A stretch of DNA of 39,835 nt, from contig QQUN01000006.1 of NCBI GenBank assembly GCA_008501585.1, forward strand, positions 1 through 39,835, given 5' to 3'. Below are positions 1 through 39,835 of the stretch, piece by piece. The notes under the pieces are model-generated. The model was not told the origin of the DNA. It did not search any database and saw nothing but the letters and a program-made list of their open reading frames with translations. The translations under genes and the position numbers were made by a program. Position 1 is the stretch's first letter; the number at the start of each line of letters is the position of its first letter. The stretch is from Pseudomonadota bacterium. GTDB lineage: Bacteria > Pseudomonadota > Gammaproteobacteria > Burkholderiales > Rhodocyclaceae.

Positions 1-622
1 AGAGGCGGTGCTGGCGCAGCTGCTGACGGCGCCGGACGGGCCGGTGCCGCCGTTCGCCCTGTATCTGCGACCGTTCTCGGTGACCGGCCGGCTGACCGTG
101 GTGAATCGGCGGCTGCGCGGCCTGCCGTTCATGCGTGGCTACTACGCTCACGAGGCCGAGATGGAGTTCGAGCGGGTGCTGGCCTCGGCGCTGGCGCCGG
201 CGCTGCCGCTGGTGGCGCTGGGGCGGCCCGGCGAAGCGATCGGTGCCGGGCGGATTGCGGTGGGCGATACGGTGTGGAAGGCGATGTTCCAGCGCCTGGC
301 CGGCGCGGCGCGCTGGATCGTGATGATCCCCAGTGACCAGGGCGAGACACGGTGGGAGGTGCAGCAGCTGGTGGCGCAGGGTCTGTTGGGCAAGACCGTG
401 TTCATCATGCCGCCGGCGCTCAAGCGCGGCGGAATCGACGTGGCGGACTACTGGCAGCAGGTGCGCGCCGCACTGGCCGCCGACGGGGTCAGCCTGCCGC
501 CGTACACCCCGGCCGGGCAGGTGTTCCGCCTGGGCCGGGGCGGCCGCTTCTACCGCAGCCGCTACCTGCCGCAACTGGCGGTGAGCACGCTGCGACGCAG
601 TCTGACCGGTGTGCTGCCGTGA
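1..622 (+). CDS. Unrecognised protein, 5' end outside the window
   Basis: The frame is open to the window edge (codons GAG GCG precede the GTG at 8), so the true start probably lies upstream and only about 206 C-terminal residues are visible. The visible part has a motif of the form FALYLRPF near its start, then a charged helix-like stretch, a hydrophobic strand followed by LGRPGE, a second strand with IVMIP and a WEVQQL segment. This alternation of strands and helices with YLRPF and LGRPGE elements resembles uncharacterised bacterial proteins that I would loosely compare with TIR-like or other Rossmann-type folds. No catalytic motif is recognised and no function is assigned. It ends about 190 bases before the next gene, which has its own promoter. 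Confidence 0.6.
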   Translation, partial: EAVLAQLLTAPDGPVPPFALYLRPFSVTGRLTVVNRRLRGLPFMRGYYAHEAEMEFERVLASALAPALPLVALGRPGEAIGAGRIAVGDTVWKAMFQRLAGAARWIVMIPSDQGETRWEVQQLVAQGLLGKTVFIMPPALKRGGIDVADYWQQVRAALAADGVSLPPYTPAGQVFRLGRGGRFYRSRYLPQLAVSTLRRSLTGVLP

Positions 623-652
623 GGCCGATCCGCGTGTGCGTGGCAGGCGCGG

Positions 653-677
653 CCCGCGGACAAGGCCTTGCCGCGGG
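653..677. terminator. Near-perfect 25-base palindrome after the first gene
   Basis: CCCGCGG at the left end pairs with CCGCGGG at the right end, and the inner CAAGGCCTTG is itself palindromic, so 24 of 25 bases are symmetric. It lies 31 bases after the stop of the first gene and before the FliA-like promoter. There is no T-run after it, so it is only a possible transcription end or a protein site. Confidence 0.35.
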
Positions 678-715
678 ATCTAGCACGAAAGTGGTAGCCG
701 GGCGGATGGCCGGCC

Positions 716-742
716 TAAAGTCCGACGGCGACGCGCCGTAGT
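716..742 (+). promoter_or_regulatory. FliA (sigma-28)-like promoter of the cheY-cheC-kinase operon
   Basis: TAAAGTCC at 716-723 is followed by exactly 11 bases and then GCCGTAGT at 735-742. The known sigma-28 consensus is TAAAGTTT-N11-GCCGATAA, so the -35 part matches 6 of 8 and the -10 part 4 of 8, with the TAAAGT and GCCG cores intact and ideal spacing. It would start RNA near 749, about 64 bases before the ATG at 813. A flagellar-class promoter in front of CheY and CheC homologues fits a motility role. Confidence 0.6.
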
Positions 743-812
743 CTGCTCTATACGACGCGGGGAACACAGCGCATCGCGTGCGCCCCGGCTGGTTCTGGCA
801 GAGGAGAATTCG

Positions 813-1181
813 ATGGCGTCGACGGTGTTGGTGGTGGACGATTCGGCAATGGCGCGCAAGATGCTTATCCGCTCGCTGCCGGCGTCCTGGGATGTCGAGG
901 TCCGTCAGGCGACGAACGGCGTGGAGGCGCTGGCGGCCTATCGGCAGGGCGATGTCGATGTGATGTTCCTGGACCTCACCATGCCCGAGATGGACGGCTT
1001 CCAGGTGCTCGAGACCTTGCGCGCCGAGGGGCTCAACTGCCTGGTGGTGGTGGTGTCGGCGGATATCCAGCCCGAGGCGCAGGAGCGGGTGAAGCGGCTT
1101 GGCGCCATCGCTTTCGTGAAAAAACCGGTCGATGCCGAAAAACTTGGCGTCGTGCTCAAAGAGTACGGAGTGTCGCTATGA
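813..1181 (+). CDS. CheY-like single-domain response regulator
   Basis: A 122-residue stand-alone receiver domain. The acidic pocket (D9, D10), the phospho-acceptor D54 in MFLDLTMPEMDG, the switch serine S82 and the conserved lysine K104 before proline are all present, so it should be phosphorylated. There is no output domain, so it acts by protein-protein contact, as CheY does at the flagellar motor. The ATG is preceded by a strong AGGAG ribosome site. The stop overlaps the next ATG by four bases (ATGA), coupling it to a CheC-type phosphatase, and a histidine kinase follows. The upstream FliA-like promoter supports a chemotaxis or motility role. Whether its target is the motor or another complex cannot be told from sequence. 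Confidence 0.93.
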   Translation: MASTVLVVDDSAMARKMLIRSLPASWDVEVRQATNGVEALAAYRQGDVDVMFLDLTMPEMDGFQVLETLRAEGLNCLVVVVSADIQPEAQERVKRLGAIAFVKKPVDAEKLGVVLKEYGVSL

Positions 1182-1789
1182 CGGCCACCCTGTTTTCCGA
1201 AGACCAGCGCGACGCATTGCAGGAGCTGACCAATATCGGCATGGGCCAGGCCGGTGCCTCGGTGGCGGCCGTGCTGGGCGAGTTCGTGCAACTGTCGGTG
1301 CCCCGTATTCTGGTGCTCAAGCCGACGCTGATTCCGGCCGCGCTCGAACGCATTGTCGGCCCCGAGCCGGTCACGGCGGTGCGCCAGGGCTTTCATGGCG
1401 ACCTGCGCGGCGAAGCCGTGGTGGTGTATGGCGCGGCCCACTGCCGCGAGCTGGCCGACCTGATGGGCTATGACGATGCGCTCGATGAAGCCACCGAGCG
1501 CGAACTGCTGCTCGATGTAAGCAATGTGCTGGTCGGCGCCTGCCTGGGCGGCCTGGCCGAGCAGATCGACGCCGAGATGGGCTTCTCGGCGCCGTCGTTG
1601 ATGGCGACCGGGGCCGAAGTGGGCAGCCTGCTCGACGTCGAACGCATGGATTCACCGTGCGCCTTGTTCGTCGAGGTGAACTTCAGCCTCGAGAAGCGTT
1701 CCTTTGCCTGCCATCTGGTGATGCTCCTGCCGGAAGACCAGATCCTCGTGCTGCGCGACGCGATCGACCGGTTCCTGGCGAGCCTGTGA
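1178..1789 (+). CDS. CheC-like CheY-phosphate phosphatase
   Basis: 203 residues with the two CheC-type active-site helices. The first, near residues 12-30, carries E16-x-x-N19 in LQELTNIGMG. The second, near 109-124, carries D113-x-x-N116 in LLDVSNVLVG, where aspartate replaces the usual glutamate. CheC/CheX/FliY proteins use such E-x-x-N pairs to dephosphorylate CheY-P. It lies directly after the CheY-like gene with a 4-base overlap, so the obvious substrate is that regulator. CheC is less common in proteobacteria than CheZ, which makes a dedicated regulator/phosphatase pair plausible. The substituted second site may be weaker. Family assignment is firm; the partner is inferred. Confidence 0.85.
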   Translation: MTATLFSEDQRDALQELTNIGMGQAGASVAAVLGEFVQLSVPRILVLKPTLIPAALERIVGPEPVTAVRQGFHGDLRGEAVVVYGAAHCRELADLMGYDDALDEATERELLLDVSNVLVGACLGGLAEQIDAEMGFSAPSLMATGAEVGSLLDVERMDSPCALFVEVNFSLEKRSFACHLVMLLPEDQILVLRDAIDRFLASL

Positions 1790-1790
1790 C

Positions 1791-3089
<1,299 letters not shown>

Positions 3090-3095
3090 CGCCCG

Positions 3096-3860
3096 CTACT
3101 TCAGGCTGCCCGACAAGAACTGGCGCAGCCGCTCACTGCGCGGGCGGTCAAACACCTCCGCCGGGGCGCCGACTTCCTCGGCCAGGCCCTGGTGCAGGAA
3201 CATCACCTGGCTGGACACTTCACGGGCGAAGCCCATCTCATGCGTCACCACCACCATGGTGCGGCCTTCCTCGGCCAGCGCGCGCATCACCTTGAGCACC
3301 TCGCCGACCAGTTCGGGGTCGAGCGCCGAGGTCGGCTCGTCGAACAGCAGCACCGCCGGCTCCATGGCCAGGGCGCGGGCAATGGCCACCCGTTGTTGCT
3401 GCCCGCCCGACATGTGCGCCGGATAGGCGTCGCGGAGCCGCGCGATGCCGACCTTGTCCAGGTAGGCCTCGGCACGCTCACGGGCCTCGGCCTTGCTCAG
3501 GCCGAGGACATGCACCGGCGCTTCCATGACGTTTTCGATCACCGTCATGTGCGCCCACAGGTTGAAGTGCTGGAAGACCATCGCCAGCCGGGTCCGCAGG
3601 CGCTGGAGCTGTTTGGCGTCGGCCACCTTCAGGTGACCGTCGCGGCCGCGCACCAGGCCGATCTCCTCGCCGGCCACGGCGATGCGTCCGGCGTCGGGCT
3701 GCTCGAGGAAGTTGATGCAGCGCAGGAAGGTGCTCTTGCCCGAGCCCGACGAGCCGATGATGCTGATCACGTCGCCGGCCTCGGCCGACAACGAAATGCC
3801 CTTGAGCACCTCGTGGTCGCCGTAGCGCTTGTGCAGGTCTTCGACGGTGAGTTGGGTCAT
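3096..3860 (-). CDS. Polar amino acid ABC transporter ATP-binding protein (HisP/ArgT-system type)
   Basis: 254 residues. Walker A is GSSGSGKS (36-43), the Q-loop lies near 97, the ABC signature SGGQQ is at 151-155, Walker B LLFDE at 171-175, and the switch histidine is H207 in VVTHEMG. The insertion between Walker A and the signature and the phrase ARALAMEP are typical of the HisP/GlnQ group, which energises import of basic or polar amino acids. The ATG overlaps the stop of the upstream permease by four bases. The frame stays open further upstream, but that stretch is a shadow of the permease. Last gene of the order binding protein, permease, permease, ATPase. Confidence 0.95.
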
Positions 3861-4582
3861 GCGGCGTCCTTGACGGCTTTGCGCGGTTGCAGGTGGGCCA
3901 GCCAGCGGCGCTCGGCGAGTCGGAACAGGCCGACGAGGCCGAAGGTCAGCAGCAGGTAGATGAAGCCGGCGAAGAGGAAGGCCTCGAAGGGCGCAAAATG
4001 CTGGGAGTAGACATTGCGCGCCACGCCGGTGAGGTCGACCAGGGTGATCGTCGAGGCAATGGCCGTGCCGTGCAGCATGAAGATGGCTTCGTTGCTGTAG
4101 GCCGGCAGGGCGCGGCGCAGCGCGCCGGGGATGAGGATGCGGCGCAGCATCGTGGCGCGGCTCATGCCGCAGGCCTGTGCGGCCTCGATCTCGCCATGCG
4201 GCGTGGCGCGCAGCGCGCCGGCGAGGATCTCGGTGGTGTAGGCGCAGGTGTTGAGCGCGAAGGTGACCAGCGCGCAACCATAGGGTTCGCGGAAGACGAG
4301 CCAGAAGCGGCTGCCGTCCTGCCATTGCTGCTGGATCCACTCGAACTGGCCGAGGCCGTAGTAGATCAGCAGCAACTGGATCAGCATCGGCGTGCCGCGG
4401 AAGAAGTAGGTGAACACCCACACCGGCTTGGCCAGCAGCGGGTTGGCCGAGATGCGCGCGACCGCGAAAGGGATCGCCAGCACCAGGCCGGCCAGCAGCG
4501 AGAGCACGGTGAGCTGCACGGTCAGCCACAGGCCGTCCACATACTGCGGCAGGCTGTCGACGATGATGTGCCAGTCCATCAT
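3857..4582 (-). CDS. Amino acid ABC transporter permease, HisM-like
   Basis: 241 residues with about five membrane helices and the EAA loop typical of binding-protein-dependent permeases ([17 protein letters not shown]). The phrase RGTPMLIQL after the second helix is the family signature of the HisM/GlnP group. Two ATGs lie in tandem; the first (4582) overlaps the stop of the upstream permease in an ATGA arrangement and is chosen. It should form a heterodimer with the preceding permease in the inner membrane. The substrate is probably lysine, arginine, ornithine or histidine, judged only from family resemblance. Confidence 0.93.
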
Positions 4583-5265
4583 GCCGCGGCCCGCCGGACG
4601 CCGACCGAGTAGCGCCGCTCGAGGGCGTTGAAGACCAGCGCCGACAATGCCGTCATCGCCAGGTAGAAGGCACAGACCACGGCGTAGAACAGGAAGGGCT
4701 GGTGGGTGCTGCGGCCGGCCTGGTCGGCCAGCCAGGTGATGTCCGACAGGCCGATGATCGACACCAGCGCGGTGCTCTTCTGCATCACCTGCCAGTTGTT
4801 GCCCAGGCCCGGCAGCGCGTGGCGCAGCATCTGCGGGAAGAGGATGCGGCGGAACACCTGCCAGCGGCTCATGCCATAGGCCGCGCCGGCTTCGAGCTGG
4901 CCGGCCGGCACGGCGAGGAAGGCGCCGCGGAAGGTCTCGGTGAAGTAGGCGCCGAAGATGAAGCCCAGCGTCGCCACGCCGGCGGTGAAGGGGTTGACCT
5001 CGACATAGTCCCATTCGAGCGCGTCGGTGGCCGCGTTGATCAGCATCTGCCCGCCGTAGAACACCAGCAGCATCATCACCAGGTCGGGGATGCCGCGCAC
5101 CACGGTGGTGTAGGCCACCGCCGGCGCGCGCAGCAGGCGCAGTTTCGACAACTTGGCCGAGGCCCCGGCCAGGCCCAGCGCCAGCGCCAGCGCGAGCGAG
5201 CACACGGCGACCTGGAAGGTCAGCCAGGCGCCGTCGAGCAGCGAGCCGGTGTAGCCGTGCAGCAT
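4579..5265 (-). CDS. Amino acid ABC transporter permease, HisQ-like
   Basis: 228 residues, about five membrane helices, RGIPDLVMM in place of the RGTP signature and an EAA loop ([17 protein letters not shown]). N-terminal residues [16 protein letters not shown] match the HisQ type. It follows the binding-protein gene after a 69-base gap holding a GC-rich stem-loop, and precedes HisM-like with a 4-base overlap. Together with that protein it forms the membrane channel of the importer. Confidence 0.93.
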
Positions 5266-5281
5266 GGAATCAAACCGCGCC

Positions 5282-5296
5282 GCCCCGCGCGGGGGC
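5282..5296 (-). terminator. GC-rich stem-loop between binding protein and permease genes
   Basis: GCCCC and GGGGC arms flank a short GC loop within an even larger GC-rich region (about 5276-5302). It lies in the only sizeable gap of the importer operon. Stem-loops at this place are known to stabilise the upstream message and reduce downstream expression, so that binding protein exceeds permease. No T-run follows, so partial readthrough is expected. The role is inferred. Confidence 0.35.
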
Positions 5297-5334
5297 GCGG
5301 CGGGCGGGCAGGCGGCGGGGGCGCGTGCCGGACA

Positions 5335-6126
5335 TCATTCGCCGTAGATGTCCTGGGCGAAGTATTTCTTGCGGAGGGTGTCGTAGGTGCCATTGGCGCG
5401 GATCTCGGCCAGGGCCTTGTTGATCTTGGCCTTCAGCTCGGTGTCTTTCTTGCGCACGGCGATGCCCACGCCTTCGCCGATCACCGCCTTCTCCTCGGCG
5501 TTGCGGCCGAAGATCGTCTGCCCGGCAAAGGCATAGTCCTTGCCCGCCGGCTTGGTCAGGAAGCCGCCCTCGGCTTCGAGCGCGTCCACCCAGGTGGCGT
5601 CGAGCCGGCCGGCGGCCAGATCGAGATAGACCTCTTCCTGCTTGGCGTAGCGCACCAGCTCGATACCGTCGTTGGCCCAGAAGCGGGTGGCGAAGTTGTC
5701 GGCCACGGTGCCGCGCTGCACGCCGATGCGCTTGCCCTTGAGGCTGGTCAGCTCGGGGCGCAGGGCGCTGCCGGCGGGGGCCACCAGGCCGAGCGGGGTG
5801 GCGTAGTACTTGTCGGAGAAGTCGACCTTCTTCTTGCGGTCTTCGGTGATCGACATCGAGGCGGCGATGGCGTCGAACTTGCGGCCCATCAGCGCCGGGA
5901 TCATGCCGTCCCACTCCTGCTTGACCCAGGTGCACTCGGCCTGCATCTGCTGGCACAGGGCGTTGGCGATGTCCACGTCGAAGCCCTGCACCGAGCCGTC
6001 CGGCGCGGTCATGTTGAACGGGGGGTAGGCGCCCTCGGTGGCGAAGCGGATCTTGGTCCAGTCCTTGGCGAGGGCGGACTGGCTGAGGGCGGCCAGGGCG
6101 GCCATCAGGACGATGCGTCGGATCAT
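5335..6126 (-). CDS. Periplasmic amino acid-binding protein of ABC importer (ArgT/HisJ type)
   Basis: 263 residues with a clear signal peptide (about 1-20, ending ALA before KDW). The mature part has the SBP family 3 signature: FATEGAYPPFN at the first strand, GFDVDIANAL, then DAIAASMSIT and the hinge region ending GKRIGVQRGT. These segments bind the alpha-amino and carboxyl groups of the ligand. The ATG at 6126 is chosen over one five codons upstream because AGGAG sits at proper distance. First gene of the importer operon. The upstream 188 bases to the ATP-grasp gene should hold its promoter; on the minus strand a TTGACA occurs at 6264-6259, without a convincing -10. Confidence 0.94.
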   Translation of the reverse strand: MIRRIVLMAALAALSQSALAKDWTKIRFATEGAYPPFNMTAPDGSVQGFDVDIANALCQQMQAECTWVKQEWDGMIPALMGRKFDAIAASMSITEDRKKKVDFSDKYYATPLGLVAPAGSALRPELTSLKGKRIGVQRGTVADNFATRFWANDGIELVRYAKQEEVYLDLAAGRLDATWVDALEAEGGFLTKPAGKDYAFAGQTIFGRNAEEKAVIGEGVGIAVRKKDTELKAKINKALAEIRANGTYDTLRKKYFAQDIYGE

Positions 6127-6314
6127 GGTGTCTCCTGTCATCTTGTTCGGATCTGTGCCGCGTCAGCCTTGTGGGCGGCGGCGCGTGGGCCGCATGATCG
6201 CAGGATCACCCCGTTGGCTCAATGCGCACGCCGGGGAAAGAAAAAAACGCGCGCCGAATGTCAATCTGGCGGAAAAAACCGTCGAAATCCAGCGCTCCGG
6301 GCAGAAATCGATTC

Positions 6315-7229
6315 TCAGGCGGCCAGCGCCGGCATGCCCAGCCGGCGCACGATGGCCTCGGCCAGCGCCCCGGCTGCGGGCGGGTGGAAGCGGAAAAACA
6401 GCTCCGGTTCGAGCAGCTCGAGCTCCATCAGGCGGTAGTCGCCCGGCCCGCGGCGGACGAAGTCCACCCGCGCGTACACCGGCAGCTCGGGGCAGGCGCG
6501 CACCGCCGCTTCGGCAAAGGCGCGTTCCGCGTCGTCGGGGGTGTGGGCGTGCACCGTGCCGCCGTGGTCGTCCTGCACGCGGAAGTCGCCGGCCTTGGCG
6601 GTCTTGCGGATGGCGTGGGTGGTGACGCCGTCGATCACGATCAGCGACAGCTCGCCGTCGCTGACGATGGCCGGCTCGAAGGCCTGCACCATCATGGCCT
6701 CGGCGGCCACGCAGGTGGCAAAGATGGCCTCGTGCGCCGCTGCGTTGGCGCGGTCGACCCGGTAGGTGAGCCGGGCCGCGCCCGACACCACGGGCTTGAA
6801 CACTGCCTCCGGCCAGCCCTGGGCGGCCAGGATGTCGCCGAGCGTCGTGGTGGCCCCGCACGCGACATACACCGTTGGCACGATGGCCACGCCGGCCTCG
6901 CGCAGCGCCGCCAGGTAGCGCTTGTCCATGTTCCAGCGCAGGGTGGCGGCGTCGTTGAAGAAGCGGGTTTGCGCGGCCGCCTGGTCGAACCAGCGGCTGA
7001 ACGCGGCGAAGCGGTCGAAGTAGTCCCAGGTGCTGCGAAACAGGGCGCAGCGGGTGTCGCGCCAGTCCATGTCGGGGTCGGCCCAGGAGCGCCGTTCGAC
7101 CTGCAGGCCGTGGCTGCGCAGGGCGTCGGCCACCAGGCCGTCCTCGGTGGCGATCTGGCGTTCATACCAGTTGGCGGGGTTGGGGGTGGCGTAGCGGTCT
7201 TCGGTGAGGATGACGACGTCGATCGGCAT
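6315..7229 (-). CDS. ATP-grasp domain protein, probable carboxylate-amine ligase
   Basis: 304 residues. The N-terminal pre-ATP-grasp part (VVILTEDRY, then TWDYFDRF) and central and C-terminal lobes (FKPVVSGAARLTYRV, MVQAFEP, GELSLIVIDG, YARVDFV, then MELELLEPELFF with the Mg-binding glutamates) match the ATP-grasp family that includes RimK and glutathione-synthetase-like enzymes. Such enzymes join a carboxylate to an amine through an acyl phosphate. The substrates are unknown and the gene has no informative partner: its neighbours are an importer and an exporter. Start is uncertain; another ATG ten codons upstream (7259) is possible and neither has a good ribosome site. Cytoplasmic. Confidence 0.85.
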   Translation of the reverse strand: MPIDVVILTEDRYATPNPANWYERQIATEDGLVADALRSHGLQVERRSWADPDMDWRDTRCALFRSTWDYFDRFAAFSRWFDQAAAQTRFFNDAATLRWNMDKRYLAALREAGVAIVPTVYVACGATTTLGDILAAQGWPEAVFKPVVSGAARLTYRVDRANAAAHEAIFATCVAAEAMMVQAFEPAIVSDGELSLIVIDGVTTHAIRKTAKAGDFRVQDDHGGTVHAHTPDDAERAFAEAAVRACPELPVYARVDFVRRGPGDYRLMELELLEPELFFRFHPPAAGALAEAIVRRLGMPALAA

Positions 7230-7337
7230 GTCGGCGGGTGGCGGGCAAAAAAACGGCATTCTAGCCGCTCGCGAGGCTGGTCGGCCGGCCACGCGAACGG
7301 CATGATGGCGGTGTCGCTTGCGAGACGGGAGGGCGTG

Positions 7338-8201
7338 GTGAGCCTGGAGGCGCTGGTGCTGGTGGTGGGCGGCGCGTTGCTGCACGCGCTGTGGAACCTG
7401 TCGGCCAAGCGGGCCGGCGGCGGCGTGGCCTTCGTGTGGGCGTTCAATTTCGTCAGCGTGCTGGTGACCGCGCCGCTGGCCGTGTGGCAGTGGCTGGCGT
7501 TGCCGCAGGCGCTCGGAGCGGCGGCCTGGCTGGCGATCGGCGTCAGCGCGCTGGTGCATGTGGCCTATAACCTGGTCTTGCTGACGGGCTACCGGCTGGG
7601 CGACTTCTCGGTGGTCTATCCGGTCGCGCGCGGCAGCGGGCCGATGTTTGCCGTGGTCGGTGCCCTGCTGTGGTTTGGCGAGTCGCCCTCGCTGCTTGGC
7701 TGGTCGGGGATCGCTGCGGTGCTCGCCGGCCTGCTCCTGATCGGCGGTGTGGTGCGCACCGTGGTGGCGTCGCCCGCGCTGTTGCCGGGCATCCGCTGGG
7801 GGCTGCTCACCGGGGTGTGCATTGCCGGCTACACGCTGGTCGATGCCTGGGCGGTCAAGACCCTGGCGGTGCCGGTGGTGTTGTACTACTGCCTGGGCCT
7901 GGCCGTGCGTACCGTTTTCCTGACGCCGCAGGTGCTGGCCGGGCGGGCGGCGCTGCGGGCCGAATGGCAGCGCAACCGTCGGCATATCCTGAGTATCGGG
8001 GTGCTCTCGCCGGCGGCCTATCTGCTGGTGCTGGTGGCCATGACGCTGGCGCCGGTGAGCTATGTGGCGCCGGTGCGCGAGGTGTCGATGCTGGTCGGGG
8101 TGCTGATCGGCGCCCGGGTGCTGCGCGAGGCGGTCAGCCCGGCGCGGCTGGCCGGGGCGGGTTTGATGGTGCTCGGCGTGGTGTTGCTGGGGCTGGCCTA
8201 A
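7338..8201 (+). CDS. EamA/DMT-family transporter
   Basis: 287 residues with about ten membrane helices arranged as two EamA repeats. The first repeat shows LLHALWNLSAKRA and GDFSVVYPVARGSGP, the second SYVAPVREVSMLVGVLIGA; both are typical of drug/metabolite exporters in the inner membrane. The GTG start at 7338 is chosen because GGGAGGG lies five to ten bases upstream; ATG codons at 7302 and 7305 would add twelve or eleven unconvincing residues. It is divergent from the ATP-grasp gene and its last four bases overlap the convergent BASS gene. The substrate cannot be inferred. Confidence 0.9.
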   Translation: MSLEALVLVVGGALLHALWNLSAKRAGGGVAFVWAFNFVSVLVTAPLAVWQWLALPQALGAAAWLAIGVSALVHVAYNLVLLTGYRLGDFSVVYPVARGSGPMFAVVGALLWFGESPSLLGWSGIAAVLAGLLLIGGVVRTVVASPALLPGIRWGLLTGVCIAGYTLVDAWAVKTLAVPVVLYYCLGLAVRTVFLTPQVLAGRAALRAEWQRNRRHILSIGVLSPAAYLLVLVAMTLAPVSYVAPVREVSMLVGVLIGARVLREAVSPARLAGAGLMVLGVVLLGLA

Positions 8202-9052
8202 CCGGTGACCGGGCGGTGTTGCATCCGGCGCACGGCAATCACCGCGAAGGCGGTGAGGTTCATCAGGAAGGCGTAGATCACCGCCGGCACGGCCAGGGCC
8301 GGGGCGGCCAGCAGGCTGACTGCCAGGGTGATGCCCAGGGCGCTGTTCTGCATGCCGCACTCCATGGCCAGCGCCACCCGGCCGGCGCCGTCGAGGCGGA
8401 CCAGGGCGCCGAGCACGGCGCCGGTGCCCATGGTGAGCAGGTTGAGCAGCAAGGCGGCCGGGCCGACGCTGGGGAAGTGCCGCGCCATGGCCGGCCACTG
8501 GCTGGCGAAGGTGAACAGCACGATCAGCAGGAAGACGCCGGTGGCGACACGGTGGATGGTCTGCGCATGGCGCACGCCGATCCGGCCGGTCTCGTTCAGC
8601 CACAGGCCGACGGCGACCGGCAGCAGGGTGATCAGGAACAGGCCGCCGACCGTCTGGCCGACCGGCAGGCTGACACTGGCCGCATCGCCCATGAAATAGC
8701 TCAGGCTGCCGCCGACGATCAGCGGCACGCTGACGAAGGCCACCATGCTGGTGAGCGCGGTCAGGCTGATCGACAGCGCCGTCTCGCCGCGTGCCAGGTG
8801 GGTGACCATGCCGGCGGTGACGCCGCCCGGGCAGGCCGCGAGGATCATCAGCCCGACGGCGGCCTCGGGGGCCAGCGCGAGGCCGGTGGCGATCAGCCAG
8901 GCGGTGGCTGGCAGCAGCAGGACTTGCGCCAGCAGGCCGAGGGCGATGGCATCGGGGCGGGTCAGCACACGGCGGAAATCGGCCAGCTTGAGGCCCAGCC
9001 CGAGGCTGAACATGATGAAGGCGAGGCCGAGGGGCAGCAGGAGTTTGATCAT
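8198..9052 (-). CDS. Bile acid:sodium symporter (BASS) family transporter
   Basis: 284 residues, about nine to ten membrane helices. The segment AACPGGVTAGMVTHLARGETALSISLT is the family hallmark: a broken helix with PGG and a conserved sodium-site region. Members carry bile acids in animals, but bacterial ones take up various organic anions such as pyruvate or pantoate. It follows MenA by 16 bases on the same strand and is probably the last gene of the quinone operon. Whether it serves quinone synthesis or is merely co-transcribed is unknown. Confidence 0.9.
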   Translation of the reverse strand: MIKLLLPLGLAFIMFSLGLGLKLADFRRVLTRPDAIALGLLAQVLLLPATAWLIATGLALAPEAAVGLMILAACPGGVTAGMVTHLARGETALSISLTALTSMVAFVSVPLIVGGSLSYFMGDAASVSLPVGQTVGGLFLITLLPVAVGLWLNETGRIGVRHAQTIHRVATGVFLLIVLFTFASQWPAMARHFPSVGPAALLLNLLTMGTGAVLGALVRLDGAGRVALAMECGMQNSALGITLAVSLLAAPALAVPAVIYAFLMNLTAFAVIAVRRMQHRPVTG

Positions 9053-9068
9053 GGCGGGCGGGTCCGGA

Positions 9069-9983
9069 TCACCACAGCAGGGCGATGCTCAGCAAGGCGC
9101 CGAGCAGCAGTTGGGCCTGGGCCGTGCGGGCCAGGTGAAGGTTCATCTGTGCGCCGGGCGGCTGGTGGCGAAAGCGCAGGGCCAGCCACAGGCAGGCCGG
9201 CAAGGCCAGCCAGGCGGCGCCGACACCGCTCACGCCAAGTTGCCGGGCGAGCAGCGGAAACGGCGCCAGCATGAGCACGGCGTAGAGCGTGCGCGCCGGG
9301 CCGGTGCCCAGCACCGAGGCCAGGGTGCGCCGGCCGGCGCGGCGGTCGGCTTCGAGGTCGCGCACGTTGTTGACCAGCAGCACGGCGGCGGCATGGCAGC
9401 CCAGCGCCAGGCCCAGCCACAGGGCCGAGCCGGTGAAGGTGCCGCTTTGCAGGTAGTGGCTGCCAGCCACGGCCACCAGGCCGAAGAACAGCATCACGAA
9501 GACTTCGCCCCAGGCGGTGTAGGACAGCGGCCGCGGCCCGCCGGAATAGGCCCAGCCGGCGGCCAGCGAGGCCAGCCCGATGGCGAGGATCGGCCAGCCG
9601 CCGACCACCACCAGATAGATGCCGCCGAGCAGTGCGGCGAGGAAGGTGGCCAGCGCGGCGCGGCGCACCTGGCCGGGCGTGGCCAGGCCGGAGGCGGTGA
9701 CCCGTGCCGGACCGAGGCGGGTGGGACCGTCGTTGCCGCGCAGCGCGTCGCCGACGTCGTTGAACAGGTTGGTGCCGGCCTGGATGAGCAGCGCGCAGAG
9801 CAGCGCCACGATCAGCGGCAGCCAGGCGATGCCGGCGCCTTCGTGCCAGGCCAGTGCGCTGCCGGCGACCACCGGAATAGCCGATAGCGACAGGGTGCGC
9901 GGACGGATCGCCATCCACCACAGGCCGAGCCGGAGGCCGCGGCGGCCGGTGTCGGCCAGGCGGGTGCCGGAGCGCAGATTCAT
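9069..9983 (-). CDS. menA: 1,4-dihydroxy-2-naphthoate polyprenyltransferase MenA
   Basis: 304 residues, UbiA superfamily with about eight to nine membrane helices. The first aspartate-rich motif NLFNDVGDALRGND (72-84) and the second NNVRDLEADRRAGRRT (205-220) carry the Mg-diphosphate ligands (D76, D79, D84; D209, D213). Length, RPRTL near the N-terminus and the motif spelling fit MenA rather than UbiA. It attaches a polyprenyl tail to 1,4-dihydroxy-2-naphthoate, giving demethylmenaquinone. Its ATG overlaps the stop of the methyltransferase gene (ATGA), which catalyses the next step, so the pair makes menaquinone, a quinone used in anaerobic respiration. Confidence 0.9.
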   Translation of the reverse strand: MNLRSGTRLADTGRRGLRLGLWWMAIRPRTLSLSAIPVVAGSALAWHEGAGIAWLPLIVALLCALLIQAGTNLFNDVGDALRGNDGPTRLGPARVTASGLATPGQVRRAALATFLAALLGGIYLVVVGGWPILAIGLASLAAGWAYSGGPRPLSYTAWGEVFVMLFFGLVAVAGSHYLQSGTFTGSALWLGLALGCHAAAVLLVNNVRDLEADRRAGRRTLASVLGTGPARTLYAVLMLAPFPLLARQLGVSGVGAAWLALPACLWLALRFRHQPPGAQMNLHLARTAQAQLLLGALLSIALLW

Positions 9984-10717
9984 GCGCCCTCCCGCGCCGG
10001 CTTGATGGCGGTGTGGATGCAGGCGATGCCGAAGGAGACGTTGCGCCAGCGCACCGCGTCAAAGCCGGCCTCGCTCACCATCTGCGCGAAGGCGCGCTGG
10101 TCGGGGAAGCGGCGGATCGATTCGACCAGGTACTGGTAGGCGGCCGGTGCCTTGGCCACCCAGGCGCCGAGGCGCGGGATGACCAGGAAGGAGTAGGCGT
10201 CGTAGAAGGGCTTGAGCCACCACTGCGGGCGCGAGAATTCGAGACAGGCGAAGGTGCCGCCCGGCACCAGCACGCGGTGGATCTCGGCCAGCGCGGCGGC
10301 CAGGTGGGTGGTGTTGCGCAGGCCGAAGGCGACGGTGAGCGCGCGCACGCTGCCGTCGGCGAACGGCAGGCGCTCGGCTTCGCCGCCGAGCCAGCGCAGC
10401 GCGGGGGCATCGCCGCGGGCGCGACCGGCCTGCATCATGGCCAGGCTGGGGTCGCACACCACCAGGGTGCGGCCGGGTTCGCCGGCCATCAGCCGGGCGA
10501 CGTCGCCGGTGCCGCCGGCCAGGTCGACGATCAGCCCCTCGCGCGGCAGGTCGCGCACGAAGCGGCGCTTCCAGAGGCGGTGGATGCCGAAGCTCATCAT
10601 GTCGTTCATCAGGTCGTAGCGGCCGGCCACGGCGTTGAACACGCGGCGGATGCGGCGCTGGCGTTCGGCGGGGGCGACGTGCTGGTAGCCGAAGGTGTCG
10701 TCCAGGGGAGCGGTCAT
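9980..10717 (-). CDS. ubiE: Demethylmenaquinone/ubiquinone C-methyltransferase UbiE/MenG
   Basis: 245 residues. The N-terminus FGYQHVAPAERQRRIRRVF, the YDLMNDMMSFGIHRLWKR block, SAM-binding motif I VDLAGGTGD (64-72), and FGLRNTT and LEFSRP are diagnostic of the UbiE/MenG family. The enzyme methylates demethylmenaquinol, and in species with both quinones also a ubiquinone precursor. Start at 10717 is set by alignment of the N-terminus with the family; no strong ribosome site is visible. It lies 73 bases after the SCO1 gene and overlaps menA by four bases. Coupling to menA favours a menaquinone role; whether it is the only UbiE in the genome cannot be seen. Confidence 0.92.
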   Translation of the reverse strand: MTAPLDDTFGYQHVAPAERQRRIRRVFNAVAGRYDLMNDMMSFGIHRLWKRRFVRDLPREGLIVDLAGGTGDVARLMAGEPGRTLVVCDPSLAMMQAGRARGDAPALRWLGGEAERLPFADGSVRALTVAFGLRNTTHLAAALAEIHRVLVPGGTFACLEFSRPQWWLKPFYDAYSFLVIPRLGAWVAKAPAAYQYLVESIRRFPDQRAFAQMVSEAGFDAVRWRNVSFGIACIHTAIKPAREGA

Positions 10718-10790
10718 GGGCGCGGAGCGGGTCGGTGGCCGGGCGCGGCGGCGGGGCCGCGGACTCGGGCCGATTGTAACGTGCGCCGGG

Positions 10791-11387
10791 TCATTGGCGC
10801 GGCGCGGGCGCCTGGTCGATGAGCTGGCGCAGGGCGTCGACGATCTGGCTGACGGGGGTGCCGAAGGCGAACTTCTTGACGAAGCTGCCGCCGGGGGCGA
10901 GGACATACATGCCGGCCGAGTGGTCGACGGTGTAGGCGTCGGGCGCGGCGTTGGGCTCGCGAACGATCTCGTAGCGCACCTTGTAATTCTGGGCCACCTT
11001 GGCCACCAGCGCCGGTGAGCCGGACAGGCCGATGATGCGCGGATCGAAGAAATCGGCGTACTGCTGCAGGTGGGCCGGGGTGTCGCGGGCCGGGTCGACG
11101 GTGATGAACACCGGCTGCACCCGCTCGGCCAGCGGGCCGAGCTGCTTCATGATGTCGGCCACCTCGGCCAGCGTGGTCGGGCACACGTCGGGGCAGAAGG
11201 TGTAGCCGAAGCTGAGCAGCTGGAACTGGTCGGGGAAGGTCTCGTTGGTGACGGCGCGCCCCTTGGCGTCCATCAGCAGGTAACGCGGGCGCAGATGCTG
11301 GACGTCGTCATCCGGGGCGGCCGCGGCGGCACCCAGGCTGGCCAGCGCCAGCAGCGCGGCGGCGGCAAGGGACGGGAGGCGGCGCAT
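10791..11387 (-). CDS. SCO1/SenC-type copper chaperone or thiol-disulfide protein
   Basis: 198 residues with a signal peptide (about 1-24). The SCO copper site is complete: C65-P-D-V-C69 in GYTFCPDVCP and H156 in VDHSAGM. SCO proteins deliver copper to, or reduce the thiols of, the CuA site of cytochrome c oxidase or nitrous oxide reductase, on the periplasmic side. The stop of the upstream small gene overlaps its ATG (TGATG). Its partners are a dihaem cytochrome c and quinone genes; no oxidase gene is in view, so its client lies elsewhere. Confidence 0.92.
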   Translation of the reverse strand: MRRLPSLAAAALLALASLGAAAAAPDDDVQHLRPRYLLMDAKGRAVTNETFPDQFQLLSFGYTFCPDVCPTTLAEVADIMKQLGPLAERVQPVFITVDPARDTPAHLQQYADFFDPRIIGLSGSPALVAKVAQNYKVRYEIVREPNAAPDAYTVDHSAGMYVLAPGGSFVKKFAFGTPVSQIVDALRQLIDQAPAPRQ

Positions 11388-11725
11388 CAGCCCTGTGATT
11401 TGAAGTGGGCCTTGAGGCGGGTGTCGATGCCGTGCACCCGTTGCGAGAGTTCGGTTTCGGTCGGGCAGGGCTCGCCGCTCTGGCCGAGGAAGGCTTCGTT
11501 GGTGGCGGCCTCGAACACTTCGCCGTTGGCGCGGGTTTTCGGGACGGTGTGGATCATCACCACCTTGATGGCGGAGATGCTGGTGGTCTGCTTGCAGGCC
11601 AGGGCGATGCCGTTGGCGGCGCCCAGTTCGGCGATCAGGTCGTTGCCGGCGTCGGCGCGGGCCGGCGTGGCGGCGAACAGGGCTGACAGCGCCAGCAGGA
11701 TGGCGACATGGAGCGTGGTTTTCAT
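11387..11725 (-). CDS. Small exported protein of unknown function
   Basis: 112 residues with a signal peptide (about 1-24, ending ARA before DAG). The mature part has two cysteines (in ALACKQTT and EPCPTE) that could form a disulfide, and is otherwise hydrophilic. I do not recognise a domain. It is locked between the dihaem cytochrome c (TAATG overlap) and SCO1 (TGATG overlap), so translational coupling implies an accessory role in periplasmic electron transfer or metal assembly. A role is not assigned. Confidence 0.75.
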   Translation of the reverse strand: MKTTLHVAILLALSALFAATPARADAGNDLIAELGAANGIALACKQTTSISAIKVVMIHTVPKTRANGEVFEAATNEAFLGQSGEPCPTETELSQRVHGIDTRLKAHFKSQG

Positions 11726-12396
11726 TACTTGTCCTCGGTGTTCTGAAGGGTGGTGATGTAGGCCAGCATGTTCTGCAGTTCGGCTTCCTTGAGCCCCTTG
11801 AGCACGCCTTCGCCCGGGGTTTCTTCGTCATGCGGGCGCTCGCCCGCCTGGAAGCTCTGCATCTGGCGCATGAGGTAGTTGGTGTACTGGCCGGTCAGCA
11901 TCGGCACGATGCGCTTGCCACGGCCGTCGTCGCCGTGGCAGGTGGTGCAGCGTTCTTCGTAGCGGACCTTGCCGGCAGCGATATCGCCTTCGACACGCGG
12001 GATGATCATCACCTTCTGCATGGCGGTGAGGCGGGTCAGGGCGTCGTCGGTGTCCTTGAACTTGGGCGGCTTGGTGGGCAGCTCGATGGCGGCGAGGTAG
12101 GCGGCGATGTCGCGGATGTCCTCGTCGGGCAGTTCGCGGTCCTGGGTGTAGGGGAACATCGGCAGGTTGATGCGTTCGCGGGCGCGGAAGCTCTTGAGCG
12201 TGAACTCGATGAACTTGGCGCTCTGGCCGGCGATGCGCGGATATTCGCCCTGCTTGCCGCCCTGGCCGTTTTCGCCGTGACAGGCCGCACAGGTGCCGTT
12301 GATGTCGCGGCCGTTGTCCAGGTTGGGCTCGTCGGCGAAGGCGAGTGCTGGCAGGCAGAGGGCGATCAGGGCGAGGTGGCGGGGGCGGATGAGCAT
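11725..12396 (-). CDS. Dihaem cytochrome c, cytochrome c4-like
   Basis: 223 residues: signal peptide (about 1-21) and two class I cytochrome c domains with haem motifs C36AACH40 and C150TTCH154. Each domain has a likely axial methionine after the haem site (M80 in NLPMFPY; the methionine in IVPMLTGQY). The phrase PRIAGQ and the two-domain size match the cytochrome c4 family, which carries electrons from the bc1 complex or quinol pool to terminal oxidases. First gene of the minus-strand unit running to SCO1 and probably menA. A weak FNR-type site with a well-placed -10-like element lies upstream. Confidence 0.9.
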   Translation of the reverse strand: MLIRPRHLALIALCLPALAFADEPNLDNGRDINGTCAACHGENGQGGKQGEYPRIAGQSAKFIEFTLKSFRARERINLPMFPYTQDRELPDEDIRDIAAYLAAIELPTKPPKFKDTDDALTRLTAMQKVMIIPRVEGDIAAGKVRYEERCTTCHGDDGRGKRIVPMLTGQYTNYLMRQMQSFQAGERPHDEETPGEGVLKGLKEAELQNMLAYITTLQNTEDK

Positions 12397-12452
12397 GGCA
12401 AAACGCAGAATAAGGGATCGCTGAAGTATGGCGTGAGCCTTGCCGCGACGGT

Positions 12453-12466
12453 TTGACACAGCGCAA
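12453..12466 (-). promoter_or_regulatory. Possible FNR/DNR-type site upstream of the cytochrome c4-like gene
   Basis: Read on the minus strand this is TTGCG-CTGT-GTCAA, matching the FNR half-sites TTGAT-N4-ATCAA at 7 of 10 positions. Twenty-two bases downstream on that strand is CATACT (12430-12425), a 4 of 6 match to TATAAT, which is the spacing of an FNR-activated promoter. The site is degenerate, so this is a candidate only. Confidence 0.4.
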
Positions 12467-12585
12467 GAGAGATCGCCGCCGGGGTGTCCGTGCGTGTGCC
12501 GGGGCGGTGTCTGCGGCGGCTGCGCCCTTGGCCGCGTCTGTGTCATGATCGGCGCATGAACGATTGTTTTCGGGGAGAGTGTGCC

Positions 12586-13188
12586 ATGGCACCGGCTTTC
12601 TATGACCAGGTCGCGCCCATCCGGCTGCGGGACCCGCTTGCGGCGGTGCTGGGCGCCTTTGACGACGGCATCTACGAGATTGGCTACCGCGAGGTGGTGA
12701 AGCTTGCCGGGCATTCCTGCCCCACGGTGGCGGGCGCCTTCCTGATGGCGCGCAAGGGCTTGCAGGCGCTGTATGGCGAGGCCTTGCCGGTGCGCGGCGA
12801 ACTGCGGGTGGACCTGCCGGCGCCGGTCGATGAGGGGGTGACGGGGGTGATCGCCAACGTGCTGTCCTTCATCACCGGGGCCACCGAGCGCAGCGGCTTC
12901 CATGGCCTGGCCGGGCAGTTCGACCGGCGCGCGCTGCTGTTCTTTGCCCAGGCCGGCGTGCCGTCACTGCGCCTGACCCGGCGCGACACCGGCGCCAGCG
13001 TGACCTTGCGCTACGACGCCAGCGTGGTCCCGGCCGATCCGGCGATGCGCCCCCTGATGGCGCGGGTAGTCTCCGGGCAGGCCTCGCCGGACGAGGCGGC
13101 GCAGTTTCGCGCGCTGTGGCAGGCGCGGGTGCGGGCGATCCTGATCGACCATGGCGACGACCCCGCGCTGATCGCGGTCGCCGGGTGA
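12586..13188 (+). CDS. FmdE-like protein
   Basis: 200 residues. The N-terminal part contains KLAGHSCPTVAGAF (H43, C45) and later GVTGVIANVLSFITGA, resembling the H-x-C-P and G-rich segments of the FmdE family, named after a gene next to formylmethanofuran dehydrogenase. FmdE proteins are thought to bind metal through His and Cys, but their function is not established. No zinc-ribbon tail is seen at the C-terminus. The ATG at 12586 is chosen because GGGGAGAG lies seven bases upstream; an ATG at 12556 would add ten residues. It is divergent from the cytochrome operon and 37 bases before the HDOD gene. No methanofuran pathway is visible, so the name describes similarity only. Confidence 0.7.
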   Translation: MAPAFYDQVAPIRLRDPLAAVLGAFDDGIYEIGYREVVKLAGHSCPTVAGAFLMARKGLQALYGEALPVRGELRVDLPAPVDEGVTGVIANVLSFITGATERSGFHGLAGQFDRRALLFFAQAGVPSLRLTRRDTGASVTLRYDASVVPADPAMRPLMARVVSGQASPDEAAQFRALWQARVRAILIDHGDDPALIAVAG

Positions 13189-13225
13189 GGCGCCAAGGCG
13201 TGAGTCGTTTGCACAGGCACCGGCC

Positions 13226-14107
13226 ATGACCGGCAACCCGACCGACGATCCCGTGATCGACAAGACCGGCGCGGCGCTCAAGGCGCAGCGTTTCGGCATG
13301 CTCGAGGATATCGCCCGCGAGCTGTCGGCGCGGGACATCACCTTCCCGACCTGCTTCGATGCGGCGCTGAAGATCCGTAATGCGCTGCGCGACCCGGATC
13401 TGCCGATGCGCCGGATCGCCCAGGCGGTCGGCCTCGAGCCGCTGGTGGTGGCCAAGCTGCTGCGGGTGGCCAACTCGGTGGCCTACAACGCCGGGGGCCG
13501 CACGGTGACCCATATCGAGGCGGCGGTCACCCGGGTGGGGCTGGAGGCGGCGCGGACCATTGCCATCTCGACGGCAATGGATCAGCTGCTGCGTTCAAAA
13601 GACCTGGTCTGCTTTGGCGAGCTGCCCAAAACCCTGTGGCTGCACTCCCTGCGCACGGCGGCCGCGGCGCGCGTGATCGCCACGCGGCTGACCCGCGTCA
13701 ATCGCGAGGACGCCATGATGGCCGGCCTGGTGCACGACCTGGGCGCGTTCTACATGCTTTACCGTGCCGCGCAGTACGAAGAGCTGCGCATCCGGCCCGA
13801 TTCGGTGCGCCACCTCATTGCGCAATGGCATGAAAGCATCGGCGAGTCGCTGATGGGCTCGCTCGGCGTGCCCGAGCACATCATCGCGGCCACGCGCGAG
13901 CATGACCAGCCGCGTGTGCTTGAGCACGGTGTGCGCACGCTGGCCGATGTCGTCTATGTGGCCAACCAGCTCTCGGGCGGACTGGCGGGCTGGCTGGCGG
14001 GCGATGCGCCCGCCGTGGCCCACCCGCCGCTGGATGATGCGCCGCTGGCTGCGCTGGCCGACGAGATCGAGGCCGACTACCAGATGCTGCAGGGCGCGCT
14101 GTCCTGA
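13226..14107 (+). CDS. HDOD-domain protein
   Basis: 293 residues. The core shows LLRVANSVAY (about 78-87), AVTRVGLEAAR, then LWLHS (H140) and LVHDLG (H170, D171), the HDOD version of the HD fold. HDOD proteins often act as signalling adaptors linked to chemotaxis, c-di-GMP or stress responses; most have lost catalytic metal residues. Here an HD pair is still present, so weak hydrolase activity cannot be excluded. No second domain is attached. It follows the FmdE-like gene by 37 bases and may share its transcript. The MITE-like repeat begins 26 bases after its stop. Confidence 0.85.
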   Translation: MTGNPTDDPVIDKTGAALKAQRFGMLEDIARELSARDITFPTCFDAALKIRNALRDPDLPMRRIAQAVGLEPLVVAKLLRVANSVAYNAGGRTVTHIEAAVTRVGLEAARTIAISTAMDQLLRSKDLVCFGELPKTLWLHSLRTAAAARVIATRLTRVNREDAMMAGLVHDLGAFYMLYRAAQYEELRIRPDSVRHLIAQWHESIGESLMGSLGVPEHIIAATREHDQPRVLEHGVRTLADVVYVANQLSGGLAGWLAGDAPAVAHPPLDDAPLAALADEIEADYQMLQGALS

Positions 14108-14133
14108 GCCGCCTCGGCCCGCGCTGGTCGTTC

Positions 14134-14290
14134 AGAACTTGTGAATAAATCGACTGCGCGTGCCGATTGCTGCGTTGCTCACTCGCTCACGCCTCGCCTA
14201 TCCATTTGATATGTCTCGTCGTTCGCTCGCGTAGTTGCCAAATGCGGCCTTGCACTCGGCCCTGCTCGCTACGATTTCTTCACACGTTCT
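14134..14290. repeat. MITE-like repeat with 19-base terminal inverted repeats
   Basis: The left end (14134-14152) starts AGAACTTGTGAATAAATCG; the right end (14272-14290) read on the minus strand differs at two of 19 positions. The 119 bases between are non-coding, less GC-rich than their surroundings, and contain an inner CATTTG/CAAATG palindrome and several CTCGCTC-type repeats. Size (157 bases), terminal repeats and lack of a gene match a miniature inverted-repeat element. The right end provides the stop codon of the pentapeptide-repeat gene. No clear target duplication is seen. Confidence 0.65.
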
Positions 14291-15039
14291 CAGCGGGCGA
14301 ATACGCCGAGATGGGGGGCAATGAGCAGGTCGGTGACGGTCTGCGGCAGGTTCTTGGCGTCGCTGAAATCGCTCTGGGTGACGGTGGCGTGACTGAAGTC
14401 GGCTTGGCTCAGGTCGGCGCCGCGGAAGATGGCGGCGCGCAGCGAGGCGCCGGCCAGCCGGGTGCCTTTGAGGATCGCCGAGGAGAAATCGGCCGATTCG
14501 CCGTCGGCGCCGGTCAGGTTGCTGCCCGACAGGTCGGCTCCATTGAGCTGCGCGTCGGTCAGGACGGCGCGGAAGGCATTGCAGTCGCGCAGGATCGCGC
14601 CGCGCAGGTCGGCCTCGGGCATCAACAGGTCTTTCAGGAAGGCGTTCGAGAAGTTCGCGCCCGGCGCCCGGGTGGCAATGAGGTTGGCACCGAACAGGTT
14701 GGCGTGCTGGAGATTGGCGTCGCTCAGGTCGGCGTCGTCGAACACGGCGTGAAACAGGTCGGCCCCGTCGAGCTGGGCCGACTTGAGCCGTGCGCCGCGG
14801 AAATTGGCCCATTTGGCCGAGGCCTTGGTCAGGCGCGTGCCCTCGAGGCGGGCGCCGGTCAGGCGGACGTTGTCGAGCAATGCACCGCTCAGGTCGAGGC
14901 CCGACAGGTCGCGACCGGAAAAATCGCAGGCGGTCAGGTCCTGCCCGGCCGCGGGCCGCAGGCAGTCGCCGGGGGGCAGGCCGGCGGCGGTAACGGTGCC
15001 CGCGCACAGCGCGAGGACGGCAAAGTGCAGCGTATCCAT
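14290..15039 (-). CDS. Exported pentapeptide-repeat protein
   Basis: 249 residues: signal peptide (about 1-19), then from about residue 35 nearly continuous five-residue repeats of the type A(D/N)LXX (FSGRDLSGLDLSG, GADLFHAVFDDADL). These form a right-handed quadrilateral beta-helix. Cysteines near residues 26 and 38 may form a disulfide. The start at 15039 has GAGGAG ten bases upstream; a longer reading to 15150 lacks this and hides the signal peptide. The last bases of the frame, including the stop, belong to a MITE-like repeat, so the original C-terminus may have been changed by insertion. Pentapeptide proteins have many roles; a periplasmic or secreted scaffold is all that can be said. 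Confidence 0.85.
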   Translation of the reverse strand: MDTLHFAVLALCAGTVTAAGLPPGDCLRPAAGQDLTACDFSGRDLSGLDLSGALLDNVRLTGARLEGTRLTKASAKWANFRGARLKSAQLDGADLFHAVFDDADLSDANLQHANLFGANLIATRAPGANFSNAFLKDLLMPEADLRGAILRDCNAFRAVLTDAQLNGADLSGSNLTGADGESADFSSAILKGTRLAGASLRAAIFRGADLSQADFSHATVTQSDFSDAKNLPQTVTDLLIAPHLGVFAR

Positions 15040-15209
15040 GCAAGCGGCTCCTCGAGACGATGGCCGACCGACTGATCTCATCGTAGCAGCGCCTGTGGGC
15101 CGCGGCGAGTGTGGACGTGTCGTGGTGCATGCCGAGTGCGGATGTTGCACCGCAGCAGTGCATGGCGACCGGGGTTTCTCCGTGTTGGCGCCATTGCGTT
15201 TGTCATAAA

Positions 15210-15223
15210 TTGATTTGAATCAA
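15210..15223 (+). promoter_or_regulatory. Perfect FNR/ANR/DNR-type site upstream of the flavocytochrome operon
   Basis: TTGAT-TTGA-ATCAA matches all ten conserved positions of the FNR-family consensus. Such sites are bound by the oxygen sensor FNR/ANR and by NO-responsive relatives (DNR, NnrR). The stretch around it is AT-rich against the local background. It is 180 bases upstream of the first codon. A site centred at -41.5 would place the RNA start near 15258, but no good -10 is visible at 15246-15251; CTTAGA at 15252-15257 is an imperfect alternative. Confidence 0.8.
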
Positions 15224-15403
15224 AAAGTTACAGCAACTGGCACAACCCTCGCTTAGAGCTGGGTGAGCACGCCAACGGCGGTGTGCGTTGGGCAGGATAC
15301 GGACAAAGGCGTCCATTTTCAGGCAGGGCCGAGCACGGCGCCGCCTGGAGATGTGGCGCCTTTTGTTGTTTCTGCGGTGTGAGCGATTCGGAGGCAGACA
15401 GGC
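15224..15403 (+). promoter_or_regulatory. Long structured leader before the flavocytochrome gene
   Basis: Roughly 145 bases of untranslated leader if transcription starts near 15258. It holds a GGAC/GTCC hairpin around 15301-15314 and a terminator-like element: GGCGCC (15337-15342), a 12-base spacer, GGCGCC (15355-15360), then TTTTGTTGTTT. This could be an attenuator that ends most transcripts under some condition. I compared it by eye with c-di-GMP, fluoride and molybdenum cofactor riboswitch motifs and found no convincing match. No small ORF with a good ribosome site stands out. Confidence 0.4.
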
Positions 15404-17359
15404 ATGCAGCCAGATCCGGCGAATGCAGACAACCCGGTGGTGGTGGTGGGCAGCGGCCCCGCCGGCCTTCGCGTGGTGCAGGCCATCGGCCGGCTCGACC
15501 CCGCGCGGCCGGTGGTGTGGTACGGCGACGAGCCGTGGGCGCCCTACAACCGGATCAAGCTGTCCTCGCTGCTGGCCGGCGACACCCGCTGGGAGGCGCT
15601 CACCGCCGAGTCGCCGGTGCGGGAGGCGGTCGACACACGCTTCGGCTGCCGCATCGCGCGCATCGACCGCGCCGCCGCCGAGGTGATCGATGCGCAGGGC
15701 GTGCGCCAGTCGTACGGCACCCTGGTGCTCGCCACCGGCTCGCGCGCCCATGTGCCGGACATCCCCGGCGCCAAGCTGCCCGGCGTGTTTACCTTCCGCG
15801 ACCTGAACGACGCCCAGTGCCTGCAGGCGCGAAGCGTGCGCAGCCGGGTGACGGTGGTGATCGGCGGCGGCCTGCTCGGGCTGGAGGCGGCCCGCGCGGT
15901 GCGCCGCTACAACACCCGGGTGATCGTCATCGAGCATGCCGACCGCCTGATGCCGCGCCAGCTCGACGCCGAGGGGGCCGCCTGGCTGGCCAAGTCGGTG
16001 AGCGAAGCGGGCATCGAGGTGCGCGTGTCGGCGGCGGTGAAGGGCATCGAGGGCGGGCGCGAGGTGTCCGGCGTGCTGCTGCGCACGGGCGAAGTGATCG
16101 CCTGTGACACGGTGATCGTCGCCACCGGCATCCGCCCCAATATCGAACTGGCGCTGCGCGCCGGCTTGCCGGTCGGGCGCGGCATCAAGATCGACGACGC
16201 CACCCTCACCGCCGACCCGCGCATCCATGCGGTCGGCGAGTGCGCCGAGCACCGCGGCGAGGTGTACGGGCTGATTGCGCCGGGGCTGGAGCAGGCTGCG
16301 GTGGCGGCCAACCGCATCTGCGGTGGCGAGGCGGTGTATGAAGGCAGCGTCGCCGCTACCCGGCTCAAGGTGATGGGCTGCGCGGTGTTCAGCATCGGTG
16401 AGCTCGATCGTCAGGGAGCGGCCGATACCGCCCGCGCCACCGCTTTTGCCGACCCCGACGGCGACGGCTATCGCCGCGTGGTGGTGCGCCAGGGGCGGGT
16501 GGTGGGCGCCCAGGCGGTCGGGCCGTGGCCGGAGATGTCGCGGGTGCAGGAGGCGGTGCGCAGTGGCCGTCGCGTCTGGCCCTGGCAGCGCCTGCGCTTT
16601 GCCCGCATCGGCCAGCTCTGGCCCGACAGCGACGCCGGCGATCTGCGCTTCTGGCCGGCCGAGGCCACGGTGTGCAACTGCACCGGTGTCACCCGCGGCC
16701 AGCTCGAGGGGGCGCTCGGGCGCGGCTGTCGCAGCGTCGAGGCGCTGTGTGCCGAGACCGGTGCGGGCAGCGTCTGCGGCAGCTGCCGCCCCTTGCTCAG
16801 CGAGCTGTCCGGCGCTGATGCCCTGCCGGCCGTCCCCGGCTGGCGGGCGCTGGCCGGGGTCGGTGCGGCGGCGCTGATGCTCGCCCTGGCCTACCTGCTT
16901 TTCGCCATCCCCTTCCCCGACACCGCCGAACTGGCCTGGCGCTGGGACGTGATCTGGCGTGACAGCGTGTGGAAGCAGGCCAGCGGTTACACCGCGCTCG
17001 GGGCCATGGCGCTGCTGGCGGTGATCGGCCTGCGCAAGCGCTGGCCGCGCCTGGCCGCGCTGTGGGATTTCGCCGGCTGGCGCGTGGTGCATGGCGTGCT
17101 CGGCGCGCTGCTGGTGGCGGTGATGCTGCTGCACACCGGCGGGCGCTTCGGCGACCAGCTCGATCGCGTGATGAGCGTGATGGCGGTGGCGGCGATTCTC
17201 TCCGGCACGGTGATCGCGCTGGTGGTGTCGCGCCAGCAGGACCTGGCGCCAGCCCTGGTGCGCCGCGTGCAGCGCAGCGCCACCTGGGTGCACATCCTCA
17301 CCCTGTGGCCGCTGCCGGTGCTGCTCGGGGTGCACATTCTCAAGACCTACTATTTCTGA
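15404..17359 (+). CDS. FAD/NAD(P)H oxidoreductase-[2Fe-2S]-membrane dihaem b fusion
   Basis: 651 residues in three parts. Residues 10-415 are a pyridine nucleotide-disulfide-type flavoprotein like the N-terminus of nitrite reductase NirB: FAD motif GSGPAG (16-21), APYNRIKLS, NAD(P)H motif GGGLLG (154-159), and ATGIRPN. Residues 422-465 are a BFD-like [2Fe-2S] domain with C424-x-C426 and C458-x-x-C461. Residues 480-651 hold about five membrane helices, absent from NirB. Two of these carry histidines 14 residues apart (H563/H577 and H630/H644), the arrangement that binds two stacked b haems in ferric-reductase-type domains. Inferred function: electrons pass from NAD(P)H through FAD, iron-sulfur and two haems across the membrane to the multihaem cytochrome encoded seven bases downstream. 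No sirohaem domain is present, so it is not itself a nitrite reductase. FNR-type site upstream. Confidence 0.88.
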   Translation: MQPDPANADNPVVVVGSGPAGLRVVQAIGRLDPARPVVWYGDEPWAPYNRIKLSSLLAGDTRWEALTAESPVREAVDTRFGCRIARIDRAAAEVIDAQGVRQSYGTLVLATGSRAHVPDIPGAKLPGVFTFRDLNDAQCLQARSVRSRVTVVIGGGLLGLEAARAVRRYNTRVIVIEHADRLMPRQLDAEGAAWLAKSVSEAGIEVRVSAAVKGIEGGREVSGVLLRTGEVIACDTVIVATGIRPNIELALRAGLPVGRGIKIDDATLTADPRIHAVGECAEHRGEVYGLIAPGLEQAAVAANRICGGEAVYEGSVAATRLKVMGCAVFSIGELDRQGAADTARATAFADPDGDGYRRVVVRQGRVVGAQAVGPWPEMSRVQEAVRSGRRVWPWQRLRFARIGQLWPDSDAGDLRFWPAEATVCNCTGVTRGQLEGALGRGCRSVEALCAETGAGSVCGSCRPLLSELSGADALPAVPGWRALAGVGAAALMLALAYLLFAIPFPDTAELAWRWDVIWRDSVWKQASGYTALGAMALLAVIGLRKRWPRLAALWDFAGWRVVHGVLGALLVAVMLLHTGGRFGDQLDRVMSVMAVAAILSGTVIALVVSRQQDLAPALVRRVQRSATWVHILTLWPLPVLLGVHILKTYYF

Positions 17360-17366
17360 GGCGCGG

Positions 17367-18842
17367 ATGAAAAAGAAAACCAATCTGCGCTGGTGGGGCC
17401 TGTGGCTGGTGATCTCGGTTGCCACCGCCGGCGCCGTCTATGCCGCCCTCGACAGCCTCGACAACCCGCGCCCCGGTGCGGCCGACCTGGTGCTGCGTTC
17501 CTGGCTGCTGCCGGGGCAGACCAGCCATGGCCACTACCAGATCGAACTGGCCTGTACCGCCTGTCATGCCGGCGCCTTTCCCAGCCGCGACGATGTGCAG
17601 GAAAAATGCGAGTCCTGTCATGCCAAGGACCTGAAAGCGGCCGACGACAGCCACCCGCGGGCCAAATTCACCGATCCGCGCAACGCCGACCGCGCCGCCC
17701 GGCTCGACGCCACCTACTGCGTCACCTGTCATGTCGAGCACAAGCCGGGCATCACCCAGCGTGCCGGCGTGACCCTGCCGCGCGACTACTGCGTGATCTG
17801 CCACAAGGACATCGCCGAGGACCGCCCCAGCCACACCGGCATGGCCTTTACCAGCTGTGCCGACGCCGGCTGCCACAACTACCACGACAACACCGCGCTG
17901 TATGAAGACTTCCTGGTGCGCCATGCCGGTGTCGGCCGCATGCAGGACGACCCGACCGTGCTGGCACGCAATCTGCGCGAGGTCATCGAGGAATTGGGCG
18001 ACTACCCCAGCGAGACCTTCCCGCCGGTGACGCTGGCGCGCGCCGAGGCCGACGCCGGTGACGCGCTGCCGGCCAGCGCCGCCGTCCATGCGGACTGGGC
18101 CGCCTCGGCGCATGCGCAATCCGGCGTCAATTGCAGCGCCTGCCATGTGCCGGTGGCCGAGCAGGGGGGCGACCCGGCCGCCGCGACCTGGATCGCCAAA
18201 CCGACCGAGACCGCCTGCGTGCAGTGCCATGGCCCCGAGGTGAACGGCTTCCTTGCCGGCAAGCACGGCATGCGGCTCAAGGCCGGCTTGCCGGCCATGA
18301 CGCCCGCCCAGGCCCGCTACCCGATGAAGCCCGAACGCCAGCACGAGGCGCTCGGCTGCACCAGCTGCCACGGCAGCCACCGCTTCGACACCGCGCAGGC
18401 CGCGGTCAAGGCCTGCGCCAGCTGTCATGACGACGAGCACACCCGCGCCTACTTCGCCTCGCCGCATGCCCGCACCGTGGCCGCCGTGGCGCGTGGCGAG
18501 GCGGCGCCGGAGACGGCGGTGACCTGCGCCACCTGCCACCTGCCGCGCGTGGCCTACGACACGCCCGACTTCGTGCGCCGCACCCTGGTCGACCACGCCC
18601 AGGGCGCCAACCTGACGCCGCCGGTCAAGATGGCGCGCCAGGTGTGCCTGGCCTGCCACGGCCTGGGCTACGCCATCGACGCCCTCGCCGACGCGCCCCT
18701 GCGCGCCGAGAACTTCCCGCATGCGCCGACCCGCCGGGTGCGCAGCATCGACATGGCCGTCACCCGCGAGGCCGAAGCGCGCGAGGCGCGCGCCGCGCAG
18801 GAGCGCGCCGAGTCGGTCGCGACCGAGGGCGGATCCTCATGA
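17367..18842 (+). CDS. Membrane-anchored undecahaem cytochrome c with HAO-like C-terminal half
   Basis: 491 residues. An uncleaved N-terminal anchor (about 9-27) leads to a periplasmic domain with ten CxxCH motifs (cysteines 63, 81, 118, 142, 256, 284, 331, 350, 387, 427) and one unusual CX4CH (C164-ADAG-C169-H170). The first five haem sites lie within 63-170 and resemble small tetra/pentahaem cytochrome c3 or NrfB-like modules. The last six lie within 256-431, after an 85-residue haem-free linker, and the pattern CTSCHGSH, CASCHDDEHTR, SPHART, CATCHLPR and CLACHGLG resembles hydroxylamine oxidoreductase-like octahaem proteins. No C-terminal anchor follows. It probably receives electrons from the preceding flavocytochrome and reduces, or oxidises, a small nitrogen or sulfur compound. 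Catalytic identity is unproven. Confidence 0.85.
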   Translation: MKKKTNLRWWGLWLVISVATAGAVYAALDSLDNPRPGAADLVLRSWLLPGQTSHGHYQIELACTACHAGAFPSRDDVQEKCESCHAKDLKAADDSHPRAKFTDPRNADRAARLDATYCVTCHVEHKPGITQRAGVTLPRDYCVICHKDIAEDRPSHTGMAFTSCADAGCHNYHDNTALYEDFLVRHAGVGRMQDDPTVLARNLREVIEELGDYPSETFPPVTLARAEADAGDALPASAAVHADWAASAHAQSGVNCSACHVPVAEQGGDPAAATWIAKPTETACVQCHGPEVNGFLAGKHGMRLKAGLPAMTPAQARYPMKPERQHEALGCTSCHGSHRFDTAQAAVKACASCHDDEHTRAYFASPHARTVAAVARGEAAPETAVTCATCHLPRVAYDTPDFVRRTLVDHAQGANLTPPVKMARQVCLACHGLGYAIDALADAPLRAENFPHAPTRRVRSIDMAVTREAEAREARAAQERAESVATEGGSS

Positions 18843-18891
18843 GCGCGCCGGCCACCCCTGTTTCGTTTCACCCCTGCAAGGAGAAGAGAGC

Positions 18892-19458
18892 ATGAAGAGC
18901 ACACATGTCAAACTGCCCCTCGGTGCCGCGGCCATCGCCGTCGGTATTGGCTGTGCTACGCCGGCGATGGCCGCCGGCTGGAGCTACCAGCAGATCGCCG
19001 ATGCGCTGCATGCGGTGATGGAATCCGACCGCACGGTCTACACCCGGTTGATCGTCAACCGCCTGCAGAACCAGGAAAAGGTGATCAAGGCCAGCGAGCA
19101 CTGGAAGGACGAGAAGGCGCTGGTGCTGCCGGCGCAGATGTTCCGCTTCGGCGCCGAGATGGTGGCCGAGAAGAACGCCGGCTTCACCTACGCGCTGCTC
19201 TCCGAATGGCCGGTGAACAAGCAGAACGCGCCCAAGACCGAGGTCGAGACCGAAGGCCTGAAGGCCATCGCCGCGACCGGCAAGCCCTTCTACAAGGAGG
19301 AGACGCTGGGCGGCAAGACCTACTTCACCGCGGTGTACCCGGACAAGGCCGTGGCCAAGGCCTGCATCAGCTGTCACAACGACCACAAGGACAGCCCGCG
19401 CACCGACTTCAAGATGGGCGACGTGATGGGCGGCGTGGTGTTGCGCCTGCCGATGTAG
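18892..19458 (+). CDS. Tll0287-like (DUF3365) monohaem c-type protein
   Basis: 188 residues: signal peptide (about 1-28, ending AMA-AGW), a helical PAS/GAF-like ligand domain (residues about 35-155) with the family phrase LLSEWPVNKQNAP, and a single haem motif C158ISCH162 near the C-terminus. DUF3365 domains occur alone, as here, or as sensor modules in kinases; cyanobacterial Tll0287 binds haem c and may sense redox state or a gas. An AAGGAGAAGAG ribosome site precedes the ATG. It lies 49 bases after the multihaem gene. It could be a soluble electron carrier or redox sensor for that complex. Its stop codon forms part of the following palindromic repeat. Confidence 0.85.
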   Translation: MKSTHVKLPLGAAAIAVGIGCATPAMAAGWSYQQIADALHAVMESDRTVYTRLIVNRLQNQEKVIKASEHWKDEKALVLPAQMFRFGAEMVAEKNAGFTYALLSEWPVNKQNAPKTEVETEGLKAIAATGKPFYKEETLGGKTYFTAVYPDKAVAKACISCHNDHKDSPRTDFKMGDVMGGVVLRLPM

Positions 19459-19520
19459 GGCGGGCTTCAGCCCGCCAAAGCCCTCACGCCGCGGCGATGG
19501 CGGGTTGAAACCCGCCCTAC
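19455..19520. repeat. REP/BIME-like double hairpin
   Basis: GTAGGGCGGG (19455-19464) and CCCGCCCTAC (19511-19520) are perfect 10-base outer inverted repeats. Inside are two hairpins, GGCGGGC-TTCA-GCCCGCC (19459-19476) and GGCGGGT-TGAA-ACCCGCC (19499-19516). Elements of this form are frequent intergenic repeats in GC-rich beta- and gammaproteobacteria. Placed within an operon it may act as a partial terminator or message stabiliser between the DUF3365 and cytochrome genes. Confidence 0.8.
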
Positions 19521-19555
19521 GTGGCCGCGACAAGCGGGCCCGACAGGAGATGACG

Positions 19556-19912
19556 ATGTTCCTCAGAAAATCCCTCGGCTTGGCGGTGGCCCTGCTCGGT
19601 GCCGCCTCGGCCCACGCCGGACGCCCGCCGGAGCTGGCCGGCTTCGAGCGCGGCCGCGCGGTGTGGCTGGGCACCTGTCAGCTCTGCCACGCGGAGCCGG
19701 CCACCGGCGCGCCGCAGCTGGGCGATGCCGCGGCCTGGGCGCCGCGCGCGGCGCAGGGCAAGGCCGTGCTCTACCAGCACGCACTGGAAGGCTTCATGGG
19801 CCCGCTCGGCGATGAGATGCCGGCCCGCGGAGCCAACCCGGCGCTGTCCGACGACGAGGTGAAGGCGGCCGTGGACTACATGGTCCGGGCCGCCCAGCCC
19901 GTCAAACCCTAG
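19556..19912 (+). CDS. Small monohaem cytochrome c
   Basis: 118 residues: signal peptide (about 1-22, ending AHA-GRP) and one class I cytochrome c domain with haem motif C41QLCH45 and a likely axial methionine in GDEMPARG. The spacing and the final ALSDDEVKAAVDYMVRAA helix are of the cytochrome c5 or small c-type kind. Start at 19556 is preferred over the ATG two codons earlier because AGGAG is six bases upstream. It probably shuttles electrons in the periplasm to or from the multihaem cytochrome of this operon. Confidence 0.88.
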   Translation: MFLRKSLGLAVALLGAASAHAGRPPELAGFERGRAVWLGTCQLCHAEPATGAPQLGDAAAWAPRAAQGKAVLYQHALEGFMGPLGDEMPARGANPALSDDEVKAAVDYMVRAAQPVKP

Positions 19913-19944
19913 TGTGTTCCGGAATTCAATCAAGGAGTGACGAC

Positions 19945-20328
19945 ATGACGACGACCGTGGAAATGAGCCTGTTTGACAAGATCGGCGGTGCGCCCGCCGT
20001 GGATGCCGCCGTGGACAAGTTCTACGACAAGGTGCTGGCCGACGAGCGCATCAAGCGCTTCTTCATCAACACCGACATGGCCAAGCAGCGCCAGCACCAG
20101 AAGGCCTTCCTCACCTACGCCTTCGGCGGCCAGCCCGGCTACAACGGCCGCGGCATGCGCGAGGCGCACAAGCCGCTGGTGATGCGCCTGGGGCTGAACG
20201 ACACCCACTTCGATGCGGTGGTCGAGAACCTCGCCACCACGCTCAGCGAACTGGGGGTGAGCGACGAGTTGATCGGTGAGGTGGCGAAGATTGCCGAGTC
20301 GATCCGCGACGACGTGCTGTGTCGTTGA
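19945..20328 (+). CDS. Group 1 truncated haemoglobin (trHbN)
   Basis: 127 residues. The proximal histidine is H75 in MREAHKPLV, the B10 tyrosine is Y27 in FYDKVLAD, and the glycine motifs YAFGGQPGYNGRG between E and F helices mark the 2-over-2 globin fold of group 1. Known relatives convert NO and oxygen to nitrate or bind NO in the cytoplasm. AAGGAG lies eight bases before the ATG. Last gene of the FNR-type operon, 32 bases after the cytochrome. Its presence suggests that the operon deals with NO or produces it as a side product. An ORF start 33 bases upstream is rejected for lack of a ribosome site. Confidence 0.93.
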   Translation: MTTTVEMSLFDKIGGAPAVDAAVDKFYDKVLADERIKRFFINTDMAKQRQHQKAFLTYAFGGQPGYNGRGMREAHKPLVMRLGLNDTHFDAVVENLATTLSELGVSDELIGEVAKIAESIRDDVLCR

Positions 20329-20332
20329 GGGG

Positions 20333-20358
20333 GCGTCGGGCGGCCCACCGTCCGACGC
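20333..20358. terminator. Hairpin between convergent globin and alanine racemase genes
   Basis: GCGTCGGGCGG pairs with CCGTCCGACGC around a four-base CCCA loop, an 11-pair stem with one G-T wobble. It lies in the 49-base gap between the ends of two convergent genes, so it could stop transcription from both sides. No T-run is present on either strand. Confidence 0.55.
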
Positions 20359-20377
20359 TGACCCCGGCTGAGAACGT

Positions 20378-21454
20378 TCAGGCGGGCGGGCCGTCGATGG
20401 CGTCGCGCCGCACCCGCTTGACGTTGCACAGCAACTCGTAGGCGATGGTGCCGGCGGCCTGTGCCACGGTGTTGACCGACACGTTGCGCCCCCACAGCTC
20501 GACCGGGCTGCCCACATGGGCGGCCGGCAGGGCGGTGAGGTCGACCGTCATCATGTCCATCGAGACCCGGCCGATGACGCGGGTCAGCTGGCCGTCGACC
20601 GCCACCGGCGTGCCGGTGGGGGTGATGCGCGGGTAGCCGTCGGCATAGCCCATGGCGACCAGGCCGACACGGGTCGGCGCCTCGGCCACGAATCGGCCGC
20701 CATAGCCCAGCGCCTCGCCGGGGGCGAGGTCGCGGATGTTCATGATCGCGCTCGACAGCGTCATCACCGGCTGCAGACCGTGGTCGTCGGTGGGCATCGG
20801 GTCGGCGCCGTAGAGCAGGATGCCGGGGCGCGCCCAGTCGCGATGCGCGGCCGGCCAGGCCAGTACGCCGCCGGAGTTGCACAGGCTGCGCTCGCCGGGC
20901 AGCCCGGCGGTGGCGCGGTCAAAGGTGGCGATCTGCTCGGCGGTGGTGGCCACGTCCGGCTCGTCGGCGCGGGCGAAGTGGGTCATCAGCACGATGTCGC
21001 CGACCTGCGGCAGGGCGCGCAGGCGGGCATGGGCGGCGGCATAGTCGGCCGGTGCGATGCCAGCGCGGCGCATGCCGCTGTCCATCTTCAGCCACACGGT
21101 GAGCGGGCGGATGCTGCGATGCGCCTCGAGCAGGGCGATCTGTTCGGCGTTGTGCACCACCATCCACAGATCGTGGGCGGTGGCGTGGGCGAGGTCGTCC
21201 GGGCCGAAGGCGCCTTCGAGCACCAGGATCGGCTGGCGGATACCGGCGTCGCGCAGCTCCAGTGCCTCTTCGACAATGGCCACCGCGAAGGCGTCGGCCG
21301 TGTCGGCCAGCGCGCGGGCGCACAGGATGGCGCCATGGCCATAGGCATTGGCCTTGATCACCGCCAGTGCCCGCCCGCCATGGCGCTGTCGTGCCAGGCG
21401 GTAGTTGTGCCGCAGGGCGGCAAGATCAATGCGGGCAATGGCGGGACGACTCAC
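20378..21454 (-). CDS. dadX: Alanine racemase, catabolic type
   Basis: 358 residues. The PLP lysine is K34 in [10 protein letters not shown], the second catalytic base is Y251 in ALGYGGRF, and [15 protein letters not shown] and MGYADGYPR are standard alanine racemase segments. The enzyme converts L- to D-alanine. Its ATG overlaps the stop of the D-amino acid dehydrogenase gene by four bases; together they degrade L-alanine to pyruvate, hence the catabolic (DadX) assignment. It may also supply D-alanine for peptidoglycan if no second racemase exists. Cytoplasmic. Confidence 0.93.
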
Positions 21455-22761
21455 ACGGCACTCCGGTGGGCGCCCTGAAGCTGCGGCGCCAGGTGGGGCC
21501 GGTCGGGGCGGGTGTAGCGGTCCAGCGACAGGCCATCGGTGGAGATGTCCGGATGGCGGTCGGTGGCCAGATCGGCCACGAGCTTGCCCGATCCGCAGGC
21601 CATCGTCCAGCCCAGGGTGCCGTGGCCGGTGTTGAGGTAGAGGTTGGCGTAGTCGGTGGCGCCGACGATCGGCGTGGAGTCCGGCGTCATCGGGCGCAGG
21701 CCGGTCCAGAACTCGGCGGCCGGTACATCGCCGCTGCCGGGGAAGAGGTCATTGACCACCATTTCCAGGGTCTGGCGGCGGCGCGGGTTGAGCGACAGGT
21801 CGAAGCCGGCCAGCTCGGCCATGCCGCCGACGCGGATGCGGTTGTCGAAGCGGGTGAGGGCGACCTTGTAGGTTTCGTCGAGCACGGTGGACACCGGCGC
21901 CGCGTCGGCATTCGTCATCGGGATGGTCAGCGAGTAGCCCTTGACCGGATACACCGGCAGCTTGAGGCCGAGCGGGGCGAGGAAGTCGCGGCTGTAGCTG
22001 CCGAAGGCCAGCACGTAGCGGTCGGCGCGCAGCACCTCGTTGCCGACGCGCACGCCGGTAATGCGATGGTTCTCGGTGAGCAGGCCGGCCACGTCCTGGC
22101 CGAAGCGGAAGTCGACACCCAGCTCGGTGGTCATCTCGGCTAGGCGGCGGGTGAACAGATGGCAGTCGCCGGTCTCGTCGTTGGGCAGGCGCAGGCCGCC
22201 GGCGAGCTTGTCGCGGGCATGGGCCAGCGCGGGTTCGGCGCCGGCAAGCTGGTCGCGGTCGAGCAGCTCGAAGGGCACGCCGAAGTCCATCAGCACCTCG
22301 ATGTCGCGCTTGGCGGCATCGACCTGCGCCTGGGTGCGGAACAGCTGCAGCGTGCCGCGGGTGCGGCTCTCGTAGTCGATGCCGGTATCGGCGCGCAGGC
22401 CGCGCAGGCAGTCGCGGCTGTACTCGGCCAGGCGCATCATGCGCGACTTGTTGACGGTGTAGCGCTCGGCGGCGCAGTTGCGCAGCATGGCCATCATCCA
22501 TTCGAGCTGGAAGCGCGTGCCGTCCGGGCGGATGGCCAGCGGCGCATGGCGCTGGAACAGCCACTTCATGGCCTTGAGCGGGATGCCCGGTGCAGCCCAG
22601 GGGGTGGAGTAGCCCGGCGAGACCTGGCCGGCGTTGGCGTAGCTGGTCTCCAGTGCCGGGCCGGGCTGGCGCTCGAGCACGGTGACGCGGGCGCCGTTGC
22701 GGGCGAGATAGTACGCGGTGGAGGTACCGATGACACCGCTTCCGAGTACGATAACGTCCAT
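21451..22761 (-). CDS. dadA: D-amino acid dehydrogenase small subunit
   Basis: 436 residues. The FAD motif GSGVIG (7-12) opens the protein, followed by [37 protein letters not shown] and, near the C-terminus, [15 protein letters not shown] and [16 protein letters not shown], all diagnostic of DadA. It oxidises D-alanine and other D-amino acids to keto acids and passes electrons to the respiratory quinone pool at the inner membrane. First gene of dadA-dadX, divergent from an Lrp-type regulator across an AT-rich region. Confidence 0.95.
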
Positions 22762-22895
22762 GACCTGTCTCCTGATGGGTAGCTTTGTTGATTCGCTACT
22801 TTATTGGCTATATGGCAGTGAATATCACTTTGTTTTCCGGCATATATTTTAGAAAATCACTTTTTTTGGCCGGGTGGCTGTCGTGGAGGAGTGAA
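22762..22895. promoter_or_regulatory. AT-rich divergent control region between dadA and the Lrp gene
   Basis: This 134-base region is strikingly AT-rich for the window. It contains the perfect palindrome AGTGA-ATA-TCACT (22817-22829), then TTTTCCGGCATATATTTTAGAAAAT and a T-run at 22860-22867. Lrp proteins bind and wrap such AT-rich sites, and dad genes are a known Lrp target in enterobacteria and pseudomonads. It probably holds both promoters and the operator sites for autoregulation and dad induction by alanine. Confidence 0.6.
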
Positions 22896-23360
22896 ATGCG
22901 CGAACTGGATCGCCTCGATCGGAAAATCCTCGATCTGTTGCAGAAAAACGGTCGCCTGCCGATGACCGAACTGGCCGACAAGGTGGGCTTGTCGAGCACG
23001 CCGTGCACCGAGCGGGTGCGCCGCCTCGAGCGCGAAGGGGTGATCACGGGCTACCATGCCCATGTCAGCCCCGCGGCGCTGGGCAAACCCTTGCTGGTGT
23101 TTGTCGAGATCAAGCTGTCGGCCAAGTCGGGCGACGTGTTCGACAAGGTCAAGAAGGAGATGATGTTCATCCCCGAGGTGATGGAATGCCACCTGGTGTC
23201 GGGCGAGTTCGACTACCTGATCAAGGCGCGCATCTCGCAGATGACCGAGTACCGCCGGCTGCTTGGCAACATCCTGCTCAAACTGCCGGGGGCGGCCGAG
23301 TCGCGCAGCTCGGTGGTGATGGAAGAGATCAAGGAAACCCTGTTTCTGCCGACAGACTGA
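22896..23360 (+). CDS. Lrp/AsnC-family regulator of the dad genes
   Basis: 154 residues: a helix-turn-helix (about 5-55, with LDRKILDLLQKNGRLPMTELA and LSSTPCTERVRRLE) and a C-terminal RAM ligand domain (about 65-145, with VMECHLVSGEFDYLIK). The length and ligand-domain spelling match global-type Lrp or the DadR/BkdR group, which sense alanine or branched-chain amino acids. The ATG at 22896 has GGAGGAG upstream; the longer reading to 22785 would run through the AT-rich operator region. Divergence from dadA makes local control of D-amino acid catabolism the natural role. Confidence 0.92.
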   Translation: MRELDRLDRKILDLLQKNGRLPMTELADKVGLSSTPCTERVRRLEREGVITGYHAHVSPAALGKPLLVFVEIKLSAKSGDVFDKVKKEMMFIPEVMECHLVSGEFDYLIKARISQMTEYRRLLGNILLKLPGAAESRSSVVMEEIKETLFLPTD

Positions 23361-23375
23361 TGGAGAGGTGCTTCG

Positions 23376-23774
23376 ATGCCGACATCCGGCCGTGATACCC
23401 GCAATGCGATGGCCCGCCTGATCGGGCTGACCCTGATGGCCGACGGCGAGCTGGCCGATGGCGAACTCGCCGCGCTGGACCGCCACGACATCCCGGCCCT
23501 GGTCGGGCTGAACCGCGACGCCCTGCTGCAGACGGTGATCGACCTCAGCCGCGAACTGCTCGACGAGAGCGGGGCCGGCCGGGTGGCGGTGCTCGACCCC
23601 GCCCATGTCGATGCCTTGCTCGATGCCGTGGCCAATCCCCAGCAGCGCGTGCTTGTCGCGCGGGCGATGCTGGTGCTGTCGAAATCGGACGGGGCGATCA
23701 GCCCGCCCGAGCACTCCTTGTTGCGCCGCGCGCTGACGCGCTGGCACCTGACTCTCGACGATGTGGTGAGCTGA
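23376..23774 (+). CDS. TerB-like helical protein, function unknown
   Basis: 132 residues, all helical by composition. Two acidic segments, MADGELADGELAALDRHDI (about 21-39) and LSKSDGAISPPEHSLLRRAL, recall the TerB/DjlA N-terminal fold, in which paired D-G-x-(I/L)-x-x-x-E motifs may bind metal. The match is by pattern only. It has a GGAGAGG ribosome site, begins 16 bases after the Lrp gene, and its stop overlaps the start of the next small gene (TGATG). Cytoplasmic; no partner suggests a substrate. Confidence 0.7.
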   Translation: MPTSGRDTRNAMARLIGLTLMADGELADGELAALDRHDIPALVGLNRDALLQTVIDLSRELLDESGAGRVAVLDPAHVDALLDAVANPQQRVLVARAMLVLSKSDGAISPPEHSLLRRALTRWHLTLDDVVS

Positions 23775-24073
23775 TGTATTTCATTCTTGGTGGCCTGCAG
23801 GCCGACACCTCCCCCGAGCGCATTGCCGACGGCCTGCGCCCCTATTTCACCGTGACGGATGTCGTGCTCTACCGCGAGGGCGACGCCGACCATCCGATGG
23901 CCAAGGTGTCGGTCAGTGACAGCTACATGCATGTGTGGGAGACGGCCAACCGTCTGCGCGGCGTCTTCCACCGCGGCCGGGCGCTGAGCTTCTACATCCC
24001 GGCGCACCAGCATTTCGACCACCTGTTCGACGACGACCCCAGCGATCCGCGCGAAGCCATCCACATCGGATGA
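23774..24073 (+). CDS. Small conserved-looking protein, unknown
   Basis: 99 residues. The N-terminus MYFILGGLQADTSPERIADGLRPYF, followed by VTDVVLYREGD, PMAKVSVSD and a helix with WETANRLRGVFHRGRAL, reads as beta-alpha-beta-beta-alpha-beta, similar in outline to an RNA-recognition-motif or ACT-like ferredoxin fold. The C-terminus is rich in His and Asp. No family is recognised. It is coupled by one base to the TerB-like gene and should be co-expressed. The next operon has its own promoter, so it ends this unit. Confidence 0.65.
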   Translation: MYFILGGLQADTSPERIADGLRPYFTVTDVVLYREGDADHPMAKVSVSDSYMHVWETANRLRGVFHRGRALSFYIPAHQHFDHLFDDDPSDPREAIHIG

Positions 24074-24103
24074 TGGCCGGTGTCGCCGGCGCCACGGCGG
24101 GAA

Positions 24104-24117
24104 TTGATACGTGTCAA
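24104..24117 (+). promoter_or_regulatory. FNR/NnrR-type site of the TonB-ABC-NnrS operon
   Basis: TTGAT-ACGT-GTCAA matches the FNR-family consensus TTGAT-N4-ATCAA at nine of ten positions. It is embedded in an 18-base near-palindrome (24102-24119). The -10 box TATAAA begins 20 bases after it, close to the spacing of activating sites centred near -41.5. NnrS genes in denitrifiers are known to be controlled by the NO-sensing FNR relative NnrR. Confidence 0.7.
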
Positions 24118-24118
24118 T

Positions 24119-24133
24119 TGCGAATGATTCGCA
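24119..24133 (+). promoter_or_regulatory. Fur box
   Basis: TGCGAAT-G-ATTCGCA is a perfect 7-1-7 inverted repeat, the standard form of a Fur operator (core AATGATT). It lies between the FNR-type site and the -10 box, where bound Fur-iron would block RNA polymerase, and directly precedes a TonB-dependent receptor gene. Confidence 0.75.
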
Positions 24134-24137
24134 TTTG

Positions 24138-24143
24138 TATAAA
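24138..24143 (+). promoter_or_regulatory. -10 element of the TonB-ABC-NnrS operon
   Basis: TATAAA, five of six to TATAAT, immediately after the Fur box and 67 bases before the ATG at 24211. No good -35 is present at the right distance (CAATTG at 24115-24120), as expected for an activator-dependent promoter. Confidence 0.5.
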
Positions 24144-24210
24144 CTGACAGCGATCGAATTCCCGGGCCAGCCAGCCGAATGCCAGCCAGCCCACTCACCT
24201 GGAGTGGAGC

Positions 24211-26271
24211 ATGCTTTTCCGACTGCGCCCCGTCGCGCTGGCCATCCTGTGCCTGCCGGCAACCGCCGCGCTGGCTGATTCCGAGGCCGAACTCGGCACC
24301 ATCAACGTCACTGCCCGCGGCTATCAGGCCGACACCCTGGAGACCCCGCAGGCGGTCACCGTGGTGGCGCCCGAGGCCGCCGATGCCGGCGCGCCGGCCG
24401 GCGCACTGTTCCGCGGCCAACCCGGGCTGGCGGTGCAGACCGATGGCGCGTGGGGTCAGAACCCGGTCATCCGCGGCCTGAAAAAAGAAAGCGTGGTGGT
24501 GCTGGTCGACGGCGTGCGGCTCAACTCGGCCCAACCCTACGGCTCGATCGCCTCCCTGCTCGATGTCGGCCTGCTCGAACGGGCCGAAGTGGTCAAGGGG
24601 CCCAGCTCGGTGCTCTATGGCAGCGGGGCGCTCGGCGGCGCGGTGAACTTCATCACCGCGCCCACGCGCTTCACCGACACCGTCACCCACGGCGGCCAGT
24701 TCTCGCTTGGCGCCTCGAGCGCCGATTCGGGCGTCTCCGGTGCCGCGCTGTACCGCTTCGGCAGCCCGGACCATGCGCTGGTGCTCGGCGTTGCCGCCAA
24801 GGAGGTGGACGACTACGAGAGCCCCGCCGGCACGGTCGATCGCACCGGCTACTCGACCGACGACCTGCTGCTCAAGTACGCCTTCCGGGTGTCCTCCGCC
24901 ACCGAACTGCACCTCAACCTGCAACGCCACAGCGACCACGACGTGTGGTACCCCGGTTCGGCACGGACCGGCGGTCAGCCGGGCGGCGCGGGCATTCCGG
25001 CGCCGCTGGGCAAGGTCACCATCCACTCGCCCGAGCAGCACCGCGAGCTGATCGAAGGCGGCATCAAGACCGGGCTGGGCAGCGGCACGCTGATGGCCGA
25101 GGTCTATCGGCAGGAGGTGTTCCGCCAGATCCGCGCCTGGTCCGACAATCGCCAGCGCAACTATGTGCGCAACGATGTCACCTTCGTGACCCATGGCGCG
25201 CGTGGCCGCTACCTGCTGCCGGTGGGCGAGCAACACCTGCTCACCCTGGGGGTGGATACCTGGCAGATGACCGGCGACCCGGCCCGCTACATGGACAACA
25301 ACGCGCCGCTGTTCAACAACAACGTGCGCAATGACCCGTTCAGCGACGGCGAGATCAACGCCACCGGCCTGTTCCTGCAGGACGAGATGCGCTTTGGTGC
25401 CACCCAGGTCGTCGCCGGCCTGCGCTTCGACCAGGTGCAGGGCGACGCCGCACAGAAGGGCGCCGCCACCACCGGGCTCGACAAGACCGACGACACCGTC
25501 TCGTGGAGCCTCGGCGCCATCCATGCCGTGTCGCCGCTGCTCAACCCCTATATCAACATCGGCCGCGCCTATCGCGCCGCCGACATGCGCGAGCGCTTCG
25601 AAGACGCGGCCCGCGGCGACGGCTACTACCACGTGGGCAACCCGCAGCTCGACCCCGAGCGCTCGACCAGCATCGAGATCGGCCTCAAGGGCCGCACGAC
25701 CGCGCTCGACTACAACATCGCGCTGTTCCACACCCGCATCGACGACTACATCGCCGGCCGGGTGACCGGCGCCAACGCGCCCAACGGCCTGCCGATCAAG
25801 CTCACCGAGAACCTCGACCAGGTCGTCATCACCGGCGCCGAGGGCAGCCTCAGCGTGCCGGTCGGGCGCTATGTGGCCGACGCCGGCTTTACCTGGCTGC
25901 GGGGCGAAAACAAGCAGGACGACGAGCCGCTGGCCGAGATGCCGCCGCCCGAAGTGCGCCTCGGCTTCGGCCAGCCGGCCGGGCAGGGCTTCTACTGGCG
26001 CGGGCAGGTGCGTGCCGTGGCCCGGCAGGACCGCGTGGCGACGACCTTCACCAGTGGCGGCGAGAATGAAACCGCCGGCTTCGTCACCGCCGACGCCGCC
26101 TTCGGCTGGCGCTTCGGCAAGATCGGTGGCCTGAACAGCGCCGATCTGGGCGTGAAGGTGAGCAACCTGTTCGACCGCGAGTATCACGAGCACACCACGC
26201 TCGGCCTGTCGGGGCAGGAGATCGCCGCCACCGGGCGCAACATCACCCTCACCCTGAGCGGGCGTTTCTGA
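24211..26271 (+). CDS. TonB-dependent outer-membrane receptor, haem-receptor-like
   Basis: 686 residues: signal peptide (about 1-22), a TonB-box-like segment (GTINVTA), a plug domain (about 45-155, with RGLKKESVVVLVDGVRLN and GPSSVLYGSGALGGAVNF) and a 22-strand barrel ending in phenylalanine. The barrel has Y454RAA and N477PQL with H474 between, matching the FRAP/NPNL region and conserved histidine of haem receptors such as HmuR. It would import an iron compound, probably haem, using TonB energy. The Fur box upstream supports this. The downstream ABC importer is not of the haem HmuTUV type, so another ligand cannot be excluded. Confidence 0.9.
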   Translation: MLFRLRPVALAILCLPATAALADSEAELGTINVTARGYQADTLETPQAVTVVAPEAADAGAPAGALFRGQPGLAVQTDGAWGQNPVIRGLKKESVVVLVDGVRLNSAQPYGSIASLLDVGLLERAEVVKGPSSVLYGSGALGGAVNFITAPTRFTDTVTHGGQFSLGASSADSGVSGAALYRFGSPDHALVLGVAAKEVDDYESPAGTVDRTGYSTDDLLLKYAFRVSSATELHLNLQRHSDHDVWYPGSARTGGQPGGAGIPAPLGKVTIHSPEQHRELIEGGIKTGLGSGTLMAEVYRQEVFRQIRAWSDNRQRNYVRNDVTFVTHGARGRYLLPVGEQHLLTLGVDTWQMTGDPARYMDNNAPLFNNNVRNDPFSDGEINATGLFLQDEMRFGATQVVAGLRFDQVQGDAAQKGAATTGLDKTDDTVSWSLGAIHAVSPLLNPYINIGRAYRAADMRERFEDAARGDGYYHVGNPQLDPERSTSIEIGLKGRTTALDYNIALFHTRIDDYIAGRVTGANAPNGLPIKLTENLDQVVITGAEGSLSVPVGRYVADAGFTWLRGENKQDDEPLAEMPPPEVRLGFGQPAGQGFYWRGQVRAVARQDRVATTFTSGGENETAGFVTADAAFGWRFGKIGGLNSADLGVKVSNLFDREYHEHTTLGLSGQEIAATGRNITLTLSGRF

Positions 26272-26272
26272 G

Positions 26273-27265
26273 ATGGCACGGCGGCTGTGGTGGTGTGTGT
26301 GCCTCAGCGTGCTGGTGGCCAGTGCGCCGGCCCAGGCGGCGGGCAAGCTGGCGCGGCTGGTGCTCGCCGGCCCGCCGGCCGCGGTGTCCTTCCCGCTGGT
26401 GCGCATGCTCGAATCCGGCGCGCTGGCCGAGGTGGCCGACACGGTCGAGTTCGTGCTCTGGCGCGACCCCGACCAGTTGCGCGTGCTGGCCCTGAACGGC
26501 AAGGCCGACGTGCTCGCCATGCCCACCAATGTGGCCGCCAACCTCTACAACAAGGGCGTGCCGCTGCAACTGCTCAACGTGTCCACCTGGGGCATGCTGT
26601 GGCTGGTCAGCCGCGACCCGGCGGTGCGCACGCTGGCCGACCTCAAAGGCAAGGAGGTCGCCATTCCCTTCCGCGCCGACATGCCGGACATCGTCTTCAG
26701 CGTGCTCGCCGAGGCGCAGGGCATCGCCCCCAAGCGCGACTTCCACCTGCGCTACGTGGCCTCGCCGCTCGATGCCATGCAGCTGCTGATCATGCGCCGC
26801 ATCGACCATGCCTTGCTGGCCGAGCCGGCGGTGTCGATGGCGCTGCGCAAGACGCAGTCCTTCCCGATCAGCGTGATCGCGCCGGAGCTGCATCGCGGCG
26901 TGGATCTGCAAGTCGAGTGGGGCAAAACCTTCCAGCGCGAGGCGCGCATGCCGCAGGCCGGTATCGTGGCCATGGGCGCGGCCCTCAAAGACCCCGCGCT
27001 CGCCGCGCGCGTGGCCGAGGCCTACGCCGACGCCCTGGCCTGGTGCGGCGACCATGCCATCGAATGCGGCAAGGCGGTGGCCCGCCATGTGCCGCAGCTC
27101 ATGCCCGAGGCGGTGGCCGACTCGCTCGCCCACAGCCGCCTTGAGGCCGTGTCGGCGCAGGCGGCGCGTGATGAATTGCAGTTCTTCTTCGACCGCCTGA
27201 TGGCCAAGGACCCCGCGCTGATCGGCGGCCGGCTGCCCGACGACGGCTTCTACGCGCCGCAATGA
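26273..27265 (+). CDS. ABC transporter substrate-binding protein, NMT1/SsuA type
   Basis: 330 residues: signal peptide (about 1-23) and a periplasmic type II binding fold with VLAGPPAAVSFPLVRML, LNGKADVLAMPTNVAANLYNKG, DLKGKEVAIPFRADMP and DHALLAEPAVSMAL. These match the NitT/TauT/SsuA group, whose members bind nitrate, sulfonates, thiamine precursors and other small compounds. The ligand is not predictable here. It starts one base after the receptor stop and overlaps the permease ATG by four bases. Co-transcription with a TonB receptor suggests that the receptor and this protein handle the same substrate in sequence. Confidence 0.88.
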   Translation: MARRLWWCVCLSVLVASAPAQAAGKLARLVLAGPPAAVSFPLVRMLESGALAEVADTVEFVLWRDPDQLRVLALNGKADVLAMPTNVAANLYNKGVPLQLLNVSTWGMLWLVSRDPAVRTLADLKGKEVAIPFRADMPDIVFSVLAEAQGIAPKRDFHLRYVASPLDAMQLLIMRRIDHALLAEPAVSMALRKTQSFPISVIAPELHRGVDLQVEWGKTFQREARMPQAGIVAMGAALKDPALAARVAEAYADALAWCGDHAIECGKAVARHVPQLMPEAVADSLAHSRLEAVSAQAARDELQFFFDRLMAKDPALIGGRLPDDGFYAPQ

Positions 27266-28053
27266 TCGGCATTGTCCGCCAATGGCTGGTCGGCCTGCCC
27301 GCCTACCTGTGGGGCGGCTGGGGTGCCATTGCCAGTCTCTTGCTGTTGCTGGCGAGCTGGGAGTTTGCCAGCCAGTGGCTGGACCCGCTGGCGTTGCCCG
27401 ACCCGCGCACGGTGCTGGCCACCTTGCACGGCCTGCTCACGGATGGCAATGCGTGGTCCGAGCTGGGCGTTACCGGTCGGCGTGCGCTCAGCGGCTTTGC
27501 CTTGTCGCTGGGCGTCGGCAGCGCGCTGGGCATGCTCGCCGGGCTGTCGATGACCGCCGCGATGATGGCGCGGCCGTGGGTCACCGTGCTCGTCGGTACG
27601 CCGCCCATCGGCTGGCTGGTGCTGGCCATGCTGTGGTTTGGTGCCAGCGACGGCACGCCGGTGTTCACCGTGTTTGTGGCCTGTTTCCCGCCCATCTTCA
27701 TCGGTGCCATGCAGGGCGTGCGCACGCTGGACGGCCAGCTGCGCGAGATGGCGCAGGCCTTCGCGCTGCCGCCGTTGCAGCGCCTGTTTGATCTCTATCT
27801 GCCGCATGTGCTGTCCTACCTGTTTCCGGCCTGGATCACCGCGCTCGGCGTGTCCTGGAAGGTGGTGGTGATGGCCGAGCTGCTGGCCACCGCCGACGGC
27901 GTGGGCGCGGCGCTGGCGGTGACCCGCTCGCAGCTCGACACCGCCGGCTCGCTGGCCTGGATCGTGGCCGTGGTCGGATCACTGCTGGCGGTGGAGTATC
28001 TGTTGCTGGAACCGGTCAAACGCGAGGTGGAACGATGGCGCACATTGGCGTGA
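27262..28053 (+). CDS. ABC transporter permease, NitT/TauT type
   Basis: 263 residues, about six membrane helices. It shows the BPD permease domain with TPPIGWLVLAMLWFG, the EAA-like loop REMAQAFALPPLQRLFDLYLP and GVSWKVVVMAELLA, typical of SsuC/TauC-like permeases. It overlaps both neighbours (four bases with the binding protein, nineteen with the ATPase), so the three proteins are made together. Confidence 0.9.
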   Translation: MIGIVRQWLVGLPAYLWGGWGAIASLLLLLASWEFASQWLDPLALPDPRTVLATLHGLLTDGNAWSELGVTGRRALSGFALSLGVGSALGMLAGLSMTAAMMARPWVTVLVGTPPIGWLVLAMLWFGASDGTPVFTVFVACFPPIFIGAMQGVRTLDGQLREMAQAFALPPLQRLFDLYLPHVLSYLFPAWITALGVSWKVVVMAELLATADGVGAALAVTRSQLDTAGSLAWIVAVVGSLLAVEYLLLEPVKREVERWRTLA

Positions 28054-28841
28054 CCGCACCCGTGCTGGAACTGGCCGGCGTCGGCCACGCCTACGGGGCG
28101 TGCACGGTGTTGTCGGGCATCGACCTGCACCTGCCGGCCGGGCGCATCCACGCGCTGGTTGGCCCCTCGGGCTGTGGCAAGACCACCCTGCTGCATCTGG
28201 TCGCCGGCCTGCTGCCGCTGCAAGACGGCGCCATTCGCAACGGCTTCGCGCGCAGCGCCTGCATGTTCCAGCAGCCGCGCCTGTTGCCGTGGAAGAGCGC
28301 GCTCGACAACATCGCCCTCGGCCTCAAGGCGCGTGGCGTGCCGCGTGCCGCGCGCCATGCGCAGGCGCGCGATCAGGCGCGGCGCTTCGGGCTGGACGAC
28401 ACCGCGCTGGCGCAGTATCCGCAGCAGCTCTCCGGCGGCATGCAAAGCCGCGTCGCGCTGGCCCGTGCGCTGGTGCTCTCGCCCGATCTGCTGCTGCTCG
28501 ACGAAGCCTTCTCGGCGCTCGATGTCGGCCTCAAGGCCGAGCTGTACCGCCAGTTGCTGGCCGAGCAGGCGCGGCGGCCGATGGCAGTGCTGATGATCAC
28601 CCACGACTTGATGGAAGCGGTGCGCCTGGCCCACGCGGTGTGGGTGATGGCGCCCGAGCCCGGCCGCATCGCCACGGGCTTTCGCTTCGACGATGCGCCC
28701 GCGCAGCGCACCGACGCGCAGGTCTATGCCCGTACCGCCGGCCTGCTCGACGACGCCACGGTGCGCGCCAGTTTCGGCCTCGACGCGCCCGCGCCGGCCG
28801 CGCCGCTTGCCCTGGCGGCCGTCGGGGGACTGCGATGCTGA
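28035..28841 (+). CDS. ABC transporter ATP-binding protein, NitT/TauT type
   Basis: 268 residues. Walker A GPSGCGKT (43-50), Q-loop MFQQPRLLPW, signature LSGGMQSR, Walker B LLLLDEAF and switch histidine in MITHD are all intact, so it should hydrolyse ATP. The phrase FQQPRLLPW is typical of SsuB/TauB. The C-terminal part beyond about residue 220 is alanine-rich and unremarkable. Its last seven bases overlap the NnrS gene. Confidence 0.92.
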   Translation: MAHIGVTAPVLELAGVGHAYGACTVLSGIDLHLPAGRIHALVGPSGCGKTTLLHLVAGLLPLQDGAIRNGFARSACMFQQPRLLPWKSALDNIALGLKARGVPRAARHAQARDQARRFGLDDTALAQYPQQLSGGMQSRVALARALVLSPDLLLLDEAFSALDVGLKAELYRQLLAEQARRPMAVLMITHDLMEAVRLAHAVWVMAPEPGRIATGFRFDDAPAQRTDAQVYARTAGLLDDATVRASFGLDAPAPAAPLALAAVGGLRC

Positions 28842-30043
28842 AGCGCCTGCTCGCCGCGCCGATCCTGCTGTGCGCCTTCCGCCCGCTGTTCCTGCTCGCG
28901 GCCGTCTCGGCCGTGTTCTGCATGGCCGCGTGGCTAGGCTTTTTGCTGCTCGGCTTGCCGCTGCCTGCGGTGCCGGGCGGGCCGGCGGTGTGGCATGCGC
29001 ACGAGCTGCTCTTCGGCTTCACTTTTGCGGCGATTGCCGGCTTCGTGCTCACCGCGGTGCCGGAGTTCGTCGATGGCCCGGCGGCGCCGCGCCCGGCGGT
29101 GCTCGCGCTGGTGTTGCTGTGGCTGGGCGGGCGGGTGGCCTGGTCGGCCAGCGGGGTGATCGGGCCGTGGCCGGCGGCGGTGCTGAACGTGGCGCCGGTG
29201 CTGGTGGTGATCGCGCTGGTGGCGCCCCTGCTGTGGCGTGATCCGGCGCGCCGGCATCTGAGCATCCTGTGGGCGCTGCTCGCCTGGCTGGCGGTGACGG
29301 CCGGCTTCTACACCGACGTGCTGCGCGGCGAGCCGCCCATGCGCAGCCTGCATGCGGCCATCGGCGTGGTGATGGTGCTGGTGGTGATCGTCATGAGCCG
29401 CATCTCGATGCGCGTGGTCAACTCCGCGCTCGACACACTCGGCGAGACCGCCGTCAGCTACCTCGCCCGGCCGCCGCGCCGCCACCTGGCGGTGGCCTGT
29501 ATCGTCCTGTTCACCCTGGCCGATGTGCTCGCCCCCGGAGCCCCCGTGGCCGGCTGGCTGGCGCTGGCGACCGCTGCTGCGTTGTTCAATCTGCAGGGCG
29601 ACTGGCATCTGGGCCGCGTACTGCTGCGCCGCTGGGTGCTCATGCTGTATGCGGTGTATGTGGCGATGGCGCTGGGCTACGCGCTGATCGGTGTGGCCGT
29701 GCTGACCGACCTCGGCAGCGTCAGCGGTGGGCGGCATCTGCTCGCTATCGGTGCGCTGGGGCTGAGCATTTTCGTGGTGATGAACATCGCCGGGCGCATT
29801 CACACTGGGCGCGAGCTGGATACCCGGCGCTGGATTCCGGCCGCTGCCGGCGTCTTGCTGCTGGCGGCCGTGGGGCGTGCCGGCTGGTCATGGTGGCCGG
29901 CCGACGGTGCGCTGCTGCTGTGGCTGGCCGGCGGCGGCTGGCTGCTCGCCTTCGGCGCGTTCATCGCGCACTACCTGCCGCTCTATTGGCAGCCGCGCCC
30001 GGATGGCGGGCTCGGCTGCGAAGGGGTGATGGACTCAGACTGA
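28835..30043 (+). CDS. nnrS: NnrS family protein
   Basis: 402 residues, about twelve membrane helices. The N-terminal FRPLFLLA, then WHAHELLFGF and GFVLTAVPEF, and later RISMRVVN are hallmarks of NnrS. Known NnrS proteins bind haem and copper and protect against NO by limiting formation of dinitrosyl-iron complexes. Here it is the last gene of an operon with a haem-type TonB receptor and an ABC importer, behind FNR-type and Fur sites. The link suggests iron or haem supply tied to NO stress. The last nine bases overlap the convergent SDR gene. Confidence 0.92.
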   Translation: MLKRLLAAPILLCAFRPLFLLAAVSAVFCMAAWLGFLLLGLPLPAVPGGPAVWHAHELLFGFTFAAIAGFVLTAVPEFVDGPAAPRPAVLALVLLWLGGRVAWSASGVIGPWPAAVLNVAPVLVVIALVAPLLWRDPARRHLSILWALLAWLAVTAGFYTDVLRGEPPMRSLHAAIGVVMVLVVIVMSRISMRVVNSALDTLGETAVSYLARPPRRHLAVACIVLFTLADVLAPGAPVAGWLALATAAALFNLQGDWHLGRVLLRRWVLMLYAVYVAMALGYALIGVAVLTDLGSVSGGRHLLAIGALGLSIFVVMNIAGRIHTGRELDTRRWIPAAAGVLLLAAVGRAGWSWWPADGALLLWLAGGGWLLAFGAFIAHYLPLYWQPRPDGGLGCEGVMDSD

Positions 30044-30739
30044 GCGGGTGATGCCGCCATCCACCCGCAGATTCTGCCCGGTGATGTAGCTCGCGTCGTC
30101 GCCGGCGAGGAAGACGATGGCCTTCGACACCTCCTCCACCCGCCCGTAGCGCCCCATCGGGATGCGCGCACGGCGGTCGTCCTTCTCCGGCAGGCTGTCG
30201 ATGAAGCCGGGCAGCACGTTGTTGATGCGGATGCCGTTCTTGGCGTACTGGTCGGCAAACAGCTTGGTGAAAGCCGCCAGCCCGGCACGGAACACGCCCG
30301 AGGTGGGGAAGCTCGCTTCGGGCTCGAAGGTGGCGTAGGTCGAGATGTTCACGATGCTGCCGCCGCCCTGCGCCTGCATGATCGGCGTCACCAGCCGCGC
30401 GATGCGCACCACGTTGAGCAGGTAGGTGTCCATGCCGGCCAGCCAGTCGGCGTCGGTCATGGCCAGGATGTCGCCCTTCGGGCCGTGGCCGGCACTGTTG
30501 ACCACCGCGTCGATGCGGCCCCATTTGGTCATCGCCGCATCCACCAGCGCCTGCAGGTCGGCCGGCGACAGGTTGGAGCCGGTCAGGCCGATGCCGCCGA
30601 GCGACGCGCCCAGTGCCTCGCCCTTGCCGGAGGAGGACAACACTGCCACTGCGTAACCGGCCTCGCGCATCGCCCGCGCCGCGTCGGCGCCCATGCCGCT
30701 GCCGCCGCCGATGATGAGGGCCACTTTCTGTTCGTTCAT
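30035..30739 (-). CDS. SDR-family protein with substituted catalytic residues
   Basis: 234 residues with the SDR Rossmann fold: glycine motif GGGSGMG (11-17), NSAG (81-84), N109, S133 in NIST and the C-terminal GQNLRVDGGITRSV. The YxxxK catalytic pair is missing: where YxxSK should lie, the sequence is S147GVFR151 in FPTSGVFRAGLAAFTK. The surrounding residues fit the family so well that a sequencing error is unlikely. It may bind NAD(P)H without classical reductase activity, or use another mechanism. Divergent from a LysR regulator, which probably controls it. Cytoplasmic. Confidence 0.9.
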   Translation of the reverse strand: MNEQKVALIIGGGSGMGADAARAMREAGYAVAVLSSSGKGEALGASLGGIGLTGSNLSPADLQALVDAAMTKWGRIDAVVNSAGHGPKGDILAMTDADWLAGMDTYLLNVVRIARLVTPIMQAQGGGSIVNISTYATFEPEASFPTSGVFRAGLAAFTKLFADQYAKNGIRINNVLPGFIDSLPEKDDRRARIPMGRYGRVEEVSKAIVFLAGDDASYITGQNLRVDGGITRSV

Positions 30740-30904
30740 GGTGTTCTCCAGTCAGCAATTGGCGCCATTCTAGACGGGCGGCGCCGGTGTGCTGCAAGGT
30801 GGCCCGGTCGGTGGCGGTGAAATCGTCATGGCATGGGGTGTCGATCTGGTGTGTACTGCATCGGTGCGGCGCCGCCGCAGGCCACGTCTATCCCAGGTGC
30901 TGTC

Positions 30905-31789
30905 ATGGAGCTCTATCACCTCAAAACCTTTGTCACCGTCGCCGAAGAGCGCCACCTGACACGCGCTGCCGGGCGCCTGTGCGTCAGCCAGCCGGCCATC
31001 AGCGCGCATATCAAGGCGCTTGAAGAGGAGCTGGGCCTGGTGCTGTTCGAGCGCACGCCCAAGGGCATGCTGCCAACCAGCGCGGGCGAGGCCTTGCTCG
31101 AGCGGGCGCGCCGTGCGCTGGCAGCGGTGGGTGCCGTGGGCCTGCATGCGCAGGAGCTGCGCGGCGAGGTGATTGGTTCGGTGCGGATCGGCCTCAATAC
31201 CGACGCCGGTTTCCTGCGCCTGGTGGAGTTGCAGGGCTTGCTCAGGCGGCGCCACCCGCGCCTCGAGATCGAGTTTCTGGGCGGCACGACCGGTGCCAAC
31301 CTGCCCAAGCTGCGCAGTGCGCGGCTCGACGCCAGCTTTGTCAGCGGGACGCTCGATGATGCGCTGTTCGACAGCCAGGTGCTGCGCGAAGAGGAGATGG
31401 CCATTGCCGCGCCCCTGGCCTTGCGCGGTGCCATCGGCCGGGCCGATGTGGCCACGCTGGCCCGCCAGCCATGGATCCACTCTTCGCCCGACCGGGTGCA
31501 GCATGCGGTGATGCAGGCGCTGTTCGACCCGCATGGCGTGTGGCCCGAGCGCAGCATGCTGGCCAACCAGAAGGACGCCGTGCTGGCGATGGTGGCTGCC
31601 GGTGTCGGGCTGGCGATCACGCGCCGGCAGGATATCGAGCGTGCTGCCGAGGCCGGCGCCATCTACGCGGTGCCCTTGCCGCTGGCACCGACGCCGACCG
31701 TCAGCCTGCGTTTTGCGTGTCTGCGCCAGCGGGCGCAGGAGCCCTTGCTGCGGGCCGTGCGTGCTGCGGTGGCGGCGGTGTGGGGTTAG
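30905..31789 (+). CDS. LysR-family transcriptional regulator
   Basis: 294 residues: winged helix-turn-helix (about 1-62, with HLTRAAGRLCVSQPAISAHIKALEEELG) and a LysR effector domain (about 90-290). The ATG at 30905 begins MELYHLKTF, the usual LysR start; a longer reading to 30833 is rejected. Divergent from the SDR gene across 165 bases, so it probably regulates that gene and itself; I see no clear T-N11-A dyad there. Its last 89 bases overlap the convergent histidine kinase gene. Confidence 0.93.
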   Translation: MELYHLKTFVTVAEERHLTRAAGRLCVSQPAISAHIKALEEELGLVLFERTPKGMLPTSAGEALLERARRALAAVGAVGLHAQELRGEVIGSVRIGLNTDAGFLRLVELQGLLRRRHPRLEIEFLGGTTGANLPKLRSARLDASFVSGTLDDALFDSQVLREEEMAIAAPLALRGAIGRADVATLARQPWIHSSPDRVQHAVMQALFDPHGVWPERSMLANQKDAVLAMVAAGVGLAITRRQDIERAAEAGAIYAVPLPLAPTPTVSLRFACLRQRAQEPLLRAVRAAVAAVWG

Positions 31790-33671
31790 CGGCCGGCTGG
31801 CCGTTCGGGGCGACAATCGGCAGCGTCAGGCAGAACTGCGCGCCCTGGCCGGCGGCCGTGTCGAGCAGGCGCAGGGTGCCGCCGAGCACGGCGGTGGCCA
31901 TTTGCTGGCACAGGTGCAGGCCTAGCCCGGTGCCGCCGAGGTGGCGCCGGGTGGTGAAGAAGGGGTCCCAGATGCGCTCGCGGGCCTCGGCCGGGACGCC
32001 GTGTCCGTCGTCGGCCACGGACAGCGCGATCTCGTCGCCCCGGGCCTGCGCCGAGATCCGGATGTGGCCGATCCGGCCGTCGGTGAAGCCATGGTGTACC
32101 GCGTTGCTGACCAGGTTCTGGACGATCTGGCCGAGCGGTCCGGGGTAGCTGTCGAGGACCAGACCGGGCGAAATGTCGAGGTGCACGCGGTGGCGGGTGT
32201 GCTTGAGTTCGTTGTGCATCAGCGCCAGCACGCTGCCGACGGTGTCGGCCAGGTCGAAGCGGTGGCGGGTGGCCGTGGCGCGGTCGGCGGCCACGGCCTT
32301 GAACTGGCGGATCAGTTGGGCGGCGCGCTGCAGGTTGTCGCGCAGCAGCGCCAGCGCGGCGGCGTGGGCCTCGGTGAAGCGGGTCATGTCCGAGCGGCGC
32401 AGCCCCTCGGCGTAGGCTTTTTCCAGTGTGGCCAGTTGCTCCTGCAGGCTGCCGCTGGCCAGCATGGCGGCGCCCAGCGGCGTATTCAGCTCATGGGCCA
32501 CGCCGGCCACCATCAGGCCGAGCGAGGCGAGCTTGGCGCTGCGCACCAGTTCGTCCTGCGACTGTTCGAGCTGGGCCAGCGAACGGGCGAGATCCTCGTT
32601 GCTGCGTGCCAGCGCGTCGCCGGTGCGTTGCTGGCGGAGGCGGCTGGTCGCCAGGGCGAGCGACAGGCCAGTGAGCACGAGCAGCGCCGCGCCGGCAATG
32701 CCCAGATGGGTGATGCCTTGCCGATGGCGGATGTCGGCCAGGGTCTCGGGCGGGACCTGGCCGAGGACATACCAGGTCGGCGCGTCCAGATGCGGGGCGG
32801 CCTTGCCCGGCGCCATGCGGCGGTAGGTCCATAGGCCGGTGTCGAGACGGACCTGTCCGGTGTCGGTGGCGCTGTCACGGATGCGCGCCCACAGGGCGGG
32901 GTGGCGCACGCCGAGGCGCTTGTCGGGCTGGCCGTTGACGAAGCCGAAGGCGTCGGCCGGATCCGGGGCGTGCAGCCAGTAGCCGTCGGCGTCGAGCAGC
33001 GCCGCGTCGGGGCGGCTGCTGTCGGTGAAGGCGGCGAGCAGGGGGGCGGCGTCGTAGTTGAGCACCACGAGGCCCAACGGTGTGCCGTCGGGACGGGCGA
33101 CGCGCATGGCGATGCGCAGCACGGGCTGGAGCGGCAGCACCACGCGCTCGAACTCGATGTTGGCGTCGAGCGGCGACAGATAGACATGGCCGGCCGGCAG
33201 GCGTTCGGTCTGGCGGCAATAGGGGCGCCGCGATTTGTCCTGGAGCTGGTCGTCGGCCACGCGCACGGGCTGGCCGCCAGCGCTGCGCTCGACCCGCACG
33301 CGCTCGCGGCAGGCGGGGTCGAGCAGGCGGGCCTGGGCGTAGGTCGGGTGGGCATCGAGCAGGTTGATGAAGAAGCTCGCGACGGCGCTATCGGTGCTCG
33401 CCGGCGCCGACGGTCGGGCCTCGCTGCGGGCGACGCGTGCCATCAGGTGGATGTCGTTGCTCAGGCGGATCAGGGCGTCGGTGAGGACGGCGGCGCGTGC
33501 GTCGATGTAGTCGGCCTGCGCCACGGCCAGATGGGTGATGTCGTTCTGCAGGCGGCTCTGGTAGAGCGGGAAGGTGAGCGCCGGCACCAGCAACCACCAG
33601 GGCAGCACATAGGTGAGCACGAGGCCGAGCGGGCGGAGCCGCTGGCGGAGCGTGGGTGCGCCGGCCGGCAT
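31701..33671 (-). CDS. Membrane sensor histidine kinase with periplasmic CACHE-like domain
   Basis: 656 residues. Membrane helices at about 15-36 and 321-342 flank a large periplasmic sensor of CACHE type (about 40-318). A coiled coil is followed by the phosphotransfer helix with H393 in VAHELNTPLG, and a HATPase domain with NLVSNAVHHG, DDGHGVP and GTGLGLHL. The proline/alanine-rich tail of about 34 residues is encoded over the 3' end of the LysR gene. ATG at 33671 overlaps the stop of the upstream gene by one base (TGATG); a TTG one codon earlier is rejected. Probable partner is the REC domain of that upstream protein. The ligand is unknown. Confidence 0.92.
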   Translation of the reverse strand: MPAGAPTLRQRLRPLGLVLTYVLPWWLLVPALTFPLYQSRLQNDITHLAVAQADYIDARAAVLTDALIRLSNDIHLMARVARSEARPSAPASTDSAVASFFINLLDAHPTYAQARLLDPACRERVRVERSAGGQPVRVADDQLQDKSRRPYCRQTERLPAGHVYLSPLDANIEFERVVLPLQPVLRIAMRVARPDGTPLGLVVLNYDAAPLLAAFTDSSRPDAALLDADGYWLHAPDPADAFGFVNGQPDKRLGVRHPALWARIRDSATDTGQVRLDTGLWTYRRMAPGKAAPHLDAPTWYVLGQVPPETLADIRHRQGITHLGIAGAALLVLTGLSLALATSRLRQQRTGDALARSNEDLARSLAQLEQSQDELVRSAKLASLGLMVAGVAHELNTPLGAAMLASGSLQEQLATLEKAYAEGLRRSDMTRFTEAHAAALALLRDNLQRAAQLIRQFKAVAADRATATRHRFDLADTVGSVLALMHNELKHTRHRVHLDISPGLVLDSYPGPLGQIVQNLVSNAVHHGFTDGRIGHIRISAQARGDEIALSVADDGHGVPAEARERIWDPFFTTRRHLGGTGLGLHLCQQMATAVLGGTLRLLDTAAGQGAQFCLTLPIVAPNGQPAANPTPPPPQHARPAARAPAPAGADTQNAG

Positions 33672-35911
33672 CAAGGCGTGGCGGACGACTGGCAGGCGGC
33701 GATGAATTCCGCCAGCGGCAACGGCCGGGCAAACAGCCAGCCCTGGCCCTCCTGGCAGCCGTTCTCGCGCAGCCAGTCGGCCTGACCCTGGGTCTCGATG
33801 CCTTCGGCGATCAGTCCCACGCCGAGGCTGTGGCCGAGCTTGATGATCATGCGGGCGATCTGGCGGCTGCGCTCGTCGTGCTCGAGATGGCGGACGAAGC
33901 TGAGGTCGATCTTGAGATGGTCGGCGGGCAGGTCGCGCAGGTATTCGAGCGAGGACAGGCCGGTGCCGAAGTCGTCGATGGCGACGCTGCCGCCCGCGGC
34001 GCGGTAGTGGCGCAAGGCCTGGGCGACCTGGCCGAAATGACCCATCACGGCGGTTTCGGTGATCTCCAGTGCGAGGCGGCGCAGGTCTACGCCGGCCTCG
34101 GCGCAGTGTGCGGCAACCCGTTCGGCCAGGCCGGGGGCGTCGAACTGGCGTGCCGAGACGTTGACGCTGATGCTCAGCGTGCCCAGCCCGGCCGCGTCGA
34201 GGGCTTTCAGCGCGGCGCAGGCCTGCTGCACGACGCGGTCGCCGATGGCATGGATGTAGACCGATTTCTCGGCCACCGGGATGAATTCGCCGGGCGGGAT
34301 CAGGCCGGTCTCGGTGCGCCAGCGCAGCAGGGCTTCGGCGCCGACGATGCGCCCGGTGGCGAGGTCCACCTGGGGCTGGAAGACGAGGAACAGCGCGTCA
34401 TGCTGCAGGTCCTGGCCGAGGCGCGACATCATGGCGAAGCGCTCGCCGGCGCGCCGCTCGATGTCGGGGTCGTAGGCTGCGCGACTGCCCGGGCCGCGCA
34501 GCTTGGCGGCACGCAGGCTGGTCCAGGCCGCGCGCAGCAGCTCGGCGGCGCTGCCGGGAACGGCATCGAGATCGATCTGGGTGGTGCAGGCGGTGAGACG
34601 GTAGGAGGTGTCGTCCAGGCGCAGGGGCTGGTCGAAGACGGCCATGGCCCGTGTGTCGTCGATCAGTGCCGCCGGGCCGACGATGGCGAACAGGTCGGCC
34701 GTGATGCGGCTGATCATGGCCGGTGGTGGAAAGGCCTGGCGCAGGGGCGCAACGAGCGCAGCGAGAATGCGGTTGCCGAGGACCACGCCAAAGGCGTCAT
34801 TGAGGCCGGAGAAGTCGTCCAGGTCGATCAGCAGCATGCGCTGCTGCTGACCGCCGTTGCCGATGCGCAGGCGTTCGATCTCGCGCATCAGGGCAGCGCG
34901 GTTGGGGATGTGCAGCAACTCGTCCTCGAAGGCCATGCGGTCGAGGCGGCTGATCAGGGCCACGTTGCCGAAGCCTTTCGAGGCATTGGCCGCGAAGACG
35001 CCGAGCAGTTCATGCTCGGAGGCTTCCAGCGGGCGGCCGGTGGCCAGATAGACGGCGTAGTCGGCCATGGCGTGCTGGCGGGGGAAATACAGCACCTGGC
35101 AATCGTCCCGCGCAATCGGGTGGTGGCCGTTGAGTGCGGCGGCGATGCACTCGGCAATGCTGCGGTCGGGCAGGGTCTGGAGCGAGCCTTTCAGGTAGGT
35201 CTCGAACTGGCCGGCGGCGCCGATGATGACCGGGCCGCCCGGGGGCGCGTCGTCGGTGTCGTCCTGGCCTTCGACACAGACGATGCCTTCGGCCGGCACG
35301 CGCAGCAGGTCGGCCACTTCGACCAGCACGGCGCTGGCGATCTGTTCGATGGTGCGCGCGGTGGTCAGCCGGTTGCTGGCCTCGAGGATCAGTTGCAGGC
35401 CCTTGCGGGCGGAGGTGACGGCGATGAGGTGGCTGTAGCCGCGGATGGCGGCGGTGAGCACGTTCTTGAGGCCGCGGCTGGCCAGGTCGGACTTGAGGCA
35501 GTAGTCCGACAGGTCGTAGCTTTCCATTACCGCGTCGACCGGCGCGAAGCCCGGTTGGCCGGTCAGCAGCACGATGCGGGGTTCATGCAGGCCGAGCATT
35601 TCGCGCACGCCCTTGACCAGACGCAGCCCGGCGTCTTCGGTCTCCATCACCACATCGGCGAGGATCACCGCGAAGTCGCGATCCCGGGCCAGCAGGTGGG
35701 CCGCTTCGGACAAGCTGTAGGCCTGTTGCAGCTCGACCGGCCGGCCGAGGATGTGGAGGTCGCGCAGGGCATGGGCCAGCGCCTGCTGGAAGCCGCGGTC
35801 GTCGTCGACCGCCAGGACGCGCCAGGGGCTGGCCGGCGCGGCCGCCGACGGGGGCGCTTCGTCACGAAAACCGATCAGTGCGTCGTCGGACGCGGGGGGA
35901 GGCGTCGCCAT
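33671..35911 (-). CDS. REC-DUF3369-degenerate GGDEF-EAL protein, probable c-di-GMP phosphodiesterase
   Basis: 746 residues. A receiver domain (about 30-150) has acidic residues D36-D38, phospho-acceptor D86 and K140. A DUF3369/GAF-like domain (about 155-315) follows. A GGDEF domain (about 330-480) has RITADLF (402-408) where RxGGDEF is expected, so it should not make c-di-GMP. The EAL domain (about 500-740) keeps E526AL, NVSARQ, EITE, DDFGTG, LKIDLSFV and EGIET, the residues for metal binding and catalysis, so c-di-GMP hydrolysis is predicted. Coupled to the histidine kinase gene by a one-base overlap, so kinase input probably controls c-di-GMP turnover. Confidence 0.92.
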   Translation of the reverse strand: MATPPPASDDALIGFRDEAPPSAAAPASPWRVLAVDDDRGFQQALAHALRDLHILGRPVELQQAYSLSEAAHLLARDRDFAVILADVVMETEDAGLRLVKGVREMLGLHEPRIVLLTGQPGFAPVDAVMESYDLSDYCLKSDLASRGLKNVLTAAIRGYSHLIAVTSARKGLQLILEASNRLTTARTIEQIASAVLVEVADLLRVPAEGIVCVEGQDDTDDAPPGGPVIIGAAGQFETYLKGSLQTLPDRSIAECIAAALNGHHPIARDDCQVLYFPRQHAMADYAVYLATGRPLEASEHELLGVFAANASKGFGNVALISRLDRMAFEDELLHIPNRAALMREIERLRIGNGGQQQRMLLIDLDDFSGLNDAFGVVLGNRILAALVAPLRQAFPPPAMISRITADLFAIVGPAALIDDTRAMAVFDQPLRLDDTSYRLTACTTQIDLDAVPGSAAELLRAAWTSLRAAKLRGPGSRAAYDPDIERRAGERFAMMSRLGQDLQHDALFLVFQPQVDLATGRIVGAEALLRWRTETGLIPPGEFIPVAEKSVYIHAIGDRVVQQACAALKALDAAGLGTLSISVNVSARQFDAPGLAERVAAHCAEAGVDLRRLALEITETAVMGHFGQVAQALRHYRAAGGSVAIDDFGTGLSSLEYLRDLPADHLKIDLSFVRHLEHDERSRQIARMIIKLGHSLGVGLIAEGIETQGQADWLRENGCQEGQGWLFARPLPLAEFIAACQSSATP

Positions 35912-36007
35912 GGTGTGCGTTCCAGGGGGTATGTCAATGAACTAACGATACCCTGATCGTATGGCAAGTGCACCCCGCCGGTGAGCCGATCCGCCCAGCG
36001 GACGGGA

Positions 36008-37477
36008 CTACAGTGTTTTCAGGTACTCGAGCAGTGCTGCCTTGTCCTCCTCCGGCAGCAGGGTGCCGTAGTCGTGCCCCTGGTTGCCGCCGCCCTTGAG
36101 CCGGGTGTCGTGCAGGCTGCCGTCGTACTCGGCGTCTTCTCCCGCGGTGACATAGCCGACGCGCTCGCGGTCGTAGAGGGTGTAGCCGCGCCAGAAGGTG
36201 ACCGGGCGGTCGGCGGGCGGCTCCAGCAGGTCGCGCAGCGTGGGCACCGAGCCGTTGTGCAGGTAGGGGGCGCGCAGCCAGATGCCGTCGAGGAAGGCGG
36301 CGATGTAGCCGCGCAGGGGTTCTTCGACCAGGCCGGGGCGGTCGATGCCCATTTCAGTGACGACCTTGTTGGCTTCATGGGCGGCCTTTTCGTTCCAGGT
36401 GTCCATGCGGTCCCGGCTGGTGCCGACCTCTTCCACCGGCACCACGGTGCCGGTGCGTTCGGAGGCGTGGCAGCGCGCGCAGGTGGTGTCGAACACGGCC
36501 TTGCCGCGCTCGGCCAGCGCGGGGTCGATGGGAAAGGGGTAGGCCGGCGCGCGGGCGGCCTTGAGGTAGTCGAGCATCCAGTCGATCTGGGCGAGGAATT
36601 CGGCGTTGTCCTTGGGCGGCGCGCCGAGCAGGCCGAGGGCGGAGTCGATCACCACCGAGCGGGCGTCATGGCTGTCGCCGGCAAAGTTCATGCGGTGGCC
36701 TTTTTCCGGCTGGTACTTGCCGAGGTTCCACACCGAGGGCATGTCGGTGGGGCCGAAGGTCTCGTCCATGGGCCACTCGATCATGAAGTACTTGGTGAGG
36801 TTCATGGAATCGTCGCGCCCGCGCCCCCAGTCGGGGAAGGCGCTGTGGTAGAGCCAGGCGAACTGGGTCTGGCGCTCGAGCAGGCGCTTCTTGGTGATGG
36901 GGATGAGCAGGTAGCGGTAGATGAGTGCATCGTCCCAGGCCAGGTCGGTGACGAGGTTGATCTCGCGCATGAGTACGTCGGGTTCGAAGCGCGGGTCTTT
37001 CGCGCAATCGATGAGGAAGCGGAAGAAGGCGGCGAGGTCGAGCGTGTGGTTGGGGCCGGTGGGCACGAACACCGGGTTGCTGTCCTCGCTCACCCGGTAG
37101 CTGGCGGTGTGGCACACCGCGCAGGTGTTGGCCACGCGGTCAAAGCCGATGGTCTTCTTGGTAAAGCCCACGGGCAACTCCATGCCCTGCTCCCAGGCCA
37201 CGCCGAAGCTGGCGTAGCCGCCGGGGCCGGGCAGCTTGTCGGGGAAGACGCGCGGCAGCACATAGAAGATCCAGTACGGGATGCCGGCGTCCGCCTCGGC
37301 GCCGATCGAGCCGTACTTGAAGCGCATGTGCGGGTCGTCGGTGATCCACGCCGGCTGCGGCACTTCGCGGAAGAACTTGACCCAGCCGTAGATGCCGGCG
37401 GCGATGCCGACAATGAGCAAGAGGCCGAGCACGGCCAGCCAGGTGCGACGGGGTTTGGATTGGGTGGTGAGGCTCAT
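36008..37477 (-). CDS. Membrane-anchored dihaem cytochrome c, RoxA/CcpA-like (copy 1)
   Basis: 489 residues. A single N-terminal anchor (about 12-32) precedes a periplasmic dihaem domain with C119AVCH123 and C333ARCH337. Family signatures of the dihaem peroxidase/RoxA group are RAPYLHNGSVPTLRDLL and the WxRGYTLYDRERVG segment, with HDYGTLLPEEDKAALLEYLKTL at the end. RoxA is a haem dioxygenase that cleaves rubber; other relatives are cytochrome c peroxidases and MauG. This protein is shorter than RoxA. The reaction is unknown. It is a distant paralogue of the upstream gene on the same strand, and a palindromic repeat region lies between. Confidence 0.85.
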   Translation of the reverse strand: MSLTTQSKPRRTWLAVLGLLLIVGIAAGIYGWVKFFREVPQPAWITDDPHMRFKYGSIGAEADAGIPYWIFYVLPRVFPDKLPGPGGYASFGVAWEQGMELPVGFTKKTIGFDRVANTCAVCHTASYRVSEDSNPVFVPTGPNHTLDLAAFFRFLIDCAKDPRFEPDVLMREINLVTDLAWDDALIYRYLLIPITKKRLLERQTQFAWLYHSAFPDWGRGRDDSMNLTKYFMIEWPMDETFGPTDMPSVWNLGKYQPEKGHRMNFAGDSHDARSVVIDSALGLLGAPPKDNAEFLAQIDWMLDYLKAARAPAYPFPIDPALAERGKAVFDTTCARCHASERTGTVVPVEEVGTSRDRMDTWNEKAAHEANKVVTEMGIDRPGLVEEPLRGYIAAFLDGIWLRAPYLHNGSVPTLRDLLEPPADRPVTFWRGYTLYDRERVGYVTAGEDAEYDGSLHDTRLKGGGNQGHDYGTLLPEEDKAALLEYLKTL

Positions 37478-37517
37478 GTGAGGGGCCCTCCGGGTCGTGT
37501 GCCGGGGCCAGCGGTGT

Positions 37518-37540
37518 GGTGGGCGGGCGAGCCGCCCACC
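37518..37540. repeat. REP-like hairpin
   Basis: GGTGGGCGG (37518-37526) and CCGCCCACC (37532-37540) form a perfect 9-pair stem around GCGAG, followed by CTACGG. Similar GTAGGGTGGGCGG-type palindromes are common intergenic repeats in related genomes. It lies 40 bases before the start codon region of dihaem copy 1, on its upstream side. Confidence 0.7.
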
Positions 37541-37577
37541 CTACGGGCAGCGACGGGGACGTGTGGCGTGGGTCGGG

Positions 37578-37722
37578 CGTAGCCCGGATGCAGCGCAGCG
37601 GAATCCGGGATCGGCGCGCCGAGTCCCAAAGGCTTTTGGGTCCTCCGATGCCTCGCGTTGGCAGGGGGGGTGCCCGCTCGGGCGGGTGTCCCCGGATTCC
37701 GCTGCGCTGCATCCGGGCTACG
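37578..37722. repeat. 145-base element with perfect 32-base inverted repeats
   Basis: The left arm 37578-37609 begins CGTAGCCCGGATGCAGCGCA and the right arm 37691-37722 is its exact reverse complement. The 81-base interior contains a CCCAAA/TTTGGG-type hairpin and a GCCCGC/GGGCGG hairpin. The arm sequence is a well-known kind of dispersed palindrome in GC-rich proteobacteria. It sits between the two dihaem cytochrome genes, where it could fold into a strong RNA structure and separate their expression. Confidence 0.85.
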
Positions 37723-37752
37723 TTTTTGCGGGAGGATGTTCATGCGCGGGCC

Positions 37753-39261
37753 TCAGAAGATCTTCAGATATTCGACGATGGCGTCCTTGTCCTCGGGCGC
37801 AAGCGTGGTGCCGTAGGCCGCGCCTTCGTGGCCGCCGTTGCCGTTGCCGGGTTCGCGGGTGTCGAACAGGAAGTAGCTGCGGTCGGGTTCGGCGGCCACG
37901 TCGGCAACGAAGCCGAGGCGGTCGCGGTCGATAATGTCGTTGCCGCGCCAGAAGGTGGTGGGGCGCAGGGCGGCCGGTTCGAGCAGGTCGCGCACGGTGG
38001 GCACCGAGCCGTTGTGCAGGTAGGGCGCGCGCAGCCAGATGCCGTCGAGCGGCATGTTGGCGTAGCCGTGGGTCTTGCGGAAATGCTGGAAGCGGTGCGG
38101 GTAGCCGGCGTAGAGCGTGGCCTGGTTCACCGCCAGGGTGTAGGTGTAGGAATCGAGCCGGGCGCGGTCGGTGGCGATGTGGGCGATGGGCGTGACATGG
38201 CCAACATATTCGCCGGCAAAGTCGCGCCCGCTGGCGCCATGGCAGGCAGCGCAAGTGGCGGCGTAGAGCGCCTTGCCGCGTTCGGCTTTCTCGGTGTCGA
38301 TAGCGTAGGGCCAGGGCGGCGGGGTGAGATTGAGTAGCCACTGCTCGATGCGGCCGATGGCGCGCAGGTCGAGGGTGGGCGGGGTGGTGCCGGTGCCGAA
38401 GGCGGCGCTCTTGTTGCGCTCTTCGGTGCGGGTGTTGTTGCCGTCCCAGTGCAGCTCCATGCGCTGGCCGTCGTCGCGGCGCATGCGCGGGCCTTGCAGC
38501 CAGATGGACGGGAAGTCCGAGGCGCCGAGCAGCTCTTTTTTGGGCAACTGGTGCATGGGGAAGTTGAACAGGATCTTGGCCGAGTTGAAGGTGTCCACCC
38601 GGCCCGGCCCCCAGTCCGGCTGCGCGAAGGCAAAGGCAAAGCGCTCGCGCAGCATGAGCAGGCGCTCGCGCATCAGGCTGATCGCCACCGGGTACACCAC
38701 ATAGCGGTCGAGCGGGCTGAGGCCGCCGGCGGCGGCTTCGATCTCGGGCACGATGAACTCGCTGCGAAACTTCGGCCCGGCGGCGCAGTTGAAGAAGAAG
38801 GTCTCAAAGCCCTTGAGGTCGAGCCGGTGCGCCGGCATGCCCAGATAGATGCGCGGCGCGGCGCCGGGCGCGTCGCGCACGGTGCTGGCATGGCAGGCGG
38901 CGCAGTTGAGGAAGACGCGGTCGATGCCGAGGTGGAAGCGCTTGGACACGCCGATGGGCAGGTCCTTGCCCGGCTCGTAGGTGAAGCCGATCGAGCGGTA
39001 GCCCTCGCCCGGCAGGTGTTCGGCGCAGACCTTGGGCAGCACCTTCCAGATCCAGTACGGAAAGCCCGATTCGCGTTCGCCGCCGGTGGAGCCGTACTTG
39101 AAGTGATTGGGCGCCTCGGCGTAGGCCACGGGGATGTCGGCGGTGAAGCGGCCGAGGGCGTAGATGCCGCCGACCAGACCGAGCACCCAGGGCAGCCAGA
39201 GCAGGCTGCGGCCGAGCCAGTGGGGGCGTTGCGGCGGGGTGGGGGTGTCGGGATGGGCCAT
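37753..39261 (-). CDS. Membrane-anchored dihaem cytochrome c, RoxA/CcpA-like (copy 2)
   Basis: 502 residues with an N-terminal anchor (about 15-38) and haem motifs C120AACH124 and C337AACH341. It shares with copy 1 the order FKYGS(T/I)G, G(F/I)PYWI, a first haem after FxRV, a helical middle with PDWGxGRxD, PSIW, a second haem, RAPYLHNGSVPT and a final YGTTLAPEDKDAIVEYLKIF. They are therefore old paralogues with the same architecture. Start at 39261 follows the upstream gene by eleven bases; the frame stays open further but is a shadow there. Likely anchored in the inner membrane with haems in the periplasm. Reaction unknown. Confidence 0.85.
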   Translation of the reverse strand: MAHPDTPTPPQRPHWLGRSLLWLPWVLGLVGGIYALGRFTADIPVAYAEAPNHFKYGSTGGERESGFPYWIWKVLPKVCAEHLPGEGYRSIGFTYEPGKDLPIGVSKRFHLGIDRVFLNCAACHASTVRDAPGAAPRIYLGMPAHRLDLKGFETFFFNCAAGPKFRSEFIVPEIEAAAGGLSPLDRYVVYPVAISLMRERLLMLRERFAFAFAQPDWGPGRVDTFNSAKILFNFPMHQLPKKELLGASDFPSIWLQGPRMRRDDGQRMELHWDGNNTRTEERNKSAAFGTGTTPPTLDLRAIGRIEQWLLNLTPPPWPYAIDTEKAERGKALYAATCAACHGASGRDFAGEYVGHVTPIAHIATDRARLDSYTYTLAVNQATLYAGYPHRFQHFRKTHGYANMPLDGIWLRAPYLHNGSVPTVRDLLEPAALRPTTFWRGNDIIDRDRLGFVADVAAEPDRSYFLFDTREPGNGNGGHEGAAYGTTLAPEDKDAIVEYLKIF

Positions 39262-39272
39262 CGCGTCGTCTC

Positions 39273-39835
39273 TCAGTAGACCGCACAGTCGGGCAGGTCG
39301 GCATAGGGGCGGGTGGCCAGTTGCGCCGGGGTGTGGCCGCTGGCCTGCAGGCGGGTGGCCAGCCATTGGCGCATCGAGGCCAGGTCGCCGCTGTGCTGGA
39401 TGTCGGCGGCCTGGGGGGTGGCCGGTGGCGGCATGGGGGTTTTCTCGCGTGCGCCCGCGGGGGCCGACCACATCGCCAGCCGCCGTGCCATGCGTGGCGC
39501 ACAGCGGTCGACCGCCGCGCGCACGGCCTCGCGGGTGCCGTGCAAAAAGCCGGGCGGGAAGGCCTCGGTGCTGTCGTGGCACAGCCCGCAGTGTTTGTAG
39601 AAGGGCGCCAGCTCGGGGTCGTCCGGGCTGCTGCGTTCGGCCAGCGTGGGCACCGGCGCGGGGCGGGCGGTGGGCATGGGCAGCAGCGGGGCGAGCACGG
39701 CGGCGCGGCGCAGCGGGGCGTCGGCCAGGGCGTCGCTATGGCCGGCGAGGGTGTCGGCAACGAGGCGGTCGAGGTGGGCGCGCAGTGGGCCGAGGTCGTC
39801 GGTGAGCAGGATGCGGATGCTGTCGGGCGTGAGCT
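39273..39835 (-). CDS. Haem c-binding protein, 5' end outside the window
   Basis: The frame is open from the stop at 39273 to the window edge, giving at least 187 residues. A haem motif CGLCH lies in FYKHCGLCHDSTEAFPPGF, and the stretch after it (VDRCAPRMARRLAMW) is typical of small cytochrome c domains in which methionine is the second ligand. The upstream visible part is leucine/alanine-rich and helical (LTDDLGPLRAHLDRLVADTL). The last part contains MPPP and a WLATRLQASG helix. It lies eleven bases before dihaem copy 2 on the same strand and is probably co-transcribed. Its family cannot be settled without the missing N-terminus. Confidence 0.7.
   Translation of the reverse strand, partial: LTPDSIRILLTDDLGPLRAHLDRLVADTLAGHSDALADAPLRRAAVLAPLLPMPTARPAPVPTLAERSSPDDPELAPFYKHCGLCHDSTEAFPPGFLHGTREAVRAAVDRCAPRMARRLAMWSAPAGAREKTPMPPPATPQAADIQHSGDLASMRQWLATRLQASGHTPAQLATRPYADLPDCAVY

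Follow-up and report, generated by a model that had tools for sequence, protein, structure and literature searches.

A conserved flavoprotein, multihaem cytochrome and sCache_heme gene triad, accompanied by a globin gene and probably under nitrate-assimilation control, in a member of the Rhodocyclaceae

The window considered here is the whole stretch of 39,835 nucleotides that was analysed from contig QQUN01000006.1 of a Rhodocyclaceae bacterium (assembly GCA_008501585.1). It carries five open reading frames, designated A to E, which all lie on the + strand and are separated by gaps of 7, 49, 97 and 32 bases. The genes, together with the principal parts of gene A, are as follows.

15404..17359, + strand: gene A, a NirB-type FAD/NAD(P)H flavoprotein with a BFD [2Fe-2S] domain and a membrane tail
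16667-16804, + strand: BFD [2Fe-2S] domain of gene A
16841-17356, + strand: predicted five-helix membrane tail of gene A, with H563/H577 and H630/H644
17367..18842, + strand: gene B, a membrane-anchored 11-haem cytochrome c
18892..19458, + strand: gene C, a stand-alone sCache_heme (DUF3365/Tll0287) haem c protein
19550 (or 19556)..19912, + strand: gene D, a small class I cytochrome c, accessory
19945..20328, + strand: gene E, a group I truncated haemoglobin, GlbN-like

An earlier, sequence-only reading had described just such a set, and its inventory stands. The open reading frame coordinates confirm five genes on one strand with these gaps; the Pfam domains of A and its predicted five-helix tail bear out a flavoprotein/[2Fe-2S]/membrane fusion; B does possess 11 haem motifs and an N-terminal anchor; C and D are assigned by Pfam to the DUF3365 haem proteins and the small cytochromes c; and the gene read as trHbN indeed encodes a group I truncated haemoglobin.

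The product of gene A carries the Pfam domains Pyr_redox_2, Rubredoxin_C and BFD [2Fe-2S], and its residues 12-468 align to positions 1-464 of NirB (TIGR02374). It falls outside the NirB family itself, with a score of 368 against a curated cut-off of 578, and where NirB has a C-terminal siroheme domain, A lacks one and ends in the membrane tail instead. The structural model of A has a mean pLDDT of 89.6, and its tail is predicted to form five helices. Two HX13H pairs occur in this tail, comprising H563, H577, H630 and H644, each conserved at 99-100% among 80 A sequences; in the model they lie on helices 556-578 and 616-650, the latter being broken at 635-636 (616-634, 637-650). Histidines 14 apart on two helices usually indicate a stacked pair of haems b, and proteins of the NOX, ferric reductase and YedZ type are membrane dihaem b proteins with such paired histidines. 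By conservation and by the model, the tail of A shares with them two helices bearing paired candidate haem-ligand histidines 14 apart, although its flavin domain is of another family than theirs and A does not reach the Pfam Ferric_reduct cut-off (E 0.24, 11.9 of 28 bits). In a Foldseek search with A, all 50 hits listed fall on the flavoprotein half and none of these on the tail. Another genome of the order (L011) encodes a 287-residue membrane protein that is distantly related to the A tail (hhalign probability 94.7), and the multihaem cytochrome adjoining it is likewise distantly related to B (hhalign probability 96.7).

Gene B encodes 11 haem motifs, 10 of them CXXCH and one CX4CH, and the same number is found in 87 of 87 homologues. 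Eleven further histidines are invariant (56, 96, 125, 156, 173, 249, 300, 338, 358, 367 and 410), so every haem could be bis-His, and with such a ligand set B looks like a wire rather than an enzyme. Catalysis by B is possible all the same, since its C-terminal half resembles TvNiR and NrfA by profile and, weakly, the HAO-type fold. In short segments the B profile aligns with NrfA (E 2e-10) and with the octahaem nitrite reductase TvNiR (E 4e-11), and the top Foldseek match is an HAO-type protein (194 columns, with a weak E of 0.015); this likeness is local, being confined to the C-terminal six haems. In NrfA and the octahaem nitrite reductases the catalytic haem is of the CXXCK type, and HAO has eight haems, including a cross-linked P460 haem. 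B differs from all three in its 11 haems, its membrane anchor and its want of CXXCK, which occurs in 0 of 87 sequences. The haem of B that aligns, weakly, with the Lys-bearing haem of TvNiR reads CXXCH, and position 241, which we take to lie near the catalytic His of NrfA, is His in 17 of 87 sequences only. The HAO-likeness previously ascribed to the multihaem protein is preserved as a weak similarity over part of B but does not extend to haem number, nor is there a CXXCK motif. A search for B in annotated plasmids gave no match.

The assignment of C to the sCache_heme family (PF11845) is clear, at 75.9 bits against a Pfam cut-off of 24.1. The CXXCH motif is present in all 84 C sequences and is one of many invariant features, which include H165 and M83. 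In the same 84 sequences no Cys other than those of CXXCH is conserved to 90%, and C thereby lacks the axial Cys of the Tll0287-like redox subtype. Searched against solved structures, the single C sequence returned only a chance match (E 0.2) and the C profile none. Passages of a 2026 preprint on this family (PMC12889525) describe a signalling member without an axial Cys that binds NO tightly and a stand-alone member of P. putida, with an axial Cys, that binds NO weakly; as C is stand-alone but has no axial Cys, its own behaviour towards NO cannot be inferred from these family members. C agrees with the family as presented there in being a stand-alone member with CXXCH and differs in belonging to a fixed redox operon, a setting that those passages do not mention (PMC12889525). 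The E protein is a bacterial globin by Pfam, and its close match to solved group I members, with cyanobacterial GlbN as the closest (E 1.6e-44) and Chlamydomonas THB1 as another, places it among the group I truncated haemoglobins.

An alignment-based scan with B over 84,980 species yielded 258 relatives; the best 80, the window and two further loci (L007 and L010) make up a set of 83. All loci were found through B, with a search that started from two peptide patterns and hence passed over relatives in which those peptides are lacking. In this set (the best 80 of 258 and three more), all 83 loci have A, and 81 have C, at no more than 5.5 kb from B, and in both loci without C (L042 and L067) the contig ends first; in four others (L064, L072, L088 and L093) C stands upstream of A. 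The pairwise distances of the three proteins correlate over 71 loci (A-B r 0.74, A-C 0.67, B-C 0.62), and the A-B value compares with 0.15 for the best of 500 permutations. A, B and C co-occur beyond chance, and this triad is the core of the operon. The sequence-only reading had made the co-occurrence of its flavocytochrome and multihaem genes a test, and the two are found together, and with C, in every evaluable locus of the 83. As to its suggested search for the five-gene order in other genomes, the triad is constant, but of the 83 loci 32 have D and 58 a globin at no more than 5.5 kb from B, leaving 25 with no globin nearby. Where at least 2.5 kb of downstream sequence is available, 52 of 73 loci have a globin. 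The nearby globins are of the flavohaemoglobin type in 45 cases and truncated in 13, with both together in no locus, and this alternation of two globin families in one slot argues for function.

Within the window's genus, B occurs in 5 of 10 genomes, four relatives among them having all five genes, and a search of 27 genomes from other genera of the family did not find it. Across the order it was matched in 14 of 300 genomes at E 0.001, five of the matches being strong, that of the window's own genome included. Relatives of B are also found in Gammaproteobacteria, Alphaproteobacteria, Planctomycetes, Verrucomicrobia, Lentisphaerae, Polyangium and Dadabacteria, and this patchy distribution suggests horizontal transfer of the system. 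No description of A-B-C was found in the titles and abstracts listed by searches of the openly licensed literature, and the triad goes unmentioned in passages of PMC12175321, PMC8940962 and PMC9230427.

The region upstream of gene A, which supplies the strongest of the new evidence, holds a series of control elements and RNA features.

15146..15162, no strand: perfect NtrC-type enhancer box TGCAC-N7-GTGCA, read from the sequence
15210..15223, no strand: FNR-type match to TTGAT-N4-ATCAA, TTGATTTGAATCAA, with 0 mismatches
15218..15230, + strand: IHF-like site AATCAAAAAGTTA, located by eye, overlapping the right half of the FNR-type match
15238..15253, + strand: sigma-54 (-24/-12) promoter TGGCACAACCCTCGCT, by motif score
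15239..15315, + strand: match to Rfam narK RNA (RF03032), covering the promoter and both hairpins
15267..15286, + strand: ANTAR hairpin 1, loop AACGGC (15274-15279), with A at 1 and G at 4
15301..15314, + strand: ANTAR hairpin 2, loop AAAGGC (15305-15310), with A at 1 and G at 4
15302..15366, + strand: intrinsic terminator, a predicted fold, overlapping hairpin 2

The NtrC box, the sigma-54 promoter (GG-N10-GC at -24/-12) and the IHF site all have a known consensus, and the window combines a sigma-54 motif with an upstream NtrC box in the manner of a sigma-54/NtrC promoter, as far as sequence can tell; the IHF-like site is retained, by eye, in L007, L024 and L025. Downstream of the promoter, the leader (15256-15375) folds at -63.2 kcal/mol with a z of -5.2. 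According to passages of PMC3369931, an ANTAR target consists of two small hairpins with hexaloops that have A at position 1 and G at position 4. The window leader follows this rule for NasT/NasR targets, with two such hairpins; in addition, the terminator overlaps hairpin 2 and the genome has an ANTAR protein. The narK RNA match scores 37.5 bits, short of the gathering score of 43.2 (E 1.5e-5 in the window, 2.8e-5 in a whole-genome search), and no paper on narK RNA was found among the openly licensed ones.

The same arrangement recurs at the nitrate transport genes of this genome. Two ANTAR genes are present, one of them directly before the nrtABC leader, and the only other narK RNA match in the genome with E <0.01 lies between the NasT gene and nrtABC. 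Here, directly behind nasT, the sequence again shows such a promoter, hairpins and terminator. The NtrC box matches at 9 of 10 positions before nrtA and at 10 of 10 before nirB; the latter gene also has a sigma-54 motif, and an ANTAR-type leader was not seen before it. Very probably, then, the operon is under nitrate-assimilation control in this genome, by way of NtrC, sigma-54 and a NasT-type leader. The anaerobic setting and FNR control proposed earlier are not upheld, given an NtrC box, a sigma-54 promoter and a NasT-type leader in common with the genome's own nrtABC; several hosts of A-B-C loci are, moreover, presumably aerobes.

How general these signals are was judged from the 75 regions upstream of A that extend for at least 200 bases, with shuffles that kept mononucleotide content for the FNR, sigma-54 and NtrC counts and dinucleotides for the leader test. 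A sigma-54 motif scoring at least 9 of 12 is present in 53 of the 75, against 5.1 expected. A perfect NtrC box is found in four (the window, L007, L024 and L040; 0.03 expected), three of which belong to one genus, and a box scoring 9 or 10 in nine (0.98 expected), five of these from the window's genus. The strict test for hairpins plus terminator is passed by 14 of 75 regions, against 0.2 in shuffles; the window and L024 are missed because their T-runs are short, the window having no T-run of the required five. Of the 50 hosts, 23 carry an ANTAR gene and 27 do not; 5 of the former and 0 of the latter have a strict leader (p 0.016), so that 18 of 23 ANTAR-bearing hosts fail the strict test. ANTAR genes are also missing from all 14 control genomes. 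The narK RNA matches 8 of 50 hosts at E 0.05 and exceeds the gathering score in one, Pseudomonas benzenivorans, where it reaches 44.7 bits about 150 bp before the flavoprotein match. At E 1 it matches 6 of 14 control genomes, none over the cut-off, and at the gathering threshold Rfam found no match in the loci of seven relatives.

A minority of loci have nitrate-assimilation genes beside A-B-C. NrtA/NasS-like genes are present in 17 of 83, a porin-like gene in 13 and NasT-like genes in 12, the one in L010 being on the other strand and uncertain; NrtB-like matches number 17, of which those of the window and L007, at a distance of about 10 kb, may belong to other transporters. One locus, L044, has NrtABC-like genes, a porin, A-B-C, a globin, a NarK-like transporter (253 of 312 bits, below the curated cut-off), a phosphatase/kinase and a nitrate reductase for which NasC is the best model (827 of 1100 bits, below the curated cut-off). 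A scan of neighbour families took 138 of 199 listed neighbours, L024-L026 and others being left out by choice, and showed few repeats beyond the porin, an ANTAR regulator, a Fer2/FAD reductase and a nitrate-binding protein; the separate Fer2/FAD reductase occurs in six loci and is confirmed by family models in five. In 8 of 50 hosts, coordinates place A on one contig with a NirB or NIR_SIR gene, no more than 35 kb away. Over the whole genomes, NirB exceeds its cut-off in 32 of 50 hosts and in 2 of 14 controls. In part of its range, then, A-B-C goes with nitrate assimilation.

A role for A-B-C as a replacement nitrite reductase where NirB is absent was also considered. It was weakened by the finding that 17 of the 18 hosts without NirB have a NIR_SIR protein, some of which may be sulfite reductases, as the family includes these and is for that reason also seen in 11 of 14 control genomes. 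A-B-C is thus probably no substitute for nitrite reductase.

Several other readings of the operon can be set beside these data. B could be a periplasmic reductase of nitrite (or NO) that turns leaked nitrite into ammonium, with A as its dedicated NAD(P)H feed, and the profile matches to TvNiR and NrfA and the HAO-type Foldseek match speak for it. The missing CXXCK, the CXXCH at the haem aligned with the Lys haem of TvNiR, the scarcity of His at position 241, the 11 spare histidines that permit an entirely bis-His protein and the NirB or NIR_SIR proteins already present in the hosts make this reading unlikely. Electrons might also run inward, C and B accepting them from a periplasmic donor and A delivering them to NAD(P)+ or to nitrate/nitrite reduction, as direction is not readable from sequence; NirB-type modules normally oxidise NAD(P)H, however, and reduction of NAD+ from the likely periplasmic donors is uphill, which renders inward flow highly improbable. 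In a further reading the operon is built around a globin-based NO dioxygenase, where A would be the cytoplasmic reductase of the globin, with B and C as an overflow or redox sensor. The globins at 58 of 83 loci would suit this, as would the statement, in passages of PMC4724949, that single-domain globins need a reductase, a part for which Flp is proposed in Bradyrhizobium japonicum. B and C are, however, more constant than the globin (though the loci were found through B), and the separate Fer2/FAD reductase of six loci also speaks against this reading, which is distinctly unlikely.

There is, finally, the FNR-controlled anaerobic respiratory or denitrification-linked chain, and the perfect FNR-type site on which the sequence-only reading relied does exist, without a mismatch. 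Among 75 loci, two have a perfect box of this kind and three have one with a single mismatch, against 0.05 and 0.8 in shuffles, and both perfect ones belong to the window's genus, where the match is above chance. Yet the box is not conserved: it is lacking in 70 of 75 loci, close relatives L007, L024 and L010 among them, and is probably not a conserved control element. FNR control as the main switch was rejected on this ground, and with a sigma-54 motif in 53 of 75 loci, a leader common to the operon and nrtABC and hosts that we presume to be aerobic in several cases, a chain of this kind is very unlikely.

Among the closest known systems is the narK-bjgb-flp-nasC operon of B. japonicum. Passages of PMC4724949 describe it as a nitrate-assimilation operon under NasT control in which a single-domain globin and an FAD/NAD(P)H flavoprotein accompany nitrate reductase; the globin protects against NO, and mutants are NO-sensitive. 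It shares NasT-type control, a globin and a flavoprotein with the present operon, and differs in that those passages mention no membrane-fused flavoprotein, multihaem cytochrome or sCache_heme protein (PMC4724949).

Taken together, the reading that we favour, with a probability of roughly one half, is a transmembrane NAD(P)H-to-periplasm chain that is linked to nitrate assimilation, works alongside a globin and serves most likely for NO or nitrite. To this extent the earlier view of a membrane-spanning electron-transfer set tied to nitrogen oxides, with a globin, finds support. Computation establishes the gene set with its conservation, the counts of haem motifs and histidines, the control region and the ties to nitrate-assimilation genes. 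Against the favoured reading stand the weak NO binding of the stand-alone P. putida protein (PMC12889525), although that protein has an axial Cys which C does not, the 25 loci with no neighbouring globin, the 27 hosts that lack an ANTAR gene, the 18 that have one but fail the strict leader test, the sparse narK RNA matches among hosts and the minority share of loci with nitrate genes. The haem loading, topology, flow direction and substrate that we infer for the chain would be as follows. Nitrogen shortage, through NtrC and sigma-54, together with nitrate or nitrite, through release of the terminator by NasT, would lead to synthesis of the operon. Electrons would then pass in the cytoplasm from NAD(P)H to the FAD and the [2Fe-2S] cluster of A, and two stacked haems b in its tail (H563-H630 and H577-H644) would move them outward. 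The anchored B would accept them from A on its 11 haems and hand them to C and, if present, D. The chain would most likely reduce NO or nitrite that escapes to the periplasm as nitrate is assimilated; in the cytoplasm the globin may remove NO. Both the outward flow and the nitrogen oxide substrate are presumptive steps of this scheme.

More tentatively, A-B-C may represent a new class of transmembrane redox enzyme, in which a quinone-independent NAD(P)H dehydrogenase, composed of a NirB-type module and a NOX-like dihaem b tail, feeds an 11-haem periplasmic wire leading to an sCache_heme site for the reduction or binding of NO or nitrite. If this possibility proves true, nitrate assimilation would include, in several phyla, a component that has been overlooked. 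The pathway is described as proceeding in the cytoplasm by way of transport, nitrate reductase and a siroheme nitrite reductase. A conserved chain under the same control that sent NAD(P)H electrons to the periplasm, with NO or nitrite as the probable target, would supply it with an arm that has been missing. A-B-C would also provide a setting for stand-alone sCache_heme proteins and for the globins that occur beside nitrate-assimilation genes.

The gap between the genes for the sCache_heme protein (C) and the small cytochrome c (D) of the operon holds a palindromic repeat, GGCGGGTTGAAACCCGCC (window 19459-19545), and the pattern of this palindrome, with its two central bases left free, matches 17 places in the genome. 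Further genes in the window, assigned by eye, apparently have no relation to the operon:

20378-22761, minus strand, putative alanine racemase and D-amino-acid dehydrogenase
22785-23360, putative Lrp-type regulator

Among the loci with relatives of the 11-haem cytochrome (B), the flavoprotein-membrane fusion (A) takes several unusual forms. In Polyangium (L081:4149-7955) it reaches 1269 residues, of which some 600 separate the BFD domain from the membrane part and lack a good Pfam match. ORFs of about the same total length also occur in L085 and L087. The match in one Dadabacteria genome (L057:2167-2790) is restricted to the membrane part (207 residues), which adjoins B and C. In a planctomycete (L091:5777-10110), A and C are each divided into two ORFs, and these splits are frameshifts or sequencing errors. 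A distant cousin set was found in another genome of the same order as the window (L011:8714-11204), where a 287-residue dihaem-b-like membrane protein, with no fused flavoprotein, accompanies a 536-residue multihaem cytochrome; genes resembling those for cytochrome c maturation, as judged by eye, lie close by.

A recurrent neighbor is a Fer2/FAD/NAD reductase gene, which follows the truncated globin gene at five loci (L054, L056, L060, L077 and L090) and lies farther downstream of C at L073. At all six, the encoded protein is perhaps a globin reductase.
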